Assembly: GCA_023957775.1 (NCBI GenBank)
Contig: JAMLGR010000004.1
Span: 1-64,000 of the forward strand
DNA: 64,000 bases
Reading direction: 5' to 3'
DNA from: Fimbriimonadaceae bacterium
GTDB taxonomy: Bacteria > Armatimonadota > Fimbriimonadia > Fimbriimonadales > Fimbriimonadaceae
This document shows positions 1 through 64,000 of this stretch, piece by piece; the first letter of the stretch is position 1, and every line of letters begins with the position of its first letter. Both the position numbers and the translations under genes were made by a program. A model generated the notes under the pieces. The model was given only the letters and a program-made list of their open reading frames with translations. It made no database searches and was not told where the DNA came from.

Positions 1-129
1 CCCCCCCCGCGCCTCTGCGTGAGCCCCCCCTTGCGCCCTTTGCGTTCCTTGCGTGAAACTCCCCCCTTGCGCCCTTTGCGTTCCTTGCGTGAAACACCCC
101 CCGCGCCTCTGCGCCTCTGCGTGAAACCC
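1..129. repeat. Direct repeats of TTTGCGTTCCTTGCGTG type
   Basis: Two nearly identical copies of a unit containing TTGCGCCCTTTGCGTTCC and TTGCGTGAAAC lie 36 bp apart (about 25-59 and 61-95), flanked by shorter CCTCTGCG derivatives and C-runs. A related stretch occurs at 14852-14880. There is no coding signal. The repeat lies directly upstream of the promoter of the large CARDB gene and belongs to the window's general population of short intergenic repeats. Confidence 0.7.
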
Positions 130-139
130 ACCCCCGCCT

Positions 140-168
140 TTGGCCCAGCGCCTCTTTCCTTGTAGAAT
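140..168 (+). promoter_or_regulatory. Probable promoter of the CARDB gene
   Basis: TTGGCC (140-145) and TAGAAT (163-168) are separated by 17 bp, a good fit to a housekeeping sigma promoter. Transcription would begin near 175, giving a leader of about 45 nt that contains the GGAGGTG ribosome-binding site at 204-210. Confidence 0.5.
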
Positions 169-218
169 CCTAGTAAGACTTGCAGGTGCGTTGGACCTGG
201 TGTGGAGGTGTCCTTACG

Positions 219-3200
219 ATGAAGCGTCCCGTGGTGAAAGGAATCGTGCTCGCACTCGTGGCGAGCGTCGCCGGAGCCGGTTGGCTGGCTGCCCGCGAGG
301 CTTCCCAGGACCCGAGCCAGGGGTTGGCTGCACCCGCCTCGGCGGTCGCCCAAACGGGGCTCTTGCCCGTATTCGGAGTCGCGGTGGACATCGACACCAG
401 CCAAGTCGACGGCTCGGCGTTCCCGAGCACGCTGCCCAATTTCGGCGTCGGCGACGGGTTGCAGAGTCTGTGGGACACCTACCTTCACTCGTGCGGCTTC
501 AATACCTTGCGGTTCGAACTCGATGTGCGCGACCCCGACGGGACGGAGAGCGCGCGGCTGGCCAACCTTTGCCTCTGGGCCAAGCAGACAGGGGTGCGCC
601 TCGTCCCGGTGCTGATCGGCTCGAACGAGGGCGAGCCGCTCCTCATCGACTTCGCCGCCCAGTCGTCGAAGTTCGTCGGCGCGGTGGCCGCCCGCTTCAA
701 GGGAGCCGACGAATCCCAGCTCGACGCCTACGCCCAGATTCTGGCGTTCCAGCTTGAAAAGCCGTTGAACCATCCGGCGATGCATGGCGTCGCGGACGAA
801 GTCTCCATCGGCGAAATCAAGACCGCCGCGGCGTCCATACGAGCGGCGGAAAGCGCGGCTTTTGAAGGTATGCAGGTCGCACCCACGCCGATGATCGTCC
901 CCGCGTCGTTCGACGCCGAACTCGTGAAGGTGGGAGCGATCGTGGGCGCGCAACTGACCGACGACGCCTACCAGCAGGCCTATGCGCGCCTGGTGGAGTA
1001 CACGGGTTCCTACGCCGGCGTGCCGGAGGTCGGGCTCGTCTCGGTCGAGTGGTTCCCAGGTTCGGTGACGCCCGAGGCCGTCGAACGACTCCCGGACTTT
1101 GTGCGCGCGATGAGCGCGGATCTTCAGGGCAAGATGCTCGTGCTCGCTACGGGCTACTCGTCCGCGTTCGTGCCGGAAGGAGACCAGGCGCGGTATTACG
1201 CGCTCGCCCTCGGCAACCTAGCCGACTACCGCGCGGGCGAAGGCGTCGATTGCCCGTTCATCGGGGTGCTGTGGAACACGGCCCTCGACACGGGATCTTC
1301 GAATCTGGCCCCTCCCTCAGAGACGACGCTCACCGATATGGCGGGATGGGATTGGGCCTCCAAGGCGGGAGAGGTCGCCCAGATGTGGACGGATCCCTCC
1401 AAAGGCTCGCCCGAGCTGCAGTGGTGGGAGAAGAAGGTTGAGGGCGGGTACGGACTCGTGGGGGTCGCTCCCGACGGGGGCCAGCTCGAACCCAAGCAGG
1501 CGTTCGAAGCCCTGACCGAGGCGCAGACGGCCATCGCCGAAGCGGCGGTGACGACGGGTGCGACCGAGACGGCGGACCAACTTGCCCAGGCGCAGATGGA
1601 CCAGTACTACGGCCAGGCCCAGGGAGGCGATGCCGGAGGAGGCGGGGGACTCGGCAGCACCGGCAACTCGATCGTCAACGACCTCAAGAACACGCTGCAG
1701 CAGGCCCTGAACGACATCGTCGGCGCCTACGTGCAGAAGGTGAAGGATAAGATCCTCGGCGTGGCCCAAGGGATTTCTGGCACGGGCGACGCGGGCTACG
1801 GGGGCTACGGCGGCTACGGCGGCTATACCGATACGTCCGGCTACGGCTACGACACGGGCGGAACGACCGGTGGCGGCGGCGGAACCGGCGGTGGCGGCGG
1901 AACGGGCTACGGAGGTGCCGATCTGAAGATCGAGGGCACCGTCAATCCGCCCGTGGGAGCAGCGGTCGGTGCGACGTCGTCGATCAGCGTATCGATGTTC
2001 AACGCGGGTTCGACCGACGCCTACAACGCCACGGCCTACCTCGTGGATTCGCAGGGTTACGGGCTGGGTCAATCCACTCCGACGACGGTCACGCCGGGTG
2101 GCGTCGGTTACGCAACGATCGAATGGGATCCCTACGAAGAGGGCAACGTGACGGGAGCGAAGATCCTCCTGTACTGCGACAACGAACTCAACCCCGCCGA
2201 CAACGAACAGGCGATGCCCACGATCCCGGTCGCCGCGGCGCCCAACCAAGGCGGCGGTGGCGGGGGCCAAGGCGGCGGAGGCGGCCAAGGCGGCGGTTGG
2301 GCCTTGGAGGGCATCCAGGCGGGCGCGATCAACCCCGGTTTGCTGCAGGCCCTCAAGAAGCAGGTCTCGCCCGGATTCCCCGAGATCGGGACGATCCAGA
2401 TCGGATCGGGCGTGATTTTGGGCGTCCTGAAGGATCCGCCCCTGGAACTCTCGCCCGGCGAGCAGAACCCGACCCGCTCGGCGGGGCGCTTGCGGTTCCT
2501 CGCGAAGAAGGCGCTGCCGCTCAACGTTCCGGTGACGAACAAGTTCTTCAAGCCGATCGAGAGCCTCAGCGCCGCGTGCTACGTCAACGGCAAACAGGTT
2601 GCGGCGAAGCAGATCGGCACGTTGCTTCCCGGCCAGCGGCGCACCATCCTGTTCTCCGAGTGGACCCCGCCCAGTAAGGGCACGTACACGGTCGAACTGC
2701 GCATGCAGTGCCTGGGCACCACGCGCAAGGTGCTCCGCGCCACGATCTCCGGACCGGTCCTCGTGGAGGAAGAGGAGAAGATCGAGTCGTTCGTGAGGCC
2801 GGGGCAACGCTCGGCCGGCCCCCCTTCGACGCGAATGGTCGCGCCACTGGCTCCAGCCATCGGCGCTTCGATCGGCCGGCCAAGCGTGCGTGTAGCGCTC
2901 CCTACAGGACTGAAGCTCCAGGTGGGGCCCGACGACATCCGGCTCACGCCGTTCCCCGTGGCCGGGGGGACGCCGATGCAGGTGTCGGTCAACGTTCAGA
3001 ACTTGGGAACCGCGCCGGCCCGCGACGCGACCGTCGAGGCGTTCCTCGACAACGCGTCGCTCGGGAAGGTGACGGTCGACGTCCTGGCGGGTCGCCCCGC
3101 AAGCGCAGGCGGGTTCAAATCGTGGGCCGCCGTCGCCGGTCGGCACGTCGCCCGCGTCGTGGTTACGGCGGGCGGGACGCGCGTCGAGGCTGCGCGGCCG

Positions 3201-4691
3201 TTCGAGGTTCGCGAGGCGCTGGCGCGCCCGTCGCTGATCCGAACCCCTGTTCGGATCGTGCCTCCCAGCACCGGCATGCGGGCGGCCGTTCCCGCGCGCA
3301 TCGCCGTCACGCCCCTGGACATCCACTTCGCCCCACCGGTCCTGGCGCCCGGCGCCGAGGCGGACATCAGCGTCAACGTGCGCAACGTGGGCGGCGCCCC
3401 GGCTCAGGGAATCCAGGTCGAGGCGTTCGCCGACCAGACGAGTTTGGGCACGAAGACGTTGAGTCTCGCGCCGGGAGCCTCCGGTGTCGCGCGAGGGTTC
3501 GACACGTGGGAAGCCAAGGCGGGCAGCCACTCGATCCGTGTGGTGGCGACGTTGGGTTCGCAAAAGCAGGAGGCAACGAAGGCGGTCATGGTCGGCACCT
3601 TGCGCATCACGCGCCCGCCCCTGACGGTCCCGGTCCGCACCCTTCCCACACGGACGACGCTTCCGCGCCCTGCGTTGAGTCTTGCCGAGATCGTCGCCAA
3701 TCCCACGGCCCCCAAGAGCGGGGACAAGGTGCGGTTCGCCGTGTCGGTGCGGAACACCGGCCGCGAAGCGGTCGCCGGCGTCAAAGTCGAGTTCTTCGTG
3801 GATGCGGCCAAGATCGGCGAACAGACCATCCGGTCCATTCCAGGCGGTGGTACCGCAAAGGTGGAAGGGTTCCCGCAGTGGACCGCTGCGTCCGGGCGCC
3901 ACACGCTTCGGGCCGTGGCCGCGGTGGGGTTGACCCGCACCTTCTCGACGCAGGTGTTGGACGTCGCCGGGGGACGCATCGGCATTCGCACGCCGGTGCT
4001 TTTGCCGCCCGATCTGGCTCCTGCGATCTCCTTCAGTCCAGGCAGCCCGAAGGTCGGCGATCCCGTGACAGTGACGGTGCGCGTGCAGAACCTCGGCCGC
4101 GGGGCCGCCAAGGGAGCGCGGCTCACGGCGCTGCTGGTGAACGAGGCCGACGGCAAACCCATCGCGGGGCCCCCGCCGGCCACGGTGGACATCGGCGCCG
4201 GCCAGACCTACAACTGGACGTTCCGCGTCCTTGCGCCCGGCGTGTCCAGGGTGAAGGTGTCCGTCTCCGCCGCGGTGGGCGGGGATGCGAACGCAAGGAA
4301 CAATGGAGCGTCCCAGTCGATCGCGTTTGCACCTGGGAGGCTCCCCATCCAGCTCCCCCCCAGCGTGGACTTGGGGGTCCAACTCTCGGTTCTCGCCCGG
4401 AGCCCCAAGGTCGGCGATCGCATCAACTTCACCGTGACGGTGACCAACTCGAGCGAAGCCGACGCCAAGGGGGTCCGTCTGGCGCTCGCCGTGCGGACGA
4501 ACACTGGAACCGCCTTGAGGTTGCCGGTCCCGGCTCCGTTCGACGTGCCCGCCGGAAAGTCGAGCGTGCAGCGGTTCACGATCGTGGTGCCGGCGTGCAG
4601 TTCGCTGATCTTCAGCGCCACGTCGCAGTACGTCGGAGATCGGAACGCGCGCAACAACCAGGCCCAAGCAACGGTCCCGATCGGCCGCTAA
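219..4691 (+). CDS. Giant secreted protein with CARDB adhesion-like repeats
   Basis: A 1490-aa secreted protein. The ATG at 219 is chosen because GGAGGTG sits 8 nt upstream and the first 22 residues form a signal peptide (basic MKRPVVKG, then a hydrophobic run). Residues of about 35-430 look like a TIM-barrel, glycosidase-like region (FGVAVDID near the start, repeated W/E-rich strands), but I cannot place catalytic residues. Gly/Tyr-rich linkers follow near 470-630 and 690-720. The C-terminal 800 residues hold about six CARDB-type beta-sandwich repeats, each with a VxVxNxG core such as VSVNVQNLGTAPA. CARDB domains usually mediate adhesion at the cell surface. No sortase or PEP-CTERM tail is seen. 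It stands alone, behind its own promoter. The exact function is unknown. Confidence 0.85.
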   Translation: MKRPVVKGIVLALVASVAGAGWLAAREASQDPSQGLAAPASAVAQTGLLPVFGVAVDIDTSQVDGSAFPSTLPNFGVGDGLQSLWDTYLHSCGFNTLRFELDVRDPDGTESARLANLCLWAKQTGVRLVPVLIGSNEGEPLLIDFAAQSSKFVGAVAARFKGADESQLDAYAQILAFQLEKPLNHPAMHGVADEVSIGEIKTAAASIRAAESAAFEGMQVAPTPMIVPASFDAELVKVGAIVGAQLTDDAYQQAYARLVEYTGSYAGVPEVGLVSVEWFPGSVTPEAVERLPDFVRAMSADLQGKMLVLATGYSSAFVPEGDQARYYALALGNLADYRAGEGVDCPFIGVLWNTALDTGSSNLAPPSETTLTDMAGWDWASKAGEVAQMWTDPSKGSPELQWWEKKVEGGYGLVGVAPDGGQLEPKQAFEALTEAQTAIAEAAVTTGATETADQLAQAQMDQYYGQAQGGDAGGGGGLGSTGNSIVNDLKNTLQQALNDIVGAYVQKVKDKILGVAQGISGTGDAGYGGYGGYGGYTDTSGYGYDTGGTTGGGGGTGGGGGTGYGGADLKIEGTVNPPVGAAVGATSSISVSMFNAGSTDAYNATAYLVDSQGYGLGQSTPTTVTPGGVGYATIEWDPYEEGNVTGAKILLYCDNELNPADNEQAMPTIPVAAAPNQGGGGGGQGGGGGQGGGWALEGIQAGAINPGLLQALKKQVSPGFPEIGTIQIGSGVILGVLKDPPLELSPGEQNPTRSAGRLRFLAKKALPLNVPVTNKFFKPIESLSAACYVNGKQVAAKQIGTLLPGQRRTILFSEWTPPSKGTYTVELRMQCLGTTRKVLRATISGPVLVEEEEKIESFVRPGQRSAGPPSTRMVAPLAPAIGASIGRPSVRVALPTGLKLQVGPDDIRLTPFPVAGGTPMQVSVNVQNLGTAPARDATVEAFLDNASLGKVTVDVLAGRPASAGGFKSWAAVAGRHVARVVVTAGGTRVEAARPFEVREALARPSLIRTPVRIVPPSTGMRAAVPARIAVTPLDIHFAPPVLAPGAEADISVNVRNVGGAPAQGIQVEAFADQTSLGTKTLSLAPGASGVARGFDTWEAKAGSHSIRVVATLGSQKQEATKAVMVGTLRITRPPLTVPVRTLPTRTTLPRPALSLAEIVANPTAPKSGDKVRFAVSVRNTGREAVAGVKVEFFVDAAKIGEQTIRSIPGGGTAKVEGFPQWTAASGRHTLRAVAAVGLTRTFSTQVLDVAGGRIGIRTPVLLPPDLAPAISFSPGSPKVGDPVTVTVRVQNLGRGAAKGARLTALLVNEADGKPIAGPPPATVDIGAGQTYNWTFRVLAPGVSRVKVSVSAAVGGDANARNNGASQSIAFAPGRLPIQLPPSVDLGVQLSVLARSPKVGDRINFTVTVTNSSEADAKGVRLALAVRTNTGTALRLPVPAPFDVPAGKSSVQRFTIVVPACSSLIFSATSQYVGDRNARNNQAQATVPIGR

Positions 4692-4692
4692 G

Positions 4693-4750
4693 CCCCCCTA
4701 GGGGGGTGCTGAAGACGGTTGCCCGGGGTCGAGCGCAGCGAGACCCCGGG
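4693..4750. terminator. GC-rich hairpins downstream of the CARDB gene
   Basis: A palindrome CCCCCCTAGGGGGG (4693-4706) directly follows the stop codon, then a 9-bp stem CCCGGGGTC/GACCCCGGG (4722-4730 with 4742-4750, 11-nt loop). Neither has a T-tract, so a factor-independent terminator is not certain; they may mark the transcript end. Confidence 0.4.
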
Positions 4751-4810
4751 TTCAAAAGGGGTGGACCCGGAGCACCGCGGAAGGGTGCTCGTCGGGTGCT
4801 CGTCGGGTGC

Positions 4811-4831
4811 CACGCCCGCTTGGCGGGCGTG
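4811..4831. repeat. CACGCCCG hairpin element
   Basis: A perfect 9-bp stem CACGCCCGC/GCGGGCGTG with a 3-nt loop. The same design (GTGGCAC flank, CACGCCNG arm) recurs at 4850-5000, 18634-18654 and 35590-35610, always outside genes, so it is a dispersed hairpin family. Confidence 0.55.
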
Positions 4832-4849
4832 AGACCTACGTTTTCGGCT

Positions 4850-5000
4850 CAGCACGCCTGTCCAGCAGGCGTGGCACCCGATGAGCACCAGGAGCCCTGC
4901 AACCAGTCTCTTCAGCACGCCTGTCCAGCAGGCGTGGCACCCGATGAACACCAGGAGCCCTGCAACCAGTCTCTTCAGCACGCCTGTCCAGCAGGCGTGA
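4850..5000. repeat. 63-bp tandem repeat (2.4 copies)
   Basis: Units begin at 4850, 4913 and 4976, exactly 63 bp apart. Each starts with CAGCACGCCTGTCCAGCAGG, a 7-bp stem hairpin, and continues with GTGGCACCCGATGA and a unique tail; the two full copies differ at one base (GAGCACC/GAACACC). With the hairpins before it this fills the 317-bp gap between the CARDB gene and the next gene. No gene is seen here. Confidence 0.8.
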
Positions 5001-5008
5001 CACCAATT

Positions 5009-5353
5009 TCACCGGCGCTGGGGATCGGTGCGTTGGATCGCGACTTTGTACACACCCGTTCCTCCCATGATCAGGAGCGGTGCGAAGAGGATGCTGCCGG
5101 GAACGTTGGCCACTTCGAACCGAACATGTTCGCCCTCCAGCAGCTCGAATTCGGCGCGCCGCGTGTACAGCCGGTTCGTGACCTTGATCTGATGCGAACC
5201 GGGAAGCAGGCGGACTTGGACGCCTTCTCCGTACAGCAGCGTGATCTCCTCCAGCTCGTCGACGCGCACATACAGGTCGCGCATCCCGATGTCGCGGTCG
5301 GAGGTGCGGTCCACCACGAGGGTGCCGGCGGTCAATCCCTCGGGCGCGTCCAT
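5009..5353 (-). CDS. Small protein of unknown function with a C-terminal hydrophobic segment
   Basis: 114 aa from the ATG at 5353. An upstream extension is open but would overlap the GNAT gene, so I chose the ATG 4 bp after that gene's stop, which fits an operon. The protein is beta-rich: DLYVRVDELEEITLLYGEGV, then VQVRLLPGSHQIKVTNRLY, and a hydrophobic stretch at about residues 84-106 (VPGSILFAPLLIMGGTGVYK). That stretch could be a membrane anchor or a buried strand pair. No family was recognised. It probably shares a transcript with the acetyltransferase. Confidence 0.65.
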   Translation of the reverse strand: MDAPEGLTAGTLVVDRTSDRDIGMRDLYVRVDELEEITLLYGEGVQVRLLPGSHQIKVTNRLYTRRAEFELLEGEHVRFEVANVPGSILFAPLLIMGGTGVYKVAIQRTDPQRR

Positions 5354-5357
5354 CGGG

Positions 5358-5879
5358 CTATTGTGCCGCTTCCGTCGAGGGGAGTTCGAGGCGGTAGTGC
5401 ACGCACGTTGCCGAGTGGGGTCCCAGAAACAGGGTTCCCGTGCCGATCGGCTCGCACCCCATGGCCTCGTAGAAGCGGCACGAGTTCGCGCCCGCAAGCG
5501 TCCAGACGTTGACGGCAGAGATGCCTCGCTTGCGGAAGATTGCGATCGCGTGTTCCCACAACGCCTGGCCGACTCCCTGCCCTTGCCTCGATGGGGAGAC
5601 GTAGAGCGAGCGCACCTCGCCTTCGCCGCCCGCGTAGGTACCGAGGCCGATGAAGCCGACCGCTTCGCCGTCCAACTCCGCGACGAAGCGGTCGAGCCGT
5701 TCGCCGCGCTGCGTCCAGTAGTCGCATGTGACGTCGAGGTGTCCCGCGAAGTGCGACTCCATCGCTTCGACCGGCAGCAGGTGGCGGAACGCCGACAGCC
5801 AGGCCGCCTGCCCGATCGTTTCGTTGAGTCGCGGCGCCTCTTCGGAGTGTTGGGGACGGATCAGGATGCGTGTCGCCAC
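5358..5879 (-). CDS. GNAT family N-acetyltransferase
   Basis: Transfers an acetyl group from acetyl-CoA to an unknown amine. The acetyl-CoA pyrophosphate-binding motif RQGQGVG, followed by a helix, is clear, after the strand EGEVRSLYVSPS; the fold's last strands carry FYEAMGCEPIG. The frame is open further up to a TTG at 5897; I chose the in-frame GTG at 5879 (M-ATRILIRPQ) because it begins just before the first beta strand, but the 6-codon longer start is possible. 173 aa is normal for the family. It is followed 4 bp later by the small protein gene. Confidence 0.85.
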   Translation of the reverse strand: MATRILIRPQHSEEAPRLNETIGQAAWLSAFRHLLPVEAMESHFAGHLDVTCDYWTQRGERLDRFVAELDGEAVGFIGLGTYAGGEGEVRSLYVSPSRQGQGVGQALWEHAIAIFRKRGISAVNVWTLAGANSCRFYEAMGCEPIGTGTLFLGPHSATCVHYRLELPSTEAAQ

Positions 5880-5999
5880 ATCCGCAGTGTGTCCCAATCG
5901 CGGGCGGATCGCAAGACCCTCCCGGCATCGCCGAGTCCTAGGTCCAGCGGTGGCCGGCCTTCATAATTTCACAAGACCCATCACAAGGGGAATGCAACC

Positions 6000-7379
6000 A
6001 TGAACACCAACGAATCCCTTCCTAAACTCGACGGCTTTTCTGGCGAGATCCACACGCCGGCCAGCGACCGCTACGACGCGCTGCGCACCGGATGGAATGT
6101 CGCGATCGTCCACACGCCCGACCTGATCGCGGTCGCACGGGACGAGAGCGACGTGCAGGCGGCGGTCGCTTACGCCCATCGGGAGGGGCTCAAGGTGACC
6201 GTCAAGGCCACCGGGCACGGACAGCCCCGCCGGGCGCATGGCGGGCTCCTGCTCGACGTCTCCCAGCTCGACTCGGTGACGATCGATCCTGCGGCTTCCA
6301 CGGCGACGATCGGCGGGGGAGTCCAGTGGGGCAAGGTGATCGAGGCGGCGCATCCGCACGGTCTTGCCCCGCTCAACGGGTCCTCGCCGGGGGTCGGGGT
6401 GGTCGGCTACACCTTGGGCGGCGGGTTCGGGCTTATGGTCCGTACGTACGGGCTCACCGCCGATCACGTGCGTTCGATGCGCGTGGTGCTTCCCGACGGC
6501 CGTTTGGCGACGGCGAACCGGGAGGAGAACTCCGACCTGTTTTGGGCGATGCTCGGCGGTGGCGGCGCCTACGGCGTCGTGACGCAGATCACGATGGGGC
6601 TGGTGCCTCACGCGTTCGCGTTCGGCGGCAACGTGATGTTCGATGCGTCTCGAGCCGAGCAGGTGTACGGCGCTTGGCTGGATTGGACGCGCGACCTCCC
6701 GGAGACGGTCTCGTCCGCGGTCACGATGATCACGTTCCCTCCCGTTCCGTTCGTGCCGGAGTTCCTGCATGGGCGCTCGATGCTGATGCTGCAGGCCTGC
6801 GCCGCTTCGGACGCCGCACAGGGCGAAGCGCTTCTCAAGCCGATGCGGGAGATGGAGGGAGCGGAGTTCGACAGTTTCCGCTGGATGCCTTCGCTCGAGT
6901 TCGGTTCGATCTACAACGATCCGGTCGATCCGCTTCCCGCCGGGGGCCGCGGCGCGATGTTGAAGGAGCTCGACCGCGAGGCCCTGGCAGCGTTTCTGGC
7001 CGCCGTCGGCGAACCTTCGAAGTCCCCCAACCTGATGATCCAGTTGCGCCACATCGGGGGCGCGATGGCTCGTGTGGAGCGCGAGGCGAGCCCTCTGGGC
7101 GGCCGGCGCGACGCCCGATACCTCGTCTACTATCTCGGGGTGCCGATGGCGCCGGAGCACCCGCGTCTGATGGCCGAGCACGCCGAGTCCGGTTTGGCGG
7201 CCCTCCAGCCTTGGATCCTGTCGCGCGGACCGCTCAACTTCCTGGGCGAGGGCGAGGTGTCCGCCGCGCACATTCGAGAGGTGTTCGACGCTCCCGACTA
7301 CGACCGCCTGTGCGCGGTCAAACGGGCTCACGATCCGAATGGGGTGTTCGCCCACGCGGGAGTGGGGGTGGCGGATTAG
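6000..7379 (+). CDS. FAD-binding (PCMH/BBE-type) oxidoreductase
   Basis: 459 aa, related to berberine-bridge-enzyme and 6-hydroxynicotine oxidase flavoproteins. An AAGGGG ribosome-binding site (5985-5990) precedes the ATG. The N-terminal PCMH domain has TGHGQPRRAHG, whose His73 is at the place of the covalent FAD histidine, and TLGGGFGLMVRTYGLTAD. The cysteine used by bicovalent members is not present (GSSPGVG there), so attachment would be at most through one residue. The C-terminal BBE segment is typical: YDRLCAVKRAHDPNGVF. The substrate cannot be told. It has no signal peptide, so it is presumably cytoplasmic. Confidence 0.9.
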   Translation: MNTNESLPKLDGFSGEIHTPASDRYDALRTGWNVAIVHTPDLIAVARDESDVQAAVAYAHREGLKVTVKATGHGQPRRAHGGLLLDVSQLDSVTIDPAASTATIGGGVQWGKVIEAAHPHGLAPLNGSSPGVGVVGYTLGGGFGLMVRTYGLTADHVRSMRVVLPDGRLATANREENSDLFWAMLGGGGAYGVVTQITMGLVPHAFAFGGNVMFDASRAEQVYGAWLDWTRDLPETVSSAVTMITFPPVPFVPEFLHGRSMLMLQACAASDAAQGEALLKPMREMEGAEFDSFRWMPSLEFGSIYNDPVDPLPAGGRGAMLKELDREALAAFLAAVGEPSKSPNLMIQLRHIGGAMARVEREASPLGGRRDARYLVYYLGVPMAPEHPRLMAEHAESGLAALQPWILSRGPLNFLGEGEVSAAHIREVFDAPDYDRLCAVKRAHDPNGVFAHAGVGVAD

Positions 7380-7896
7380 CGGCCTTTGGTTGATCACGGG
7401 TCCTCCCGGCGCCGGAAAGAGCACGGTCTCGCGGGCGTTGGCGGGGACCTTTCCCTTTGGGATGCACATCCCGATCGACGACTTGCGGGAGTGGGTGGCG
7501 GGGGGGATGGCCCACCCGTTGGGGTGGAGCGACGAGACCACGCGCCAGTACGAGTTGGCCGAGGATGCCGCGGCGGAGATCGCGCGGCGGTACCGGCGAG
7601 CCGGGTTCGCCGTCGTGCTGGACCACTGCACGATGCCCCCGCGCCTCGAGGCGTGGCTCGCTCGGACCGAGTTCGGCGAGCCGTTGCGGCGCGTCATGCT
7701 CCTTCCGAGCCTCGAGGCTACGCGAGGACGCAATCTCGCCCGCGTGGTAAAGGACTTCGACACCGCGGTGCTTGATCCCCATATCCCGAACATCCACCGC
7801 GCCTTCGCCGAAATGGACGCCGGGGGATGGGAAGTCATCGACACCACGGAGGACACCGTGGAGCGGACGGTGGAGCGGATTCGGGCGCTTGGCTGA
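7339..7896 (+). CDS. P-loop kinase-like ATPase (zeta-toxin/AAA_33 type)
   Basis: Up to 185 aa with a Walker A motif GPPGAGKST at about residues 21-29 and a helical alpha/beta P-loop fold resembling small-molecule kinases and zeta-like phosphotransferases (IDDLREWV after the P-loop, VVLDHCTMPPRLEAW in the middle). The ATG at 7339 overlaps the flavoprotein gene by 41 bp. Alternatives are ATT (7375) or TTG (7390), which would put the P-loop almost at the N-terminus, so the start is unsettled. It is co-transcribed with the flavoprotein. No antitoxin partner lies next to it, so a toxin role is unlikely. The substrate is unknown. Confidence 0.75.
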   Translation: MGCSPTREWGWRISGLWLITGPPGAGKSTVSRALAGTFPFGMHIPIDDLREWVAGGMAHPLGWSDETTRQYELAEDAAAEIARRYRRAGFAVVLDHCTMPPRLEAWLARTEFGEPLRRVMLLPSLEATRGRNLARVVKDFDTAVLDPHIPNIHRAFAEMDAGGWEVIDTTEDTVERTVERIRALG

Positions 7897-7904
7897 TCGG
7901 GCTC

Positions 7905-7933
7905 TTGCTTTCGGCGCCCAAGCCAGGTACACT
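7905..7933 (+). promoter_or_regulatory. Probable rpsO-pnp promoter
   Basis: TTGCTT (7905-7910) and TACACT (7928-7933) with a 17-bp spacer lie right after the kinase stop codon. The predicted start site near 7940 gives a leader of about 110 nt before rpsO, long enough for the autoregulatory structure common in S15 mRNAs. Confidence 0.5.
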
Positions 7934-7975
7934 TCCCAATCGAGGCCTTCACGGGTGTCGTTAGCCGTTGTACGG

Positions 7976-7991
7976 AGACTCCTACGGGAGG
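7976..7991 (+). promoter_or_regulatory. rpsO leader hairpin identical to 16S rRNA helix 14 core
   Basis: The 16 bases AGACTCCTACGGGAGG match the near-universal bacterial 16S segment around E. coli position 340, which folds as CUCC-UACG-GGAG with a UNCG-type tetraloop. It lies in the leader between the promoter and rpsO. S15 is known to regulate its own mRNA in several phyla through varied leader structures; whether this hairpin takes part is inference. Confidence 0.35.
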
Positions 7992-8051
7992 TTGCGTAGA
8001 GCGGCCGACAGCACCGGCCTCAATCTGAAGAGGCAACACGACTCGAAAGCT

Positions 8052-8333
8052 ATGCCGCTGGACAAGACGCTCAAACAATCCGTAATCGCCGAATACGCGA
8101 CCAAGGAAGGGGACACCGGATCTGCCGAAGTGCAGATTGCTGTGATGCAATCGCGCATCGCACAGATCACCGACCATCTCCGCAGGAACAAGAAGGACTT
8201 CCACTCACGTCGAGGTCTCCAGATTCTCGTCGGCAAGCGTCGCCGGCTGGAAGGATATCTTCGCGCCAAGGACGTCGTCCGATACCGCGAACTCATTCAG
8301 CGCCTTGGTATCCGAGAAGTGAAGCCCCGGTAA
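8052..8333 (+). CDS. rpsO: 30S ribosomal protein S15
   Basis: 93 aa (usual length about 89). The sequence is clearly S15: [24 protein letters not shown], then [23 protein letters not shown] and [11 protein letters not shown]. It binds the three-way junction of 16S helices 20-22 early in 30S assembly. The ATG at 8052 is chosen because the homologous region begins MPLDKTLKQ; the open frame upstream is leader. No strong Shine-Dalgarno is seen just before it. It is followed 12 bp later by pnp, the conserved rpsO-pnp order. Confidence 0.97.
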
Positions 8334-8345
8334 CCGGAGGTTTCC

Positions 8346-10796
8346 ATGATTCACAACCACAGCTTCGAGGTGGGGGGCAAGACCCTCTTCCTCGAGACCG
8401 GCCGCGTAGCCAAGCAGGCTGGCGGCGCCGTGCTCCTCGGCATGGGCGAAACGATCGTCCTCGGCACGGCCACCATGTCCGAAAAGGCCCGAGAGGGCAT
8501 CGATTTCCTTCCCCTCGTGTGCGACTACGAGGAGCGCAAGTACGCCGTTGGGAAGATCCCCGGCGGATTCATCAAGCGCGGCGGCCGTCCTTCCGAGAAG
8601 GCCGTGCTCACCAGCCGCCTGATCGACCGCCCGATCCGCCCTCAGTTCCCCAAGGGGCTGCGCAACGACATCCAGGTCATCTGCATGCCGTTCGCGGTCG
8701 AGCAGGAGTCGCCGCCCGACGTGCTGGCGATCTGCGCGGCTGGCGCGGCGCTGGCCGTTTCCGACGTGCCCGCCGATCGAATCATCGCCGGCGTCCGGGT
8801 GGGCCGCCTCGAGGGCAAGTTCGTTCTCTTCCCGTCGATCCCCGAGATCAACGAGTCGGACCTCGACCTCGTGGTCGCGGGCCACAAGGACGCGATCGCG
8901 ATGGTGGAAGCCGGAGCGAAAGAGGTCACCGAAGAGGATATGGCCAAGGCCTTGAAGTTCGCCCATGACGCGATCAAGGTCATCGTCAAGGAGTTCGAAG
9001 CGTTCGCCAAGAAGGCCGGCAAGCCCAAGCGCGAGGTGGCGATCGCCAAGCTCGACGAGGCGCTCGTCAAGAAGATCGAGAAGGAGTCCGGCAAGGAGAT
9101 CGAGAAGGCCCTGATCCAGAAGGACAAGGCCACGCGCGAGTCCGCCCTTAGCGACATGCAGCGCGATCTCGTGAAGCAGTACGCCGCGAAGATGGAGGAC
9201 CAGCCCGAGCTAGTGGCGCAGCTCCCCGAAGCGGTGGACAAGGTCGTCAAGGGCCTCGTCCGCAAGCTGATCCTCGAGAAGGACCAGCGGCCCGACGGAC
9301 GGAAGCTCGACGAAATCCGCCCGCTCGAGGCGTGCGCGGGTCTTCTGCCCCGAGTGCACGGCTCCGGCTTGTTCACGCGAGGCCAGACCCAGGTCATGAC
9401 CGTCGCGACGCTCGGTCTTCCGAACGAGGCGCAGACGATCGACGGCCTCGAGGACGAGGAGCCGCGGCGCTACATGCACTTCTACAACTTCCCGCCCTAC
9501 TCGGTCGGCGAAGTGCGGATGATGCGCGGCCCCGGCCGCCGCGAAGTGGGCCACGGCGCGCTCGCCGAGCGCGCGTTGCGCCCGATGATCCCGCTCGACG
9601 ACCCCGAGTTCCCCTACACGCTGCTTCTGATCAGCGAGTGCCTGGAGTCGAACGGCTCTACGTCGATGGCGTCGGTGTGCGGCAGCACGCTCGCGCTGCT
9701 CGATGCGGGCATCCAGATCAAGGCGCCGGTCGCGGGCATCGCGATGGGCCTCATGTCGGACGGCAAAACCTTCAAGGTGCTTACCGACATCCAGGGCATG
9801 GAGGACTTCTGCGGCGACATGGACTTCAAGGTCGCCGGCACGCGCGACGGGATCACGGCGCTCCAGCTCGACACGAAGCTGGACGGCATTCCCGACAAGG
9901 TCCTGGCCGACGCGCTGAAGCAGGCGAAGACCGCGCGCTTCCAGATCCTCGACGTCATCGAAGCCGAGATCGCCGCGCCGCGTGAGAGTGTCGCGGCGTC
10001 CGCGCCCCAGGTCACGACGATCAACATCAACCCCGAGAAGATCGGCGCGGTCATCGGGCCGGGAGGTGCGACGATCAAGAAGATCACCGGAACCACCGGC
10101 GCGTCCGTGGACATCCAGCAGGATGGCCGCGTGCTCGTGGGTGGCAATGGCACGCAGATGGTGCAGGACGCCATCGCGATGATCAAGGCGCTCACCGAAG
10201 AGGTGGCGATCGGCACCGAGTTCCGAGGTCCGGTGACCCGACTGATGGGTCGCGGCGCCATGGTGGAGTACGTGGGAGGCCGCGAGGGCATGGTGCCCAT
10301 CGAGCACCTCTCGCCGAACAACATCCGCCGGCCGGACGATGTGGTGAGCGTGGGCGACGTGCTGAACGTCAAGGTCCACGAGATCGACCACATGGGTCGC
10401 GTGAACCTCACGGCGCTCGGCCTGCCCCAGGACCTTCCGTCGCTCGCGGACAACGAGAACGCCACGCCTCCTCCTCCCGGATCGGGCGGCGGCGGCGGTG
10501 GACGCGGCGGACGCGGTGGGGACCGCGACCGTGGCCGTGGCGGCGATCGCGGGGGTCGGGATCGGGACCGCGGCGGACGCGGCGGCGACCGCGGCGGCTA
10601 CCGAGGGGATCGGGACCGCGACCGCGGCCCGCGCCGGGACGACGGCCCGCGCGACGAGGCTCCTCGGGACGAACCGCGCCGCGAGGCGCCGCGCGAGGCG
10701 GCCGTCGAAGCGCCTTCCGTCCCCGACGAGTTCCCCAAGAAGAACCGGAGCGGCGACGACGAGAACGTCAACGCCCGCTTCCGCCCCCGACGCTAG
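8346..10796 (+). CDS. pnp: Polyribonucleotide nucleotidyltransferase (PNPase)
   Basis: 816 aa. A phosphorolytic 3'-5' exoribonuclease working as a trimer in RNA decay. CCGGAGG ends 5 nt before the ATG. Domains in order: RNase PH-like 1 (about 1-145), an all-helical linker (about 150-300, long and Lys/Glu-rich), catalytic RNase PH-like 2 (about 310-545), KH (near 555-615, GPGGATIKK as the GxxG loop) and S1 (about 620-695). The last ~105 residues are an unusual tail of RGG, DRDRG and GGRGG repeats ending in acidic/basic blocks. Such a tail probably adds RNA affinity or phase behaviour; this is inference. Ends before a strong terminator. Confidence 0.97.
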   Translation: MIHNHSFEVGGKTLFLETGRVAKQAGGAVLLGMGETIVLGTATMSEKAREGIDFLPLVCDYEERKYAVGKIPGGFIKRGGRPSEKAVLTSRLIDRPIRPQFPKGLRNDIQVICMPFAVEQESPPDVLAICAAGAALAVSDVPADRIIAGVRVGRLEGKFVLFPSIPEINESDLDLVVAGHKDAIAMVEAGAKEVTEEDMAKALKFAHDAIKVIVKEFEAFAKKAGKPKREVAIAKLDEALVKKIEKESGKEIEKALIQKDKATRESALSDMQRDLVKQYAAKMEDQPELVAQLPEAVDKVVKGLVRKLILEKDQRPDGRKLDEIRPLEACAGLLPRVHGSGLFTRGQTQVMTVATLGLPNEAQTIDGLEDEEPRRYMHFYNFPPYSVGEVRMMRGPGRREVGHGALAERALRPMIPLDDPEFPYTLLLISECLESNGSTSMASVCGSTLALLDAGIQIKAPVAGIAMGLMSDGKTFKVLTDIQGMEDFCGDMDFKVAGTRDGITALQLDTKLDGIPDKVLADALKQAKTARFQILDVIEAEIAAPRESVAASAPQVTTININPEKIGAVIGPGGATIKKITGTTGASVDIQQDGRVLVGGNGTQMVQDAIAMIKALTEEVAIGTEFRGPVTRLMGRGAMVEYVGGREGMVPIEHLSPNNIRRPDDVVSVGDVLNVKVHEIDHMGRVNLTALGLPQDLPSLADNENATPPPPGSGGGGGGRGGRGGDRDRGRGGDRGGRDRDRGGRGGDRGGYRGDRDRDRGPRRDDGPRDEAPRDEPRREAPREAAVEAPSVPDEFPKKNRSGDDENVNARFRPRR

Positions 10797-10810
10797 GATC
10801 GCGAGTAGAA

Positions 10811-10844
10811 ACGCCGCCCCGGCCATGTCCGGGGCGGCGTTTTC
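10811..10844 (+). terminator. Rho-independent terminator of rpsO-pnp
   Basis: A perfect 12-bp stem ACGCCGCCCCGG/CCGGGGCGGCGT (10811-10822 with 10829-10840), loop CCATGT, followed by TTTC. It begins 15 bp after the pnp stop codon. Confidence 0.9.
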
Positions 10845-10846
10845 TC

Positions 10847-10874
10847 GTTTGTCGATGATCGATTGTCGTTTGTC
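10847..10874. repeat. Heptamer array (4 x 7 bp)
   Basis: GTTTGTC, GATGATC, GATTGTC, GTTTGTC in exact 7-bp register, directly after the pnp terminator. Confidence 0.7.
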
Positions 10875-10894
10875 GTGGGTAGAACACAGGGACC

Positions 10895-11431
10895 ATGACC
10901 AATCGCGACCTCGCATCCCTGGGGTTCAAGTTGATGGCGGTGTTCTTCCTGATCTACCAGGTTGCCTACCTCGGCGCAATAATCCAGCAGGTCCTGTACG
11001 CTTGGCGACTGACTCGGCAGGGGATGGAATCCAACTCCTTCGAGATGGGGTCCTCTCTCATCTTCCTTGCGTTGGCGGGGACGGTTATCATGTTGGGAGT
11101 CGCCTTCTTGATCAAGGCCGATCGAATCGCAGAACTGGTCGTTCCTCGAGAGCTTGACCTTCCAATCGTCTCCGGTGTGGGGCCCGAGTTGCTCCTCGTT
11201 CTGGCCCTCACCGCTCTCGGGGCGCTCCAACTCGCAATCGGCGGGATGGGTCTTGTCGAATGGTTGGTCGTCAAAGCGTTCGTTCAGCCTGATGAACGGG
11301 GGGCCTTCTCGCTTCCGACGAACCCAACGTACTTGGGTGCGATCGAACCCGTGCTCAGGGTAGCGGTCGGGTCCGCCTTTGTCTTCGCACCGCGATGGAT
11401 CATCGAAAAGTTGCGGCTCCCGCGCGGCTGA
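10895..11431 (+). CDS. Predicted four-helix membrane protein, unknown function
   Basis: 178 aa with about four hydrophobic segments: LMAVFFLIYQVAYLGAIIQQ (about 13-33), IFLALAGTVIMLGVAFLI (55-73), LLLVLALTALGALQLAIGG (about 98-117) and YLGAIEPVLRVAVGSAFVFA (about 146-165). It ends in basic residues (EKLRLPRG). No family is recognised. It stands alone between the pnp terminator and the convergent dapF, separated from dapF by a heptamer array. No clear ribosome-binding site is seen other than the weak ACAGGGACC before the ATG. Confidence 0.7.
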   Translation: MTNRDLASLGFKLMAVFFLIYQVAYLGAIIQQVLYAWRLTRQGMESNSFEMGSSLIFLALAGTVIMLGVAFLIKADRIAELVVPRELDLPIVSGVGPELLLVLALTALGALQLAIGGMGLVEWLVVKAFVQPDERGAFSLPTNPTYLGAIEPVLRVAVGSAFVFAPRWIIEKLRLPRG

Positions 11432-11434
11432 ACG

Positions 11435-11483
11435 AAACCACAAACCACAAACCACGACAAACGGTCAACGATCAACGACAAAC
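11435..11483. repeat. Heptamer array (7 x 7 bp)
   Basis: AAACCAC three times, then GACAAAC, GGTCAAC, GATCAAC, GACAAAC in exact register between two convergent genes. It overlaps the 3' end of dapF: the last residues FVVDR and the TGA stop of dapF lie in the array. Confidence 0.8.
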
Positions 11484-12304
11484 GTCCCCTCGAACAACAC
11501 CCGCGCCCGGCCCTCTACCCGGATCGGCGCGTCCCACGCGTCCATGGCCACACGCAAGGTGCCGCCGGGGTTGTGCACCGTGACCGTCCCCCCGCGTCCT
11601 TCGCGGCGCAGCCACGCCGCAGCGGCCGCGCTGCTGCCGGTGCCGCAGCCCTGAGTCTCGCCCGCTCCGCGTTCCCAGATGCGGATGCGCAGGGTGTCGC
11701 GGCCGTCCGGCACCGCCCAGATCGCGCTGGTGCGCTCGGGAAACCGAGGGTGGTTCTCGATGGCTGGCCCGAGGCGCTCGAACGTCTCGTCGTCGGGCAG
11801 GGAGTCGACAAAGAGGATGGTATGGGTGCTGCCGGTGCTGAGAGCGCTCACGATCAAGGTCTCGCCCGCGGATTCGAGTGGACCCTCGAACAGCTCGCCC
11901 CCGATCAGCGGAACGAGAGCGGGGTCGAACGAGGCTGTCCCGATGCCCGTTTGGATCATCCCGTCGGGAGAGACTTGCACCGGAACCTCGCGTCCGAGAT
12001 GGTGGATCGAGAACGACGGCTCCACCCCCGCGCGGGTGGTGGCAAACCGCGCCGCGCAGCGCAGCCCGTTGCCGCAGAAATCTTCGCTGCCATCCGGATT
12101 GAACATGCGCATCCTCAGCGGTCGAGGGCGCGTGTCCAGCGCCAACAGCCCGTCGCTGCCGATGCCGAAGCGGCGGGGAGAAACGGCGCGGGTGATCGCA
12201 GGCAGGCGATCCTCCCCAATCCCAAGCGCGTCCAGTGCGGCCAAATCCACCAGCACGAAATCGTTGCCGACCGATTCGACCTTCCAGAACGGAATCTCGC
12301 TCAA
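11465..12304 (-). CDS. dapF: Diaminopimelate epimerase
   Basis: 279 aa. Converts LL- to meso-diaminopimelate for lysine and peptidoglycan. Both active-site cysteines are visible: Cys77 in DFCGNGLRC and Cys220 in ETQGCGTGSSA. The start is a TTG at 12304 giving MSEIPFWKVESVGNDF, the expected N-terminus; it overlaps the TGA of the upstream gene as TTGA, so translation is probably coupled. An N-terminal extension open in this frame is only the shadow of the upstream gene. The C-terminal VVDR and stop are encoded by a 7-bp repeat array. Confidence 0.95.
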   Translation of the reverse strand: MSEIPFWKVESVGNDFVLVDLAALDALGIGEDRLPAITRAVSPRRFGIGSDGLLALDTRPRPLRMRMFNPDGSEDFCGNGLRCAARFATTRAGVEPSFSIHHLGREVPVQVSPDGMIQTGIGTASFDPALVPLIGGELFEGPLESAGETLIVSALSTGSTHTILFVDSLPDDETFERLGPAIENHPRFPERTSAIWAVPDGRDTLRIRIWERGAGETQGCGTGSSAAAAAWLRREGRGGTVTVHNPGGTLRVAMDAWDAPIRVEGRARVLFEGTFVVDR

Positions 12305-14268
12305 ACGAGAGGCTCCAGATAGCACTCCGCGTCGTCGACGGTCGCGCGGAACCAAAGCCCGTCGGGGCACAGCAAGGGGAACCACCACGCGCTGGGGCGG
12401 AGGCCCGCCTTGTGCAGACCCCGCGACGCGATGACGGCCTGGCGGATGAGGTGGACGCGCTTGAGCTCGGCCTCGGCCTCGATCTCGCGCCGGCGCGCGT
12501 GCGCTGCCAGGACGTCGGGGCGGGACACGACGTCGGCTTGCTGGCGCCGGAGGCGGTGGATGGCGTTCTCGGTGGCGGCGATTGTGTGGATCAAGTGCTC
12601 CACCTCCGCTCCGAGCCGCTCCCGCTCTTGCAGGTCCTCCTCGGTGGGGCTCTTTTCGAAGACGCGCTGGCGCCAGTGCGCACCCTTCGCCCGCTCCGCG
12701 GCAACGCGTTTCCCCTTCAGCTCCCGTAGGGTTCGAACCAGCTCGAATCGCTCCTGGCGCAGTGATTCGATCTCGGATTTCAAACCCTCGAGCAGGGTGT
12801 GGAGCTGCTCGTACTCCGCGGCGAGCTGGTTCCAGAACCCCCCCACCGTGTGGTCGAGATGGCGGATGAGGTCGATCGGGCGGCTCAGCTCGCCGAGTCT
12901 GTGGAGCACGGACTCTTGCTCTTGCGCAACTTCCCGCCAACGCGTCGCAAAGGTGGGGGCGCAAACCTCTTCCGCACCAAAGGGACCCTGCAGAGGCTCG
13001 GGCAGTTTGAGCCACGTGCAGCACGTGCGAAGGTTGTCCCATGCCCGGTATCGGACGCGCAGAATCGGGTGGACGTCGATGCCCAGATCGGCGGCCGCGA
13101 GCTTCTGGTGCAGTTCGCGGCTGTGCGAGACATAGCTGCTGGCGCCCTCGTGGAACACGAACGTGAACTCGCTGGCCAGCATTCCGATCAACGTCACGGC
13201 CTTTCCGACCAGCGTGCAGTGCTTCCCGAACTTGCGCTCGACCGCCTCGGCGAGGTGGTCAACCGTTTCGACGGGGCTCGAAAGCGTGATGAACTGCGGC
13301 TCGCGCGTCATCACGACGATGGCCCGGGGAGCGATGCGCAACGTCCCGCGTCCGAGGCCGGGAATCACGAGGTCGAAGGGAATCGCGCCGGTGCCGAAGC
13401 GCGAAAGGTCGTACATCTCGCTGCTCGCGATCGCCTCGTTGTAGGCTTGGCAGGCGGTGGCGCGCGAGTCCGGTTCGATGAATCGGCGAAGCAGATCGAA
13501 CCTGGGAAGGCGGCACGTGTCGGTGTTGAAGCGGAGCAGCTCGGTGGTGGCCGTCACTTCCAGCGGGATCTCCTGGCCCGCGCAGACGGCGTACAGCTCT
13601 GGCAAGAGCCGGCGGTAGAAGCCCGCGAGGCTGGAATCGGGCCCTTCCGCGGCGGCACAGAAGCGGTCGCGCAGATCGTTCGCGATCCGAAGCCCGTCGG
13701 CCCGGCTATCGCCGGAGAGGCACGCCACCGATCGGTCGAGAGCCCAGGCGAACGCCGCTTCGAGTTCGGGGAGCAAACCCCGCAGGGGCACTTCGGCGGT
13801 GATCGGCGGGTGTTCGTCCAGAGAGACGACGCCGCGCCAACCCCAGGCCTCGGTCGCCTCGTCGAGCAGGTGCGGACGCTCGCGCAACACTTTGCCCAGC
13901 TTGAGGCCCGCGGCGATCAGCGCCTCGCGGGTGACCACCGTTTCGGACCCGAACAGCGCGGAGAACTCCGCGGCGGCGCTCCACAGCTCCTTGGTCGTGG
14001 TGTCGTTGTGGGGCAGCGTGGCAAAGCGCCCGGGCTTTCGCTCGCCGCTCGGAATCTTGGCGAAGTAATCGGTGTCGTGGACGCCCGCGACCAGTTTGCG
14101 CTTGTAGCCCAAGCGAGCCGAGGCGAGGGCAATGCCTCCTTTCATCGGCTCGTCCCAAAGGACGGTTTGTCCCAAGGCGAGGAAGGGCGCGTCCGGCGCG
14201 ACCTTCTGCAGTTCTTCCAGCGCCTGTTCAAGGCTTTGTGTCGCGCAGGGCATGGGCGTACTTGCCAT
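12301..14268 (-). CDS. Unknown 655-aa protein with a C-terminal coiled coil
   Basis: I do not recognise the family. The N-terminal ~450 residues are globular alpha/beta (LALGQTVLWDEPMKGGIALA, AGVHDTDYFAKIPSG, NDTTTKELW), with no signal peptide or membrane segment. Residues of about 455-600 are strongly helical and charged (EYEQLHTLLEGLKSEIESLR, then LQERERLGAEVEHLIHTI), a likely coiled-coil hairpin, followed by a short C-terminal domain with two tryptophan pairs. The ATG at 14268 lies inside a TAGAAT box; under the leaderless pattern of this genome the ATG at 14253 (MPCATQS) may be the real start. It is coupled to dapF by a TTGA overlap, which suggests a cytoplasmic role near wall or amino-acid metabolism, but this is weak. 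Confidence 0.75.
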   Translation of the reverse strand: MASTPMPCATQSLEQALEELQKVAPDAPFLALGQTVLWDEPMKGGIALASARLGYKRKLVAGVHDTDYFAKIPSGERKPGRFATLPHNDTTTKELWSAAAEFSALFGSETVVTREALIAAGLKLGKVLRERPHLLDEATEAWGWRGVVSLDEHPPITAEVPLRGLLPELEAAFAWALDRSVACLSGDSRADGLRIANDLRDRFCAAAEGPDSSLAGFYRRLLPELYAVCAGQEIPLEVTATTELLRFNTDTCRLPRFDLLRRFIEPDSRATACQAYNEAIASSEMYDLSRFGTGAIPFDLVIPGLGRGTLRIAPRAIVVMTREPQFITLSSPVETVDHLAEAVERKFGKHCTLVGKAVTLIGMLASEFTFVFHEGASSYVSHSRELHQKLAAADLGIDVHPILRVRYRAWDNLRTCCTWLKLPEPLQGPFGAEEVCAPTFATRWREVAQEQESVLHRLGELSRPIDLIRHLDHTVGGFWNQLAAEYEQLHTLLEGLKSEIESLRQERFELVRTLRELKGKRVAAERAKGAHWRQRVFEKSPTEEDLQERERLGAEVEHLIHTIAATENAIHRLRRQQADVVSRPDVLAAHARRREIEAEAELKRVHLIRQAVIASRGLHKAGLRPSAWWFPLLCPDGLWFRATVDDAECYLEPLV

Positions 14269-14310
14269 TCTACGCCAGGGGGTTCGGCCCCGGTTCGTTT
14301 CGGCAAGGTC

Positions 14311-14736
14311 TCAAAGTCGATCGAAATCGTTTGGGTTCCGAAGGAGCATGGACCGAACGTCGTCGGGAATGGACATGGCCTTTCGCGCTTCGCCCATGAG
14401 TACGTGCCACGTGTGTCCCTCGGTCGTGACCTGGCCGTCCGCCTCGTTGCGGACCACGTAATCGAACCGCAAGGCCGCCCGCTTGATTTCGGTGAGGCGG
14501 ACCTCGATGGTGATCGTATCGTCGTAGCGCACCTCGCCCCGGTACCTGGCATGCGCCTCGACGACCGGCAGCTTCAATCCGCGCTCCTCAAGGCTCTTGT
14601 AGGTGAATCCCCGGTCGCGGCACCACGCACCGCGCGCCTGCTCGAACCAGGCGAAGTAGTTCGCGTAGTAGGCGTGTCCCATTTGGTCGGTCTCCGCGTA
14701 GCGCACGCGGATGCGTTCGAGGGTGGGTTCGTGCAT
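14311..14736 (-). CDS. Acyl-CoA thioesterase, 4HBT hot-dog family (YbgC/FadM-like)
   Basis: 141 aa. The hot-dog thioesterase signature VRYAETDQMGHAYYANYF is intact, with the catalytic Asp17 and nearby His21; the later strands EVRYDDTITIEVRL and LRFDYVVRN fit. Such enzymes hydrolyse acyl-CoA or acyl-ACP thioesters. The ATG at 14736 is chosen because homology starts there; the frame upstream runs into a heptamer array. A TACCAC box lies 6 nt upstream, close to the leaderless -10 pattern seen elsewhere. Its own transcript is likely. Confidence 0.88.
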   Translation of the reverse strand: MHEPTLERIRVRYAETDQMGHAYYANYFAWFEQARGAWCRDRGFTYKSLEERGLKLPVVEAHARYRGEVRYDDTITIEVRLTEIKRAALRFDYVVRNEADGQVTTEGHTWHVLMGEARKAMSIPDDVRSMLLRNPNDFDRL

Positions 14737-14751
14737 CGGGAAGTGGTACCT

Positions 14752-14842
14752 GGTTTGCGGTTTGCGGTTTGCGGTTTGTGGTTGGCGGTTTGCGGTTTGC
14801 GGTTTGTGGTTTGCGGTTTGCGGTTTGTGGTTTGCGGTTTGT
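14752..14842. repeat. Heptamer array (13 x 7 bp, GGTTTGC/GGTTTGT)
   Basis: Thirteen 7-bp units in exact register, mostly GGTTTGC with GGTTTGT variants, between the 5' end of the thioesterase gene and the 3' end of the PfkB kinase gene. A TTGCG-type repeat like that at 1-129 follows (14852-14880). There is no gene in 14737-14888. Confidence 0.85.
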
Positions 14843-14888
14843 GGGGGATACCCCTTGCGGTCTTTGCGTTCATTGCGTGCAGCTCTGC

Positions 14889-15800
14889 TTACCACCCCTC
14901 GAACGCCGCAGCCACATCGGGCATCGATGCCACCAGCGCGTGGACTTCGGCTTCCGACGGAATGTCCGACGTGGCGCCCAGCGAACGGCAGGCGAGCGAT
15001 CCCGCGGCGGACGCGAAGCGGAGGCAGTCGGGCACGTCCCAACCCTGCTCCAGGCCGTTCAGCATCCCGGCGCGGAACGCGTCGCCTGCACCCGTGGAGT
15101 CGACCACGGTGCGCGCGGTGAAGGTGGGATAGGACCGAACCGGATGGCCGGGACCGCCGCACCAAAGCTTGCGGGGACCATCGGTCAGGACCCCGAAGCA
15201 GTGGTGCCGGGCGATCCAGCCTTCCAGCCACCGTGCGTTGGCGTCGTCGTCCGAGCGGCGGCCCACCCAATCGGTGCTGCTTTGCCACCAAGAGCCCTCG
15301 GGAAGGGGATCGTCGGGGTGGTTGAAGTCCATGAGGTAAAGGCGCATGCCCGCTTTGGCCGCTTCGCGCGCGGCCGCGCGGGCTGGGAGATCGATGTTCG
15401 GGTCCGCCGAGAACCAAGCCCCCCTCTCGAACGGGAGATGGGCGGGATCGACCGAGGCCTGCATCGTCGAGAAGCCGAGGCCAAACATCGTGCGCTCGCC
15501 GTCGGGCGTGACGTAGACGTCGGTCTCGGGGGTGGCCCCGCCGCCGGGCCGGAGGTGATCGGCGTCGAAGCCCTGCTGCGCCAAGAGTCGGGCCAGGTGT
15601 TCGGCGAAGGGGCCTTCGCCGAGCGGATTGCCGTAGAGCCGAACGTCGCGCCCCCAGGTTCGCAGGTGCACGGCGGTGTTCGCCGCCTCGCCTCCAAGCA
15701 TCGTCTGCTGGGTCTCGATTTCCACGTAACCTCCCACCTCCGGCAATCGCGGGACGAGCCGGACGCGATCGAGACAGATCGTGCCAAAGACGAGGATCAC
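14889..15800 (-). CDS. PfkB/ribokinase family sugar kinase
   Basis: 303 aa. Phosphorylates a sugar or nucleoside with ATP. The family's second signature is clear at residues 234-242, DSTGAGDAF, with catalytic Asp240 and the anion hole GAGD; the first signature is LGGEAANTAVHLRTWG near 35-50. A GTG start is used (98-100 of the 15700 block); TAAGCT lies 6 nt upstream, so the mRNA is probably leaderless. Substrate specificity cannot be read from the sequence. It is divergent from the next gene. Confidence 0.9.
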   Translation of the reverse strand: MILVFGTICLDRVRLVPRLPEVGGYVEIETQQTMLGGEAANTAVHLRTWGRDVRLYGNPLGEGPFAEHLARLLAQQGFDADHLRPGGGATPETDVYVTPDGERTMFGLGFSTMQASVDPAHLPFERGAWFSADPNIDLPARAAAREAAKAGMRLYLMDFNHPDDPLPEGSWWQSSTDWVGRRSDDDANARWLEGWIARHHCFGVLTDGPRKLWCGGPGHPVRSYPTFTARTVVDSTGAGDAFRAGMLNGLEQGWDVPDCLRFASAAGSLACRSLGATSDIPSEAEVHALVASMPDVAAAFEGW

Positions 15801-15806
15801 GGCGGG

Positions 15807-15837
15807 AGCTTACCGGCGACGGGGGCACGGGTACGAT
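15807..15837. promoter_or_regulatory. Paired divergent -10 boxes, pfkB kinase / membrane protein
   Basis: On the minus strand TAAGCT (15812-15807) sits 6 nt from the GTG of the kinase; on the plus strand TACGAT (15832-15837) sits 5 nt from the GTG at 15843. Neither gene has a Shine-Dalgarno in the remaining space. Both transcripts would be leaderless. Confidence 0.45.
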
Positions 15838-15842
15838 GAGCC

Positions 15843-16229
15843 GTGATCGGGATACAGGCGGGCGCGGCGTTCGTGCTGTGGGTCGCCTATGGGATGTTGC
15901 TGTGGCGCCGATCCACCACGATTCGGGAGCGGGTCAGCCAAGGGACGCGGACCGTCCGGGCCCTCAAGGCGGCCGGCATGTTGTTCGGCGGGGCCGCTAT
16001 GCTCTTGTCGGGGATGCTGTGGATCGACTCGGCGGGCGGATTCGGCAAAGCTGGAATGACTCCGTGGGCCTGGGCCGCCGTGACGGTGTTGGGCCTGGTG
16101 TTTGTCCACCTGCAGACCGTGGCCGGCGCAACGGTCGTGGTGTTGGCCCAGGAGTCCGTAACGGAGGAGGCGCGTTCGGCGTCCATCAAGCGTCAGGAGT
16201 TGGAAGATGCGAGGAAACGCGATGGTTAG
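15843..16229 (+). CDS. Small membrane protein of unknown function
   Basis: 128 aa from a GTG start. Three hydrophobic segments: GIQAGAAFVLWVAYGMLLW (3-21), ALKAAGMLFGGAAMLLSGML (about 40-59) and PWAWAAVTVLGLVFVHLQTV (about 74-93), then a charged cytoplasmic tail. No family is recognised. The 3' end overlaps the next gene's start region by 23 bp, so the two form an operon. A TACGAT -10 box 5 nt before the GTG and no Shine-Dalgarno suggest leaderless expression. Confidence 0.65.
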   Translation: MIGIQAGAAFVLWVAYGMLLWRRSTTIRERVSQGTRTVRALKAAGMLFGGAAMLLSGMLWIDSAGGFGKAGMTPWAWAAVTVLGLVFVHLQTVAGATVVVLAQESVTEEARSASIKRQELEDARKRDG

Positions 16230-16809
16230 AGTGTTGATGTTGGTGATGGCGCTTGTCGCCGCGGCGTCGGTGGCGGCTCAACCGGTCAGTCAAGAAGAGC
16301 GGGCCAAGCGGAGCGATGAGATTCTCAAGAAGATGCGCCAGATGGAGCTGGCGAACCAGATCCTCCCGCTGGTGATGACCAAGGAACAGCTCAAGCAGAT
16401 CCTCCCACCGATCGAGAAGGCCCGTGCCAACGTGCGCGATCTGCAGAACGAGGAGTTCGAGACGATGCGCAAATTCGAGGAACGCCTCGACACCGCCATC
16501 AAGAACGCCACCGACAAGGGGCAGCTTCCCGGACAAGCGCTCTTGGTGGAGATGAACCGGCTCCTGATGGCGTTTTCGCTCAAGCGGCAGGCTGCCGCCT
16601 CCGAGAACGTGACCACCGTCCTGGACGTCCTCAACAAAACCCTGAACGCCGGCCAGCTCAAAGCCGCCGCGAACTCGCTGGACCTCAAGCTGTTCGATCC
16701 TTCGGTGAAGCCGGAAGAGCTGACCGAGACGGCGAAGGTGCGATTCTATGTCGGCCAGGTATTGCTCGATCCCCTCGCCTACGACCTGCTCGTCAAGATG
16801 AGCATGTAG
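16207..16809 (+). CDS. Secreted/periplasmic helical protein, unknown function
   Basis: 200 aa. A signal peptide occupies about residues 1-24 (VRVLMLVMALVAAASVAAQP). The mature part is almost entirely helical and charged (EERAKRSDEILKKMRQMELA, then KEQLKQILPPIEKARANVRD), resembling periplasmic helical or OmpH/CpxP-like proteins without a recognisable motif. The start is ambiguous: ATG 16207 has AGGAG 7 nt upstream; ATG 16222 has GAGGAAA upstream and gives a more compact signal peptide. It is translationally overlapped with the preceding membrane protein. It is convergent with waaA, 6 bp away. Confidence 0.7.
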   Translation: MRGNAMVRVLMLVMALVAAASVAAQPVSQEERAKRSDEILKKMRQMELANQILPLVMTKEQLKQILPPIEKARANVRDLQNEEFETMRKFEERLDTAIKNATDKGQLPGQALLVEMNRLLMAFSLKRQAAASENVTTVLDVLNKTLNAGQLKAAANSLDLKLFDPSVKPEELTETAKVRFYVGQVLLDPLAYDLLVKMSM

Positions 16810-16815
16810 CTTCGG

Positions 16816-18072
16816 CTATCGTTCGGTTGCGGCCGCGGCGATCGCCTCCGCGTAGCGAAGGCTCGCGCCCGCATTCTCGGCGATGAAGTTCGCGGCGGCT
16901 TGGCCGATCTTCCGGCGGCAGGCGGGGGCTTCGATCAGCTCTCGGATCGCGTTCGCAAGTTCGCCGGGCGTTTCGCAGACGCGTGTCGCGCCTGCTGCCT
17001 TTGCCGCCGCGGCCACCTCGGCGAAGTTCTGCATGTGGGGGCCGTGCAGGACCGGCTTGCCCAGGGCGAGCGGCTGGAGCAGGTTCTGCCCCCCGTGGTT
17101 GGCGAATCCCCCGCCGATCACCACGATGTCCGCCACGGCGTACACCTTCGCCAACTCGCCGTACGTGTCCAGCACCACGTAGCAGCCGCCCTCTCCCTTC
17201 GAACGCAACGCGACCTTGCCGAAGCGCGCGCGCACGGCTTCGGCGAGTTCGGGGACGCGCTCGAGATGCCGCGGCGCGTGCACGACCGCGACGCGGGATT
17301 CGCCCAGTTTCTGGATCGCCTCCAGCACGAAGGCCTCCTCCTCTTCGCCCCGCGTCGAGCCGATCACGACCACCGGCCGATCCTCGGGAAGATCCAACTC
17401 CCGCCGCCAGGCCTCCCGGTCCACATCGAGCGCGTCGAGGGCCTGGTCGAACTTGGCATTGCCCAGCCGGTGGGCGGTTCGGGCTCCCAGCGAGAGAATC
17501 CGCTCCACGTCCTGCTCGGTTTGCATCAGGCACTGGTCCACGTACTTCAACAGGCTCGCGTAGAACCAACGGAACCGCTTGGAGCGCGGGTAGCTCCGGT
17601 CGCTGATGCGCCCGTTCATGAGGATCGTCGCGGCGTCGAACTCCTTGGCGGCCCAGAGGAAGTTCATCCACAGTTCGGTTTCCATGATGGCGACGACCTG
17701 CGGCCGGACGCGCGACATGGCGGCGAGTTGAAAGCGGGGAACGTCGATGGGGAAGTAGACGAGGTGGTCGACCCACTCCTTGGCCTGCTCGCGAGCGGTC
17801 TGGTGCCCGCTGCTCGTGGTGACGCTCAAGACGATTTCGTGCGAGGGAAGGAGGCGCCGGACCTCGCGCAAGATCGGGAGGCACGCAACGACTTCGCCGA
17901 CGGAAACGGCGTGGATCCAGATCCTCTTGGCCCCTTTGTCCGGCTTGAGGGGCAGGTCGCCCTGCCTTTCGGCCCAGTTTGGCTTCTCCGCACGGCGTGC
18001 GCTTCGCACCAGCATCCACGGCACCCAAAGGGGGGAGAGAACCGTGAGCAGGAAGTTGTAGAGCAGGAACAT
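16816..18072 (-). CDS. waaA: 3-deoxy-D-manno-octulosonic acid transferase
   Basis: 418 aa (typical about 420). Transfers Kdo from CMP-Kdo to lipid IVA, so it marks an LPS-type outer membrane. An N-terminal membrane anchor ([20 protein letters not shown]) precedes the GT30 glycosyltransferase: [18 protein letters not shown], then [29 protein letters not shown] and, in the C-terminal half, [22 protein letters not shown], all conserved in KdtA/WaaA. The ATG at 18072 lies 48 bp from the divergent purE. No other lipid A gene is in the window. Confidence 0.95.
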
Positions 18073-18108
18073 GGAGGCTACGTCCTATGGTGGCACAGCC
18101 GCCAACGG

Positions 18109-18114
18109 TATTCT
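18109..18114 (+). promoter_or_regulatory. -10 box of purE (leaderless type)
   Basis: TATTCT lies 6 nt before the purE ATG. No Shine-Dalgarno fits between, so transcription and translation probably start at or next to the same base. Confidence 0.4.
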
Positions 18115-18120
18115 GCACCC

Positions 18121-18621
18121 ATGTCCAAACCGTTGGTCGGCATCATCATGGGCAGCAAGAGCGACTTGGACACGATGCGGCCCGCGAGCGAGGTCCTCGC
18201 GGAGTTCGGAGTCGAGTACGAGATGCAGGTGGTCAGCGCCCACCGCACACCGATGAAGATGGTCGAGTATGCGAGCGCGGCCCGAGGTCGGGGGCTCCAG
18301 GTGATCGTCGCGGGTGCAGGCGGCGCGGCCCACTTGCCCGGCATGGTCGCCTCGCTGACCACGCTCCCGGTGATCGGGGTGCCGGTCCCGACGCGCGCCC
18401 TTTCGGGGCAGGACTCGCTCTACTCGATCGTGCAGATGCCCGCCGGCGTGCCCGTCGCGACCGTGGGGATTGGAAACGGGCGCAACGCGGGCCTCCTCGC
18501 CTTGCGCATCCTCGGCGTGACGGACAAGGCCATTGCGGGCAAGCTAGAGCAGTTCTGCCAGAGCCAACAGGTGTTGGTCGCGGAGATGAACCGCGAGCTG
18601 GACGCGTTGAAGGGCAAGTAG
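18121..18621 (+). CDS. purE: N5-carboxyaminoimidazole ribonucleotide mutase
   Basis: 166 aa, the usual size of class I PurE. Converts N5-CAIR to CAIR in purine synthesis. The conserved N-terminal loop GSKSDLDTM and the SAHRTP motif around His41 (catalytic) are intact, as are [13 protein letters not shown] and the [14 protein letters not shown] helix. The ATG at 18121 follows a TATTCT box at 6 nt. The purK partner is not adjacent; the next purine gene, purC, is convergent. Confidence 0.96.
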
Positions 18622-18633
18622 AGGGGCGGGGGA

Positions 18634-18654
18634 CACGCCCGATGAACGGGCGTG
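18634..18654. terminator. Hairpin between convergent purE and purC
   Basis: An 8-bp stem CACGCCCG/CGGGCGTG with loop ATGAA, followed by GCACG; a member of the dispersed CACGCCCG hairpin family. Its place between two convergent stop codons suggests a bidirectional transcript end, although there is no T-tract. Confidence 0.45.
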
Positions 18655-18675
18655 GCACGTGTTGGGTCGCACCTG

Positions 18676-19587
18676 TTAGCCTCGGGATGGGGCGGGGACT
18701 TCGAAGGGTTGGCCCGTGATGCGCTCGTACGCCTCGCGGTACTTGTCGCGCGTCTTCTCGACGATTTCCGGGGGCAGCGTGGGGCCTGGCGGGCGTTTGT
18801 CCCACGTGAGGGTCTCGAGGTAATCGCGGACGAACTGCTTGTCGTAGCTCGGCTGTGGTCCGCCCGGTTTGTACAGGGAAACGTCCCAAAATCTGGAACT
18901 ATCCGGCGTCAGGGCTTCGTCGATCCAAAGGAGGCCGTCGTCGGTCTCTCCGAACTCGAACTTCGTGTCGGCGAGGATCAGGCCCTGGTTGGCCGCGTGC
19001 GCGCTCGCCCGGCGAAACAGCTCGAGCGTCCAATCCCGAACCGTCTCCGCGGTTTCTCGTCCCACCCGGTCCACGGCCTCGTCGAAGGAGATGTTCTCGT
19101 CGTGCCCTTCTTGGGCCTTGGTGGCCGGGGTGAAGATGGGCTCGGGAAGCGCGCCGCTCTCGAGGACGCCCGGAGGCAGGTCCAGGCCGTGGATGCGTCC
19201 GCCGTGGGCGCGGTACTCCTTGAACAGCGAGCCGGCAAGGTACCCGCGTGCGACGCACTCGATGGTCAGGGGGCGCGCCTTCTTGGCAAGGGTGGTGCGT
19301 CCGTGAAGCTCCGGATCGTCGTAGCCGATTCGGCGGGCAATGACCCCGTCGTCGGTGCTCAGCACATGATGTGGACATACGTCGCCCAAACGATCGAACC
19401 AGAAGGCGCTCATCTGGTTGAGGATGCGGCCCTTGTCGGGAATCCCGTTGGCCATCACGACGTCGAACGCCGAGATGCGGTCGGTGGCGACGATCAGAAG
19501 GGAATCGCCGAGATCGTACACCTCGCGGACTTTCCCCCGTCGGGGTTCGCCCAGGCCGGGAACGAACGTGCTGAGCAGTTCGGGCAT
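18676..19587 (-). CDS. purC: Phosphoribosylaminoimidazole-succinocarboxamide synthase
   Basis: 303 aa, the longer SAICAR synthase type. Joins aspartate to CAIR using ATP. Diagnostic segments: RGKVREVYDLGDSLLIVATD, ISAFDVVMANGIPDKG, IECVARGYLAGS, and LADTKFEFGE. Asp/Glu metal ligands near the last motif are present. TAAACT lies 6 nt before the ATG (19599-19594), suggesting leaderless expression. It works two steps along from purE in the same pathway. Confidence 0.96.
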   Translation of the reverse strand: MPELLSTFVPGLGEPRRGKVREVYDLGDSLLIVATDRISAFDVVMANGIPDKGRILNQMSAFWFDRLGDVCPHHVLSTDDGVIARRIGYDDPELHGRTTLAKKARPLTIECVARGYLAGSLFKEYRAHGGRIHGLDLPPGVLESGALPEPIFTPATKAQEGHDENISFDEAVDRVGRETAETVRDWTLELFRRASAHAANQGLILADTKFEFGETDDGLLWIDEALTPDSSRFWDVSLYKPGGPQPSYDKQFVRDYLETLTWDKRPPGPTLPPEIVEKTRDKYREAYERITGQPFEVPAPSRG

Positions 19588-19593
19588 AGGGGG

Positions 19594-19599
19594 AGTTTA
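19594..19599 (-). promoter_or_regulatory. -10 box of purC (leaderless type)
   Basis: TAAACT on the minus strand, 6 nt from the ATG. No Shine-Dalgarno lies between. It sits at the edge of a short heptamer array. Confidence 0.45.
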
Positions 19600-20487
19600 C
19601 TGGTTTGTGGCTTGTGGTTTGATGGCCCCGGCCGGAGCTTGTCGAACTCTCGCGAGGAACCGATCGAGGGCCTCGAAATAGGTGTCGGGGTGGATCCAAC
19701 GGCCCTCGGAGTGGCCGCAGCCGCCCAGCCACACCAGCTCGCTTTGGTGGGCGGCAGCCTCGTTTCGGCGCGCTTCGGAGGGCAGAGCCAGGTCGTCCGC
19801 GTCCCCGTGAAGCAGCAAAACGGGTTGTTTCAGGGTTGCGAGCGCCGACGCGACGTCCACCTTGCGGGGACGGACGCGCAGCATCGGCAGGGCCAGGAGG
19901 ACGGTCGGGGCCAGCACGACGGCGAGGACCGGCCCGCCGAGGAACCGCCACCAGCCGAACATCCCCGACAGGAGCGTCGAGTAAGCGCTGTCGAGCACCA
20001 ATCCGTCCACCAGCTCGGGGGCCTCCGCGGCGGCGAACGTCGATGCCGCGGACCCCATGCTGCTGCCAAGGAGGATCACCTTGGCTCCAGGGCATCGCCC
20101 GCGGGCCGCGTCGATGCCCGCCCGCACGTCGGCGCGTTCCAGGTACCCGAAGCCACACATTTTTCCGCCGCTGCGCCCGTGGGCGCGCAAATCCAACAAG
20201 AGGCAGGCGATTCCGCGTTGGGCCAGCCAAACGGCCTGGGGAACGAGTTCGCTGCGGTTCATCATGTACCCGTGTGCGATCACCGCCACCACCGGGGCGT
20301 TGGGGACGTCCACCCACCAGCCGCGCAGGGTCACGCCGTCGCGAGTCTTGAGCGAAATCTCCTCCTGCGCGACTCCCATGGCTCCGGGTGAAAGGAAGAT
20401 CGGCGTGCGGAAGGGCCTGGCGCTGAACCAGGCGACGCCGGCGAGCACGGCGACATAAAGTGCGAGGATTGCGATCAACCAGGCCAT
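19597..20487 (-). CDS. Membrane-anchored alpha/beta hydrolase
   Basis: 296 aa from the ATG at 20487. An N-terminal membrane anchor (WLIAILALYVAVLAGVAWF) precedes an alpha/beta hydrolase domain: HGYMMNRSE oxyanion region at 72-80, nucleophile Ser143 in GSSMGS, candidate acid Asp229/Asp231 in HGDADDL and His259 in GGCGHSEG. It resembles the serine aminopeptidase S33/YqkD-type esterases. The C-terminal residues QATNQ are encoded by a heptamer array, which also supplies the stop codon. The substrate is unknown. It is divergent from the ASCH gene with 45 bp between. Confidence 0.85.
   Translation of the reverse strand: MAWLIAILALYVAVLAGVAWFSARPFRTPIFLSPGAMGVAQEEISLKTRDGVTLRGWWVDVPNAPVVAVIAHGYMMNRSELVPQAVWLAQRGIACLLLDLRAHGRSGGKMCGFGYLERADVRAGIDAARGRCPGAKVILLGSSMGSAASTFAAAEAPELVDGLVLDSAYSTLLSGMFGWWRFLGGPVLAVVLAPTVLLALPMLRVRPRKVDVASALATLKQPVLLLHGDADDLALPSEARRNEAAAHQSELVWLGGCGHSEGRWIHPDTYFEALDRFLARVRQAPAGAIKPQATNQ
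19601..19621. repeat. Short heptamer array (3 x 7 bp)
   Basis: TGGTTTG, TGGCTTG, TGGTTTG in 7-bp register. It overlaps the 3' end of the hydrolase gene and lies just upstream of the purC promoter. Confidence 0.65.
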
Positions 20488-20513
20488 GGGAGGGTGCAGG
20501 GTTCGACTACTTT

Positions 20514-20522
20514 TGCTAGAAT
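20514..20522 (+). promoter_or_regulatory. Extended -10 promoter of the ASCH gene
   Basis: TGCTAGAAT is an extended -10 element; the ATG at 20533 begins 10 nt after it, so the transcript has almost no leader. Confidence 0.5.
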
Positions 20523-20532
20523 GGGACGTTCG

Positions 20533-20880
20533 ATGTTCGCACTGAACTTCTATTCCGACCTTTACGGCGACGTTTTGCGCAACAACCGCAAGACGGCGAC
20601 GATTCGCCTTGGCGACAAAGCGGACAAGTACAAGGATGGCATGCTTGTGTGGGTCACGGTGGGACCGCGGTTCGCCCGGCGCCAAAAGCTGTACACCGCG
20701 ATCATCGACCGGGTTGAGACGAAGACCATCTCCGACCTCTCGCCGCGCGACATCGAACGCGAAAACCCCGAATTCCGGACGCAGGAAGATGTGATCGCGA
20801 TGCTGGAGCGCATCTACGGCGACTTCATCACGCCGGAGCACAAGGTCACGGTCATCTACTTTTCCCGCGTGGACGACTAG
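20533..20880 (+). CDS. ASCH domain protein
   Basis: 115 aa. An ASCH/PUA-like beta-barrel predicted to bind RNA or modified nucleosides: MFALNFYSDLYGDVLRNNRK begins the fold, then TIRLGDKADKYKDGMLVWVT and the strand KLYTAIIDRVETKTISDLS; the end HKVTVIYFSRV is typical. Two upstream in-frame starts exist (20494, 20521), but an extended -10 box overlaps them, so the ATG at 20533 is chosen. It is a single-gene transcript, convergent with the next gene, with a heptamer array between. Confidence 0.85.
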   Translation: MFALNFYSDLYGDVLRNNRKTATIRLGDKADKYKDGMLVWVTVGPRFARRQKLYTAIIDRVETKTISDLSPRDIERENPEFRTQEDVIAMLERIYGDFITPEHKVTVIYFSRVDD

Positions 20881-20934
20881 GTCCGAGGGACCCCATTGCC
20901 GCCCGGAAGGTCTCCCGGCGGATCCCCGAACCCC

Positions 20935-20969
20935 GACAAACGACCACCGACAAGCGACTACCGAACACC
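20935..20969. repeat. Heptamer array (5 x 7 bp)
   Basis: GACAAAC, GACCACC, GACAAGC, GACTACC, GAACACC in register between convergent genes. The fourth unit holds the stop codon (TAG on the minus strand) of the secreted 627-aa protein gene. Confidence 0.75.
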
Positions 20970-22841
20970 GCCGCGACCCAGCAACGCGGCTGCCTTCGAC
21001 TTGATCTTCCCGTTTGCCCCGTTGGAGACGAGGAACTCGAGCGCCTCTCGGGGAGTCGCTTCGCTGTAGAGAGGGAGGGCGTCGAGCGCGGCTTCCACCT
21101 CACCCGCATTCGGGGAGTAGAGGCTGGGGAGCATCGAGCCGAGCTGGCCCTTCAGCGTCTCGTAGCCTTGCGGCTTCTTGAGCAGGCCCTTGAGCGCCGC
21201 CGTGCGCACGTCCGACGACGAGGCGTTCAGCGCTTGTCCGAGCACCTTCGCGACGTGCGCCTTGTCGTCGGAGTCTCCGGAAAGCAGCTTCGACAACTCC
21301 TCCGGCATCGAGCCGAGCCAACTGGCCAACTCCTTGCCCTGATTGCGCTCGAGGACGCTGAATCCCCAGCCCAGAGTGGAATCCGCCATCCCCGCGCCCG
21401 CGAGCAGCTTGGGGGCGAAAAGCTCCTTGCTGGCGTAGTCCTTGGCCTCGAGGCCACCCAGGTCCGCGATCTGCTGGAGGCCGGTGAGATACTGCGCCGC
21501 GCTGATTTCTGGGAAAAGGCGCTTGTTGATTTCGTCGAGGCCCGCTTTGTTCGTGTAAATCCACAACCGAGCCTGATCCCAGGGACCACGGATGCGGGAG
21601 CCTGCGGTGAGATCCATGAGCCCCGCGAGCACGGGGTCGTTGTTTCGGTAGGGCCGGTAGCGCACGCCCGCCGCCGGCTCCTTCTGTTCCATGTTCATGC
21701 AGTGCGTTCGGAACTGGCCTTCCAGAACGTAGCTGGGGTCGATCGAGGCGAACGGGCTGAACGTCATCCGCATCTGCACGGGCGCCCAGTTGGTCATCGT
21801 CTGGTAGCCGGGCTTGTCGGGAATCCAGAGCGTCCCGCCCGGGAAGGAGCCCGTGGCTTCACCAATGCAGTTCGGGAACTGCATCGGTTCGATCTTCCAC
21901 TGAAGGGAGTTCATGTCGGTGCCGCCGACCGACGTCGCGTCCAACAACGTTTGGTAGGAGGACAAGTTCACCGAGCCGAGCAGCTCTGCGGTCAGCGGAG
22001 CGGGCTTAACGGTGTTGAGGAGCGCGCCGAGGGCGTCTTGGCCGTATTTGGGTCCGCCCACGTTGAGATCGATCGGGTACGTGAATTTGCGGGTGGGAAG
22101 ATAGCTCAAGCCAAGAAGCCTATGGTCCGAGCCGTAGAGGGCCCCCACGCCCACATCCTTCAAAACCTCGATCGTCTCGATGTCCGGGATCGTGCCGGGA
22201 ACCGGGTCCGAGTAGAACTTCTGGCTGACGGGGTTGGGATCGAACCGATTGACGTAGCCGAGTGTGAGGGGATTGCCGCGAATCGAGTCGACCACGGGTC
22301 CAGAGTTGCCCACCGTGTACTCGCGGTTGATCTGGTACTGGCCGGTGACCGTCAGCCTCTTGGATCCGTATTCGAAACGAGTCCATCCACCCGGTTGGGC
22401 GCCCGCACCAAGGGTGACCGGGTGGGGACCTTCCAGCAGGCTGCCGACGCCTCGCATCTGATCGCCGAGCATGTCCCCGCGCATCGCCGCCGTTCGCGCC
22501 GGCTCCGGCAACCCCGGGGTGAGCCGGGCGATCTCCTCGAATGTCCGCCCCGCGCCTGCGCCGGCTTCGAGTTGGTCCGCGACGATGACCGATACGGGGC
22601 TTTCCGCGCGTGCCAGGACCGACCGGGTGCCGATGAGGACACCGTCGTTCGGGTCGGACAGATGGATGGTTCCTTCGAGCCGATAGCGTACGCGGGTCTC
22701 CAATTCGCCGTTTCCCGAGGGGTCGGGCACCTTCTCCGTGAACGTTCCCAAATCGCGGCTGGGCAACGCGACGGTGTCGGGACCGAGGTCCTTGGGGCCG
22801 GACGGGGCCAAGGAAAGGGCGCAAACGAAAGCAAGCATCAT
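20958..22841 (-). CDS. Secreted protein of unknown function with a helical C-terminal repeat region
   Basis: 627 aa with a short signal peptide (MMLAFVCALSLAPSG). The N-terminal ~350 residues are beta-rich with no known motif; the middle contains an aromatic RYRPYRNNDPVLAGL segment. From about residue 520 the sequence resembles HEAT-type helical repeats (SSDVRTAALKGLLKKPQGYE, then NAGEVEAALDALPLYSEAT). It is probably periplasmic or surface-exposed. TAGAAT at 22865-22860 is a candidate -10 box, 18 nt from the start. The C-terminus runs into a heptamer array. The function is not known. Confidence 0.75.
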   Translation of the reverse strand: MMLAFVCALSLAPSGPKDLGPDTVALPSRDLGTFTEKVPDPSGNGELETRVRYRLEGTIHLSDPNDGVLIGTRSVLARAESPVSVIVADQLEAGAGAGRTFEEIARLTPGLPEPARTAAMRGDMLGDQMRGVGSLLEGPHPVTLGAGAQPGGWTRFEYGSKRLTVTGQYQINREYTVGNSGPVVDSIRGNPLTLGYVNRFDPNPVSQKFYSDPVPGTIPDIETIEVLKDVGVGALYGSDHRLLGLSYLPTRKFTYPIDLNVGGPKYGQDALGALLNTVKPAPLTAELLGSVNLSSYQTLLDATSVGGTDMNSLQWKIEPMQFPNCIGEATGSFPGGTLWIPDKPGYQTMTNWAPVQMRMTFSPFASIDPSYVLEGQFRTHCMNMEQKEPAAGVRYRPYRNNDPVLAGLMDLTAGSRIRGPWDQARLWIYTNKAGLDEINKRLFPEISAAQYLTGLQQIADLGGLEAKDYASKELFAPKLLAGAGMADSTLGWGFSVLERNQGKELASWLGSMPEELSKLLSGDSDDKAHVAKVLGQALNASSSDVRTAALKGLLKKPQGYETLKGQLGSMLPSLYSPNAGEVEAALDALPLYSEATPREALEFLVSNGANGKIKSKAAALLGRGGVR

Positions 22842-22859
22842 GGTGGGTTCTCCGAGGAC

Positions 22860-22865
22860 ATTCTA
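22860..22865 (-). promoter_or_regulatory. -10 box of the secreted 627-aa protein gene
   Basis: TAGAAT on the minus strand, 18 nt from the ATG at 22841, leaving a leader of about 11 nt. Confidence 0.35.
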
Positions 22866-22893
22866 GGAAGTTGTGACGTGCGATGCAAACCGC

Positions 22894-23307
22894 TCAGCGG
22901 TTCTTGAGCCGAACCACGAACCGCAAGGCGCTCCACGTGGCATCGATGGCGCAAACCTTGTTGTCCACAAGTCCGGTGGCGAGTCCGACCTCGCGCACCA
23001 GGCCGTCCGAGAGGTCGGTGGGGATGCCGGAGGCCTTCTTCGGCCACGCGATCCAGAGCCCGCCTGTGGTCGCCAACGCCGCGACGGCAAGGTCGAGCAC
23101 GCCTTCAAGAGCCGTGAGCGAAGGCACGAAGAGGAGGAGGATATCGAACTTCTCGGCGCCCTCGGTCAGCGTTTCGGCGAGATCCACACCATCCGGCAAA
23201 GGCGTCAGATCGGCGGGGAAGGTGGGGGGAGGGTTGTGCAGGGCCACACGAGAACCCGCTTTGATCCCCAGCTTCTTGGGAAGGGGCGTGCCGGAGTAGC
23301 CTGCCAT
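22894..23307 (-). CDS. DUF3052-like protein
   Basis: 137 aa. MAGYSGTPLPKKLGIKAGSR is the hallmark N-terminus of the DUF3052 group, followed by VALHNPPP, a DILLLFVPSLTALE strand-helix unit and GGLWIAWPKKASGIPTDLSD. The fold suggests a Rossmann-like domain without a visible nucleotide-binding loop. The ATG at 23307 is preferred to an upstream TTG at 23319 because the conserved region begins MAGYSG. The function of the family is unknown. It is probably monocistronic. Confidence 0.8.
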   Translation of the reverse strand: MAGYSGTPLPKKLGIKAGSRVALHNPPPTFPADLTPLPDGVDLAETLTEGAEKFDILLLFVPSLTALEGVLDLAVAALATTGGLWIAWPKKASGIPTDLSDGLVREVGLATGLVDNKVCAIDATWSALRFVVRLKNR

Positions 23308-23372
23308 GCATCGTCCCAATACGGCCCAATCTTGTCGTTTTCCTGCATGAATTACGGAAAAGGTGTCCTATC

Positions 23373-23663
23373 ATGAGGTGGGCCATGGCGAATTTCGATT
23401 TGCGCGCCGAGTTGGTTCGGCGACAGGTATACGGATCCAACATCCACGCCGTCGTGGACGTGATCGAAGCCAACGGAGACCGTTGGACGATGAACTGTGA
23501 GCTCGAAGAGGTGGGTTCGCCCTCCATGCGCACGTCCATCGGCGGCGAGACCGAAGGGATCGACTACCTCAACACGCGCTACGGCCCGCGCTCCTTCAGC
23601 CAAGCGGTCGTCCAGGCCGTGCTGGACGCGCCGGAAGGTCCCTTCGAGCAGCCCTCCTTTTAG
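23373..23663 (+). CDS. Small hypothetical protein
   Basis: 96 aa with no signal peptide and no motif recognised; acidic and soluble (NIHAVVDVIEANGDRWTMNC, then EEVGSPSMRTSIGGETEGID). Two starts are possible: ATG 23373 with AAAAGGTG upstream, or ATG 23385 (MANFDLR) with GAGGTG upstream. It lies between a DUF3052 gene (divergent) and ftsZ. A heptamer array directly follows its stop codon. Confidence 0.6.
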   Translation: MRWAMANFDLRAELVRRQVYGSNIHAVVDVIEANGDRWTMNCELEEVGSPSMRTSIGGETEGIDYLNTRYGPRSFSQAVVQAVLDAPEGPFEQPSF

Positions 23664-23668
23664 CGAAC

Positions 23669-23703
23669 GTTCGTCGTTGATCGTTTGTCGTTCGTCGTTT
23701 CTC
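23669..23703. repeat. Heptamer array (5 x 7 bp)
   Basis: GTTCGTC, GTTGATC, GTTTGTC, GTTCGTC, GTTTCTC in register, just after the stop of the small hypothetical gene and about 70 bp before ftsZ. Confidence 0.75.
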
Positions 23704-23775
23704 CTTCGGGTGCGTCTTTCCGTCGTGCTGCGTCGTCACTCCCTGTAGACCCGGTGCGAACCGGAGGTTATCCCT

Positions 23776-24909
23776 ATGGAGTACTCAACGATGCGACCCG
23801 AGAACCTGTTTGAGAACCAGGCGACGATCAAGGTGCTGGGAATAGGCGGCGCAGGCAGCAACGCCGTCAACCGCATGATCCAAGAGGGTGTCATGGGCGT
23901 GCAGTTCGTGGCGATGAACACGGATGCACAGGCGCTCAACCTCTCCTACGCACCCCGCAAGCTCCAGCTGGGCGAGAGCCTCACGCGCGGTCTGGGCGCG
24001 GGCGGCGATCCGAGCGTCGGGGAAAAGGCGGCGCACGAGAGCGAGAAGGAGATCGAAGCCGAACTGGAAGGTGCGGACATGGTCTTCCTCACGGCGGGCA
24101 TGGGCGGCGGCACGGGCACGGGCGCCGCACCCGTGGTGGCCGAGATGGCGCGCCGCAAGGGGATTCTGACGGTCGGCGTGGTCACCAAGCCCTTCCTGTT
24201 CGAAGGGCCGAAGCGGCGACGCTTGGCCCAGGAAGGCGCCGACCGGCTGAAAGAGCACGTGGACACGTTGATCACCGTTCCCAACGACCGGCTCCTCAGC
24301 GTCGTGGAGAAGCGCGCGACGATGCAGCAAGCGTTTGCCGAGGCCGACGATGTGTTGCGCCAGGGCGTGCAGGGCATCAGCGACATCATCTTGCTGCCGG
24401 GCCTGATCAACGTGGACTTCGCCGACGTGAAGACCGTCATGTCGAACGCCGGGGTCGCCCTCATGGGGCTCGGCAAGGGTGTGGGCGAGCAGCGCGCTCG
24501 GCTCGCCGCGCAGGCCGCCGCCACGTCGCCGCTGCTTGAGACGAACATCCACGGCGCGACGCGGCTGCTGATCAACATCACGGCCGGAGGCGACTTCAGC
24601 ATTGGCGAGGCGCACGACGCGATGGAGTACATCCTCCAGTTCGCCGACTCCGAGGATGCAGACATCATCATGGGACACGTGATGCGGGACGGGCACGACG
24701 GCGAAGTGCAGATCACGTTGCTCGCCGCAGGGATGGACCCCGCGCTGGAGTCGCAGCCTGCCATGGACGCCGAGGTGTTCTTCCAGCAGCCGTCCACGCC
24801 GGCCGAACGGGCGCCTTCGCAGGCCGCCCCCAAGGTGGAGCCGATCCAGCTCGACGAGATCGATCTGGACATTCCGACGTTCCTTCGCCGCCAGAAGATG
24901 GGCGGCTAG
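23776..24909 (+). CDS. ftsZ: Cell division protein FtsZ
   Basis: 377 aa. A tubulin-like GTPase forming the division ring. The ATG at 23776 is preceded by GGAGG (23763-23767). The tubulin signature GGGTGTG is at 110-116, the GTP-binding [13 protein letters not shown] at 22-34, and the T7 loop [11 protein letters not shown] is intact with its catalytic aspartates. A linker of about 40 residues leads to the C-terminal tail [10 protein letters not shown], which in other bacteria binds FtsA, ZipA or SepF. ftsA and ftsQ are not adjacent, which is unlike the usual dcw cluster. A strong terminator follows. Confidence 0.98.
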
Positions 24910-24966
24910 ACGCTTTCCAAACCAACCCCCGCAGTCACGAACTCGGGAAACACTGGTCCAACACTC

Positions 24967-24996
24967 GGCCCCGCGTCACCGCGGGGCCATTTTTTT
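24967..24996 (+). terminator. Rho-independent terminator of ftsZ
   Basis: A perfect 9-bp stem GGCCCCGCG/CGCGGGGCC (24967-24975 with 24980-24988), loop TCAC, followed by a run of seven T. It lies between two convergent genes. Confidence 0.93.
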
Positions 24997-25014
24997 CATG
25001 GGGGTGTGGAGGGC

Positions 25015-26058
25015 CTACTCCACCCAGTCGGCCACGAAGATGTCGGTTTCGTGGTTCGAGCCGCCGCGGTTGCTGGCGAACACGAGCTTCTTGCCGTCGC
25101 GGCTGAACATGGGAAAGCCGTCGAATTCGGGGCTGCGCGTGATGCGCTCCAGGCCATGGCCGTCCACGCCGATCATCCACAGCTCGAATTCGCGCCCCTT
25201 CGGGTCGCCGAAGTTGGAGGAGAAGATGATGCGCTTGCTGTCCGGAGTGAGGAAGGGGGCGAACGACGCGCAGTCCAGATCGGTGATCTGGCGCTGGTTG
25301 CGGCCTTCGCTGTCCATCAGCATGATCTCGAGCTTGCTGGGCCGCACGAGGTGCTTGTCGAGCAGGTCATGGAAGTCCTTGGCCTCGGCCGGGGTGTCGA
25401 TGCGGTCTCGGCGGTACGTGATCCACTTGCTGTCCCAACTTACAAACGGCCCGCCGTCGTAGCCCTCGTGATGGGTGAGGCGCCGCACCCTGGTGCCGTC
25501 GAGGTTGGCGCGGTAGATCTCCAGGTCGCCTTCCCAGGCGCCGGTGAAGGTCATGTACTTGCCGTTTGGCGCGATCGTGGTCTCGGCCAGATACTCGTTC
25601 TTATCCATGATCTTGGTGAGGCCCGTGCCGTCCACGTTCACCCGGTAGAGGCTGAACTGGGGGTTCACCATCCAGACGTAGCCGAGACTCATGTCCAGCG
25701 AAGGCTGGGCGCCCGGATTCTTCTCGAACGTGCTGCTGAAGTAGATGAACTTGCCGTCCGGGGTGAAGTAGCTGCACGTGCACCGCCCCTTGCCCGTGCT
25801 GACGAGCCGCTTGCCGCTGCCGTCGGCGTTCATCACGTAGATCTGCTCGTCGGGGTAGTTCGGCTGGCGGGATTGGAAGACGATCTTGGTGCCGTCCACG
25901 CTCCAGTACGCCTCGGCGTTGTCGCCGCCGAAGGTGAGCTGCCGCACGTTGCGCAGGTGCTTCTCGCCGGGGGTGTTGGGGAACGCCTTCGAGTTCGGCC
26001 AGGTGGCCATCGGGTTCTGCGCGAAGGCAAGGAGGGCAATCGTCGTCGCAAGCATCAT
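25015..26058 (-). CDS. Secreted PD40/TolB-like beta-propeller protein
   Basis: 347 aa with a short signal peptide (MMLATTIALLAFAQN). It consists of repeated WD40-like PD40 blades, each with a [F/W]SPDGKxIxF-type core: EAYWSVDGTKIVFQS, FTPDGKFIYFSS, IAPNGKYMTFTG, LTPDSKRIIFSSN, FSRDGKKLVFASN. This matches the propeller of TolB and related periplasmic proteins, without the TolB N-terminal domain or Tol operon context. It is probably a periplasmic binding or scaffolding protein. TACGTT lies 6 nt before the ATG, which suggests leaderless expression. Confidence 0.88.
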   Translation of the reverse strand: MMLATTIALLAFAQNPMATWPNSKAFPNTPGEKHLRNVRQLTFGGDNAEAYWSVDGTKIVFQSRQPNYPDEQIYVMNADGSGKRLVSTGKGRCTCSYFTPDGKFIYFSSTFEKNPGAQPSLDMSLGYVWMVNPQFSLYRVNVDGTGLTKIMDKNEYLAETTIAPNGKYMTFTGAWEGDLEIYRANLDGTRVRRLTHHEGYDGGPFVSWDSKWITYRRDRIDTPAEAKDFHDLLDKHLVRPSKLEIMLMDSEGRNQRQITDLDCASFAPFLTPDSKRIIFSSNFGDPKGREFELWMIGVDGHGLERITRSPEFDGFPMFSRDGKKLVFASNRGGSNHETDIFVADWVE

Positions 26059-26064
26059 GGGTTG

Positions 26065-26070
26065 AACGTA
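26065..26070 (-). promoter_or_regulatory. -10 box of the PD40 gene (leaderless type)
   Basis: TACGTT on the minus strand, 6 nt from the ATG at 26058. Confidence 0.35.
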
Positions 26071-26141
26071 CCCTTACGCGCGGCGGGCCGGTTTGACGGA
26101 TCTAACGGCGATTGGTCTCCAGTGGCGATGGCGTCGCGGCC

Positions 26142-26171
26142 TTCACCTGGCCCATGCTGGAGGGGTACCCT
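26142..26171 (+). promoter_or_regulatory. Candidate tRNA-Arg promoter
   Basis: TTCACC (26142-26147) and TACCCT (26166-26171) with an 18-bp spacer; the predicted start lies about 10 nt before the mature tRNA. Confidence 0.35.
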
Positions 26172-26187
26172 CCAAGGGCCGCTGCGC

Positions 26188-26263
26188 GCCCTCGTAGCTC
26201 AGTGGATAGAGCGCCTCCGTCCTAAGGAGGGCGTCGGGGGTTCGATTCCCTCCGAGGGCGCCA
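26188..26263 (+). tRNA. tRNA-Arg (anticodon CCT)
   Basis: The 76-nt cloverleaf reads cleanly: acceptor GCCCTCG/CGAGGGC, D-arm GCTC/GAGC with AGTGGATA, anticodon stem CCTCC/GGAGG with loop GTCCTAA (anticodon CCT, reading AGG), T-arm GGGGG/CCCTC with loop TTCGATT, discriminator G73 and an encoded CCA (26261-26263). The next gene starts 33 bp downstream and may be on the same transcript. Confidence 0.97.
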
Positions 26264-26295
26264 ACCTCCAGAGTGTCCACGCGCCAAACTGGGGC

Positions 26296-26940
26296 ATGGA
26301 ATTCCATGTGCTGGTGCGCGAGCCCGCGGCCGAAGTGCGCGAGGCGGGACTTCTGGTGCTGCTTCACGGCTACGGGGCGGACGAGAAGGACCTGATGGGG
26401 CTCTCGCCCGCGCTCGATCCCTCGCTGCGCATTCTCAGCGTTCGCGCCCCCCACCCCACGCCGATGGGCGGGTACGCGTGGTTCGGCATCGAGTTCGACA
26501 CCGAGATACGCTCCTACGACCTCGATCAGGCTGCGAGCAGCCTCGACGATCTCGTGGAGTTCCTCTCGGAGTTGCGCCGCGAGGTAGCGGGTCCGATGGC
26601 GATCGTCGGGTTCAGCCAAGGGGCGATGATGGCCTTTGCCGCGGTGGCCCGGCAGCCCGAGCTTGCAGGTTCGGTGGCCTTGATGAGCGGCAAGGCGCTC
26701 GACTCGCTGCTTCCCGCGGACCCACCCCAGGGGTTGGACGCCGTGCGGTTTCTGATCCAGCACGGCACATACGACCCGCTGGTGCCCGTCGAGAACGGAC
26801 GCGAGCTCGACGCCCTGCTCACGCGATGGGGGGTGGACCACGAGTACCGCGAGTACGCGATGGGACACGCGGTGTCCGCCGAAAGCCTCGACGATCTGGC
26901 GCGGTGGCTGGTCGGGCGGCTGGAGGTCCCGACCGATTGA
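26296..26940 (+). CDS. Phospholipase/carboxylesterase family hydrolase
   Basis: 214 aa. An alpha/beta hydrolase of the YpfH/acyl-protein-thioesterase-like group. Catalytic triad: Ser107 in GFSQGA, Asp160 in HGTYDPLVP, His191 in MGHAVS; the oxyanion segment LLHGYGADEKDL (about 22-33) is characteristic. The ATG at 26296 is the first after the tRNA, with GGGGC upstream. It has no signal peptide, so it is cytoplasmic. The substrate is not evident. Possibly co-transcribed with the tRNA. Confidence 0.9.
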   Translation: MEFHVLVREPAAEVREAGLLVLLHGYGADEKDLMGLSPALDPSLRILSVRAPHPTPMGGYAWFGIEFDTEIRSYDLDQAASSLDDLVEFLSELRREVAGPMAIVGFSQGAMMAFAAVARQPELAGSVALMSGKALDSLLPADPPQGLDAVRFLIQHGTYDPLVPVENGRELDALLTRWGVDHEYREYAMGHAVSAESLDDLARWLVGRLEVPTD

Positions 26941-26974
26941 TGCGGGTTTTGCCGCTTGGCCGTCCAACAGCTAG

Positions 26975-29113
26975 ATGTTCCTCGCTCCCATCCTCGTCGC
27001 CCTGACCCTCGCCGGCCCGACCTATCGGGAGCGGTTTCCGCTGCCCGATCTCACCGTCCCGAGCGGATGGGGTGTGAACATCCACTTCACCGACCCCAAG
27101 CCCGGCGAGATGGAGAAGCTGCGCGCCGCCGGTTTCAAGTGGGTGCGGATGGACCTCCTGTGGCACGCGGTGGAGCGGAAGCGGGGGGTGTACGACTTCA
27201 AGGAGTACGACCGCCTGATGGGCCATCTGCAGCGAGTCGGCGTCCGGCCCGTGTTCATCCTCTGCTACGGAAACGAATTGTACGGTTCCGGGGCGCCACG
27301 GAGCCCGGAAACCCGCGGGGCGTTCGCCCGCTTCGCGCTCGCCGCTGTGCGCCACTTCCAAGGGCGGGGGGTGGTGTGGGAGCTTTGGAACGAGCCCAAC
27401 CTCTCCAAGTTCTGGTCGCCCCATGCCGATGCGGCCGAGTACGTGGCGCTTGCCCGCGTCGTCGGGACGGCGCTGCGCCGGGGCGCGCCCGACGAGTGGT
27501 TCGTGGGGCCTGCGGTCTCCGGTTTCGACTGGCCGTTCCTCGAAACGTGCTTCGAGGGGGGTTTGCTGGACCTTTGGGACGCGGTGACCGTCCACCCCTA
27601 CCGGCAATCGGCACCCGAGACCGCGGGCGCGGACTGGCGGCGCCTGCGCTCGGTGATGGGGAGGCATACGGCGCGCGACGTGCCCCTCCTGAGCGGCGAG
27701 TGGGGCTACTCGGAGCGTTACCCCGGGCAGAACGCGCAGACCCAAGCCGACTACGCGGTGCGCCAGTACGTGGCGAACCTCGCCTCGGGTGTGGCGATGT
27801 CGATCTGGTACGACTGGAAGGACGACGGCTCGGACCCGCTCGAGATCGAGCACCATTTCGGCACCGTCGCCACCGACCTCCGCGAGAAGCCCGCGTACGA
27901 GGCGATCCAAGCCGCGGCCAGGCGCCTGGACGGCCTCAAGTTCGACCGCCGGCTGCCGGGCGGACGGACCCTTTTCGCTGGCGCAAAGCCCGCGCTGGTG
28001 GAGGTGGCAAACGGCGCCCCCGAGATTCGCGACCCGACCCCTGCCGAACGGGAGGCGCTCGAGATCCCGGTGCCCGGCCCGGAGGTGCGCGTGGCCGACG
28101 ACGCCGAGGTGCGGCGCATGCTGACCCCTTCGCGTGCGGCTCTCCGCCCGGGGCAGGTCCTCGAGCTCCGAGTCCAGGGGAGCGACGGCCAGTGGCCGGC
28201 ACGCCCGGATGCCGTCCTGACTCCCGGATTGAGGGAACCGATCGCCGCGACGGTCGTCGACCGGGGAGCGGAGGCGGTTCGCGTGAGGCTGGACCGCGTG
28301 TCCGCCCAGGGTCGGATTCCCGTCTACGAGGGGTATTGGGTTCACGCGCACCCCGTCGAACTCCACGTCTTTCCAGGCGCGGGGCCGGACGAGCTTGAGG
28401 TGAGGCTGAACGCGCTCGGCGGTCCGACGCAGGAGACGCTCACGGTCGAGCTTCGCATCGGCCAGGCGCTACGGACGAAGGAGGTGCGGGTCGGTCCCGA
28501 AGGCGGCTCGGCCGTCTTCGAGTGGTACCCGTGGGAGACGCGCTCGCCCCTCTCGGTGTCCGTACGGGACCCCGGGGGGCGCATCGTTGCCCGGCAGGAG
28601 CCCTTGCGCGCCCAGCCCGTGCCTCTGGGGCCGGCATCGGGGCTCGTGCTGGTGGCGGAAGGGGATCCCAAGGTGGATTCCACGGTGAAGTTGGTGCGCG
28701 CCGCGCCCCCCGGGGGCGGCCCGAGCGGTCCCGCGGTACGGCTCGACTACCGGTTCGACCCGGGGTGGAAGTACGCGGCGCTGGTCGCGTCGAAACCCGA
28801 GCCGCTGGCGGGCGAGCCCGAAGCGATGGCGCTTTGGGTTTACGGGGACCGTTCGGGCGACTTCCTCCGCATGCGCTTCGAAGATGCGACCGGCCAGACG
28901 TTTCAGCCGGACCTCGGCGCGATCGATTGGCAGGGTTGGAAGCGGTTGACGGTCTCGCTCAAGGGCGACAAGGCGGGCCGTTGGGGCGGCGCGAACGATG
29001 GCGTCGTGCACCTCCCCATTCGAATAACGGTCCCCGCTCTGGTCGATTCAGCCACCCGGAGGGGCGGTTCCGGTTCGATCTGGGTCGCCGGCACCTACGT
29101 CCTCGGCCGCTAG
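26975..29113 (+). CDS. Secreted glycoside hydrolase-like TIM-barrel protein
   Basis: 712 aa with a short signal peptide (FLAPILVALTLAG). The N-terminal ~330 residues are a clan GH-A barrel: GVNIHF near 33, then FKWVRMDLLW, VVWELWNEPNLS with acid/base Glu140, VTVHPYR and LLSGEWGYS with nucleophile Glu242, an arrangement as in GH39/GH5 relatives. The rest (about 360-712) is beta-rich; the last 150 residues (RLDYRFDPGWKYAALV, then LRMRFEDATGQTF) look like a carbohydrate-binding jelly roll. The substrate is unknown. It starts 34 bp after the esterase and may be in the same transcript. Confidence 0.87.
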   Translation: MFLAPILVALTLAGPTYRERFPLPDLTVPSGWGVNIHFTDPKPGEMEKLRAAGFKWVRMDLLWHAVERKRGVYDFKEYDRLMGHLQRVGVRPVFILCYGNELYGSGAPRSPETRGAFARFALAAVRHFQGRGVVWELWNEPNLSKFWSPHADAAEYVALARVVGTALRRGAPDEWFVGPAVSGFDWPFLETCFEGGLLDLWDAVTVHPYRQSAPETAGADWRRLRSVMGRHTARDVPLLSGEWGYSERYPGQNAQTQADYAVRQYVANLASGVAMSIWYDWKDDGSDPLEIEHHFGTVATDLREKPAYEAIQAAARRLDGLKFDRRLPGGRTLFAGAKPALVEVANGAPEIRDPTPAEREALEIPVPGPEVRVADDAEVRRMLTPSRAALRPGQVLELRVQGSDGQWPARPDAVLTPGLREPIAATVVDRGAEAVRVRLDRVSAQGRIPVYEGYWVHAHPVELHVFPGAGPDELEVRLNALGGPTQETLTVELRIGQALRTKEVRVGPEGGSAVFEWYPWETRSPLSVSVRDPGGRIVARQEPLRAQPVPLGPASGLVLVAEGDPKVDSTVKLVRAAPPGGGPSGPAVRLDYRFDPGWKYAALVASKPEPLAGEPEAMALWVYGDRSGDFLRMRFEDATGQTFQPDLGAIDWQGWKRLTVSLKGDKAGRWGGANDGVVHLPIRITVPALVDSATRRGGSGSIWVAGTYVLGR

Positions 29114-29207
29114 GAGTGTGGGAGTGCGCGCGCTTGCGCGCCGCCCTGAGCCCGAGCGGCGAGGCGCAGGGCGAGCCCGGCGGAGGCAAGGCGACGAGCT
29201 CCCAAAG
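29114..29207. repeat. Single copy related to the 62-bp repeat
   Basis: The segment from about 29116 begins GTGTGGGAGTGCGCGCGCTT and continues GCCCTGAGCCCGAGCGGC, closely matching the repeat unit arrayed at 32951-33563. It lies between convergent stop codons. No gene is seen. Confidence 0.6.
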
Positions 29208-29702
29208 CTACCGGAAGATCAGCGAAAAGGGGTAGGACAACAAGTGAAGGCCGGACAGCACGAGGCCCACGATGTTCAAGATCCTTGCGTTCTTCGCTTG
29301 CAGATGGCCGGCCCGTTCTCCCTTTGCGGCGAAGTTGATGCCGAAGATCCCGGCGATGATGCCGCCGATCCCGCCGATCGGGGTGCAGAGGATGCCGATC
29401 CCGGCGGCGAGGCTCAGCGCGCCCAGCACCCAGGCGATTTGTGTCTCCTGGGCGCCGCTTGTGGGCGTCTGCGTCGAGCTGTAAGAGGGGTGGGCGTAAG
29501 GGTCCTCGTTCCGCGGGATCGCGCGCAACGAGTTGAGGCCCGGCACCTGGGCCGCGGGCACTTGGCGCCCGTCTCCTTCCAGCTCGAGCAGGGTGGAGGG
29601 AGTCACCCTGCCTTCGGCGGCCCACAGGTTCAGCACATGGACATCCGCCGGCCCGTAGCGCGTTCCGTCCATCCCGATCACGAAGTAGCGGCCAGTGTTC
29701 AT
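29208..29702 (-). CDS. GYF_2/DUF4190-type membrane protein
   Basis: 164 aa. The N-terminal ~50 residues resemble the GYF_2 module (YFVIGMDGTRYGPADVHVLN, then AAEGRVTPSTLLELEGDGRQ), which is thought to bind proteins. After a Pro/Ser/Thr linker come two hydrophobic helices of the DUF4190 type (VLGALSLAAGIGILCTPIGG, then GGIIAGIFGINFAAKG) and a third near the C-terminus (NIVGLVLSGLHLLSYPFSL). It is an inner membrane protein whose N-terminal domain is likely cytoplasmic. The specific role is unknown. Confidence 0.82.
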   Translation of the reverse strand: MNTGRYFVIGMDGTRYGPADVHVLNLWAAEGRVTPSTLLELEGDGRQVPAAQVPGLNSLRAIPRNEDPYAHPSYSSTQTPTSGAQETQIAWVLGALSLAAGIGILCTPIGGIGGIIAGIFGINFAAKGERAGHLQAKNARILNIVGLVLSGLHLLSYPFSLIFR

Positions 29703-29771
29703 CGGTGGGTTGTTCGTCCTTCCATCAGCGTCGACTCGTCAGGGATACGTAGAATCACAGAAACGGGTTGA

Positions 29772-30581
29772 ATGGAGTGGGTCCTTTGGACGCCCGGAAC
29801 AATCACCATGGCACTTCGAGATCTGCAACATCGCATGAGTCGGCACGGGGCACCGGTGACGGTGGCGTTGCTCGCAGTGCTCGTCGCCTCCTTTTTGGCC
29901 GCGTGGCTCGGGGGCGGGATGCAGTGGTTGGCCTACACCACGGCCGAGGGCATGGGCAGGCCTTGGACGCTGTTCACCTACCCGTTCTACAGCACGGGCG
30001 CGGGCCAGGGGTTCCTCCTGTTCGTGATTCTGTGCCTGTGGCTCTGGGGTATCGGAGGCGATCTCGAGCGGCGACTCGGCGCCACCCGCTACCTCCTGAT
30101 CTGGTTCGGGGCCACGGTCGTGGGGGCGCTGGCGGTGAGTTTGGCCGCGGCCATCATGAGCCTTCAGATGGTCGTGCTGGCCGGGACGCTCATCCCTCTG
30201 GGGGCGGTGACCGTCGCCTGGGGAGTCACCAATCCGTCGGCGATGATCCAACTGATGTTCGTCCTGCCGATCACCGGCAAGTGGCTGGCCTGGCTCACCT
30301 ACGGCATCGTCGTCTTCGGGGTGGGTTCGGATACGCATGCGCCCGCCGCGGGACTGTTCGCCGCCATTCCGCTCGTACTCGCCCACTTCTATGTGCTGGG
30401 AAGGCTCCCCGGGATCTCGTTCCAGGGGTCGCGGACGGGCCCTGCCCAGCGCATTCGCAACGCGCCCAAGCAGGATGAAAGCTACTTCGACGACGTCAAA
30501 CGCCGCGAAAAGGAGCGGGCGGAAAGGGAGCGGCTTCGGAAGCTGTTCGAAGGAAGCATCCAAGACGACGACGATCGATAG
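29772..30581 (+). CDS. Rhomboid-like membrane protein lacking the catalytic serine
   Basis: 269 aa, about six membrane segments in rhomboid spacing: VTVALLAVLVASFLAAWL, FLLFVILCLWLWGIGGDLER with the family's [E/D]R-like turn, LLIWFGATVVGALAVSL, the segment TLIPLGAVTVAWGVTNP, LAWLTYGIVVFGVG, then HAPAAGLFAAIPLVLAHF. The GxSG motif of active rhomboids is replaced by TLIPLG, so the protease is probably inactive although a His remains in the last helix. The C-terminal tail is charged. ATG 29772 follows TAGAAT (29750-29755); ATG 29808 is another possible start. Confidence 0.75.
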   Translation: MEWVLWTPGTITMALRDLQHRMSRHGAPVTVALLAVLVASFLAAWLGGGMQWLAYTTAEGMGRPWTLFTYPFYSTGAGQGFLLFVILCLWLWGIGGDLERRLGATRYLLIWFGATVVGALAVSLAAAIMSLQMVVLAGTLIPLGAVTVAWGVTNPSAMIQLMFVLPITGKWLAWLTYGIVVFGVGSDTHAPAAGLFAAIPLVLAHFYVLGRLPGISFQGSRTGPAQRIRNAPKQDESYFDDVKRREKERAERERLRKLFEGSIQDDDDR

Positions 30582-30606
30582 GGGCGCAGGCTTGGGTTTC
30601 TTGTGT

Positions 30607-30612
30607 TAGGCT
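30607..30612 (+). promoter_or_regulatory. -10 box of the M1 peptidase gene (leaderless type)
   Basis: TAGGCT ends 9 nt before the ATG at 30622. There is no Shine-Dalgarno between. Confidence 0.3.
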
Positions 30613-30621
30613 AGGGAATCG

Positions 30622-32949
30622 ATGGATCGCACCCTGATTTTCGCCGCCCTTGCCCTTCTCTCCACGTCCGCTTCGGCCAAGCCCCACGACCACAACTTCG
30701 ACTTGCTCGACGTGAAGTGGAAGATTGCGTTCGACGAGCCCACTGCGGGCATCCGCGGCGACGTGGTCAATTTGATCCAACCCCCGAAAGGGTTGGCTGA
30801 GATTCGACTCGATTCCGTGGGCCTGAAGATCGCCGCGGCGGAGATCGACGGCCAAAAGGTGGCTTGGAGGCAGGAGGACGAGGAGCTCGTCCTCACCGTG
30901 CCTCCCGCGCTGCAGAGCGGGAAGCGATTGGCGGTGCACCTGGTGTATTCGGGCAACCCCGAAGGCGGCGTGTACTTCGTTCCCGATGCGCGCGCCTACC
31001 CCTCCAAGACCGGCATGATCTACACGCAAGGGGAGCCCGAGGACACGCGCCACTGGCTGCCCACGGTCGACCACCCGTACGACAAGGCGACCACCGAAGC
31101 GTTCATCGAAGTGCCCGCCAACCGATATGCGGTCAGCAACGGAGCGCTTCTGGACGTTCAGGAGCGGGGAAACACGAAGACGTTCCACTGGCGGATGCTG
31201 CAACCGCACTCCACCTACCTCATCTGCTTCACGGTCGGAGACTTCGTCGAGGGCAAGGAGATGTGGAACGGGAAGCCGATCCAGTACTTCGTGCCTCGTG
31301 GACTGGAGGACCAGGGCGGGCAGGCCTTCGAGGGAACGGCCGACAACGTGCGCTTGTACAGCCAGATCACGGGCTTTCCCTACCCTTATCCGAAGTACGC
31401 CCAGACCGTGGTCGCCGACTACATGTTCGGCGGGATGGAGAACATCACCGCCACGACGCAGACGATCGGGACGCTCCATCCCGCCAGCGTCCACCCTCTG
31501 GCAGACTCCACCGGGCTCGTGGCCCACGAATTGGCGCACCAGTGGTTCGGCGACACGGTGACCTGCAAATCGTGGCCCCACATCTGGGTGAACGAAGGGT
31601 TCGCTTCCTTTCTGCCGGCGTTCTACACACGCGATCGTGACGGTCAAGACGCCTACGACATCCAGCGCTCCGACACGTTGGCCGGTGCGCTGGGCGCTTC
31701 GCAAGACATGTCGCGTTCGATGATCAAGACCGAGTACGACGCGCCGATCGAGCTGTTCGACGGGTTTGCCTACGGCGGCGGCGCCGCCCGCATGTTCATG
31801 CTGATGCACGAGCTGACCGAGCCCGTCTTTTGGGACGGCGTGCGGTCGTACCTGGAGAAGTACCGCTACCAAGCGGTGACGACGGAGGATTTCTTCCGGG
31901 CGATGTCGGATCGCACGAGGAAGGACCTGGACGGATTCCGCAAGCAGTGGTTCTACACGCCGGGAGCCCCGAAACTGATGCTTTCCCGCGTCGGTGACAA
32001 GGTGACGGTGCGTCAGGAGACGCCCGGGTTCCACGTGAAGGTGCCCCTATGGGCGCTGGACGGAAACACCTGGGTGCGTCGCAATGTGGAGCTCGACGGC
32101 GTCGCATCGGCGACGCTTGAGATTCCCGCTCGCGTGCGGACGATGCTGATCGACCCCGACGTGCAGCTCATGGCGACGATCGAGTACGACCTGGGCTACA
32201 CGGTGGACGATTGGGCCGCGCTTTACGAGCATGCGCCGAATGCCGGACAGCGCGCCCGCCTGATCGCCGCGTTCCCGCAGGCGATGCGGGGGGCGCTGGC
32301 CAAGCGGCTGGTGGATGGCGAGGCGATCCCTTCGCTGCGGTCGCGGTTGATCGACGCGGTGGGGAACGATGCGACGGAGCTGCTGTTGAAGTACGCGAAC
32401 AGCGAGGACCCTTTCGCGAGGCGCTCGGCCCTTCAGGCGATGGGCCGGCAGCCGCGTTCCGCCGCGTTGGAGGACGTGTTGCGCACGACTTGGGAGAGCG
32501 ATCCCAACGATCTCCTGCGCCGCGCGGCCCTCGAGTCGCTGGTACGCCTCACCAACGACAAGGCGCTGGTCTTGAAGGCGCTGCAGACGGTCGGCTTCCA
32601 AGAGACGTTCCGCACGTTCGCGCTGGGCGAGCTGGTGCGGATGGACCCCGACGCCGCACGCGCCGTGGCGCTCGACTGGGTGGTCCACCCGATCAACGAA
32701 ACCCTGCGTGTGACGGCGATCAACCACCTTGGGGGACTCAAGGATGCGGCGGGGCAAAGGGCGGTGTTCAACGCCCTAGCGGACGTGGCCCGCGAGCCCT
32801 CGTTCGGGGCGCGCAGCTCGGCGATCCGGGCGCTCCAGGCCTACGGCGATCCCGCGGCGATCCCGATCATCGAGCCAGCCACCCACCACGGCTTGGTCGC
32901 GATGCGGAACACCGCAGCCGGCGCCATCGCAGCCTTGAAAGGGAAGTAG
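30622..32949 (+). CDS. Secreted M1 family aminopeptidase with C-terminal HEAT repeats
   Basis: 775 aa. A signal peptide (DRTLIFAALALLSTSASA) directs export. The M1 zinc site is complete: HELAH at 302-306 with the third ligand Glu325 in WVNEGFASF, preceded by the exopeptidase motif GGMENITA near 271. From about residue 560 the protein turns into helical HEAT-like repeats (RSALQAMGRQPRSAALEDVL, then RAALESLVRLTNDKALVLKA), as in ERAP-like and bacterial M1 peptidases. It removes N-terminal residues from peptides in the periplasm or outside the cell. A long repeat field follows its stop codon. Confidence 0.95.
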   Translation: MDRTLIFAALALLSTSASAKPHDHNFDLLDVKWKIAFDEPTAGIRGDVVNLIQPPKGLAEIRLDSVGLKIAAAEIDGQKVAWRQEDEELVLTVPPALQSGKRLAVHLVYSGNPEGGVYFVPDARAYPSKTGMIYTQGEPEDTRHWLPTVDHPYDKATTEAFIEVPANRYAVSNGALLDVQERGNTKTFHWRMLQPHSTYLICFTVGDFVEGKEMWNGKPIQYFVPRGLEDQGGQAFEGTADNVRLYSQITGFPYPYPKYAQTVVADYMFGGMENITATTQTIGTLHPASVHPLADSTGLVAHELAHQWFGDTVTCKSWPHIWVNEGFASFLPAFYTRDRDGQDAYDIQRSDTLAGALGASQDMSRSMIKTEYDAPIELFDGFAYGGGAARMFMLMHELTEPVFWDGVRSYLEKYRYQAVTTEDFFRAMSDRTRKDLDGFRKQWFYTPGAPKLMLSRVGDKVTVRQETPGFHVKVPLWALDGNTWVRRNVELDGVASATLEIPARVRTMLIDPDVQLMATIEYDLGYTVDDWAALYEHAPNAGQRARLIAAFPQAMRGALAKRLVDGEAIPSLRSRLIDAVGNDATELLLKYANSEDPFARRSALQAMGRQPRSAALEDVLRTTWESDPNDLLRRAALESLVRLTNDKALVLKALQTVGFQETFRTFALGELVRMDPDAARAVALDWVVHPINETLRVTAINHLGGLKDAAGQRAVFNALADVAREPSFGARSSAIRALQAYGDPAAIPIIEPATHHGLVAMRNTAAGAIAALKGK

Positions 32950-32950
32950 C

Positions 32951-33563
32951 GTGTGGGAGTGCGCGAGCTCGCTCGTCGCCCTGAATCCGAGTCGGCTTGC
33001 CGCGAGCGGGTGGGTATGGGAGTGCGCGAGCTCGCTCGTCGCCCTGAATCCGAGTCGGCTTGCCGCGAGCGGGTGGGTGTGGGAGTGCGCGAGCTTGCTC
33101 GTCGCCCTGAATCCGAGCGGCTTGCCGCGAGCCGGTGGGTGTGGGAGTGCGCGAGCTTGCTCGTCGCCCTGAATCCGAGCGGCTTGCCGCGAGCCGGTGG
33201 GTGTGGGAGTGCGCGAGCTCGCTCGTCGCCCTGGAATCGAGCGGCTTGCCGCGAGCCGGTGGTGGGGGTGCGCGAGCTCGCTCGTCGCCCTGAATCCGAG
33301 CGGCTTGCCGCGAGCCGGTGGGTGTGGGAGTGCGCGAGCTCGCTCGTCGCCCTGAACCCGAGCGGCTTGCCTCGAGCCGGTAGGTGTGGGAGTGCGCGAG
33401 CTTGCTCGTCGCCCTGAATCCGAGCGGCTTGCCGCGAGCGGGTGGGTGTGGGAGTGCGCGAGCTTGCTCGTCGCCCTGAATCCGAGCGGCTTGCCGCGAG
33501 CGGGGTGTGGGAGTGCGCGAGCTTGCTCGTCGCCCTGAATCCGAGCGGCTTGCCGCGGGCCGG
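32951..33563. repeat. Tandem array of a 62-63-bp repeat (10 copies)
   Basis: Units start (at TGGGAGTGCGCGAG) near 32954, 33017, 33080, 33142, 33204, 33263, 33324, 33387, 33449 and 33508. Each contains GTGTGGGAGTGCGCGAGC, then TCGTCGCCCTGAATCCGAG and CGGCTTGCCGCGAGC; copies differ by a few bases (GAGCTCGC/GAGCTTGC, CGGGTGG/CCGGTGG) and one has a deletion. There are no unique spacers, so it is not CRISPR. Reading frames through it on both strands are by-products of a length near a multiple of three. No gene is seen. Confidence 0.9.
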
Positions 33564-33583
33564 CCGCCGGACAAGTCCGGCGG
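33564..33583. repeat. Palindrome between the two repeat arrays
   Basis: A perfect 9-bp inverted repeat CCGCCGGAC/GTCCGGCGG with a 2-nt centre. It marks the point where repeat orientation flips. Confidence 0.65.
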
Positions 33584-33585
33584 GA

Positions 33586-33720
33586 TTAGGGCGACGCGCA
33601 AGCGCGCGCACTCCCAGGTTGGGGCGACGCGCAAGCGCGCGCACTCCCAGGTTAGGGCGACGCGCAAGCGCGGCGCACTCCAAGGTTGGGGCGACGCGTG
33701 TGGGCGCGCACTTGCAGGTT
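33586..33720. repeat. Inverted 33-bp repeat array (4 copies)
   Basis: Four units of GGGCGACGCGCAAGCGCGCG followed by CACTCCCAGGTT, 33-34 bp long. The unit is the reverse complement of the first half of the 62-bp repeat (GGGAGTGCGCG...CGTCGCCC), so this array faces the one on its left. It ends at the stop codon of the M42 peptidase gene. Confidence 0.85.
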
Positions 33721-34765
33721 AGTCTGCGACGAGGTACTCGGCGATCAGCAGCGCCGTGTCGTGGAGCGCGTCCACGTGCGTTCGTTCGTAGCCATGGCTG
33801 GTGTCGACGCCCGGGCCGATGAGGGCGACCTCGGCTTGGCCCCCGCCGCGCCAGTAGACGGATCCGTCCGACCCGTAGTAGGGGTAGATGTCGGTCTTGA
33901 GGTCGATCCCCACGTTCTCGGCGATGCTGCGGAGCTTCTGCGTCAAGCGCCGGCTGTAAGGGCCGGAGGAGTCCTTGACGCAGATCGTGCAGTGGAACTC
34001 GTCTCCCTGCAGCCCCGAGCCCAAAGCGGCCATGTCGACGACGACCAGCTCGGCGAGATCCGCCGGGAGCCCGTCGAGGCCGCCGTGTCCCACCTCTTCG
34101 AAATTGCTGAACTGGATCGTGCTGCGCTGGGCGGGAGTGACCGCATGGTCCTTGAGCGCCTTGAGCGCCGTCACTGCGCACGCGACGCACGCCTTGTCGT
34201 CGAGAAACCGCGACCGCACGAAGCCCGATTCGGAGTGTTCGACGCGGGGATCGAACGCCACGAAGTCGCCGACCTCGATCCCGAGCAACCGCGTCTCCTC
34301 CGCGGAGCTCGTGCGCTCGTCCAACCGCACCTCGAGGTTGTCGGCGTTGCGGGCGGCGGTGCCGGCCTCCTTGTTCACATGGGCCGCCCCGTTCTGGAAC
34401 ACGATGGAGCCGCGAATCGGGTGTCCTCCGGACGAGTGCACCCACACCCCTTCGCTCTCCACGGTGGGCCACATGACGCCGTTGAGGGCGGTCATCCGCA
34501 ACCGGCCGCTCGGCTTGATTTCGGCGACCATGGCGCCGAGCGTGTCCACGTGGGCGGAGAGTCCGCGTGGCAGGTCCTTTCGCAACCCCTCCACGTCGGC
34601 GATCAAGGCGCCCTTGAGCGTTCGGCGGCTGCCGATGCCCAGCCCTTCGAGCTCCTGCTCCACCGCGCTGACCGCCCAATCCGTATAGCCGGTGGGGCTG
34701 GGCGTGTTGAGGAGGTCTTTCAGGAATCGCGTTAGAAAGTCGAGATCGATCTCAAATCCGGCCAA
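33719..34765 (-). CDS. M42 family metallopeptidase
   Basis: 348 aa. A two-metal aminopeptidase of the M42/FrvX type. Conserved metal and catalytic positions: AHVDTLG (first His-Asp), FLDDKACVAC (bridging Asp), FEEVGHGG (catalytic Glu pair), an Asp in VVDMAALG, and the C-terminal DTSHGYERTH (last His). It degrades peptides in the cytoplasm, often as a dodecamer. The start is a TTG at 34765 with GAGGTG at 34776-34771. Its stop codon adjoins the inverted repeat array; the M1 peptidase lies beyond it, convergent. Confidence 0.93.
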   Translation of the reverse strand: MAGFEIDLDFLTRFLKDLLNTPSPTGYTDWAVSAVEQELEGLGIGSRRTLKGALIADVEGLRKDLPRGLSAHVDTLGAMVAEIKPSGRLRMTALNGVMWPTVESEGVWVHSSGGHPIRGSIVFQNGAAHVNKEAGTAARNADNLEVRLDERTSSAEETRLLGIEVGDFVAFDPRVEHSESGFVRSRFLDDKACVACAVTALKALKDHAVTPAQRSTIQFSNFEEVGHGGLDGLPADLAELVVVDMAALGSGLQGDEFHCTICVKDSSGPYSRRLTQKLRSIAENVGIDLKTDIYPYYGSDGSVYWRGGGQAEVALIGPGVDTSHGYERTHVDALHDTALLIAEYLVAD

Positions 34766-34789
34766 GGTGCACCTCGTGGTGCGTCCCTT

Positions 34790-35539
34790 TTACCCGAGAC
34801 CGCCCCCGCCACCCTTGGCGTCCTTCCCTCCGATGCCTTGGAAACCGCCTGGATAGAAGGAGAACAGGAGCACCTCGCCCCCCTGGGCGAGGCCGTCCTT
34901 ACGAAGGAACGCGCCGTTCGGACCGATCTGCCAGCCCCAGTTCGGCATGGCCGAGTAGACCTGGAAGACGGTCTGAGGGGAGTATTTCAAAGAGATTTGG
35001 AAGCGGCCGATGGGCCCGTGCCAGTACTCCGCGTAGGTCGTCCCGTACGCGGCCACGCGAAGCAGGTTGTCCAAGCCGCCCCGTCCGAGAGGCATCGTGT
35101 AGTGGACGCGAAGCGCGTGCGTCGCATTCGCCTTGATCGTCACGTCGGCGAGGTACACCTTCTGGCGAAACCGGGGTCCGAGGTTCGCGGTCGCGACGTC
35201 GCGCCAGTCCGGCTCCAATTTGAGGGCCGTTTTGTCCCAGGTCGCCGCGAGGGTCGAAGGCGGAACAAGGAAATCGTCGTTGGTGCAACGGCTGGTCCAC
35301 GGGAACTTCACCTTCACCGCCGAATCGGCGGCGCGCGTGTTCTTCAGCAGGGTCAGCGTGTCGACCGTGACGCTCCCGTTTCCGATCGTCATCGTGACGC
35401 TGTGCGAGTCCATCCGCACCTCGGCATCGCCGATCATGCCCGGGATGCCGGAGTAGACGATGGAGTGAGGCTCGGGAACGCCTTTCGCCTGGGGGGACGC
35501 GAGGGTGCCGGCAAGGGCTATGGCTGCGAGCATGCTCAT
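34790..35539 (-). CDS. Secreted protein of unknown function
   Basis: 249 aa with a signal peptide (MSMLAAIALAGTLASPQAKG). The mature chain is beta-rich (AEVRMDSHSVTMTIGNGSVT, then HALRVHYTMPLGRGGLDNLL) with several tryptophans and a Gly-rich C-terminus (GGKDAKGGGGGLG). It resembles secreted DUF-type proteins with a cystatin- or immunoglobulin-like fold, but I cannot name a family. It lies 24 bp upstream of the M42 gene on the same strand and may share a transcript with it. Confidence 0.7.
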   Translation of the reverse strand: MSMLAAIALAGTLASPQAKGVPEPHSIVYSGIPGMIGDAEVRMDSHSVTMTIGNGSVTVDTLTLLKNTRAADSAVKVKFPWTSRCTNDDFLVPPSTLAATWDKTALKLEPDWRDVATANLGPRFRQKVYLADVTIKANATHALRVHYTMPLGRGGLDNLLRVAAYGTTYAEYWHGPIGRFQISLKYSPQTVFQVYSAMPNWGWQIGPNGAFLRKDGLAQGGEVLLFSFYPGGFQGIGGKDAKGGGGGLG

Positions 35540-35589
35540 GTTTGGTTCCTACGCAGAGATGGAGGTGTGCGCTTCCGAACTCCTCTCGG

Positions 35590-35610
35590 CACGCCCGTCG
35601 AGCGGGTGTG
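35590..35610. repeat. CACGCCCG hairpin element
   Basis: CACGCCCG/CGGGTGTG, 8 bp with one G-T pair, flanked by GGCACCC. A member of the dispersed hairpin family, located between the ychF-like stop codon and the start of the secreted-protein gene. Confidence 0.5.
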
Positions 35611-35636
35611 GCACCCTTCGCACTCCCCACCGGGGT

Positions 35637-36692
35637 TCAGCTCTTGTTCCGGATATGGATGAGGTCGCCGTCCCGAATCACGTACTCCTTCCCTTCGAGC
35701 GACATCTTTCCGGCGCTGTAAGCCTTGTCGAGCGAGCCGCAGGCGACGTAGTCCTCCCAGTGCACGATCTCCGCGCGGATGAAGCCCTTGGCGATGTCCG
35801 TGTGGATCGTGCCCGCGGCCTTGAGGGCGGTCGCGCCGACCTTCAGCGGCCACGCGCGGGTTTCGTTTTCGCCCGCCGTGAAGAACGTATGCAGTCCGAG
35901 CGCCTGATAGACGGACTGGATCACCCGGTCGGCCGCGGGTTGGTCGAGTCCCATCGAGGCGAGAAACTCGGCCTGGTCGGCCGGGTCGAGTTGGGCGATC
36001 TCCTCCTCGATCGGTGCGGCCACCGTGAAGGCGGGGGTTTCCTTCATCGCCAGGGCTTCGATACGGGCCGCGAGCTTCTCGGAGGGCTTGCCGGCCTCGG
36101 CCTCGTTCACGTTGAAGGCGACAACCATCGGCTTGGCGCTGAGGAACTGGTAGTTGCGCACGATCGTCTGGGCGTCTTCGTCCAGATCCAACGCACGGAT
36201 CGGAGTGCCCTCCTCGAGCGGGGTTTTCAAGTTCTGGAAGATCGTCTTTTCGAGGTAGTCGGGTTGGCCGGGCGACCGCGCGGTGAGCGACTTTTCAAGC
36301 CGTTCGAGTCGGTTTTCGACGATCTGCAGGTCGGCGAGCACGAGCTCGACGTCGATGGAGTCTTGATCGCGCAACGGGTCCACTTCCGCGTGGAAGGGCG
36401 CCATCGGCGATTCGAAGGCGCGCACGACGTGGAGCAGCAGGTCCATCTTTCGCGCCGCGTCGAGGAACCGCTGGGAGAACATCTTCGGCCCGCCTTGGGC
36501 CGCATCGAGATCGTCGTGGAGCATCACCGTGGCGGGTGTGATCTTCTTGGGTCGAACCTGGGCCACAATCGCGTCGAAACGCGGATCGGGCACGGGAATG
36601 GCGGTGACATCCCCCTTGGCCAAACCGCGCGACGCCGCGCGGTAAAGCGTGCTGCGTCCCGAGCTGGCAAATCCGATGAGTCCGACCTTCAT
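35637..36692 (-). CDS. YchF-like protein with degenerate GTPase motifs
   Basis: 351 aa (YchF is about 363). The C-terminal half is clearly YchF/OLA1: RAWPLKVGATALKAAGTIHT, DIAKGFIRAEIVHWEDYV and the TGS end VIRDGDLIHIRN; the N-terminal half retains PVPDPRFDAIVAQVRPKK and LLLHVVRAFESP. But the P-loop reads GFASSGRST, with Arg13 in place of the Walker lysine; the switch I segment is shortened; and the G3 DIAGLV motif is replaced by HDDLDAAQGG. It is probably a nucleotide-binding pseudoenzyme. Its start codon overlaps the stop of a 55-codon membrane microprotein gene (ATGA). Confidence 0.9.
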   Translation of the reverse strand: MKVGLIGFASSGRSTLYRAASRGLAKGDVTAIPVPDPRFDAIVAQVRPKKITPATVMLHDDLDAAQGGPKMFSQRFLDAARKMDLLLHVVRAFESPMAPFHAEVDPLRDQDSIDVELVLADLQIVENRLERLEKSLTARSPGQPDYLEKTIFQNLKTPLEEGTPIRALDLDEDAQTIVRNYQFLSAKPMVVAFNVNEAEAGKPSEKLAARIEALAMKETPAFTVAAPIEEEIAQLDPADQAEFLASMGLDQPAADRVIQSVYQALGLHTFFTAGENETRAWPLKVGATALKAAGTIHTDIAKGFIRAEIVHWEDYVACGSLDKAYSAGKMSLEGKEYVIRDGDLIHIRNKS

Positions 36693-36856
36693 GGCTGGAC
36701 GGGCTCCTTGACGAAATCCACGTGCACGGGCCTGTGTTCCAGTTGGGTCGGCAGCACCCAGAACACGTAGGCCGAGCCTGCGAGCGCGAGGATGAGGAAC
36801 CACGGAATCCGAGGTTTTGCGGGTCGTTCGGTTCTGGGTCGGACAGTCGCTGGCAT
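36689..36856 (-). CDS. 55-aa single-pass membrane microprotein
   Basis: Starts at the ATG at 36856 and ends with a TGA overlapping the ychF-like ATG as ATGA. The sequence has a basic N-terminus (PATVRPRTERPAKPRIP), one membrane helix (WFLILALAGSAYVFWVLP) and a short outside tail ending in FVKEPVQP. A TATCGT box lies 8 nt upstream on the minus strand. Coupling with the ychF-like gene, the membrane helix and the promoter support a real gene. No family is recognised. Confidence 0.7.
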   Translation of the reverse strand: MPATVRPRTERPAKPRIPWFLILALAGSAYVFWVLPTQLEHRPVHVDFVKEPVQP

Positions 36857-36863
36857 CGGGCTG

Positions 36864-36909
36864 AACGATACCTTGTGGGGCCGGTCTCCAAGGGACAGAG
36901 GGTATCGTT
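36864..36909. promoter_or_regulatory. Divergent promoter region with a 9-bp inverted repeat
   Basis: AACGATACC (36864-36872) and GGTATCGTT (36901-36909) form a perfect inverted repeat with 28 bp between. Each arm contains a TATCGT hexamer 7-8 nt from the start codon of its own gene (mlaE-like to the right, microprotein to the left). The arms can be read as two -10 boxes or as an operator. Confidence 0.5.
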
Positions 36910-36915
36910 GGCGCG

Positions 36916-37695
36916 ATGGCCAAGACCGTACGTGGGGGCTGGTCTCCTTGGCCGCTGGCCGAAAGCTTCTTCACGTTTGTGGGGGAGATCGTCCTGCTGT
37001 TGCTCGACGCGGCGCGCCGCTTGCCGCGGCGACCCTGGGAGCTGCGGGAGACCGTCCAGCAGATGGCGTTCATTGGGGCGGCCTCCGTACCGATCGTGGC
37101 CCTGACCAACTTCTTCTCGGGTGCGGTGCTCGCGCTCTACTCCACCGAGTTCCTGCTGCGCTACGGGGGCGGATCGTTCGTCGGGGGCACCGTTGGGCTC
37201 GCCGTTTCGCGGGAGATCGGTCCGGTGCTCGCCGGCATCATGGTGGCGGCGCGCTGCGGATCCGCGATGGCCGCCCAGATCGGGACGATGGCCGTGACGG
37301 AGCAGATCGACGCGCTGAAGATGCTGTCGGTCCACCCCACGAACTACCTCGTGATCCCGCGCATGGTCGCCGCGATCGCGATGTTGCCGGTGCTCGCGCT
37401 GGTGGGCATCTACACGGGCGTGGCCGGCGGATGGCTTGTGGCGATGGCCTCCGGTGTCCCGAGCCCGGTGTTCCTGCAATCGTTGCAGCAGTACGTGAAG
37501 CCCTGGGATTTCGTGGGTGGCATGGTGAAGACTCCGGTTTTCGGGCTGATCATCGCCCTGGTCGCGTGCCAACAGGGCCTGCGCACGCGCAACGGCGCCG
37601 TGGGAGTGGGGAACTCGACGACCAACACCGTCGTGATCTCGATGGTGATGGTGTACGTCGCAAACTACTTCCTAGCCGCCATCCTGTTCCGCTAG
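36916..37695 (+). CDS. mlaE: MlaE-type ABC transporter permease
   Basis: 259 aa. The family signature is complete: FIGAASVPIVALTNFFSGAV, EIGPVLAGIMVAARCGSAMA (conserved EIGPVL and Arg), AVTEQIDALKMLSVHP and TTNTVVISMVMVYVANY. In other diderms MlaE forms an inner membrane complex with MlaF ATPase and MCE proteins to move phospholipids between membranes; neither partner is next to it here. A TATCGT box is 7 nt before the ATG. The 3' end is followed by a heptamer array and the convergent der. Confidence 0.93.
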   Translation: MAKTVRGGWSPWPLAESFFTFVGEIVLLLLDAARRLPRRPWELRETVQQMAFIGAASVPIVALTNFFSGAVLALYSTEFLLRYGGGSFVGGTVGLAVSREIGPVLAGIMVAARCGSAMAAQIGTMAVTEQIDALKMLSVHPTNYLVIPRMVAAIAMLPVLALVGIYTGVAGGWLVAMASGVPSPVFLQSLQQYVKPWDFVGGMVKTPVFGLIIALVACQQGLRTRNGAVGVGNSTTNTVVISMVMVYVANYFLAAILFR

Positions 37696-37701
37696 CCCAA
37701 C

Positions 37702-37778
37702 AAACCCCAAACCCCAAACCCCACACCGCAAACCGCTCACCGCAAACCACAAACCACAAACCACAAACCCCAAACCTA
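37702..37778. repeat. Heptamer array (11 x 7 bp, AAACCNC)
   Basis: AAACCCC three times, ACACCGC, AAACCGC, TCACCGC, AAACCAC three times, AAACCCC, AAACCTA, all in exact register, between convergent mlaE and der. The last unit contains the der stop codon. Confidence 0.87.
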
Positions 37779-39122
37779 CTTCTTATGGCTGGTGCGGACG
37801 CTCACGCGGATAGGCGTCCCCTCCATCGGGTACGCCTTGCGGATCTTGTTCTCCAGGTAGCGCTGGTAGCTGAAGTGCATGAGGTCGGGGTTGTTGCAGA
37901 AGATCGCGAACGAGGGGGGGCGGCTGCTCACCTGGGTCGCGTAGTAGATCTTCAACGGGCGCCCCTTGCTGCTGTACGGCCGCTCGAACACCGCGTCCTG
38001 GATGATGCGGTTGAGCTGTCCGGTGGAGATCCGGAGGTTGTAACCCTCCATGGCCTTGAGCACCGTGTCGAGCACCGGCTCCAAGCCCGCGCCCTCTTTG
38101 GCGCTGGTGAAGCAGGCGGGAGCGTAGGAGAGCTCGGGCACCTCGTCTCGCAGGATGCGCAGGAAGTCCTTTTTGTGGAGGGACGCCTTCTTGGGTTGGC
38201 CGTCCGGCGGCTCCTTCACATCCCACTTGTTGATGACGAAGATGCACGCCTTGCCCCCATCGTGCGCGAGCTTGGCCACGCGCTTGTCGCCGTCGGTCAG
38301 GCCTTCGCTGCCGTCCACGACGACCAGGGCGCAATCCGACCGCTCGATCGCCCGCGTGGCGCGGTTCGCCATGTAGTACTCGACGCTGCCCTGGATCTTC
38401 CCGCGACGCCGGAGGCCGGCGGTGTCGATGAGCCGAAACCGCTCGTCGCGGTACTCGATCTGGGTGTCGATGGCGTCGCGGGTCGTGCCGGGAATGTTGG
38501 AGACGATCGCACGCTGTTCGCCCGTGAACGCGTTCAGCAGCGAGGATTTGCCCACGTTGGGCCGGCCCACGATCGCGAGGGCGATCTCCTCCGCGACTTC
38601 GGTGGGGTCCACGTCCGGCAGGAGGCGCGCCACCTCGTCCAGGACGTCGGCGACGCCGCGCCCGTGCAGGCCCGAGACGGGCCAGACGTCCGCGAGGCCG
38701 AGACTGTAGAACTCGTTCGCCGCATCGTCGCGGCCGGGGTGGTCGGCCTTGTTGATCACGAGGAGGACGGGTTTTGGGAACCCTCGCAGCCGGTCGGCGA
38801 GTTCGTAATCGCCGGCGACCGGCCCGGTCGTCGCGTCGGCGACGAACAACACGACGTCGGCCTCGGCGAGCGCGACCTCCACCTGGACCTTGATCTGCTC
38901 GATCAGGGGATCCTCGTCCTGGAAGACGATGCCTCCGGTGTCGACGAGCGTGAAGTGCTTGCCGTTCCACATCGCCTCGGCGTACAGCCGGTCGCGCGTG
39001 ATGCCGGGTGTGTCCTCGACGACGGCGACGCGCTTCTTGATCGTCCGGTTGAACAGCGTGCTTTTGCCGACGTTGGGTCGGCCGACGATCACGACGACGG
39101 GGAGCTTGGAGCGGGTTTGCAT
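37776..39122 (-). CDS. der: Ribosome-associated GTPase Der (EngA)
   Basis: 448 aa. Two tandem GTPase domains: GRPNVGKSTLFNR with DTPGIT, DTGGI and NKAD (about 12-170), then GRPNVGKSSLLNA with DTAGL and NKWD (about 185-360), and a C-terminal KH-like domain ending in RVSVRTSHKK. It acts in 50S subunit maturation. The ATG at 39122 gives MQTRSKLPVVVIVGRPNVGKS; the open frame further upstream is only the heptamer array. The stop codon lies in another heptamer array. Confidence 0.97.
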   Translation of the reverse strand: MQTRSKLPVVVIVGRPNVGKSTLFNRTIKKRVAVVEDTPGITRDRLYAEAMWNGKHFTLVDTGGIVFQDEDPLIEQIKVQVEVALAEADVVLFVADATTGPVAGDYELADRLRGFPKPVLLVINKADHPGRDDAANEFYSLGLADVWPVSGLHGRGVADVLDEVARLLPDVDPTEVAEEIALAIVGRPNVGKSSLLNAFTGEQRAIVSNIPGTTRDAIDTQIEYRDERFRLIDTAGLRRRGKIQGSVEYYMANRATRAIERSDCALVVVDGSEGLTDGDKRVAKLAHDGGKACIFVINKWDVKEPPDGQPKKASLHKKDFLRILRDEVPELSYAPACFTSAKEGAGLEPVLDTVLKAMEGYNLRISTGQLNRIIQDAVFERPYSSKGRPLKIYYATQVSSRPPSFAIFCNNPDLMHFSYQRYLENKIRKAYPMEGTPIRVSVRTSHKK

Positions 39123-39179
39123 GGCGCGTACGGAAGCGCGACCTAGCTTGCGGCGCCTTCCGCCTAGGTTACCCGTGCC

Positions 39180-39263
39180 GGGAATCGGGAAACGGGAATC
39201 GGGAATCGGGAAACGGGAGTCGGGAATCGGGAATCGGGAAACGGGAATCGGGAATCGGGAATC
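39180..39263. repeat. Heptamer array (12 x 7 bp, GGGAATC/GGGAAAC)
   Basis: Twelve units in exact 7-bp register, GGGAATC with GGGAAAC and GGGAGTC variants, between the 5' end of der and the 3' end of the PP2C gene. A different core from the GGTTTGC type but the same period. No gene is in 39123-39273. Confidence 0.87.
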
Positions 39264-39273
39264 GGGAGGCACC

Positions 39274-40098
39274 CTACTCGCGCGCTTCCAGATGGTCCAC
39301 GCGCACGGCCAGGGCCGTGCAGTTGTCGCTTCCTCCGCCGGCGAGGGCGGCGGCGACCAGGCGCCAGACGGCCTCGGACGGCGAATAGGCGGCGAGCGTC
39401 TGGGCGATCTGCGCATCGTTCACGTGGTTGGTCAGGCCGTCCGAGCAGAGCAGGAACCGGTCGCCCTCCCGCAACTCCCAGCGCTCGATGTCGGGGACCG
39501 TCTCGCCTTCGGTGCCGATCGCGCGCGTGAGCACGTGTCGGTAGGGGTGCGTCTCGGCTTCGGCCTCGGTGATCATGCCGGTCCGGATCGCCTCGTCCAC
39601 CCACGTGTGGTCGTGTGTGAGCATCGCCCCCTCGCCGCCCCGCACGCGGTAGATGCGCGAGTCGCCGACCTGGACGGTGTAGGCCGCGTCTTGCAGGAGC
39701 ACCAGCCCGCTCAGCGTGGTGCCCATGCCCTTTCGGGAGGGCACGGTGCGCCCGACATCCCCAACAAACCGGTTGGCGGCGTTCACCCCGGCAGCCATCG
39801 CGACCGAAGGGTCGGAGGAGGGGTGGTGGAGATACACGTCGATGAAGGTCTTGGCGGCAAGTTCGCTGGCGATCTGCCCCGCGGCATGGCCGCCCATGCC
39901 GTCGCACACGAGGAACACGAGCCCGCGGGTGGCCAGCGCCGCCTCGTCCTCCGGCAGGAAATACTCGAACTTGTCCTCGTTGTTCTCCCGCACGCGCCCG
40001 AGATCGGTCTTGCAGGCGACGGTCACCCGGGGAATCACCCGCAACGTCTCGGTGGCGACGAGTTCGCCTTGTTCGTACTCGGCGGTGATCTCGTCTAT
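39274..40098 (-). CDS. PP2C-type serine/threonine phosphatase, probable AUA start
   Basis: 274 aa. A complete PPM-family phosphatase: RVRENNEDKF (metal-site region, about 35-44), VCDGMGGHAAGQIASE (about 64-79), GTTLSGLVL, VQVGDSRIYRVR, LTHDHTWVDE, LCSDGLTNHV and GGSDNCTALAVRV. No ATG, GTG or TTG fits the 5' end well: GGAGG (40108-40104) stands 5 nt before an ATA codon at 40098 that overlaps the TAG of the FHA gene (ATAG). TTG 40044 and GTG 40038 are alternatives without a good ribosome-binding site. It is presumably paired with the FHA protein in phospho-threonine signalling. Confidence 0.92.
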   Translation of the reverse strand: MDEITAEYEQGELVATETLRVIPRVTVACKTDLGRVRENNEDKFEYFLPEDEAALATRGLVFLVCDGMGGHAAGQIASELAAKTFIDVYLHHPSSDPSVAMAAGVNAANRFVGDVGRTVPSRKGMGTTLSGLVLLQDAAYTVQVGDSRIYRVRGGEGAMLTHDHTWVDEAIRTGMITEAEAETHPYRHVLTRAIGTEGETVPDIERWELREGDRFLLCSDGLTNHVNDAQIAQTLAAYSPSEAVWRLVAAALAGGGSDNCTALAVRVDHLEARE

Positions 40099-40991
40099 GG
40101 TTGCCTCCGCACTTTGAACTCGAGGCTTCCCAATCGGATCACGTCGTCCTCGGTGATGGCCGTGCGCATGTTCGCCGTGAGCTTCGCGTCGTTGAGCATC
40201 GTTCCGTTGGTGCTTCCGGTGTCCGTCACGAACAGGCCGTCCTCGGCGATCTCGATCGTGCCGTGCCGGCCCGACACGTACGGATCGGTGATGGCGACGT
40301 CGTTCTCGGACTTGCGGCCGAACGTGTTCACACCCTCGTGCAGCGGATACTCGACGCCGTCGCCGACCAGCTTCGCCACGGACGTCGCCACCGTTGGGGC
40401 GGACGGAATGGCGGCGGTCTTGTTCGAGGGGATCGCTGCGGTCGCGGTGGCCTGTCCCGGTTGGGAGAGCACCAACTCGACCCCACCCAGGCTCAGCTTG
40501 TCCCCGTTCTCCAGTTTGCGGCTGGACCCTGGTTCGAGCTTCTCGCCGTTGACCAGGGTGCCGTTGGTGCTGCCCAGATCCTCGATGGTCAGCACGCCCT
40601 CTTCGGACGACACCTGGGCGTGCCTGCGGCTGGCGCGCGCGTCCGCGACCAGCACATCGCCTTCCCGGCCGAGCACGTTCGTGCCCGGTCGGAGGGGGTG
40701 CTCGCGTCCCGAGCTGTCGACCAGCACGGGGAGTTGGACGGCCGGCGCGCCGAACGCGTCGTCGGGGAGGGCCTTGTCGAAGATCAAGCCGCACTCGACG
40801 CAGAACATCACGCCCGCCGGGTTGAACGTCTTGCAGACGGGGCACTGGATGGGCTTGATCGTCTGCGTCGCGTTGAGCGTCGGGGCCGTTCCCATCATGG
40901 TTCGGTTCGGGTCGGCGCTCGGGGGCGCCCCCAACTGCGTGCGGTTGGGATCCGAAGCGAGGGACTGCGTCTTGCCGGATTCGTCGTTCAT
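40095..40991 (-). CDS. Protein with zinc ribbon and two FHA domains
   Basis: 298 aa. The N-terminal ~48 residues are flexible with repeated threonine sites (DPNRTQLG, DPNRTMMG, NATQTIKP), likely phosphorylation targets. A zinc ribbon follows (Cys50, Cys53, Cys64, Cys67). FHA domain 1 is at about 97-170 (VLGREGD, SRRHAQV, GSTNGTLVNG) and FHA domain 2 at about 215-292 (TFGRKSEND, SGRHGTIE, GSTNGTMLND), each with the phosphothreonine-binding Arg, Ser and Asn. It is co-transcribed and translationally overlapped with the PP2C phosphatase. A kinase gene is not in the window. TAAAGT at 41015-41010 is a possible -10 box. Confidence 0.93.
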   Translation of the reverse strand: MNDESGKTQSLASDPNRTQLGAPPSADPNRTMMGTAPTLNATQTIKPIQCPVCKTFNPAGVMFCVECGLIFDKALPDDAFGAPAVQLPVLVDSSGREHPLRPGTNVLGREGDVLVADARASRRHAQVSSEEGVLTIEDLGSTNGTLVNGEKLEPGSSRKLENGDKLSLGGVELVLSQPGQATATAAIPSNKTAAIPSAPTVATSVAKLVGDGVEYPLHEGVNTFGRKSENDVAITDPYVSGRHGTIEIAEDGLFVTDTGSTNGTMLNDAKLTANMRTAITEDDVIRLGSLEFKVRRQP

Positions 40992-41042
40992 ACCGTAGGG
41001 GCCGTCACCACTTTACACGACGGATCGGGCGCGTCCGATTGC

Positions 41043-41303
41043 TCATCCAATCCTCCGATTCGCCTCATCCTGGTCGATTCCCTCGATTTCGATCTCCTTG
41101 TTCCGGCTCGAGTGGCCGCGCACGATCTTGACCGAGCGCTTGGCCACCTTGAGGGTTTTGGCGATCAGGGCGCACACGGCCTCGTTGGCCTCGTTGTCCG
41201 CCGGCGGCGCGGTCACCCACACCTTGAGCCGACCGTCCTCCTGCCGCTCGATGGCGTTGCGGGTGCTGCGCGGCTGCACGCGCACCGAGCAACGAGCGTT
41301 CAT
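41043..41303 (-). CDS. DUF167 (UPF0235/YggU) family protein
   Basis: 86 aa. The family core is clear: RVQPRSTRNAIERQEDGRLK, then VWVTAPPADNEANEAVCALI and GHSSRNKEIEIEGID. The fold is a small alpha/beta sheet; the function is unknown. Its ATG overlaps the stop of the DivIVA-like gene as ATGA, so the two are translationally coupled. This DUF167 next to DivIVA order recalls the ylm region of Gram-positive genomes. Confidence 0.92.
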   Translation of the reverse strand: MNARCSVRVQPRSTRNAIERQEDGRLKVWVTAPPADNEANEAVCALIAKTLKVAKRSVKIVRGHSSRNKEIEIEGIDQDEANRRIG

Positions 41304-41782
41304 TGCGGGACGGCGTGCCCTTCGACGACGGCCAGGGGAGACGACTCGTCCAACGAGCGCGCCGTGCTCTCGGCGAGGGCTCTCAGGGCGCCGGCGAGGC
41401 GCGCCCCTTCGGAGCGGGTCCGGGCGATTTCATCCCGCACGCGTTCCAAACGGCCCATGGCCGCCCGATGCGCCTCGCCGGCGTCCAACCGCGCTCGGTC
41501 GAGAATCTGCTCGGCCTCGCGGTGCGCGGCGGCTCGGGTTTCGTCGGCCGTCTTCTGTGCGAGCAGAAGCGCTTCTCGGAGGGTGTCCTCTTGCGCGCGG
41601 TGCACTTCGAGCTCGGAGCGCTGCCGCTCGCACAGCTCGCGCGAAGCCTGAATCTCCTTGATGAGGGTTTCGATCTCCAAAGCGGCCTTTTGAAGCCACT
41701 CGTCCACGGTCGGGCGATCGTAACCGCGCAGGGCGCGGCGAATCTCCAGCCGCTCCAAATCGATGGGGAGGATGCGTTCCAT
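41300..41782 (-). CDS. DivIVA-domain protein
   Basis: 160 aa from the ATG at 41782, preceded by AAGGAG. The N-terminus MERILPIDLERLEIRRALRG YDRPTVDEWLQ matches the DivIVA lipid-binding module (conserved L, R and GYD). The rest is a long coiled coil (LIKEIQASRELCERQRSELE, then REAEQILDRARLDAGEAHRA). In other bacteria DivIVA proteins bind curved membranes at poles or septa. No Gly/Arg-rich C-terminal tail. It overlaps the DUF167 gene by 4 bp. Confidence 0.88.
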   Translation of the reverse strand: MERILPIDLERLEIRRALRGYDRPTVDEWLQKAALEIETLIKEIQASRELCERQRSELEVHRAQEDTLREALLLAQKTADETRAAAHREAEQILDRARLDAGEAHRAAMGRLERVRDEIARTRSEGARLAGALRALAESTARSLDESSPLAVVEGHAVPQ

Positions 41783-41850
41783 CGCTGTCGTTCTCCTTGC
41801 GGCCCATCCGTTGGCCGCCATGTTCCCTTACGTCCGAAGGCGGTCCGAGG

Positions 41851-42447
41851 TTACTTCGAGGTTCCGCCCTTGAGTTTGGCTTCGACCTTCTTGAGGTTCA
41901 CCTTGGCCGCTTCGTCGTTGGGATCGACGGCGAGCAACTGGTCCCAAACGCGCTTGGAGTCGGCGAACAGGCCGAGGCGATCGTAGGCGTGCGCGAGGAT
42001 GCGGAACGTGTTCGCGTGCGGGGGGCGAGCCATCTTGAGCATCGGCTCGAGCAGCGCGGGGATCTCGAGGTAGGACTTCTTCATGAAGTAGAAGTTCGCC
42101 TCGGGGTAGGCCGCATCGGGGTCGTTCGGATTGGATTTCCGGTAGCGCACGTAGGTCGCCAGCGCCTCATCCCAAGCCAGGACGTTTTCGAGCATCCAAC
42201 CCAGATCGGTCGCGATCTCGTAGTCGGCGGGATCGAGGCTTTGCGCCGCGCGCAGGGACTGGATCGACTTGAGGTAGTCCCCGGCCTCGAACCAAACGTC
42301 GCCCTGGGTGCTCAGGCGATCGTGGATGGCGCCGTCGATGACGCGCATGCGGGTCGGGTCGAGTTGGGCGCCCGCCGGCTGGATCAGGGTCAAGGCGGCG
42401 AGCGTCCCGACGAGCGCGCGGATGGTCAGGCGGCGGAGCGGTTTCAT
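41851..42447 (-). CDS. Secreted TPR-repeat protein
   Basis: 198 aa with a signal peptide ([19 protein letters not shown]). The mature part contains tetratricopeptide-like pairs: [20 protein letters not shown], then [40 protein letters not shown] and a last helix [11 protein letters not shown]. It is probably periplasmic or a membrane-facing scaffold. Its ATG overlaps the gatB stop (ATGA), so it is translated with gatB, although no functional link is known. Confidence 0.83.
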
Positions 42448-43889
42448 CGGTCTAGTTCTCCAGCGAGCAACTCCTGCACGATCGTCGGATTGGCCCGCCC
42501 TTGCGACCGCTTCATGACCTGCCCGACGAGAAAACCCTTCACGCCGGATTGCCCGTGTAAATACTTGGCTACTATCTCCGAATTCTCCTCCAGAACTTCG
42601 CGAACGATGAGGAGAAGGGCCGAGCGGTCGGAGAGTTGCGAGGTGCCCTTTTGGGCCGCGATCTCGCTCGGCATCCGGCCGCTCGCGAAGCTGTCGTCAA
42701 ACAACTCCTTGCCCATTTTGCCGCTGACCTCGCCCGATGCGATCAGGTGGGTCAGGTCGACCAAGTGTGAAGGAGATACACGCGATTGACGGGCCGAGAC
42801 TCCCGCGTCGTTCAGCAGTTTGGCAAAATCGGAGTTCATCCAGTTGCAGACCGGCTTCGGCTCGCCGCCGAGGGCGACGGCCTCCTCGAAGAACTCCGCC
42901 CACTCGCGATCGCCCACGAGCCGGGCCGCGTCCGCGGCGCCCAACCCCAACGTACGCTCGTAGCGGCGAGCCTTCGCCAAAGGCAACTCGGGAAGCGACG
43001 CGCGTAACGCTTCGATCTGCACCGGATCGAACTCCATCGGGACCAGGTCGGGGTCGGGGAAGTAGCGGTAGTCGTTCTCCTCCTCCTTGACGCGCATCGG
43101 GAAGCTCTCGCCCTTCTGCTCGTTCCAGCCCCGGGTCTCCTGGAGAACGGGTTCGCCGCGCTCGAGGAGCGCGATCTGGCGGCGGGTCTCGAACTCCACG
43201 CCCTGCTGCACGCTGCGGAAGCTGTTCAGGTTCTTCAGCTCGCTCTTGGTGCCGTACCCGGCGCTGCCGGCGAGGCGCACCGAGACGTTCGGCTCGCACC
43301 GGAGCGAGCCCTCCTCCATCTTGCCGTCGCAAACCCCGAGATAGAGCAGGATCGAACGAAGCTGGGCGAGGTACTCCTTGGCCTCCTCCGGCGTGCCGAT
43401 GTCGGGCGGGAACTCGGTGACGATCTCCATCAGGGGCGTGCCCGCGCGGTTGAAATCGACGCCCGAACCCCCTTCGGCGAGGTGGACGAGCTTGCCCGTG
43501 TCCTCCTCGAGGTGGACGCGGCGGATGCGAATCCGCTTGGAGGCGCCATCGGCCGCCGGAATCTCGAGAAAGCCCGCGTAGCCCAAAGGGTTGGTCTCCC
43601 CATACTGGCTCACCTGATAGCCCTTGGGAAGATCGGGATAGAAGTAGTTTTTCCGATGAAATACTGAACGCATCGCGATCGTGCAGTTGAGGGCAAGGGC
43701 CGTGCGCAGGACCATCTCCACGGCTCGGTGGTTGGGGACGGGAAGCGCCCCGGGCAACCCCAGGCAGACCGGGCACGTGCGCGTGTTCGGCGCTCCGCCG
43801 AATGCGACCGGGCAGCGGCAGAACATCTTGCTTTCGGTCGCTAGCTCGGCATGGACCTCCATGCCCACGCTGGCCGTGTAGTCGCGCAT
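42444..43889 (-). CDS. gatB: Aspartyl/glutamyl-tRNA amidotransferase subunit B
   Basis: 481 aa. Kinase/tRNA-binding subunit of GatCAB, which amidates misacylated Glu-tRNA-Gln (and Asp-tRNA-Asn). Hallmarks: [63 protein letters not shown]-like [25 protein letters not shown] and the C-terminal YqeY-like tail. The ATG at 43889 is divergent from asnS. Because an AsnRS is encoded next door, the complex here probably serves mainly Gln-tRNA. gatA and gatC are not in the window. Confidence 0.97.
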
Positions 43890-43924
43890 CTTCGGCTATT
43901 GAACCCGGGAACGCCTGCCCCCGG

Positions 43925-43930
43925 TAAACT
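43925..43930 (+). promoter_or_regulatory. -10 box of asnS (leaderless type)
   Basis: TAAACT ends 10 nt before the asnS ATG; TTGAAC at 43899-43904 is a weak -35 candidate with a long 20-bp spacer. Confidence 0.4.
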
Positions 43931-43940
43931 CACGCCCGCC

Positions 43941-45341
43941 ATGGACTACCGTCGTTCCTACCTGCGCGATCTGTTTGCGCTCGAGCCCGGTTCGAGCGCC
44001 CACGCGTACGGCTGGGTCAAGACGCGTCGGGACAGCAAGGGCATCACGTTCGTGCAGCTCAGCGACGGGTCGTGCTTTCGCGACCTTCAGATCGTGGTGG
44101 ACGAGGGGACGATTCCCGAGGAGACCCTGAAGCTCGTCACCACAGGCGCCTGCGTGCGGTTCGACGGAACGATCGTCGCCTCCCCCGCGGCGGGCCAGGC
44201 GGTCGAATTGAAGGCGGAAACGCTGGAGGTGTACGGCCCCGCCGACCCTGCCGTGTACCCCCTCCAGAAGAAGGGCGCGTCCTTCGAGTTCCTGCGTGAA
44301 ATCGGGCACCTACGCACTCGGGGAAACACGTTTGGAGCGGTCTTTCGGGTGCGCGCCGAAGCGTCGTTCGCCATCCACCGCTTCTTCCACGAGCGCGGTT
44401 TCCACGCGATCCATACGCCCCTGATCACCGCGAGCGATGCCGAGGGCGCGGGCGCGATGTTCGCCGTCACGACGGCCTTGGAGCCCGGCCACGGCGACGA
44501 CGCCAGTTACGCCCTGGCCAAGCCCAAGCAAGCCGACGACTTTTTCGGCCGTCCCGCGTACCTCACCGTCAGCGGCCAACTCGAGGCGGAGACGTTGGCG
44601 CTCGGCATGACCAACGTGTACACGTTCGGTCCGACGTTCCGCGCCGAGAACAGCCACTCGAGCCGCCACCTGGCCGAGTTCTGGATGATCGAGCCGGAGA
44701 TGGCGTTCTGCGGGCTCGAGGGGAACATGGCCCTGGCCGAGGAGTTCCTCAAAGAGGTGATCCGGCACCTGCTCGACCATTGCGCGGAGGACCTCGAGTT
44801 CTTCAACAAGCGCATCGAACCCGAACTGCTTTCCACCCTGGGGCACGTCGTCGAGAGCGAGTTTGAGAGGATGACCTACACCGAGGCTGTGGCTTTGCTC
44901 GAGGCGAGCGGCCAGTCGTTCGAGTTTCCGGTGTACTGGGGGTGCGACCTGCAGAGCGAGCACGAGCGCTGGCTGACCGACACGAAGGTCGGCAAGCCGG
45001 TCATCCTCACCGATTACCCGAAGGAGATCAAGGCGTTCTACATGCGCATGAACGACGACGGGAAAACCGTGCGGGCGATGGACGTGCTCGCGCCGCGCAT
45101 CGGCGAGATCATCGGGGGCTCCCAACGCGAGGAGCGCCTCGACGTGCTTGAAAGGCGGATCGAGGAGATGGGGCTGCCGAAGGAGGCGTACTGGTGGTAT
45201 CTGGATCTGCGCCGGTTCGGTACGGCGCCGCACGCGGGGTTTGGGCTGGGCTTTGAGCGCTTCCTGATGTATGTGACCGGTATGAAGAACATTCGGGACG
45301 TGATTCCCTACCACCGGGCCCCGGGCCAGGCGGAGTTCTAA
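43941..45341 (+). CDS. asnS: Asparaginyl-tRNA synthetase
   Basis: 466 aa class II synthetase. An N-terminal OB-fold anticodon-binding domain ([20 protein letters not shown]) is followed by the catalytic core: motif 2 [26 protein letters not shown] is split by the family's HSSRHL, and motif 3 [15 protein letters not shown]. The ENS.S.RHL and MIEPE signature separates AsnRS from AspRS. The ATG at 43941 is used; the longer open frame is not supported. It is divergent from gatB; the ABC exporter gene begins 4 bp after its stop codon. Confidence 0.96.
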
Positions 45342-45345
45342 GGGC

Positions 45346-47094
45346 GTGCGGATCCGCGGCTTCGATTCCCGGATGCTCGCCGAGCTGAAACGGCACAAAC
45401 GCAACATCCTGCTCGGCCTGGCGTGTTCGGCGGTTGCCTCGGGCCTGCTCGCGATCGTCGGCCTGTTCGTCAAATTCATCCTCGATGCGGTCGCGAACCG
45501 CGATGTGGCGATGCTGAACTGGCTGAGCCTTGGCGTCATCGCCATCTTCAGCGTCAAGTACTGGTTCACCCGAGGGCAGACTTACTACCTGAGCAAGGCC
45601 GCAGCCATGCTGACGGCCGAACTTCGCCAGCGGCTGTTCCGCAAGCTGCAGGCGCTGCCGATCAGCTACTTCAACGAAAAGCGCGCGGGTTCGATCCAGA
45701 GCGTTCTCACAAACGACGTCCAGGTGTATCAAAGCGCGGTGGGCGTCGTGCGGGACGCGATCGACGGGCCGGTGAAGATCATCTCCGGGTTCGTGATGAT
45801 CTTCTATCTGCAGTGGCAGCTCGCCCTGGCGGCCATGGTGGTCATTCCCCCGATGGCGTGGGTCATCCAGCGCAACGGGCGCAAGATGAAGCTCGCCCAG
45901 GGTGAGGTGCAGGACGACCTGAGTTCGCTGACCGCGATGATGCAGGAGTCGCTCCAGGGTACGCGCATCGTCAAGAGCTTTTCGGCCGAGGAACGGGTGG
46001 CAACCAAGTTCTCGGAACTGGTGCAGCGCAGCCTTGCGAGCCAACTGCGCGCCGTGCGCCGGATCGCCACGCTCAAGCCGACCGTGGAGCTGCTGGGAGC
46101 CGTCGCCCTGGCCATCGTCGTCTTCGTGTGCGGACAGCTCGTCGCGCGCGGTTTTCTCGTCGTCTCCGATCTGGCGTCGTTTCTCTACTTCCTGGACCTG
46201 ATCAACCAGGGCACGAAGAACCTGGGCTCGCTCAACCAGACGTCGGGCCAAGTGCAAGCGGCTTCGGACCGGATCGAACGCGAAGTGCTCGGCGTTCCCG
46301 AGCAGCACCTCGAAGATCCCAACGCCCTGGCGCCGGCGATCGCGACCGGCCACATCGAGTTCCGCAACGTTTCCTTCACCTACGCGGACGGGACCCAGGC
46401 GCTCAAGAACGTGAGCTTCTCGATCGAACCGGGAACGAGCCTTGCGTTGGTGGGGCCGAGCGGGTCGGGCAAGAGCACGATCGCCGACCTCTTGCTTCGC
46501 TTTTACGACCCTACGGACGGGTGCATCCTGTTCGACGGCGTCGACCTCCGCGAGCTTCGCCTGAGCTGGCTGCGCGCCCAGATCGGTGTCGTTCCGCAGC
46601 AGACCTTCCTGTTCGCAGGCACCATCGCGGACAACATTCGCCTGGGGGCGCCGGACGCGACCGACGAAGAGGTGGTGGAGGCCGCGCGCGCCGCCCACGC
46701 CGAAACGTTCGTGCGCCGCATGCCCCAGCAGTTCGAGACCGAGTTGGGAGAGCGGGGCATCCGCACGAGCGGCGGCGAGATGCAGCGGATCGCGATCGCC
46801 CGCGCGCTCGTCCGCAAACCCACCATGTTGCTTCTCGACGAAGCGACGTCCAACCTCGACGCGCACAGCGAGCGCGCGGTGCAGGAGGCGCTGGACGAGG
46901 TCATGCGGCAGCGCACGACGCTCTTTATCGCCCATCGCCTGACGAGCGCGGCGCGGGCGGACCGCATCGTGATGCTTCTTCACGGGGAGGTGATCGAGCA
47001 CGGGACGCATCGCGAACTGCTCGCGCACGACGGACCGTACGCCGCCATGTACCGGGCGTTCAGCAACGGGGTGATCGATGAGTCCCTCGCCTGA
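45346..47094 (+). CDS. MsbA-like ABC exporter (fused permease-ATPase)
   Basis: 582 aa half-transporter. Six membrane helices (about 20-300) of the ABC_membrane type, then an ATPase with Walker A GPSGSGKST, Q-loop QQTFLF, signature TSGGEMQRIAIARAL (Thr-Ser-Gly-Gly-Glu, a slight departure from LSGGQ), Walker B MLLLDEATSNLD and H-loop AHRLTSA. It probably flips lipids or lipid-linked molecules as a homodimer; MsbA-like length and lone position fit, but the substrate is not shown. GTG start, 4 bp after asnS, with GGAG 10 nt upstream. Confidence 0.92.
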   Translation: MRIRGFDSRMLAELKRHKRNILLGLACSAVASGLLAIVGLFVKFILDAVANRDVAMLNWLSLGVIAIFSVKYWFTRGQTYYLSKAAAMLTAELRQRLFRKLQALPISYFNEKRAGSIQSVLTNDVQVYQSAVGVVRDAIDGPVKIISGFVMIFYLQWQLALAAMVVIPPMAWVIQRNGRKMKLAQGEVQDDLSSLTAMMQESLQGTRIVKSFSAEERVATKFSELVQRSLASQLRAVRRIATLKPTVELLGAVALAIVVFVCGQLVARGFLVVSDLASFLYFLDLINQGTKNLGSLNQTSGQVQAASDRIEREVLGVPEQHLEDPNALAPAIATGHIEFRNVSFTYADGTQALKNVSFSIEPGTSLALVGPSGSGKSTIADLLLRFYDPTDGCILFDGVDLRELRLSWLRAQIGVVPQQTFLFAGTIADNIRLGAPDATDEEVVEAARAAHAETFVRRMPQQFETELGERGIRTSGGEMQRIAIARALVRKPTMLLLDEATSNLDAHSERAVQEALDEVMRQRTTLFIAHRLTSAARADRIVMLLHGEVIEHGTHRELLAHDGPYAAMYRAFSNGVIDESLA

Positions 47095-47878
47095 GGTCCT
47101 CCTGGCGGCACTGGAGCTCCGCTGCGGATATCCTGCGCGGACCGTGCTCGAGGACGTGACGTTCGACGTTCGACAGGGCACGGTGACGGCCCTGCTGGGG
47201 CCTAACGGAAGCGGCAAGTCTACGCTCCTCAAGACGCTGGCCAAGACGTTGCCCGCGCAGGACGGCGAGGTTCACGTGCTTGGCGATCCCCTTCGCTCGC
47301 TCAGCTTCCGCCAATTGGCGCGCCGCGTCGCCTACGTGCCGCAGGAGGAGCTCGCCGCCTTTCCGTTCACGGTCGAGGAGATCGTGCTGATGGGTCGTCT
47401 CCCCTACTCGGAAGGCCTCTTCGAGACGGCCGACGACCGCCTCGCGGCGCGCCAGGCCATGGAGTTGGCGGACTGCCTGGAGCTAGCCGATCGTCCGGTG
47501 ACCGAGCTGAGCGGCGGCGAACGCCAGCGCGTGCTGCTGGCGCGCGCCCTGGCGCAACAAGCGCCCGTGCTGCTTCTCGACGAACCGACCTCGCACCTCG
47601 ACGTGCGGCACCAGGTGGAGATCGTGCGCCTCCTGAGGCGGCTGGCGGGCGAAGGGTACGGCATCCTTGCCGCGGTCCACGACCTCAACCTCGCCGCGTC
47701 GGTCGCCGATCGGGCCCTCTTGCTCGAGGGCGGGAGAATCGGGCTCAACGGTCCGTGCCGGGACGTGTTGGCCGACCAGAAAGTGGACGCCGTCTACCGC
47801 GTGGCCTTCCACCGCTACGAAACGGAAGAGGGCCCAAGAATGGTCCCGCAAATGGGCATGACCAACGATCGACGATAA
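47078..47878 (+). CDS. ABC transporter ATP-binding protein (FecE/BtuD-like)
   Basis: 266 aa. A canonical import ATPase: Walker A GPNGSGKST, Q-loop VPQE, signature LSGGERQRVLLARAL, Walker B VLLLDEPTSHLD, H-loop VHDLNLA. The subfamily pattern (PYSEGLF, the DVLA end) is that of iron-siderophore, heme and cobalamin importers. Its ATG overlaps the exporter gene by 17 bp, so they share a transcript, but no FecCD-type permease or binding protein lies nearby. The C-terminal residues TNDRR and the stop codon come from a heptamer array. Confidence 0.9.
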   Translation: MSPSPEVLLAALELRCGYPARTVLEDVTFDVRQGTVTALLGPNGSGKSTLLKTLAKTLPAQDGEVHVLGDPLRSLSFRQLARRVAYVPQEELAAFPFTVEEIVLMGRLPYSEGLFETADDRLAARQAMELADCLELADRPVTELSGGERQRVLLARALAQQAPVLLLDEPTSHLDVRHQVEIVRLLRRLAGEGYGILAAVHDLNLAASVADRALLLEGGRIGLNGPCRDVLADQKVDAVYRVAFHRYETEEGPRMVPQMGMTNDRR

Positions 47879-47891
47879 GCGATCGACGACT
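47864..47891. repeat. Heptamer array (4 x 7 bp)
   Basis: AACGATC, GACGATA, AGCGATC, GACGACT in register between convergent genes. It covers the 3' end and stop codon of the ABC ATPase gene and touches the stop of the next gene. Confidence 0.65.
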
Positions 47892-48249
47892 ATTTGCTGC
47901 CGGGCTTTCTCGCTTCGGGCGTGTACCACTGGCTCGAGATGTTCGAGTCGTTGGGTTGCGGCTTCTGGATCTGGGAAGACGGGAGCTGGATCGTGGGCAC
48001 ATCGCCCTTCACCATCGCGGGCCCCTCTTTCGACATCGTGTCCTGCGCCCCGCGCGCGGCGTTCTTGGTCCGCTCGGCGAGCGTCTTCGTGGAATCCGTC
48101 TCGCGGCTCTCGCCCGACGTGGGCGGCGCGAGTTCGACGGGCTGGTCGTTGGACGCGAAGTTTCGCATGCCGCCGTTCACGAAGAACAGCATCGCCCCGA
48201 GGACGATGAGCACCGAGACCAGGATGTAAGGTGGCTTGCGCTTTCTCAT
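47890..48249 (-). CDS. Small single-pass membrane protein
   Basis: 119 aa from the ATG at 48249, with GGAGGAA upstream on the minus strand. A short basic N-terminus (MRKRKPPYI) and one membrane helix (LVSVLIVLGAMLFFVNGG) are followed by a soluble, polar, disordered-looking region rich in Ser, Thr, Pro and Gln (about 30-119). No family is recognised. It is divergent from the glycosyltransferase gene and convergent with the ABC ATPase gene. Confidence 0.7.
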   Translation of the reverse strand: MRKRKPPYILVSVLIVLGAMLFFVNGGMRNFASNDQPVELAPPTSGESRETDSTKTLAERTKNAARGAQDTMSKEGPAMVKGDVPTIQLPSSQIQKPQPNDSNISSQWYTPEARKPGSK

Positions 48250-48318
48250 ACCGTTCCCTTCCTCCGCTAAACTCGGAGGAGTTGACCCAACGCTCCCCAT
48301 GTTAGCAGGAATCGAGCC

Positions 48319-49416
48319 ATGAAGCCGTCCGACTCGCCTTTGCCCCTCGTGGCGATCGACGCCCGACTTGTGTCGGGTTCGAGCACGGGGGACAGCACGT
48401 ACTGGACGGGCCTGGTTCGCGCCCTGCTGCGGCGGGCGCCGGAATTTCGCTATCTGTTACTCTCCAACGTCGCAAAGCCTCCGGAGATTCCCGAAACGTC
48501 ACATTCCCAGTGGGTCGTCGTACCTGGGCGGTCGTCGCGATGGTGGAGCCTGGTCTCGTTTCCGATGGCGGCGCGCCGGGCCGGGGCGGACGTCCTGCAC
48601 ACGCAGTACACCCTTTCGCCGTTGGCCGGAAAGCATGCGGTGACCACGATCCACGACGTGTCGTTCCTCATCGGACCGGAGTGGTTCCAGCCGAAGGACC
48701 GGCTGCTCCTCACGCAGTTGGTCGGCCCCTCCGCGCGCCGCGCGGCCAGAGTCGTCACCGTTTCGCAAACCTCGCGCCGAGACATCGTTCGTCTGCTGGG
48801 CCTGCCCGAAGCCAAGGTGGTCGCAACGCCCCTGGCGGCAAGCGAGGCGATCGAACGGATGGAGATCGGCGACGCCCGGGCGCTGGTTGCCCGGGCGTTT
48901 GGACTCGAGGGCCCGTTCTGCCTGACCGTGGGCACGCGATGGCCGCGAAAGAACATGCAGCTGGCGGTGGACGCCGTCGAGGGTTTGGGCGAAGCGTTCC
49001 CGCACCGGCTGGCCCTGACGGGAAAGGCGGGCTGGGGCGAAGGGGAGCTCGGAGCGCGCACGGTGCCCCTCGGGTACGTGGAGGAGCGCCAACTGTCCGC
49101 GCTCTACTCGTGCGCGGACGTGTTCCTCGCCCCGAGCCGCTACGAGGGGTTCGGCCTGACGCTGCTCGAGGCGTTCCGATGCGGGTGCCCGGTGGTCGCC
49201 AGCGTCGGGGGGTCGCACCCGGAAGTGGCGGGCGACGCCGCGCGACTCGTCCCGGAGTGGGACGCGGAATCGTGGAGCGCCGCGTTGAGGGAACTGCTGG
49301 GCGATTCGAGTAATCTGGCCGAGTTGCGGCAACGAGGTCCGGCCCGCGCGGCGGCGTTTTCATGGGACGAAACCGCCCGCTTGACCGCCGAGGTGTATCG
49401 CGAGGTGTTGCTATGA
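48319..49416 (+). CDS. Family 4 glycosyltransferase
   Basis: 365 aa GT-B retaining glycosyltransferase. The donor-site motif is PSRYEGFGLTLLEAFRCGCP (with the E7 pair) near 275-294; VTVSQTSRRDIVRLLG and VGTRWPRKNMQLAVDAVEGL are typical of the mannosyl/glucosyltransferase RfaB-like group. AGGA lies 8 nt before the ATG. It begins an operon whose next genes are overlapped (ATGA) or nearly so. The sugar and acceptor are unknown; a cell-surface polysaccharide role is plausible. Confidence 0.92.
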   Translation: MKPSDSPLPLVAIDARLVSGSSTGDSTYWTGLVRALLRRAPEFRYLLLSNVAKPPEIPETSHSQWVVVPGRSSRWWSLVSFPMAARRAGADVLHTQYTLSPLAGKHAVTTIHDVSFLIGPEWFQPKDRLLLTQLVGPSARRAARVVTVSQTSRRDIVRLLGLPEAKVVATPLAASEAIERMEIGDARALVARAFGLEGPFCLTVGTRWPRKNMQLAVDAVEGLGEAFPHRLALTGKAGWGEGELGARTVPLGYVEERQLSALYSCADVFLAPSRYEGFGLTLLEAFRCGCPVVASVGGSHPEVAGDAARLVPEWDAESWSAALRELLGDSSNLAELRQRGPARAAAFSWDETARLTAEVYREVLL

Positions 49417-49607
49417 TCGATCCCCAGCTTTTGTCCGTGCTCGCCTGTCCGGTGTGCGACGACCGGCCACCCCTTCGAGAGGAGGGCGACTACCTTGTTT
49501 GCACGCGCCGGGGCCACGCCTTTCCCGTCAAGGAGGGCATTCCCCACCTGTTGCCCGAGGACGCGATCCCCTCCGAGGCTTACGAGGAGTTGAAGCGTGG
49601 CGGATAG
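49413..49607 (+). CDS. Trm112/UPF0434-like small zinc protein
   Basis: 64 aa. [20 protein letters not shown], then [20 protein letters not shown] matches the Trm112 family. The first CxxC is present; the second pair reads CTRRGH, so one ligand may be His or the site is incomplete. In other bacteria these small proteins activate methyltransferases or are of unknown role. Its ATG overlaps the glycosyltransferase stop (ATGA), and the next gene starts inside its last codons. Confidence 0.85.
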
Positions 49608-50052
49608 AGAGCTCAAAGCGCTGGTGCTGCACGGTCCCAGCCTCAACCTCTCGGGATTTCGCGAGCCCGACGTGTACGGCAAGAAGCCCCTCGAAGAGAT
49701 CGACGCCGAGATCAATGCGACGGCCGTGAGGCTCGGCATCGAGGTCCGCATCCTGCAGTCCAACTCCGAAGGGGTCTTGATCGACACGATTCAAGAGCAC
49801 CGCAAGTGGGCGCACGGCATCGTGATCAACCCCGCGGGCCTGACGCACTACTCGATCGCCTTGCGAGACGCCCTGACGAGCGTCCGATTGCCGGTGATCG
49901 AGGTGCATCTGTCCAACGTGCACGCGCGGGAGGAGTTCCGCCGCCACTCGGTGATCGCGCCGATCACGGTGGGCCAGATCGTCGGACTGGGCGGCTACGG
50001 CTATTCGCTGGCGCTCCAAGCGCTCGCGAACCTCGAACGGGAGGTGGTGTAG
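49597..50052 (+). CDS. aroQ: Type II 3-dehydroquinate dehydratase
   Basis: 151 aa (typical about 145). Third step of the shikimate pathway: removes water from 3-dehydroquinate. [20 protein letters not shown] carries the catalytic Tyr of the REPxxYG motif; [16 protein letters not shown] and [17 protein letters not shown] (catalytic His) are intact; HGPS replaces the usual HGPN. A GTG start, 11 bp inside the Trm112 gene, has GAGGA upstream. The M24 peptidase gene begins at the next base after its stop codon. Confidence 0.96.
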
Positions 50053-51144
50053 ATGGGCAACCTCGAGCGGGTGCGCGCGGCGATGCGGGCCAAGGGGCTT
50101 TCGGCGATGCTGCTCAGCGAGATCGGGAGCGTGCAGTGGGCGAGCGGCTTCACCGGCACGGCCGGGTGGGTGTTGCTTACCCCGGACGACGGGGTGTTCG
50201 TCACCGACAGCCGGTACACCCTGCAGGCGCGGGAAGAGGTGGCGGACCTCCCCGTCGTCACGTTTGGGAGCCCTACCGACGGGGCCACCGCCCTGGGCGA
50301 ACAGGTAGCCCGCCTCGGCATCCAAAGCCTTGGTTTCGAGTCGGACTCGGTCACGGTGGAGACGTGGACGAAGTGGAAGGCCAAGTTCGGCTCCGTCGAA
50401 CTGGTCCCCTCGCCGGAGTTCGTCGCACCGCTGCGGATGGTCAAGACCCCCGCGGAGATCGACAAGATCCGGCAGGCGTGCGCCGCGGCCGACGCCTGTT
50501 TCGAGCACGTGAAGCGGATGATCCAGCCCGGTGTCCGGGAGTACGACATCGCGCTCGACATCGAGTTCTTCTTCAGGCGCCAGGGGATGGAGGTCGCGTT
50601 TCCCGTGATCGCCGTGAGCGGAGCGAAGAGCGCGCGGCCGCACGGCAAGCCGGGGGAGAAGGTGCTCGAACGGGGCGACTTCGTCACGTTGGACTTCGGT
50701 GCGAAGGTGGACGGGTACTGCAGCGACATCACGCGCACCGTGGTCGTCGTGGAAGCCTCCGATCGCCATCGCGAGATTTACAGCCAGGTCCTGAAAGCCG
50801 AGACCGCGGCCATCGAGGCCATGCGTCCCGGCGCCCGTGCCAGCGACATCGACGCCCTCGCTCGTCGCGTGCTCGACGAGAAGGACCTGGCGCGCTACTT
50901 CGGCCACGGTCTCGGCCATGGCCTCGGGCGCCTGGTGCACGACGCCGGACGCATGAACGCGACCTCCGAGACGATCCTCGAAGTCGGCCAGGTGTGGACC
51001 GTGGAGCCGGGCGTCTACATCGAGGGCTTTGGAGGGGTGCGGATCGAGGACGACGTGGTGGTGACGGAGAACGGGGTCGAGGTGCTCACCCACGCCCCCA
51101 AGGAGCTGCTGTTGTTGCCGATTCAAGAGTGCGACCGGTCCTGA
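50053..51144 (+). CDS. pepQ: M24 family Xaa-Pro aminopeptidase
   Basis: 363 aa. Cleaves N-terminal residues before proline. The creatinase-like N-terminal domain is followed by the pita-bread fold with all five metal ligands: LDFGAKVDGYCSDITRTVVV (two Asp), FGHGLGHGLGRLVHDAG (His), TVEPGVYIEGFGG (Glu) and GVRIEDDVVVTENG (Glu). The ATG at 50053 is directly after the aroQ stop codon. The neighbouring aroQ-pepQ pair is common in several phyla, often followed by efp; here an ABC-like gene follows instead. Confidence 0.95.
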   Translation: MGNLERVRAAMRAKGLSAMLLSEIGSVQWASGFTGTAGWVLLTPDDGVFVTDSRYTLQAREEVADLPVVTFGSPTDGATALGEQVARLGIQSLGFESDSVTVETWTKWKAKFGSVELVPSPEFVAPLRMVKTPAEIDKIRQACAAADACFEHVKRMIQPGVREYDIALDIEFFFRRQGMEVAFPVIAVSGAKSARPHGKPGEKVLERGDFVTLDFGAKVDGYCSDITRTVVVVEASDRHREIYSQVLKAETAAIEAMRPGARASDIDALARRVLDEKDLARYFGHGLGHGLGRLVHDAGRMNATSETILEVGQVWTVEPGVYIEGFGGVRIEDDVVVTENGVEVLTHAPKELLLLPIQECDRS

Positions 51145-51953
51145 CGGTCCGGGGAATCGGCCTTCGCGCCGAAGGGCCGACGCTGACGACGCGGCTCGGA
51201 TCGGGGCAGTCGCTCGCGGTGCTTGGGCCTGCGGCATCCGGAAAGTCCCGCCTCCTGCGCGTTCTGGCCGGGGATGAACGACCTGCCGTGGGCAAGGTCG
51301 AACTTCTCGAACAGTCCGTGTGGGCCGGGGTCGAGGGAGCGTCGAGGCGAACGACCCCGCTCGCCCTCGCCAAGCGGTGTGCCGGGCCCAAAGGCACCGG
51401 ACGGGCGACCGAGGCCCTGGCGGATTGCGGTCTGTGGGACGCGCGATCCAAAGCCTTGTCCGAACTCTCGCCCGGACAGCTCGCCGCCACCGAGCTTCTG
51501 CCGGCCCTCCTGGCCCCTCCGTCGCTCCTGGTCGTAGACGGGGCGTTGGACCGCTTGGATCCGTGGACGTTCGAAAGCGTTTGGAAGGCGATCCGGCGCC
51601 GGCTGGAACAGGGCGGCGCCCTTCTCGTCGCGACGCACCGGGCCGATCGCCTCCACCTCTTTTCGAGCGTGGTCGTCCTCCGGGCGCAACAGGTCCGGTT
51701 CTTCGGAACCCTCGAGGCGCTGGTTCGGCTTGCGGGGCCGACCGAGATCGTCATCGAGACGCAGCACGACGCCGAAGTGCGCGCCCTGGTCGAGCCGTTC
51801 GAGGCGACGGTCCGTGCGACCGAACAGGGGCTGGTGGTGCAGGTCGGCGAGGGCCAGGAGCTGGCCGCCAGGCTGCTGCTCGAAGGGTATGGGAACGCGC
51901 GCGTGGTGATGGTGCGCGAGGCGACGGCGGACGAGGCCCTTCGGCGCCTGTAG
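51129..51953 (+). CDS. Degenerate ABC-type ATPase
   Basis: 274 aa from a GTG overlapping the M24 gene by 16 bp. Walker A GPAASGKSRL (about 33-42) is good. The signature is weak (LSPGQLAATEL, near 113), and Walker B reads LLVVDGALDRLD, so the catalytic Glu after the Asp is a Gly. A H-loop-like VATHRAD follows. The protein would bind ATP but hydrolyse it slowly if at all. No permease is adjacent. Its C-terminal ~60 residues (about 205-274) form a separate domain without a known motif. It is kept in an operon with aroQ and pepQ. Confidence 0.78.
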   Translation: MRPVLTVRGIGLRAEGPTLTTRLGSGQSLAVLGPAASGKSRLLRVLAGDERPAVGKVELLEQSVWAGVEGASRRTTPLALAKRCAGPKGTGRATEALADCGLWDARSKALSELSPGQLAATELLPALLAPPSLLVVDGALDRLDPWTFESVWKAIRRRLEQGGALLVATHRADRLHLFSSVVVLRAQQVRFFGTLEALVRLAGPTEIVIETQHDAEVRALVEPFEATVRATEQGLVVQVGEGQELAARLLLEGYGNARVVMVREATADEALRRL

Positions 51954-51961
51954 GCTGAGGG

Positions 51962-51967
51962 TAGCCT
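51962..51967 (+). promoter_or_regulatory. -10 box of the asparaginase-like gene (leaderless type)
   Basis: TAGCCT ends 9 nt before the ATG at 51977, in the 23-bp gap after the ABC gene. Confidence 0.3.
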
Positions 51968-51976
51968 AGCGGTTCA

Positions 51977-52861
51977 ATGACAACACTTCTCGCTACCTGG
52001 CGCGAGCCAGGGCAAGTTGCGATCAACGCCGCATGGAACGCCCGCGCCAAGGGCGCCGACCTGCGCACGACGCTGGAGACCGGGCTTGCGGTTGCGGAGG
52101 CGGACCCCTCCCTCGTCGCCATCGGCCTGGGAAGCCTTCCAAACCGCGACGGGGAGCTCGAGCTCGACGCGTCGATGATGGACGGAGCCGACCTGTCGGC
52201 CGGGGCGGTCTGCGCGGTCCGAGGCATCGTCCCCGTGATCTCGGTCGCCCGGAAGGTCCTGGAGGAGACGCCCCACGTCATGCTCGCCGGCGACCAGGCC
52301 CGGCGCTTCGCGATCTCGAAGGGCATGGCACCCCAGAACCTGATGACCGCGCAGTGCATCGAGCGGTACGAAGAGTGGCGCCGCAATCCCGAGAAGATGG
52401 AGTCGAAGTACCTGCACACGACGGGGGAGCACAACGGCGACACGATCACGATGCTCGGGCTGGAATCTCCCTCGCATCTCGTCGCCGCCTCGTCCACGAG
52501 CGGGATGGGCTTCAAACTGCCGGGCCGAGTGGGCGATTCCCCGATCGTCGGCGCCGGCATCTACGCGGACGACGAGGTGGGGGCCGCCGGGGCGACGGGC
52601 TTGGGCGAGGAGCTTTGGAAGGCCGTCGCCTCCTTCCGCACGTGCGAGGCGATGCGGCGTGGCCTTTCCGCCCAAGAGGCGTGCGAGGAGACGATCGCCC
52701 AGATGATGCGGCGGCAGGAGGCCGCGCGCAAGATGCCTTGCGTCGTGCTCGCCCTGCGCAACGACGGCGATTGGGGCGCCGCCACGACCGAGGGCGAGTT
52801 TCCGCTTTGGGTGTGCCAGGACGGCGAGATGCAGCTCAAGGTCTTCCACGGTCCCAACTAG
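51977..52861 (+). CDS. Isoaspartyl peptidase/asparaginase 2 family protein
   Basis: 294 aa Ntn-hydrolase. The autoprocessing site is in [15 protein letters not shown], where Thr of the GDTI motif becomes the N-terminal nucleophile of the beta subunit; the later [20 protein letters not shown] and [20 protein letters not shown] are typical of the family (glycosylasparaginase-like branch). It cleaves asparagine-linked or isoaspartyl bonds. No signal peptide, so it is cytoplasmic. It begins 23 bp after the ABC gene; selB starts 2 bp after its stop codon. Confidence 0.93.
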
Positions 52862-52863
52862 CC

Positions 52864-54705
52864 ATGGCCCGCCTCATCGGAACCGCCGGACACGTCGACC
52901 ACGGAAAGACCACCCTCATCCGGGCCTTGACCGGGATCGACGCGGACCGCCTGCCCGAGGAGAAGAAGCGGGGCATGACGATCGACATCGGTTTCGCCTA
53001 CATCGATCTCCCCGGGATCGGGCGCGCCTCGATCGTCGACGTTCCGGGGCACGAGCGGTTCCTGACGAACATGTTGGTGGGCGCGCTCGGGATCGACGTG
53101 GCCTTGCTTTGCGTGGCGTCCGACGAGTCGGTCATGCCGCAGACGCGGGAGCACCTGCAGATTCTCGAGCTGCTCCCCGTCGAGCGGTTGATCGTGGCGA
53201 TGACGCGATCCGACCTCGCCGACGAGGAGACCAGGATGATCGCGCGCGAGGAGATCGAGGAGCTCGTTGCCGCGTCGCGGTTCCAATCCGTGCCGATTCT
53301 CGAGGTGTCCGCGGTGACGGGCCAGGGCATCGACGCGCTGCGCCAGGCCCTGGCGGAAGGGCTTTCCGGAGACGAGGCCCCCGAACCCGGCCCCTGGTAC
53401 CTGCCCATCGATCGGGTGTTCGGCGTCAAAGGCCACGGATGCGTCGTGACCGGAACGCTGGCGCAAGGAGCCGTCGCGGCGGGCGACCGCGCGGTCCTCC
53501 AGCCCGGCGGGCTCGAGGTTCGAGTACGCGCCATCCACAGCCACGACGAATCCCTGCAGAAGGCGGAGCACGGTCGGCGGACGGCGTTGAACCTGGGCGG
53601 CGTGAAACTGGAGGACGTTCACCGAGGCATGGTCGTCGGCGAGCCCGGGGGCGTGTTCGAAACGACGTTGATGGACGCGCGCGTCCGCTGGCTCCAACGG
53701 CCCAAGCATGGAGCCCGGGTGCGCGTCTCGGCCGGGGCCGAAGAGGTGATCGCCAAGGCTTTTCACAACGATGGCGAACCCGAGATCGTGCAACTGCGCC
53801 TGGAGTCGCCGCTCGCCGTGGCCCATCGCCAGCCGGTCATCATCCGACGGTACAGTCCGCCCGAACTGCTGGGCGGCGGCCGGGTGATCGTGCCCCACGC
53901 GCGACAGCGACGCAAATCCGAAGCGTTTGCCCCCGTCGCGGACACCGGCTCGAACGAGGACGCGATCCTGGAGGCGTTGGGCGATCGGCCCGGGGTGAGC
54001 ACGGACGAGGTGTGCCGCCTCTTGGGGAAGACGCCGCAGGCGCTGGGGAAGGCGTTCGAGACGCTTTCGGCGGACCGGCGCGTGCGCGGGTTCGCCGGCT
54101 TGTGGTTCCGAACGGAGGCCTTCGAAGCCGCCGTGGCGACCTTCTTGGCGGCGCTGGCCGATGCCCACGAGAAGCAGCCCGGAACGGCGTATCTTCCGCG
54201 CGAACGAATCAGCGAAGCGTCGGGGCTGCGGTGGTCCGGCAAGCCCTTGGATCGCATCCTTGCGGCGCTGGCCGCCGAAGAGCGCATCGCCGTGAGCGGC
54301 ACGGGGGTGCGGCACCCCGAGTTCCAGCTCAAGCTGACCGAACGGCAGCGGCAGCTGTTGGACCGGGTGAAGGGCGCGCTGGAGGCGGAGGCGATCAACG
54401 TTCCCGGCCCGAACGACCTGGCCCGCACTCTCGCCGTTCCTCCCCAGGCCGTGGACGAGATCCTCCGACTGGGCGTCGAGGCGGGTGAGATCGTGCGGGT
54501 CGACGAGGGGCTGTTTTACACCCAAGCGCAAATCGCCGGAGTCAAACAGCGGACGATCGAGGTCGCCCAGGGCAAGCCGTTCGCCGCGGCCCAGTTTCGC
54601 GACGCCGTCGGCACGACGCGCAAGTATGCGATTCCGCTGCTCGAGTATCTCGACCGCATTCGATTCACGACGCGCGTGGGGGACCAGCGCATGGTCAACG
54701 GCTGA
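52864..54705 (+). CDS. selB: Selenocysteine-specific elongation factor SelB
   Basis: 613 aa. An EF-Tu-like GTPase that carries Sec-tRNA to UGA codons followed by a SECIS hairpin. GTPase motifs: GHVDHGKT (9-16), the SelB-type [23 protein letters not shown], and TRSD in place of TKxD. Domains II and III follow, then the C-terminal winged-helix units that bind SECIS RNA (about 350-613). The ATG at 52864 is right after the asparaginase gene. selA, selC and selD are not in the window, nor is an obvious selenoprotein. Confidence 0.95.
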
Positions 54706-54712
54706 CGCTGGA

Positions 54713-54718
54713 TAGACT
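54713..54718 (+). promoter_or_regulatory. -10 box of the 138-aa protein gene (leaderless type)
   Basis: TAGACT ends 6 nt before the ATG at 54725; no Shine-Dalgarno between. Confidence 0.4.
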
Positions 54719-54724
54719 GGACCC

Positions 54725-55141
54725 ATGACGCTCAACGAGTTCGCGTCCAAGAAGCGCCTGGCCCTCTTCGAGGATCTGAGGGCGGGTCGAGATCCGGGCG
54801 AGGGCGTGTTCGACCCCGAGCTCCTGCGGGAGGCACGGACGAAGTCCGCTCCCCAGTTGGGCGCGACGCGGTACGAACCCGATGCGATCGTGATCGAGTT
54901 CATCTACCCGGATCCAGACTCCTCCGCGACCGTGCTCTCCGTCCGACTCGAAAGTCCGCAGCGCATCGTCTTCCTGCCCGTCCCGTCGTGGGTCGTGGAG
55001 ACGATCTGGCAGGGAGAGATCGACGGCAGCTTCCAGTTCGAAAGGGATGCGCGCCGTCTGGTCGAGGAGTTCCAAGCCGAACTCGATCCGGAGGCGAACG
55101 CCAACTGGTTCTTGCCCCGCGCCGCGAAGCGCCGCGAGTGA
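54725..55141 (+). CDS. Hypothetical soluble protein
   Basis: 138 aa without signal peptide or membrane helix. The N-terminus is helical and charged (NEFASKKRLALFEDLRAGRD); the middle is beta-rich (AIVIEFIYPDPDSSATVLSV, then RIVFLPVPSWVVETIWQGEI), and a C-terminal amphipathic helix follows. No family is recognised. It lies 19 bp after selB with its own TAGACT box, so it may be transcribed both with selB and separately. Confidence 0.7.
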   Translation: MTLNEFASKKRLALFEDLRAGRDPGEGVFDPELLREARTKSAPQLGATRYEPDAIVIEFIYPDPDSSATVLSVRLESPQRIVFLPVPSWVVETIWQGEIDGSFQFERDARRLVEEFQAELDPEANANWFLPRAAKRRE

Positions 55142-55179
55142 CGCTTTAGGCCCCGCACTTTTGCTGTCCCGCACTCCTA

Positions 55180-55280
55180 CCGGGTTTGGCGGAACCCTGG
55201 TATTCCTGGCGGGAAGACCCCCTCGAGGCATCCCAAAGATGAACCCTAGACAGAGTCAAGAGGACTCTCGCCAAACCCGG
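55180..55280 (+). promoter_or_regulatory. Flagellin leader with a 12-bp inverted repeat
   Basis: CCGGGTTTGGCG (55180-55191) and CGCCAAACCCGG (55269-55280) are perfect reverse complements with 77 nt between, inside the 182-bp gap before flagellin. As RNA they would fold into a long-range stem 35 nt upstream of the ribosome-binding site GGAGGA, closing an internal loop that has its own short stems. No sigma-28 or sigma-54 motif was found in this gap. Confidence 0.5.
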
Positions 55281-55323
55281 AATTGTGGGAGACGGCGTCA
55301 ACGACACTGTCACGGAGGATGGA

Positions 55324-56763
55324 ATGTCATTTCGCGTAAATACGAACGTCAGCGCGATGAATGCCTTGAGGAACCTTGGCGTGAACTCCGCGGACCTGGA
55401 GCGGTCGATCAACCGGCTCTCAACGGGTTTGCGGATCAACTCCGCCGCGGACGATCCCGCAGGCCTCATCGCCTCTGAAAGTTTCCGGTCGCAGATCGTG
55501 GGTATCGATCAGGCGGTCCGAAACAGCCAGGACGCGATCAACTATGCCAAGACGGCGGAGGGCGCCCTCGACGAAGTCAACCGGCTTCTGCGGGATGCAC
55601 GCGCTCTGGCGGTGGGCGCCGCCAACACCGGCACCTTGTCGGACGCTCAGGTTCAGGCGAACCAGAGCCAGCTCAACTCGATCGTCGAGTCGATTTCGCG
55701 CATTGCGACGTCGACGCAGTTTGGGACCAAGCATCTGCTTGATGGCAGCGCGGGCGTGGTGGCCTCGGTGACGAGCGGCACGAACGTCTCGGGTCTGAGC
55801 TTCACGGGAAGCTTCAACAGCGCGGCGATTACGACCAACTCGATCGTGACCATGCAGGTCACCACTGCGGCGACGCAGGCGATCGTGACCGGTACGCGAA
55901 CGTTCGCCGCGGCGACCACCACGGTGGGCGCGGGCTCGTTCACGATCAACGGCCAGACCTTCACGACCTCGGCGACCGACACCATTGCGGACGTCGTGGC
56001 GCGCATCAACAACTCGTCGAGCACGACGGGTGTGACGGCCACCTGGACAGCAGGCGCCGGTGTTGGGCTGCAGGCCAAGGATTTCGGCTCGAACAAGCGG
56101 GTCGATCTTTCGGACGCCAACGCCGTGTTGCTCTCCGCAGCGGGAACCCTCGCTTCGGTGGGAACGGACGCGGTGGCCAGCGTGGTCATCGACCAGAACG
56201 GCACGACCGCTGGCGGTCTCGCCACGGTCACGTTCGACGCGGGCAAGGGCCTGAACCTTCGGGACTCGACCGGCAACAGCCTCACGTTGACCGTCGCGGG
56301 CAACGCCACGAGCGCCGCAACTGCGATCGGTCAGTTGAACGTCGGTTCCGCCCAGTTCCAGATCGGAGCGAACGCGGGCCAGACCAGCAACTTGTCGCTT
56401 GGGAACTTCGCCGCCACGGAACTCGGCCAGAACGCCGTTTCGGGCAAGAACCTGAGCAACCTCGACCTCACTACGGCTCAGGGCGCGACCGATGCGCTCT
56501 CCGTCATCGACAAGGCGATCAACGACGTCACGGTCTCTCGTGGCGCGGTCGGTTCGTTCCAGCGCAACACGCTTGAAACGAACATTCGCTCGCTGGGCCT
56601 CACCAAGGAGAGCCTCGCAGCGTCCGACTCGATCATTCGCGACGCGGACATCGCGGCCGAAATGACCCAGTACACGAAGCTGCAGATTCTGCAGCAGGCC
56701 GGTATCTCGGTCCTCGCCCAAGCCAACTCGGCGCCCCAGGCCGTGCTCGCCCTGCTGCGGTAA
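55324..56763 (+). CDS. Flagellin
   Basis: 479 aa. The conserved N-terminal D0/D1 region (FRVNTNVSAMNALRNLGVNS, then RLSTGLRINSAADDPAGLIA) and the C-terminal coil (NTLETNIRSLGLTKESLAAS, ending AQANSAPQAVLALLR) are complete. The middle contains a Flagellin_IN-type module (FTINGQTFTTSATDTIADVV). GGAGGA lies just before the ATG at 55324. The filament subunit is exported by the flagellar type III apparatus. No other flagellar genes flank it; a chaperone or regulator such as csrA is not in view. A strong terminator follows. Confidence 0.96.
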   Translation: MSFRVNTNVSAMNALRNLGVNSADLERSINRLSTGLRINSAADDPAGLIASESFRSQIVGIDQAVRNSQDAINYAKTAEGALDEVNRLLRDARALAVGAANTGTLSDAQVQANQSQLNSIVESISRIATSTQFGTKHLLDGSAGVVASVTSGTNVSGLSFTGSFNSAAITTNSIVTMQVTTAATQAIVTGTRTFAAATTTVGAGSFTINGQTFTTSATDTIADVVARINNSSSTTGVTATWTAGAGVGLQAKDFGSNKRVDLSDANAVLLSAAGTLASVGTDAVASVVIDQNGTTAGGLATVTFDAGKGLNLRDSTGNSLTLTVAGNATSAATAIGQLNVGSAQFQIGANAGQTSNLSLGNFAATELGQNAVSGKNLSNLDLTTAQGATDALSVIDKAINDVTVSRGAVGSFQRNTLETNIRSLGLTKESLAASDSIIRDADIAAEMTQYTKLQILQQAGISVLAQANSAPQAVLALLR

Positions 56764-56804
56764 CGCAGCACGACCATCAACCGAAAAGACAGCAACTCCA
56801 AGTC

Positions 56805-56840
56805 GGCCCCGGGGCGCTTACGCTCCGGGGTCCTTTTTTT
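56805..56840 (+). terminator. Rho-independent terminator of flagellin
   Basis: Stem CCCCGGGGCG/CGCTCCGGGG (56807-56816 with 56821-56830, one G-T pair), loop CTTA, then TCC and seven T. The stop codon of the convergent gene (56818-56820) lies in the hairpin loop, so it also trims that transcript. Confidence 0.88.
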
Positions 56841-57390
56841 CAAGCCACTCCCGGAGTCGCCTGCACAGCTCCGTCGAAAAGATTCGGTTACCTAACAATG
56901 TGGGCCTTTCGCGCGGTTCGACAAGAAGTCGGATCGGCGTGTCCTCGAGGGTGCCCTCGATGCTCACCCAACGCCCGAGTCCCACCCAACTGTGGATGTT
57001 CATGCGGAAGCGGACGCGCACGACCGCACCGCGCGGCACTCGAACCCGGTGCGTCTCCCCGACGAACTCCAGCTCGTCGGCGCGCACCACGAGGAACCCG
57101 ACGTCCTCGTGCGGATCAAGGAGCCCCGAACGTCCGGGCCGCGCGAACCCCACGAACGTGCGGCTCTCCCCAAGGTCCACGCCCTGCTGAACGAGCCGTG
57201 CGCGCATCGCGTCGCGCATTGCCGCGTTCTCAAAATGGCCGAACAGGTTCACGGCCATCCAACCGACGACGGGCATGGCGACGAGCCACGCGAGGCCGTC
57301 CCCCATCATCTCCTGCGTTTCGAGCACCCGCCAAACGCCGACGGCGGCAAAAGGAAGGGCAAGGACGATCGGGATGAGGTTTCCCATCAT
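56818..57390 (-). CDS. Membrane protein with a soluble C-terminal domain, unknown function
   Basis: 190 aa from ATGATG at 57390-57385. Two hydrophobic segments at the N-terminus (NLIPIVLALPFAAVGVWRVL and GLAWLVAMPVVGWMAVNLFG) are followed by a basic soluble part (about 60-190) with beta strands (RTFVGFARPGRSGLLDPHED, VGFLVVRADELEFVGETHRV). No family is recognised. It is divergent from the AddB-like gene, 60 bp away. Its 3' end runs into the flagellin terminator. Confidence 0.72.
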   Translation of the reverse strand: MMGNLIPIVLALPFAAVGVWRVLETQEMMGDGLAWLVAMPVVGWMAVNLFGHFENAAMRDAMRARLVQQGVDLGESRTFVGFARPGRSGLLDPHEDVGFLVVRADELEFVGETHRVRVPRGAVVRVRFRMNIHSWVGLGRWVSIEGTLEDTPIRLLVEPRERPTLLGNRIFSTELCRRLREWLEKKDPGA

Positions 57391-57434
57391 CTTCCGTCGC
57401 GTGTTCCACACGTTGCCCGACACGGACCGTAGGA

Positions 57435-57440
57435 TACACT
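57435..57440 (+). promoter_or_regulatory. Promoter of the AddB/AddA-like operon
   Basis: TACACT (57435-57440) ends 10 nt before the ATG; TTGCCC (57413-57418) lies 16 bp upstream as a -35 candidate. No Shine-Dalgarno is seen. Confidence 0.45.
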
Positions 57441-57450
57441 CTGCCCTCCG

Positions 57451-60324
57451 ATGACCCGCGCGCAGATCCGAGTGCTGAGCGTCGTCCCCGGCGCCGGGAG
57501 CATGGAGGCCGTGCTCGCCGATTTCGAGTCGCGCGGCGGCGGCATCGCGACGGCTCTGCTCGATCCGCGGCTGCGGGGCGTTGCCCGTGCGGCCGCATCG
57601 CTCTCGAACATCGAGGTGTTGCCTTTCCCCGCTCTGCTTGGACGGGCCGTCGCGCGGTGTGGGGGGCCTGCCACGTCGGTCGCACCGCGCAGCCTGGTGG
57701 AAGCGGCCGTGGCCGAGGCTTGTCGCCACCTCCCTCCGGATTCGCCGATGGGGGCGGTGGCGAAGTTCCCAGGTCTGCACCGCCGGGTGGCCAACGTTTT
57801 GAGCGAGCTGCGCGAGTGGCGGATGGACGCGGAGGCGATGCGGGTCTGCGCCGAGGCCGCCACTTCGACGTTGGCCGCGCGCCTGCACTCGCTGGCGGAG
57901 ATCGAGTCGGAAGTGGATCGGCTCCTGGGCGACCTGGGACGGACCGTGCCCGCCTACGAGATCGAACGCAACCTCGACTTGCGACCCGAGCCCGACGCGC
58001 GCTGGGAATCGGTGCTCGTCGTCGCAGGCTCCGAGTACTCGCCGTTGCTCGCAGCCACGCTCGAGTGGCTCGGCGCCTGCGGCCAACCCATGACCGTGTG
58101 CGTCGATCGGCACGCTGGCGAAGCACGCTTGTTCGAAGGGGCGGGACAGATGGCGGACGGGCTCGGCGCGGCGCCGATCCCCTTCGGTCCCGAGGGCGGA
58201 TTGGCCCGCGCGCTGTTCACCGATGCGGTGTCCAGCGATGCGTGTCCGCGCGTGGTGATCGAGTCCTGCGCCGACCCGTTGGCCGAGTCCGAGTGGGCCG
58301 TGCGGCGGTGTTTGGCGAACCTTGAAGCGGGCATCGCGCCCGAGTCGATCGCGATGATCGCGCGGGACCTCGAGACGTACGCGCCCCTGTTGACGGCGTC
58401 GGCGGAACGGTTGGGGTTGCCCCTTCGCCTTCACCGCCGGGTTCCCTTGAATTCGAACGCCTTTGCGCGCCTGGTGCTCGACGCGCTCGCCTTCTGCGCG
58501 GCAAGGGATGTGCGCGGGTTGGTTCCTATCCTGGCTTCCAGCTACCTGGCCTTGGGCCGAGAATCCCGGGACGCGTTGGAGGGTTTGGTGCGAGACGCCT
58601 TGGCGGCGGGAAGGGGCCAGTGGGAGGTGCTCGCCGACGCCGCGAAGGCGTCGAGCGGCCAGCACGGTTGGTTGGTGCGGCTGCTCGCGTGGCGGGCCGA
58701 GCACGTGGCGGATCGTGCCCCGCTCGCCGTTTGGAATGCCCGGTTGCGCGAGCTGTTCGCCGACCTCGCCGCGCCGGACGATCCCGAAGCGGTGCTGCCG
58801 ACGACGGAGCGGGACCAGTGGGCCCAGTCCGCGTTCCAGCGCGCGTTGGCCCACGCGGCGTCGATCGATCGCGTGCGCGAGAACCCGGCCATTGGACTGG
58901 CCGAGTTTGCCGCGGAGTGCCGTTCCCTTTGCGACGTTGCCGATGCGCCGCTTCCCCCGCTCGAGGAGGGGATCGCGGTGGTCGCCTCGGCGGAAGAGTT
59001 GGGCCCCGTCCGGTGCGTCCATGTCCTGGGAATGCTCGAAGGGGTGTTTCCTCGGCGCCGTGCCGAGGATCCCGTGCTCTTCGACTCCCATCGCCAGGAG
59101 CTGGGGGCGCTTCGATCCGACCTTCCGCCCCTGCCGGACTCGCGGCGCACGGCCCGCGCCGAGCGCGACGCGTTCTACCGCGCGTGTACCGCGGCTTCCG
59201 AGCAGCTTGTCTTCAGCTACCCGGAGACCGAAGAGGATCGGGACAACGTCCCGGCGTTCTACCTCGCGGAGGTGTCTCGAGCGGCGGGCGAAGCCGTCGA
59301 GCGCTCGTCGCGGGCGCGGTTGGCTTGGGTGCCGGAAGGGTCGGAGTTGTGCTCCGAAGCGGACAGGCGGCTCTTCGAAGCCCTGGCGAAACCCAGGGAG
59401 CGGCCCCAGGCGCGCGTGGTTCGATCCGAGGAGGCGCGCGCCAAGATCCGGGCACCCGAAGCCGGCCCCTTTTCGACACGAGATCTGCGCGACGCCCTCG
59501 AGTGCCCGTTTCGAGGAGTCGCTCGAAGCCGCTTGCACCTCCACGGGCCGGCGGGAGACGCCTGGTGGTCCGGCCTGCGCCGACTGGCCGTGAAGGGGCG
59601 CCTCGCCTCGAGTCCGGATGAGGAGAGTGCGCGCCGGGCATTGTTGGCCGCTCTCGACGCCGAGATCGAGACCGTCCGTCCCGAAGCGTCGGCGTTCGAC
59701 GTCTCGATGATGCGCATCGGGGGTCCGCGCTTGGTCGAGGAGATGGTCCAGCGCGAGTTTCGAGCGCGGTCGCTGTGGCAGAGGGAGGAGGGGAGCACCG
59801 CGCTCGACGCGCGCTTCGGAGACGGGCCCCTTCGGCAGGGCTTCCCGATCGACGGGGGTTTCGCGCTCGCGGGCGGGGTCGATGCCGTATCGCGCATCGG
59901 ACCGTACAGGGTCGCCCACTTGTTCCGAGGCCAGATGCCGCCCACTCCCGACGACGAGGGGGGTGCGAACGATCTGGACTTGTTGGAGATCCAGATCGTC
60001 CTGCTCGCCCTGTGGGGCGCCGGCCCGGTGGCGGTCGAAGTGGATACGCCTTCCGACGGGAGGGCGTTGTTCGTGCTGCCCCGCGTGGCAGAGGCGTCGA
60101 TGATCTCAGATCAGGCGGCCGGATTGCGCATCGTGTCGATGGGCGAGCCCCGGCCCGTTCTCGACGCGACCCGTGAGGCTTTGCGCGAGGCCGTCGACAC
60201 GTTGCGTTCGGGGGTAATGCAGCCCGTTCCCGGCGAGGCTTGCCTCGGTTGCGGCTACGGCGAGTTGTGCCGGCGATCGCAGGAGTTCAGCGACGAGCCC
60301 GCGCTTTTCGAGGGGGGTGCATGA
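57451..60324 (+). CDS. AddB-like protein with degenerate nuclease site
   Basis: 957 aa. Resembles AddB of the AddAB double-strand-break resection complex: an N-terminal inactive-helicase-like region without a Walker A (VVPGAGSMEAVLADF), then the signature FSYPETEEDRDNVPAFYLAE, and a RecB-type C-terminal domain. The four Fe-S cysteines are kept (Cys685, Cys931, Cys934, Cys940). But the catalytic segment reads AGGVDAVSRIG then RVAHLFRGQ: Asp811 is present, while the Asp and Lys of the DYKTG motif are replaced by His823 and Phe825, so nuclease activity is probably lost. It is translationally coupled (ATGA) to the AddA-like helicase. Confidence 0.85.
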   Translation: MTRAQIRVLSVVPGAGSMEAVLADFESRGGGIATALLDPRLRGVARAAASLSNIEVLPFPALLGRAVARCGGPATSVAPRSLVEAAVAEACRHLPPDSPMGAVAKFPGLHRRVANVLSELREWRMDAEAMRVCAEAATSTLAARLHSLAEIESEVDRLLGDLGRTVPAYEIERNLDLRPEPDARWESVLVVAGSEYSPLLAATLEWLGACGQPMTVCVDRHAGEARLFEGAGQMADGLGAAPIPFGPEGGLARALFTDAVSSDACPRVVIESCADPLAESEWAVRRCLANLEAGIAPESIAMIARDLETYAPLLTASAERLGLPLRLHRRVPLNSNAFARLVLDALAFCAARDVRGLVPILASSYLALGRESRDALEGLVRDALAAGRGQWEVLADAAKASSGQHGWLVRLLAWRAEHVADRAPLAVWNARLRELFADLAAPDDPEAVLPTTERDQWAQSAFQRALAHAASIDRVRENPAIGLAEFAAECRSLCDVADAPLPPLEEGIAVVASAEELGPVRCVHVLGMLEGVFPRRRAEDPVLFDSHRQELGALRSDLPPLPDSRRTARAERDAFYRACTAASEQLVFSYPETEEDRDNVPAFYLAEVSRAAGEAVERSSRARLAWVPEGSELCSEADRRLFEALAKPRERPQARVVRSEEARAKIRAPEAGPFSTRDLRDALECPFRGVARSRLHLHGPAGDAWWSGLRRLAVKGRLASSPDEESARRALLAALDAEIETVRPEASAFDVSMMRIGGPRLVEEMVQREFRARSLWQREEGSTALDARFGDGPLRQGFPIDGGFALAGGVDAVSRIGPYRVAHLFRGQMPPTPDDEGGANDLDLLEIQIVLLALWGAGPVAVEVDTPSDGRALFVLPRVAEASMISDQAAGLRIVSMGEPRPVLDATREALREAVDTLRSGVMQPVPGEACLGCGYGELCRRSQEFSDEPALFEGGA

Positions 60325-62624
60325 GCGGGCGGATCGAACTCTCGGCCGAGCAACGGGCGGTCGTCGAGGCGGTCGAGGGGGAGCTGGTCGTCCTTGCGGC
60401 CGCGGGCGCCGGGAAGACGCGCGTGCTCGTCGAGCGCTACCTGCGGATCGTGAGGGAGGGCACGCCTCCCGATGCGATCCTGACGATCACCTTCACCCGC
60501 AAGGCCGCCGCGGAGATGAAGCGCCGCATCGTGGACGCGCTCCGAGAAGAGGGGCGCGCCGAGGACGCCCAGACGGCCGAAACCGGACCGATCCAGACGA
60601 TCCACGCCTTTTGTCAGCGGCTGCTGCGCGAGAATGCGCTCGAGGCGGGGGTCGATCCCGACGTGGAGATTCTCGCGGACGCCCAGGCCTCGCGCCTCTT
60701 GGAAGACGCGATCGAATCGACGCTGGCCCATCCGCCTGAAGGCGACGAGGTCGACGCCCTGATTGCGACGCTGGCCGGCAGGCGATCCCGATGGGAGGCC
60801 CGAACCGCGCACGCGGGTTTGAAGAGCGCGGTCCGCCGCGTCCTCGACACCCTCCGGGGCAGCGGGCTCTCCCCCGACGAGATCGAAAGGAGCCACGCCT
60901 CGGCAGATGCGGTGGAGGCGGCCTTCTCCGGGGCCTTTCTCGCGCAGCTCGACCCCCGCGTTCGTTCGGCGTACAGTGGCGACGAAGCCGCGCTGGACTT
61001 CGATGCGTTGGCTCGGGCGTACAAGGAGTGCCGCATCCGTGCGCCGAGGTGGTTGCGCCAGCGAGGTGGCGACGCCCGTGCGGCGGCGGCGAACGCATCG
61101 GGACTGGTGCGCATCGCATGCGCGGCTTGGCGCATCGCCGAGGAGGCGATGGCCGCCCGCCAAGCGTTCGATTTCTGTTCCCTGGAGGCCCGTGCCGTCG
61201 CTTTGTTGGCGGACTCGCCGGCTACGCGCGAGCGCCTTCGATCGCAATACCGCGCGGTGCTTGTGGACGAAGCCCAGGACGTGAACCCCGTGCAGTACCG
61301 GCTCCTCGATGCGCTTGGGATCGACCCGATGCTCGTGGGAGATCCCCAGCAGTCGATCTATGGGTTCCGTCTGGCCGACGTTCGCCTGTTCCGCGAGCGG
61401 GCCCTGGCCTCCGACCCCCGGCTGCTCCGAAGGAACTACCGCTCGGACCCAGGCATCCTCGCGTTCGTCGACCGCCTCTTCGGGGGCCTGTGGGGCGAGA
61501 CGTACCGGCCCATGCGCGACGAGGCGCCGCTCGACCTCGCTTCGGATGCCCCTCCTCCGTCGTGCGAGGGCGTCGAGATCTGGCTCCAGCGCCAGAAGGA
61601 CTCCGCCAGCGTGGCTCGAGGCGTGAGCGAGCTGGTGCGCCGCGGCACGCGCCCCAAGGACGTTGCGGTCCTCGTGCGGTCCGCACGGTTCGGGATCGAC
61701 CTGGTGGAGCGGCTGGCCGTCGAAGGGGTGCCCGCGCGCATGGTCGGCGGATCGGAGCGTTTCTTCACGCGTTTGGAGGTGCGCGACGTGGCGAACATGC
61801 TGCGCGCCCTCACCGACCCGCGCGACGATTTCGCCTTGCTGGCCGCCCTCGGCTCGCCGATGGTCGGGCTCTCGCTCGACTCGATCGTCTGTCTGGCGGG
61901 CGAGTCGCTGGGCGAGCGGCTGGCAGCGTTTTCGCCCCCGCTGGAGGAGGACCGTGCGCTGTTGGAGCGGTTCCTCTCCTGGTTCGAACCCCTGCGCGCG
62001 TACGCCGATCGGCTGGGTGCGTGGGAGGTGATCGCGGAGGTCTTCGCGAAATCGCCTTACCTCGAGGCGCTCGCCGTGCGGCCGGACGCGGACCAGCGCC
62101 TGGCGAACGTGCGCAAATTGTTGCGTCTCGCCGTCGAGGAGCCCGAGTTGGGACCCAGCGAGTTCGCCGAACGCATCCGAGGAATCCAAGCGCTGCAGCA
62201 CAAGGAGGGGGACGCGCCCGCGATGAACGAGGATGTCGACGCCGTGACCGTGATGACCGTGCACAAGGCCAAGGGGCTCGAGTTTCCCGTCGTGATCGTT
62301 CCCGACACCCATACGAAGATCGCACGGCGTCCCAACCCGGTCGTTGCAGACCCCTGGTTGGGACTCGTCGCGGCTTCCTACGGAGGCCACCCGGGCTGGG
62401 GACACTTGTGGCTCTCGGAGAGGCTTGCCGAACGGGAACGGGAAGAGGAGCTGCGCGTGCTGTACGTGGCGCTCACGCGGGCGCGCCACCGATTGATCGT
62501 CTGTGCCCATCCGCAGGCGACCGGAGGCTCGCTGGCGGAGTTGATCGGGAAGCAGGCGGCCCGCGGAGACCGCCTGCCGCCTGGGTTGGAGACCGTCGAG
62601 TTGGAGCGACCGGCCGAACGGTAA
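60321..62624 (+). CDS. UvrD/AddA-like helicase without a nuclease domain
   Basis: 767 aa superfamily 1A helicase. Motifs: Q motif LSAEQRAVV, Walker A AAAGAGKT (26-33), Ia TFTRKAAAEM, Ib TIHAFCQRLL, II DEAQDVNPVQ (near 316), III GDPQQSIYGFR, V TVHKAKGLEFPVV (about 645), VI VALTRARHRL. It ends about 40 residues after motif VI; AddA (about 1200 aa) normally continues with a PD-(D/E)XK nuclease, which is absent. The ATG at 60321 overlaps the AddB-like stop. The two presumably form a complex in DNA repair or recombination without its own nuclease. Confidence 0.88.
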   Translation: MSGRIELSAEQRAVVEAVEGELVVLAAAGAGKTRVLVERYLRIVREGTPPDAILTITFTRKAAAEMKRRIVDALREEGRAEDAQTAETGPIQTIHAFCQRLLRENALEAGVDPDVEILADAQASRLLEDAIESTLAHPPEGDEVDALIATLAGRRSRWEARTAHAGLKSAVRRVLDTLRGSGLSPDEIERSHASADAVEAAFSGAFLAQLDPRVRSAYSGDEAALDFDALARAYKECRIRAPRWLRQRGGDARAAAANASGLVRIACAAWRIAEEAMAARQAFDFCSLEARAVALLADSPATRERLRSQYRAVLVDEAQDVNPVQYRLLDALGIDPMLVGDPQQSIYGFRLADVRLFRERALASDPRLLRRNYRSDPGILAFVDRLFGGLWGETYRPMRDEAPLDLASDAPPPSCEGVEIWLQRQKDSASVARGVSELVRRGTRPKDVAVLVRSARFGIDLVERLAVEGVPARMVGGSERFFTRLEVRDVANMLRALTDPRDDFALLAALGSPMVGLSLDSIVCLAGESLGERLAAFSPPLEEDRALLERFLSWFEPLRAYADRLGAWEVIAEVFAKSPYLEALAVRPDADQRLANVRKLLRLAVEEPELGPSEFAERIRGIQALQHKEGDAPAMNEDVDAVTVMTVHKAKGLEFPVVIVPDTHTKIARRPNPVVADPWLGLVAASYGGHPGWGHLWLSERLAEREREEELRVLYVALTRARHRLIVCAHPQATGGSLAELIGKQAARGDRLPPGLETVELERPAER

Positions 62625-62627
62625 ACT
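62622..62627 (+). promoter_or_regulatory. -10 box of the nitrilase gene (leaderless type)
   Basis: TAAACT ends 5 nt before the ATG at 62633, with TTGGAG at 62601-62606 upstream (15-bp spacer). It overlaps the 3' end of the helicase gene. Confidence 0.42.
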
Positions 62628-62632
62628 CGGCC

Positions 62633-63490
62633 ATGGCCTTCACGGTCGCCTGCGCCCAGTTCGCCCCCCGCAAACACCAGATCGAGGCCAACCTCGATAC
62701 GGTCGCGCAGATGGGGCTCCGGGCGTCCGCCGAGGGCGCGGAGCTCGTGGTGTGTCCCGAGGCATGCACGAGCGGCTACTTCCTCGAGGGCGGTGTCCTC
62801 GAATGCGCGTTGGAGGCCGAAGAGCTTGCCGACCGCCTTGGCCCGCGTCTGGGCGCCCTCGGGCGCCCGCTCGACCTGGTCGTTGGATTCTACGAGCGCA
62901 GCGGCGGAGACCTGTACAACAGCGCGGCTTACCTTGAGTGCGGCTCGGGGAAGCCGGTGCTCCGTCACGTGTACCGAAAGTTCTTCCTGCCGACCTACGG
63001 GGTGTTCGACGAGGAGCGGTTTGTCGCCGCGGGCCGCGAACTGGGCGTTTTCGACACTCGGCTGGGTCGCGTGGGGCTCCTGATATGCGAGGACGTGTGG
63101 CATTCGATCCTGCCGACGCTGGCCGCGGTAGCGGGCGCGCAGATCCTCGTGGTGCCGAGCGCCTCGCCGGCCCGCAACTTCTCCGGCGAGCAGATCGGCA
63201 ATCTCGATCGCTACGCGCGCATGCTGCGCGCGATCGGCGAGGAGCACGGGATGTACTGCGTGAACTGCCAGCTCTCGGGGTTTGAGGGAGGGAAGGGGTT
63301 CGTCGGGGGAAGCTCCATCGTCGATCCGCAAGGTCGGGTCGTGGCAAAAAGCCCCGTGCAGGAGGACCACCTCCTTTTAGGTGAGATCGACCTGGACGAG
63401 GTCGAGTTGGCGCGCGCTTCGTTCCCGTTGTCCGCAGATCTGCGCACCGCGTGGTCCGATATCATTCGGTTGGCTAACGATCTGCGCTAG
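62633..63490 (+). CDS. Carbon-nitrogen hydrolase (nitrilase superfamily)
   Basis: 285 aa. The Glu-Lys-Cys triad is complete: Glu43 in VVCPEACTSGY, Lys116 in YRKFFLP, Cys152 in LLICEDVWHS. The layout is like the glutaminase-like domain of NAD synthetases and the YafV/Nit2 amidases; ICEDVW is typical of the NadE-type amidase branch. No synthetase domain follows, so it is a free-standing amidase; the substrate is unknown. A TAAACT box lies 5 nt upstream. Its 3' end overlaps the next convergent gene by 17 bp. Confidence 0.9.
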   Translation: MAFTVACAQFAPRKHQIEANLDTVAQMGLRASAEGAELVVCPEACTSGYFLEGGVLECALEAEELADRLGPRLGALGRPLDLVVGFYERSGGDLYNSAAYLECGSGKPVLRHVYRKFFLPTYGVFDEERFVAAGRELGVFDTRLGRVGLLICEDVWHSILPTLAAVAGAQILVVPSASPARNFSGEQIGNLDRYARMLRAIGEEHGMYCVNCQLSGFEGGKGFVGGSSIVDPQGRVVAKSPVQEDHLLLGEIDLDEVELARASFPLSADLRTAWSDIIRLANDLR

Positions 63491-64000
63491 CCGGGGGCAG
63501 CCACAGCTCCCCGAGGATCACCCGGTACGCGGGCTGGCACGCCTTCTCGTAGGCGGCCGAGTGATGCAGCGCCGGGTACCCCAGCGCCCGTGTCTCTCGA
63601 TCGACGCGAACCCAGTCGTTGCGGGAGATGGCGCCGATCGCTGTCCTTCGCAGCCGCTCTCCCAGTCGGCGCCACGCCTCTTCGAACGCGCCGCGCCGGG
63701 CGTCGAACCGTTTCGCGGAGGCGACGAAGAGGGCGAGGAGCATCTCGCGGTTGCCACCCCTGTCCCGATAGGGGCGGAGATGTATCCGCAGCACGGCGCC
63801 GTCGGGCCGAAGGGGCTCGACCTCCTCTTCCCGGGGTCGGGCGCGGCCCAGGGTTCGCCACTCCTGGTCGAGCCAGCGGCGGGGGCCAAGGTCGTCCGCA
63901 ACCGCATGCTCGCCTCCTCGGGTCGCCTGGAAGAGCCATTTGTAGGCGTCCTCGATGCGTGTTTCCTGTCGAGCCTGCCACCGGGGAATGGCGAAATCGA
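63474..64000 (-). CDS. Hypothetical protein, 5' end beyond the window
   Basis: A frame open from the window's right edge to a TAG-type stop at 63474 (about 175 residues visible). I read through it by hand: it begins DFAIPRWQARQETRIEDAYK, then WLFQATRGGEHAVADDLGPR and continues into RIHLRPYRDRGGNREMLLAL with a helical, Arg-rich end. The codon pattern is even throughout and no stop interrupts, so the GTG at 63794 is not the true start. No family is recognised. It is convergent with the nitrilase gene. Confidence 0.7.
   Translation of the reverse strand, partial: DFAIPRWQARQETRIEDAYKWLFQATRGGEHAVADDLGPRRWLDQEWRTLGRARPREEEVEPLRPDGAVLRIHLRPYRDRGGNREMLLALFVASAKRFDARRGAFEEAWRRLGERLRRTAIGAISRNDWVRVDRETRALGYPALHHSAAYEKACQPAYRVILGELWLPPASADR

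Follow-up and report, generated by a model that had tools for sequence, protein, structure and literature searches.

A repeat field between convergent peptidase genes of a Fimbriimonadaceae bacterium as a probable expanded REPIN of a RAYT system with a GGAGT tag

What fills the gap between two convergent peptidase genes with a block of direct repeats facing inverted ones? The locus lies in a 64,000-nt stretch of a Fimbriimonadaceae draft genome (hereafter, the window), and the original prediction proposed that it could form a large hairpin and might act as a two-way transcription barrier or as a protein-binding array. Our analysis gives strong grounds to read the field as an expanded REPIN: a hairpin-forming element that is not autonomous and was very probably dispersed by a single-copy RAYT (REP-associated tyrosine transposase) found elsewhere in the same genome. 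The odd-looking array is now part of a transposase/hairpin-repeat system, a REPIN/RAYT system of the familiar sort with an unusual recognition tag.

Anatomy of the repeat field

The features of the field and its surroundings in the window are as follows.

30622-32949, + strand: M1 peptidase gene with HEAT repeats, flanking the field
32951-33563, + strand: ten direct half-REPIN units, each a REP (TGGGAGT plus a bulged hairpin) and inner hairpin 1
Inside the direct units: inner hairpin 1, GCGGC-TT-GCCGC in most units
33508-33616: core of the field, a complete REPIN of 109 bp made of REP(+), inner hairpin 1, inner hairpin 2 and REP(-)
33564-33583: inner hairpin 2, a 9-bp stem with an AA loop
33589-33616, - strand: inverted REP 1, with the CGCGCTTGCGCG stem variant
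33622-33649, - strand: inverted REP 2
33655-33688, - strand: inverted REP 3, a 34-bp unit carrying an indel
33689-33716, - strand: inverted REP 4, degenerate, with 3 mismatches
33719-34765, - strand: M42 peptidase gene, flanking the field
29116-29204, + strand: decayed REPIN between two convergent genes, with its left REP at 29119-29146 and its right limit set by eye

The ten direct units of the original prediction are confirmed at 32951-33563, with start spacings of 63, 63, 62, 62, 59, 62, 62, 62 and 59 bp, a TRF score of 1059 with 94% matches, and a unit length of 59-63 bp. The four inverted units, spanning 33589-33720 at 33-34 bp each, also stand as predicted, as do the 9-bp palindrome (inner hairpin 2 above) and the setting between convergent M1 and M42 genes. 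The array fills the gap between these genes, whose ORFs end at 32949 (M1) and 33719 (M42). With up to three mismatches allowed, a 28-bp REP core matches the window 14 times, and 100 shuffles average 0.00 matches; inverted REP 3 is missed at this threshold because of its indel. Seen from the core REPIN (33508-33616), the field is built of nine further copies of REP plus hairpin 1 to the left (59-63 bp) and three further copies of the right REP alone to the right (33-34 bp). The copy at 29116, described at first as solitary, does lie between convergent genes, where it takes up nearly the whole intergenic gap (29114-29207), but it looks like a decayed complete REPIN and not a lone unit; its right REP (approximately 29188-29204, read by eye) is shortened, with the middle deleted.

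Folding agrees with the predicted capacity for a large hairpin. As single-stranded DNA the core REPIN reaches z-scores of -8.1 and -8.5 on its two strands, and the whole field folded as RNA reaches -13.7 (20 shuffles only). A single REP folds just slightly better than its shuffles (z -1.1 and -1.4, equalled by 25 and 24 of 200 shuffles).

Two further candidates were rejected: a CRISPR array, the units running head to tail without unique spacers, and a coding region, the long ORFs that pass through the array on both strands being taken as by-products of the repeat.

A dispersed family of REPs and REPINs

The genome to which the window belongs is a 3.51-Mb draft in 27 contigs (96.6% complete). 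Searching it with the 28-bp core at up to three mismatches returned 170 matches (83 and 87 on the two strands) and 0 for a reversed-pattern control, and the field is thus not special to one locus. Cluster statistics were drawn from the window and 44 fetched stretches around listed sites (40 of 72 candidates scored in one listing, the leading places in another), which hold at least 165 REPs (up to four mismatches) in at least 50 clusters, two of them within the window and at least 48 outside it. With 13 REPs at that threshold, the window field is the largest of the 50; the next have 11, 8 and 6, and 11 clusters consist of a single REP.

Facing neighbours make up 42 pairs in these stretches, 38 of which span 106-119 bp (15 exactly 112 bp), so the usual element is a facing REP pair of about 112 bp; the remaining four span 132, 141, 186 and 1496 bp. 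Two further hairpins lie between the REPs in 35 of the 38 pairs, one short, in many cases GCGGC-NN-GCCGC, the other longer, with arms that vary yet remain complementary (GCCGAAC/GTTCGGC, GCCGGAC/GTCCGGC and GCCGAGC/GCTCGGC, for example). Folded as single-stranded DNA, three other REPINs gave z-scores of -8.8, -3.3 and -5.2, which puts the four folded elements between -3.3 and -8.8. The REP starts with TGGGAGTGCG in 160 of 165 copies, and its stem accommodates alternative complementary pairs: AT in 83 and CG in 80 of 165 at one position, GC in 153 and CG in 6 at the next.

Two bases out from the facing REPs, a C or a T is found on both sides in 31 of 31 clusters of the window and the other loci of its genome. 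The summed complementary run of the bases just outside is 41 against 19.9 (sd 5.6) in 2000 shuffles of the right ends (largest 42; 31 clusters), a possible trace of cleavage or target choice. The pair 1496 bp apart (locus L055) brackets a gene with a 371-aa ORF, in which no transposase likeness was seen, as judged by eye.

Genomic setting and proposed functions

Gene context was assigned with our own simple codon-usage gene caller. At the 44 sites with both neighbours, 27 gene pairs are convergent, 15 co-directional and two divergent, and convergence is far rarer among other junctions of the same stretches (18 of 131; Fisher p 3e-9). Cluster edges facing a stop codon fall within 10 nt of it in 27 of 69 cases (counted 3 nt outside the REP). 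Overlap with predicted ORFs is at most 30 nt for 42 of the 50 clusters and exceeds 30 nt for eight; four of the eight sit at the very start of an ORF, and these ORFs look like over-long starts, while the L055 cluster is 412 nt and the L078 cluster 180 nt into the 5′ part, and those of L068 and L074 are at or near the 3′ end. According to PMC3733652, REPs lie downstream of coding regions, for the most part where the neighbouring genes are convergent or unidirectional. The convergent preference found here matches that description, and selection against promoter insertion can be its source.

The same setting bears on the idea that the field is maintained specifically as a terminator, or as a transcription barrier in both directions, for the two convergent peptidase genes. 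The convergent location, seen at 27 of 44 sites, the strong hairpins and an array that fills the gap would all suit it. Against it, a terminator-like site, that is, a GC-rich stem with a T run, is found 0 times in 32850-33850 on either strand (mean of 0.4 in shuffles), and an intrinsic terminator was rejected on this ground; the element stands also between co-directional (15/44) and divergent (2/44) genes and in at least 48 clusters outside the window, those on both sides of a transposase gene included, and a convergent bias is likewise expected under purifying selection. A barrier is unsupported as the primary function and we consider it unlikely; an effect on transcript 3′-ends or on supercoiling may exist as a secondary one.

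The other function proposed at the outset, a protein-binding array (for gyrase, IHF or a nucleoid protein, as with E. coli REPs) selected for chromosome organization, is slightly less likely still. Its case lies in the regular 62-63-bp spacing within the window, in the high copy number and in the proteins that PMC6006769 names as bound to REPs. Same-direction neighbours occur in 26 of the 50 clusters (64 pairs), with a spacing that is often constant per cluster (six of 34 bp in L060, three of 36 bp in L070) but ranges from 27 to 151 bp over the family, and therefore has no common phase.

That an assembly artefact or a collapsed repeat has altered the number of units is very improbable. A draft of 27 contigs and near-identical tandem units would invite such an error, but the units differ along the array, and same-direction neighbours recur in more than half of the clusters.

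The cognate transposase

Reading the gap between two REP arrays located the RAYT gene, and a profile search returned a second, distant match.

G000:C5:75072-75617 (L048:2673-3218): intact RAYT of 181 aa, with REP arrays on both sides
G000:C14:4132-4500 (L215), - strand: RAYT-like 156-aa ORF, 25.7 bits against a cut-off of 80

A REP beside the RAYT gene (C5:74913) is identical to window copies. The protein passes the NCBIfam model NF047646 (REP_Tyr_transpos, REP-associated tyrosine transposase) with 88.6 bits (cut-off 80) and is the sole above-cut-off match to it in the genome. Against Pfam Y1_Tnp it scores 20.4 bits, below the cut-off of 23, consistent with the blank Y1_Tnp scan of the genome (no match at E 0.001). 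The best solved structure for it is E. coli TnpA-REP (4er8, E 0.004), and Y134 and N138 of the RAYT fall opposite its residues Y115 and N119; Y115 is the catalytic tyrosine of that enzyme. H73, H75, Y134 and N138 are identical in 28 of 28 aligned homologues, and N119 of TnpA-REP is named essential for transposition in PMC6006769. As for the L215 ORF, no HxH motif was seen by eye in its translation, and a repeat search of its surroundings returned no REP.

The original prediction had held that finding the unit in mobile elements elsewhere would speak for a transposon origin and against its own proposal. The unit is indeed found on both sides of a transposase gene, and its origin is therefore a mobile element. 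A MITE belonging to an insertion sequence, either an ordinary IS200/IS605 or another, would account for a short, non-coding element with inverted ends, but this is the least likely reading of all, since Y1_Tnp is unmatched in the genome (E 0.001) and the only over-cut-off REP_Tyr_transpos match bears REPs on both sides.

An expanded REPIN is the reading on which the features converge: a tagged palindrome, high-copy, dispersed and extragenic, arranged as a facing REP pair, along with an HUH and tyrosine RAYT flanked by REPs. RAYTs of E. coli, Stenotrophomonas and Marinomonas act on single-stranded REPs (PMC8266576), and REPINs have been argued to be the mobile units of the RAYT (PMC3116915). 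For the genome studied here we infer the mechanism from linkage, anatomy and conserved residues. The RAYT would recognise the single-stranded REP, with its unpaired GGAGT tag and hairpin, and would cut and rejoin it; in this manner REPINs could have been moved into intergenic gaps, and selection would have left them mainly where two genes end. After insertion between M1 and M42, repetition would have brought the left half (REP plus hairpin 1) to ten copies and given four of the right REP. Such half-unit expansion is unexplained by RAYT action as such, and slippage or unequal exchange, the putative source of the added copies, accounts for it more simply. The tandem growth of hairpin repeats could be studied in these half-REPIN expansions, same-direction neighbours being present in 26 of 50 clusters.

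Comparison with described REP systems

The REPINs of Pseudomonas fluorescens SBW25, as described in PMC3116915, share with the present family the inverted REP doublet, the predicted hairpin, the intergenic location, the high copy number, the link to a RAYT and the occurrence of tandem clusters. The simulations of that study use 71- and 110-bp segments, and it places REPIN clusters beside RAYTs. By the same description the two differ in tag (GGAGT here, GTGG/GTAG in SBW25), in the two extra inner hairpins present here, and in the manner of repetition: half-elements, either REP or REP plus hairpin 1, are often repeated here, whereas ordered clusters in SBW25 are tandem whole REPINs with their flanks.

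Two REP super-families are described in PMC3733652, one with the tag GTAG (along with GTGG and similar forms) and one with CGTC. Like these, ours are tagged short palindromes found mostly between convergent or unidirectional genes; unlike these, the tag is neither GTAG, or one of its degenerate forms, nor CGTC. The GTAG super-family tag (GTAG, GTGG, GYRG) was not found, the GTGG seen in the window including flanking bases that vary between sites. CGTC was not found as a tag either: the conserved unpaired end is GGAGT, and a CGTC close to the opposite end belongs to the stem foot, where its T is the bulged base, present in 70%. Pseudomonas REPs such as TGTGGGAGCGGGC (PMC2817692) resemble our REP over GGAG, and our tag could thus have been derived from one of the GTGG type.

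With E. coli BIMEs and TnpA-REP the system has in common an HUH and tyrosine enzyme, a bulged REP stem and inverted REP pairs. It differs in the residues that contact GTAG, H101 and R104 of 4er8, which align with T120 and T123 of our RAYT. PMC6006769 reports good conservation of W94, Q95 and R104 in those TnpA-REP subclasses that use GT[AG]G (2.2, 2.4, 2.5 and 2.7), and it describes subclass 2.6 and class 3 as being without GT[AG]G. The latter resemble our case, as described there, in having a RAYT-type protein flanked by atypical palindromes with copies elsewhere in the genome; subclass 2.6 is mostly from Bacteroidetes, while the homologues considered here come from many phyla, a comparison made by description only.

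Tag and stem across homologues

Homologues of the RAYT were gathered into a set of 28, our own included, with 40-100% identity in the search tables; they come from relatives and from named entries of several phyla, most of these being metagenome bins. Of the 28, 22 have the word GGAGTGC within 250 bp, as do none of 12 more distant homologues (27-35% identity). By our estimate, which assumes equal base composition, a 7-mer on either strand would occur by chance in about 6% of 500-bp neighbourhoods. The six homologues without GGAGTGC within 250 bp are L090, L108, L113, L115, L119 and L120, with just 165 bp available upstream of L108.

With our own genome left out there are 66 tags, 51 of which open a foot-anchored stem of at least five pairs; these 51 come from 20 of 27 loci. 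Full pairing in the 51 stems is by construction, because only paired stems were counted; this does not apply to the change of pair type. The first and second pairs are GC and CG in 51 of 51, three or four pair types occur at each of pairs 3-8, and the three bases preceding GGAGT vary as well (TTT 17, TAT 14, CTT 7 and others; n = 51). Since both the preceding bases and stem pairs 3-8 vary, the fixed part is GGAGT plus the GC foot. On the protein side, the equivalent of the GTAG-contact residue R104 (residue 123) is R in 0 and T in 22 of 28. A W stands at the position of W94 in 27 of 28, and Q95 is ambiguous in the alignment, with a Q one position on in 18 of 28.

Tag and stem are found beside homologues in entries labelled Armatimonadota, Hydrogenedentota, Omnitrophota, Chloroflexales, Ignavibacteriales, Zixiibacteriota, Sumerlaeota and Bacteroidetes. 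We advance as an evenly balanced proposal that GGAGT with a GC-footed stem constitutes a third REP tag class, read by a distinct, phylum-crossing RAYT clade. Under this proposal the tag differs from GTAG together with the tag-contact residue (no R104 equivalent), the stem drifting with its pairing kept. If a third class is real, tag-enzyme coevolution becomes directly testable. The homologous enzymes, a natural set with a near-fixed tag and many stems, provide a clean test of what a RAYT reads: tag, foot or stem. No paper among the literature matches listed treats a GGAGT-tagged REP or an Armatimonadota RAYT, and an earlier description may exist; "armatimonad" is absent from the main text of PMC6006769, and "GGAG" at the start of a word from the searched text of PMC3733652 and PMC2817692.

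The family in relatives

As a population, the 28-bp core is present in 0 of 60 relatives, four of which have one three-mismatch match each, and the history of the family is undatable for that reason. The repeat was also absent from collections of genome contigs and viral contigs (exact pattern in both) and of plasmids, collections that may omit our own genome. The locus itself offers no empty site, M1 lying within 1.5 kb of M42 in our own genome only and in 0 of the loci of 29 relatives, so that no insertion event is seen. What can be said of present activity and exact copy number is limited by the draft assembly, the single strain and this lack of an empty site.

A shorter word, GGAGTGCGCGA, is found 103 times in our own genome (control 6) and, in the three clearest relatives, 29 times in G016 (control 5), 23 in G012 (control 1) and 15 in G034 (control 2). 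In G031 the RAYT homologue (C1:1193268-1193940, L086) is stop-free with REPs on both sides, and the four copies of GGAGTGCGCGA (control 4) include three beside the RAYT gene; this is possibly a RAYT without a population. Judged by GGAGTGCGCGA alone, which may miss some REPs, population size appears to vary widely among lineages that share the RAYT. A stop-free RAYT homologue is also present in G013 (C9:168304-171041), where a second, approximately 1.7 kb off, is in two pieces, one with a stop.

Other tandem repeats

The window holds three heptanucleotide tandem repeats, GGTTTGC at 14752-14841 (12.9 copies), CAAACCC at 37701-37776 (10.9 copies) and CGGGAAT at 39179-39267 (12.7 copies). CGGGAAT/CGGGAGA-like tracts adjoin the REPs of L055 and the RAYT-like ORF of L215. 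A 63-bp unit at 4849-5004 of the window is repeated 2.5 times with 97% matches, and its consensus is unlike the REP.
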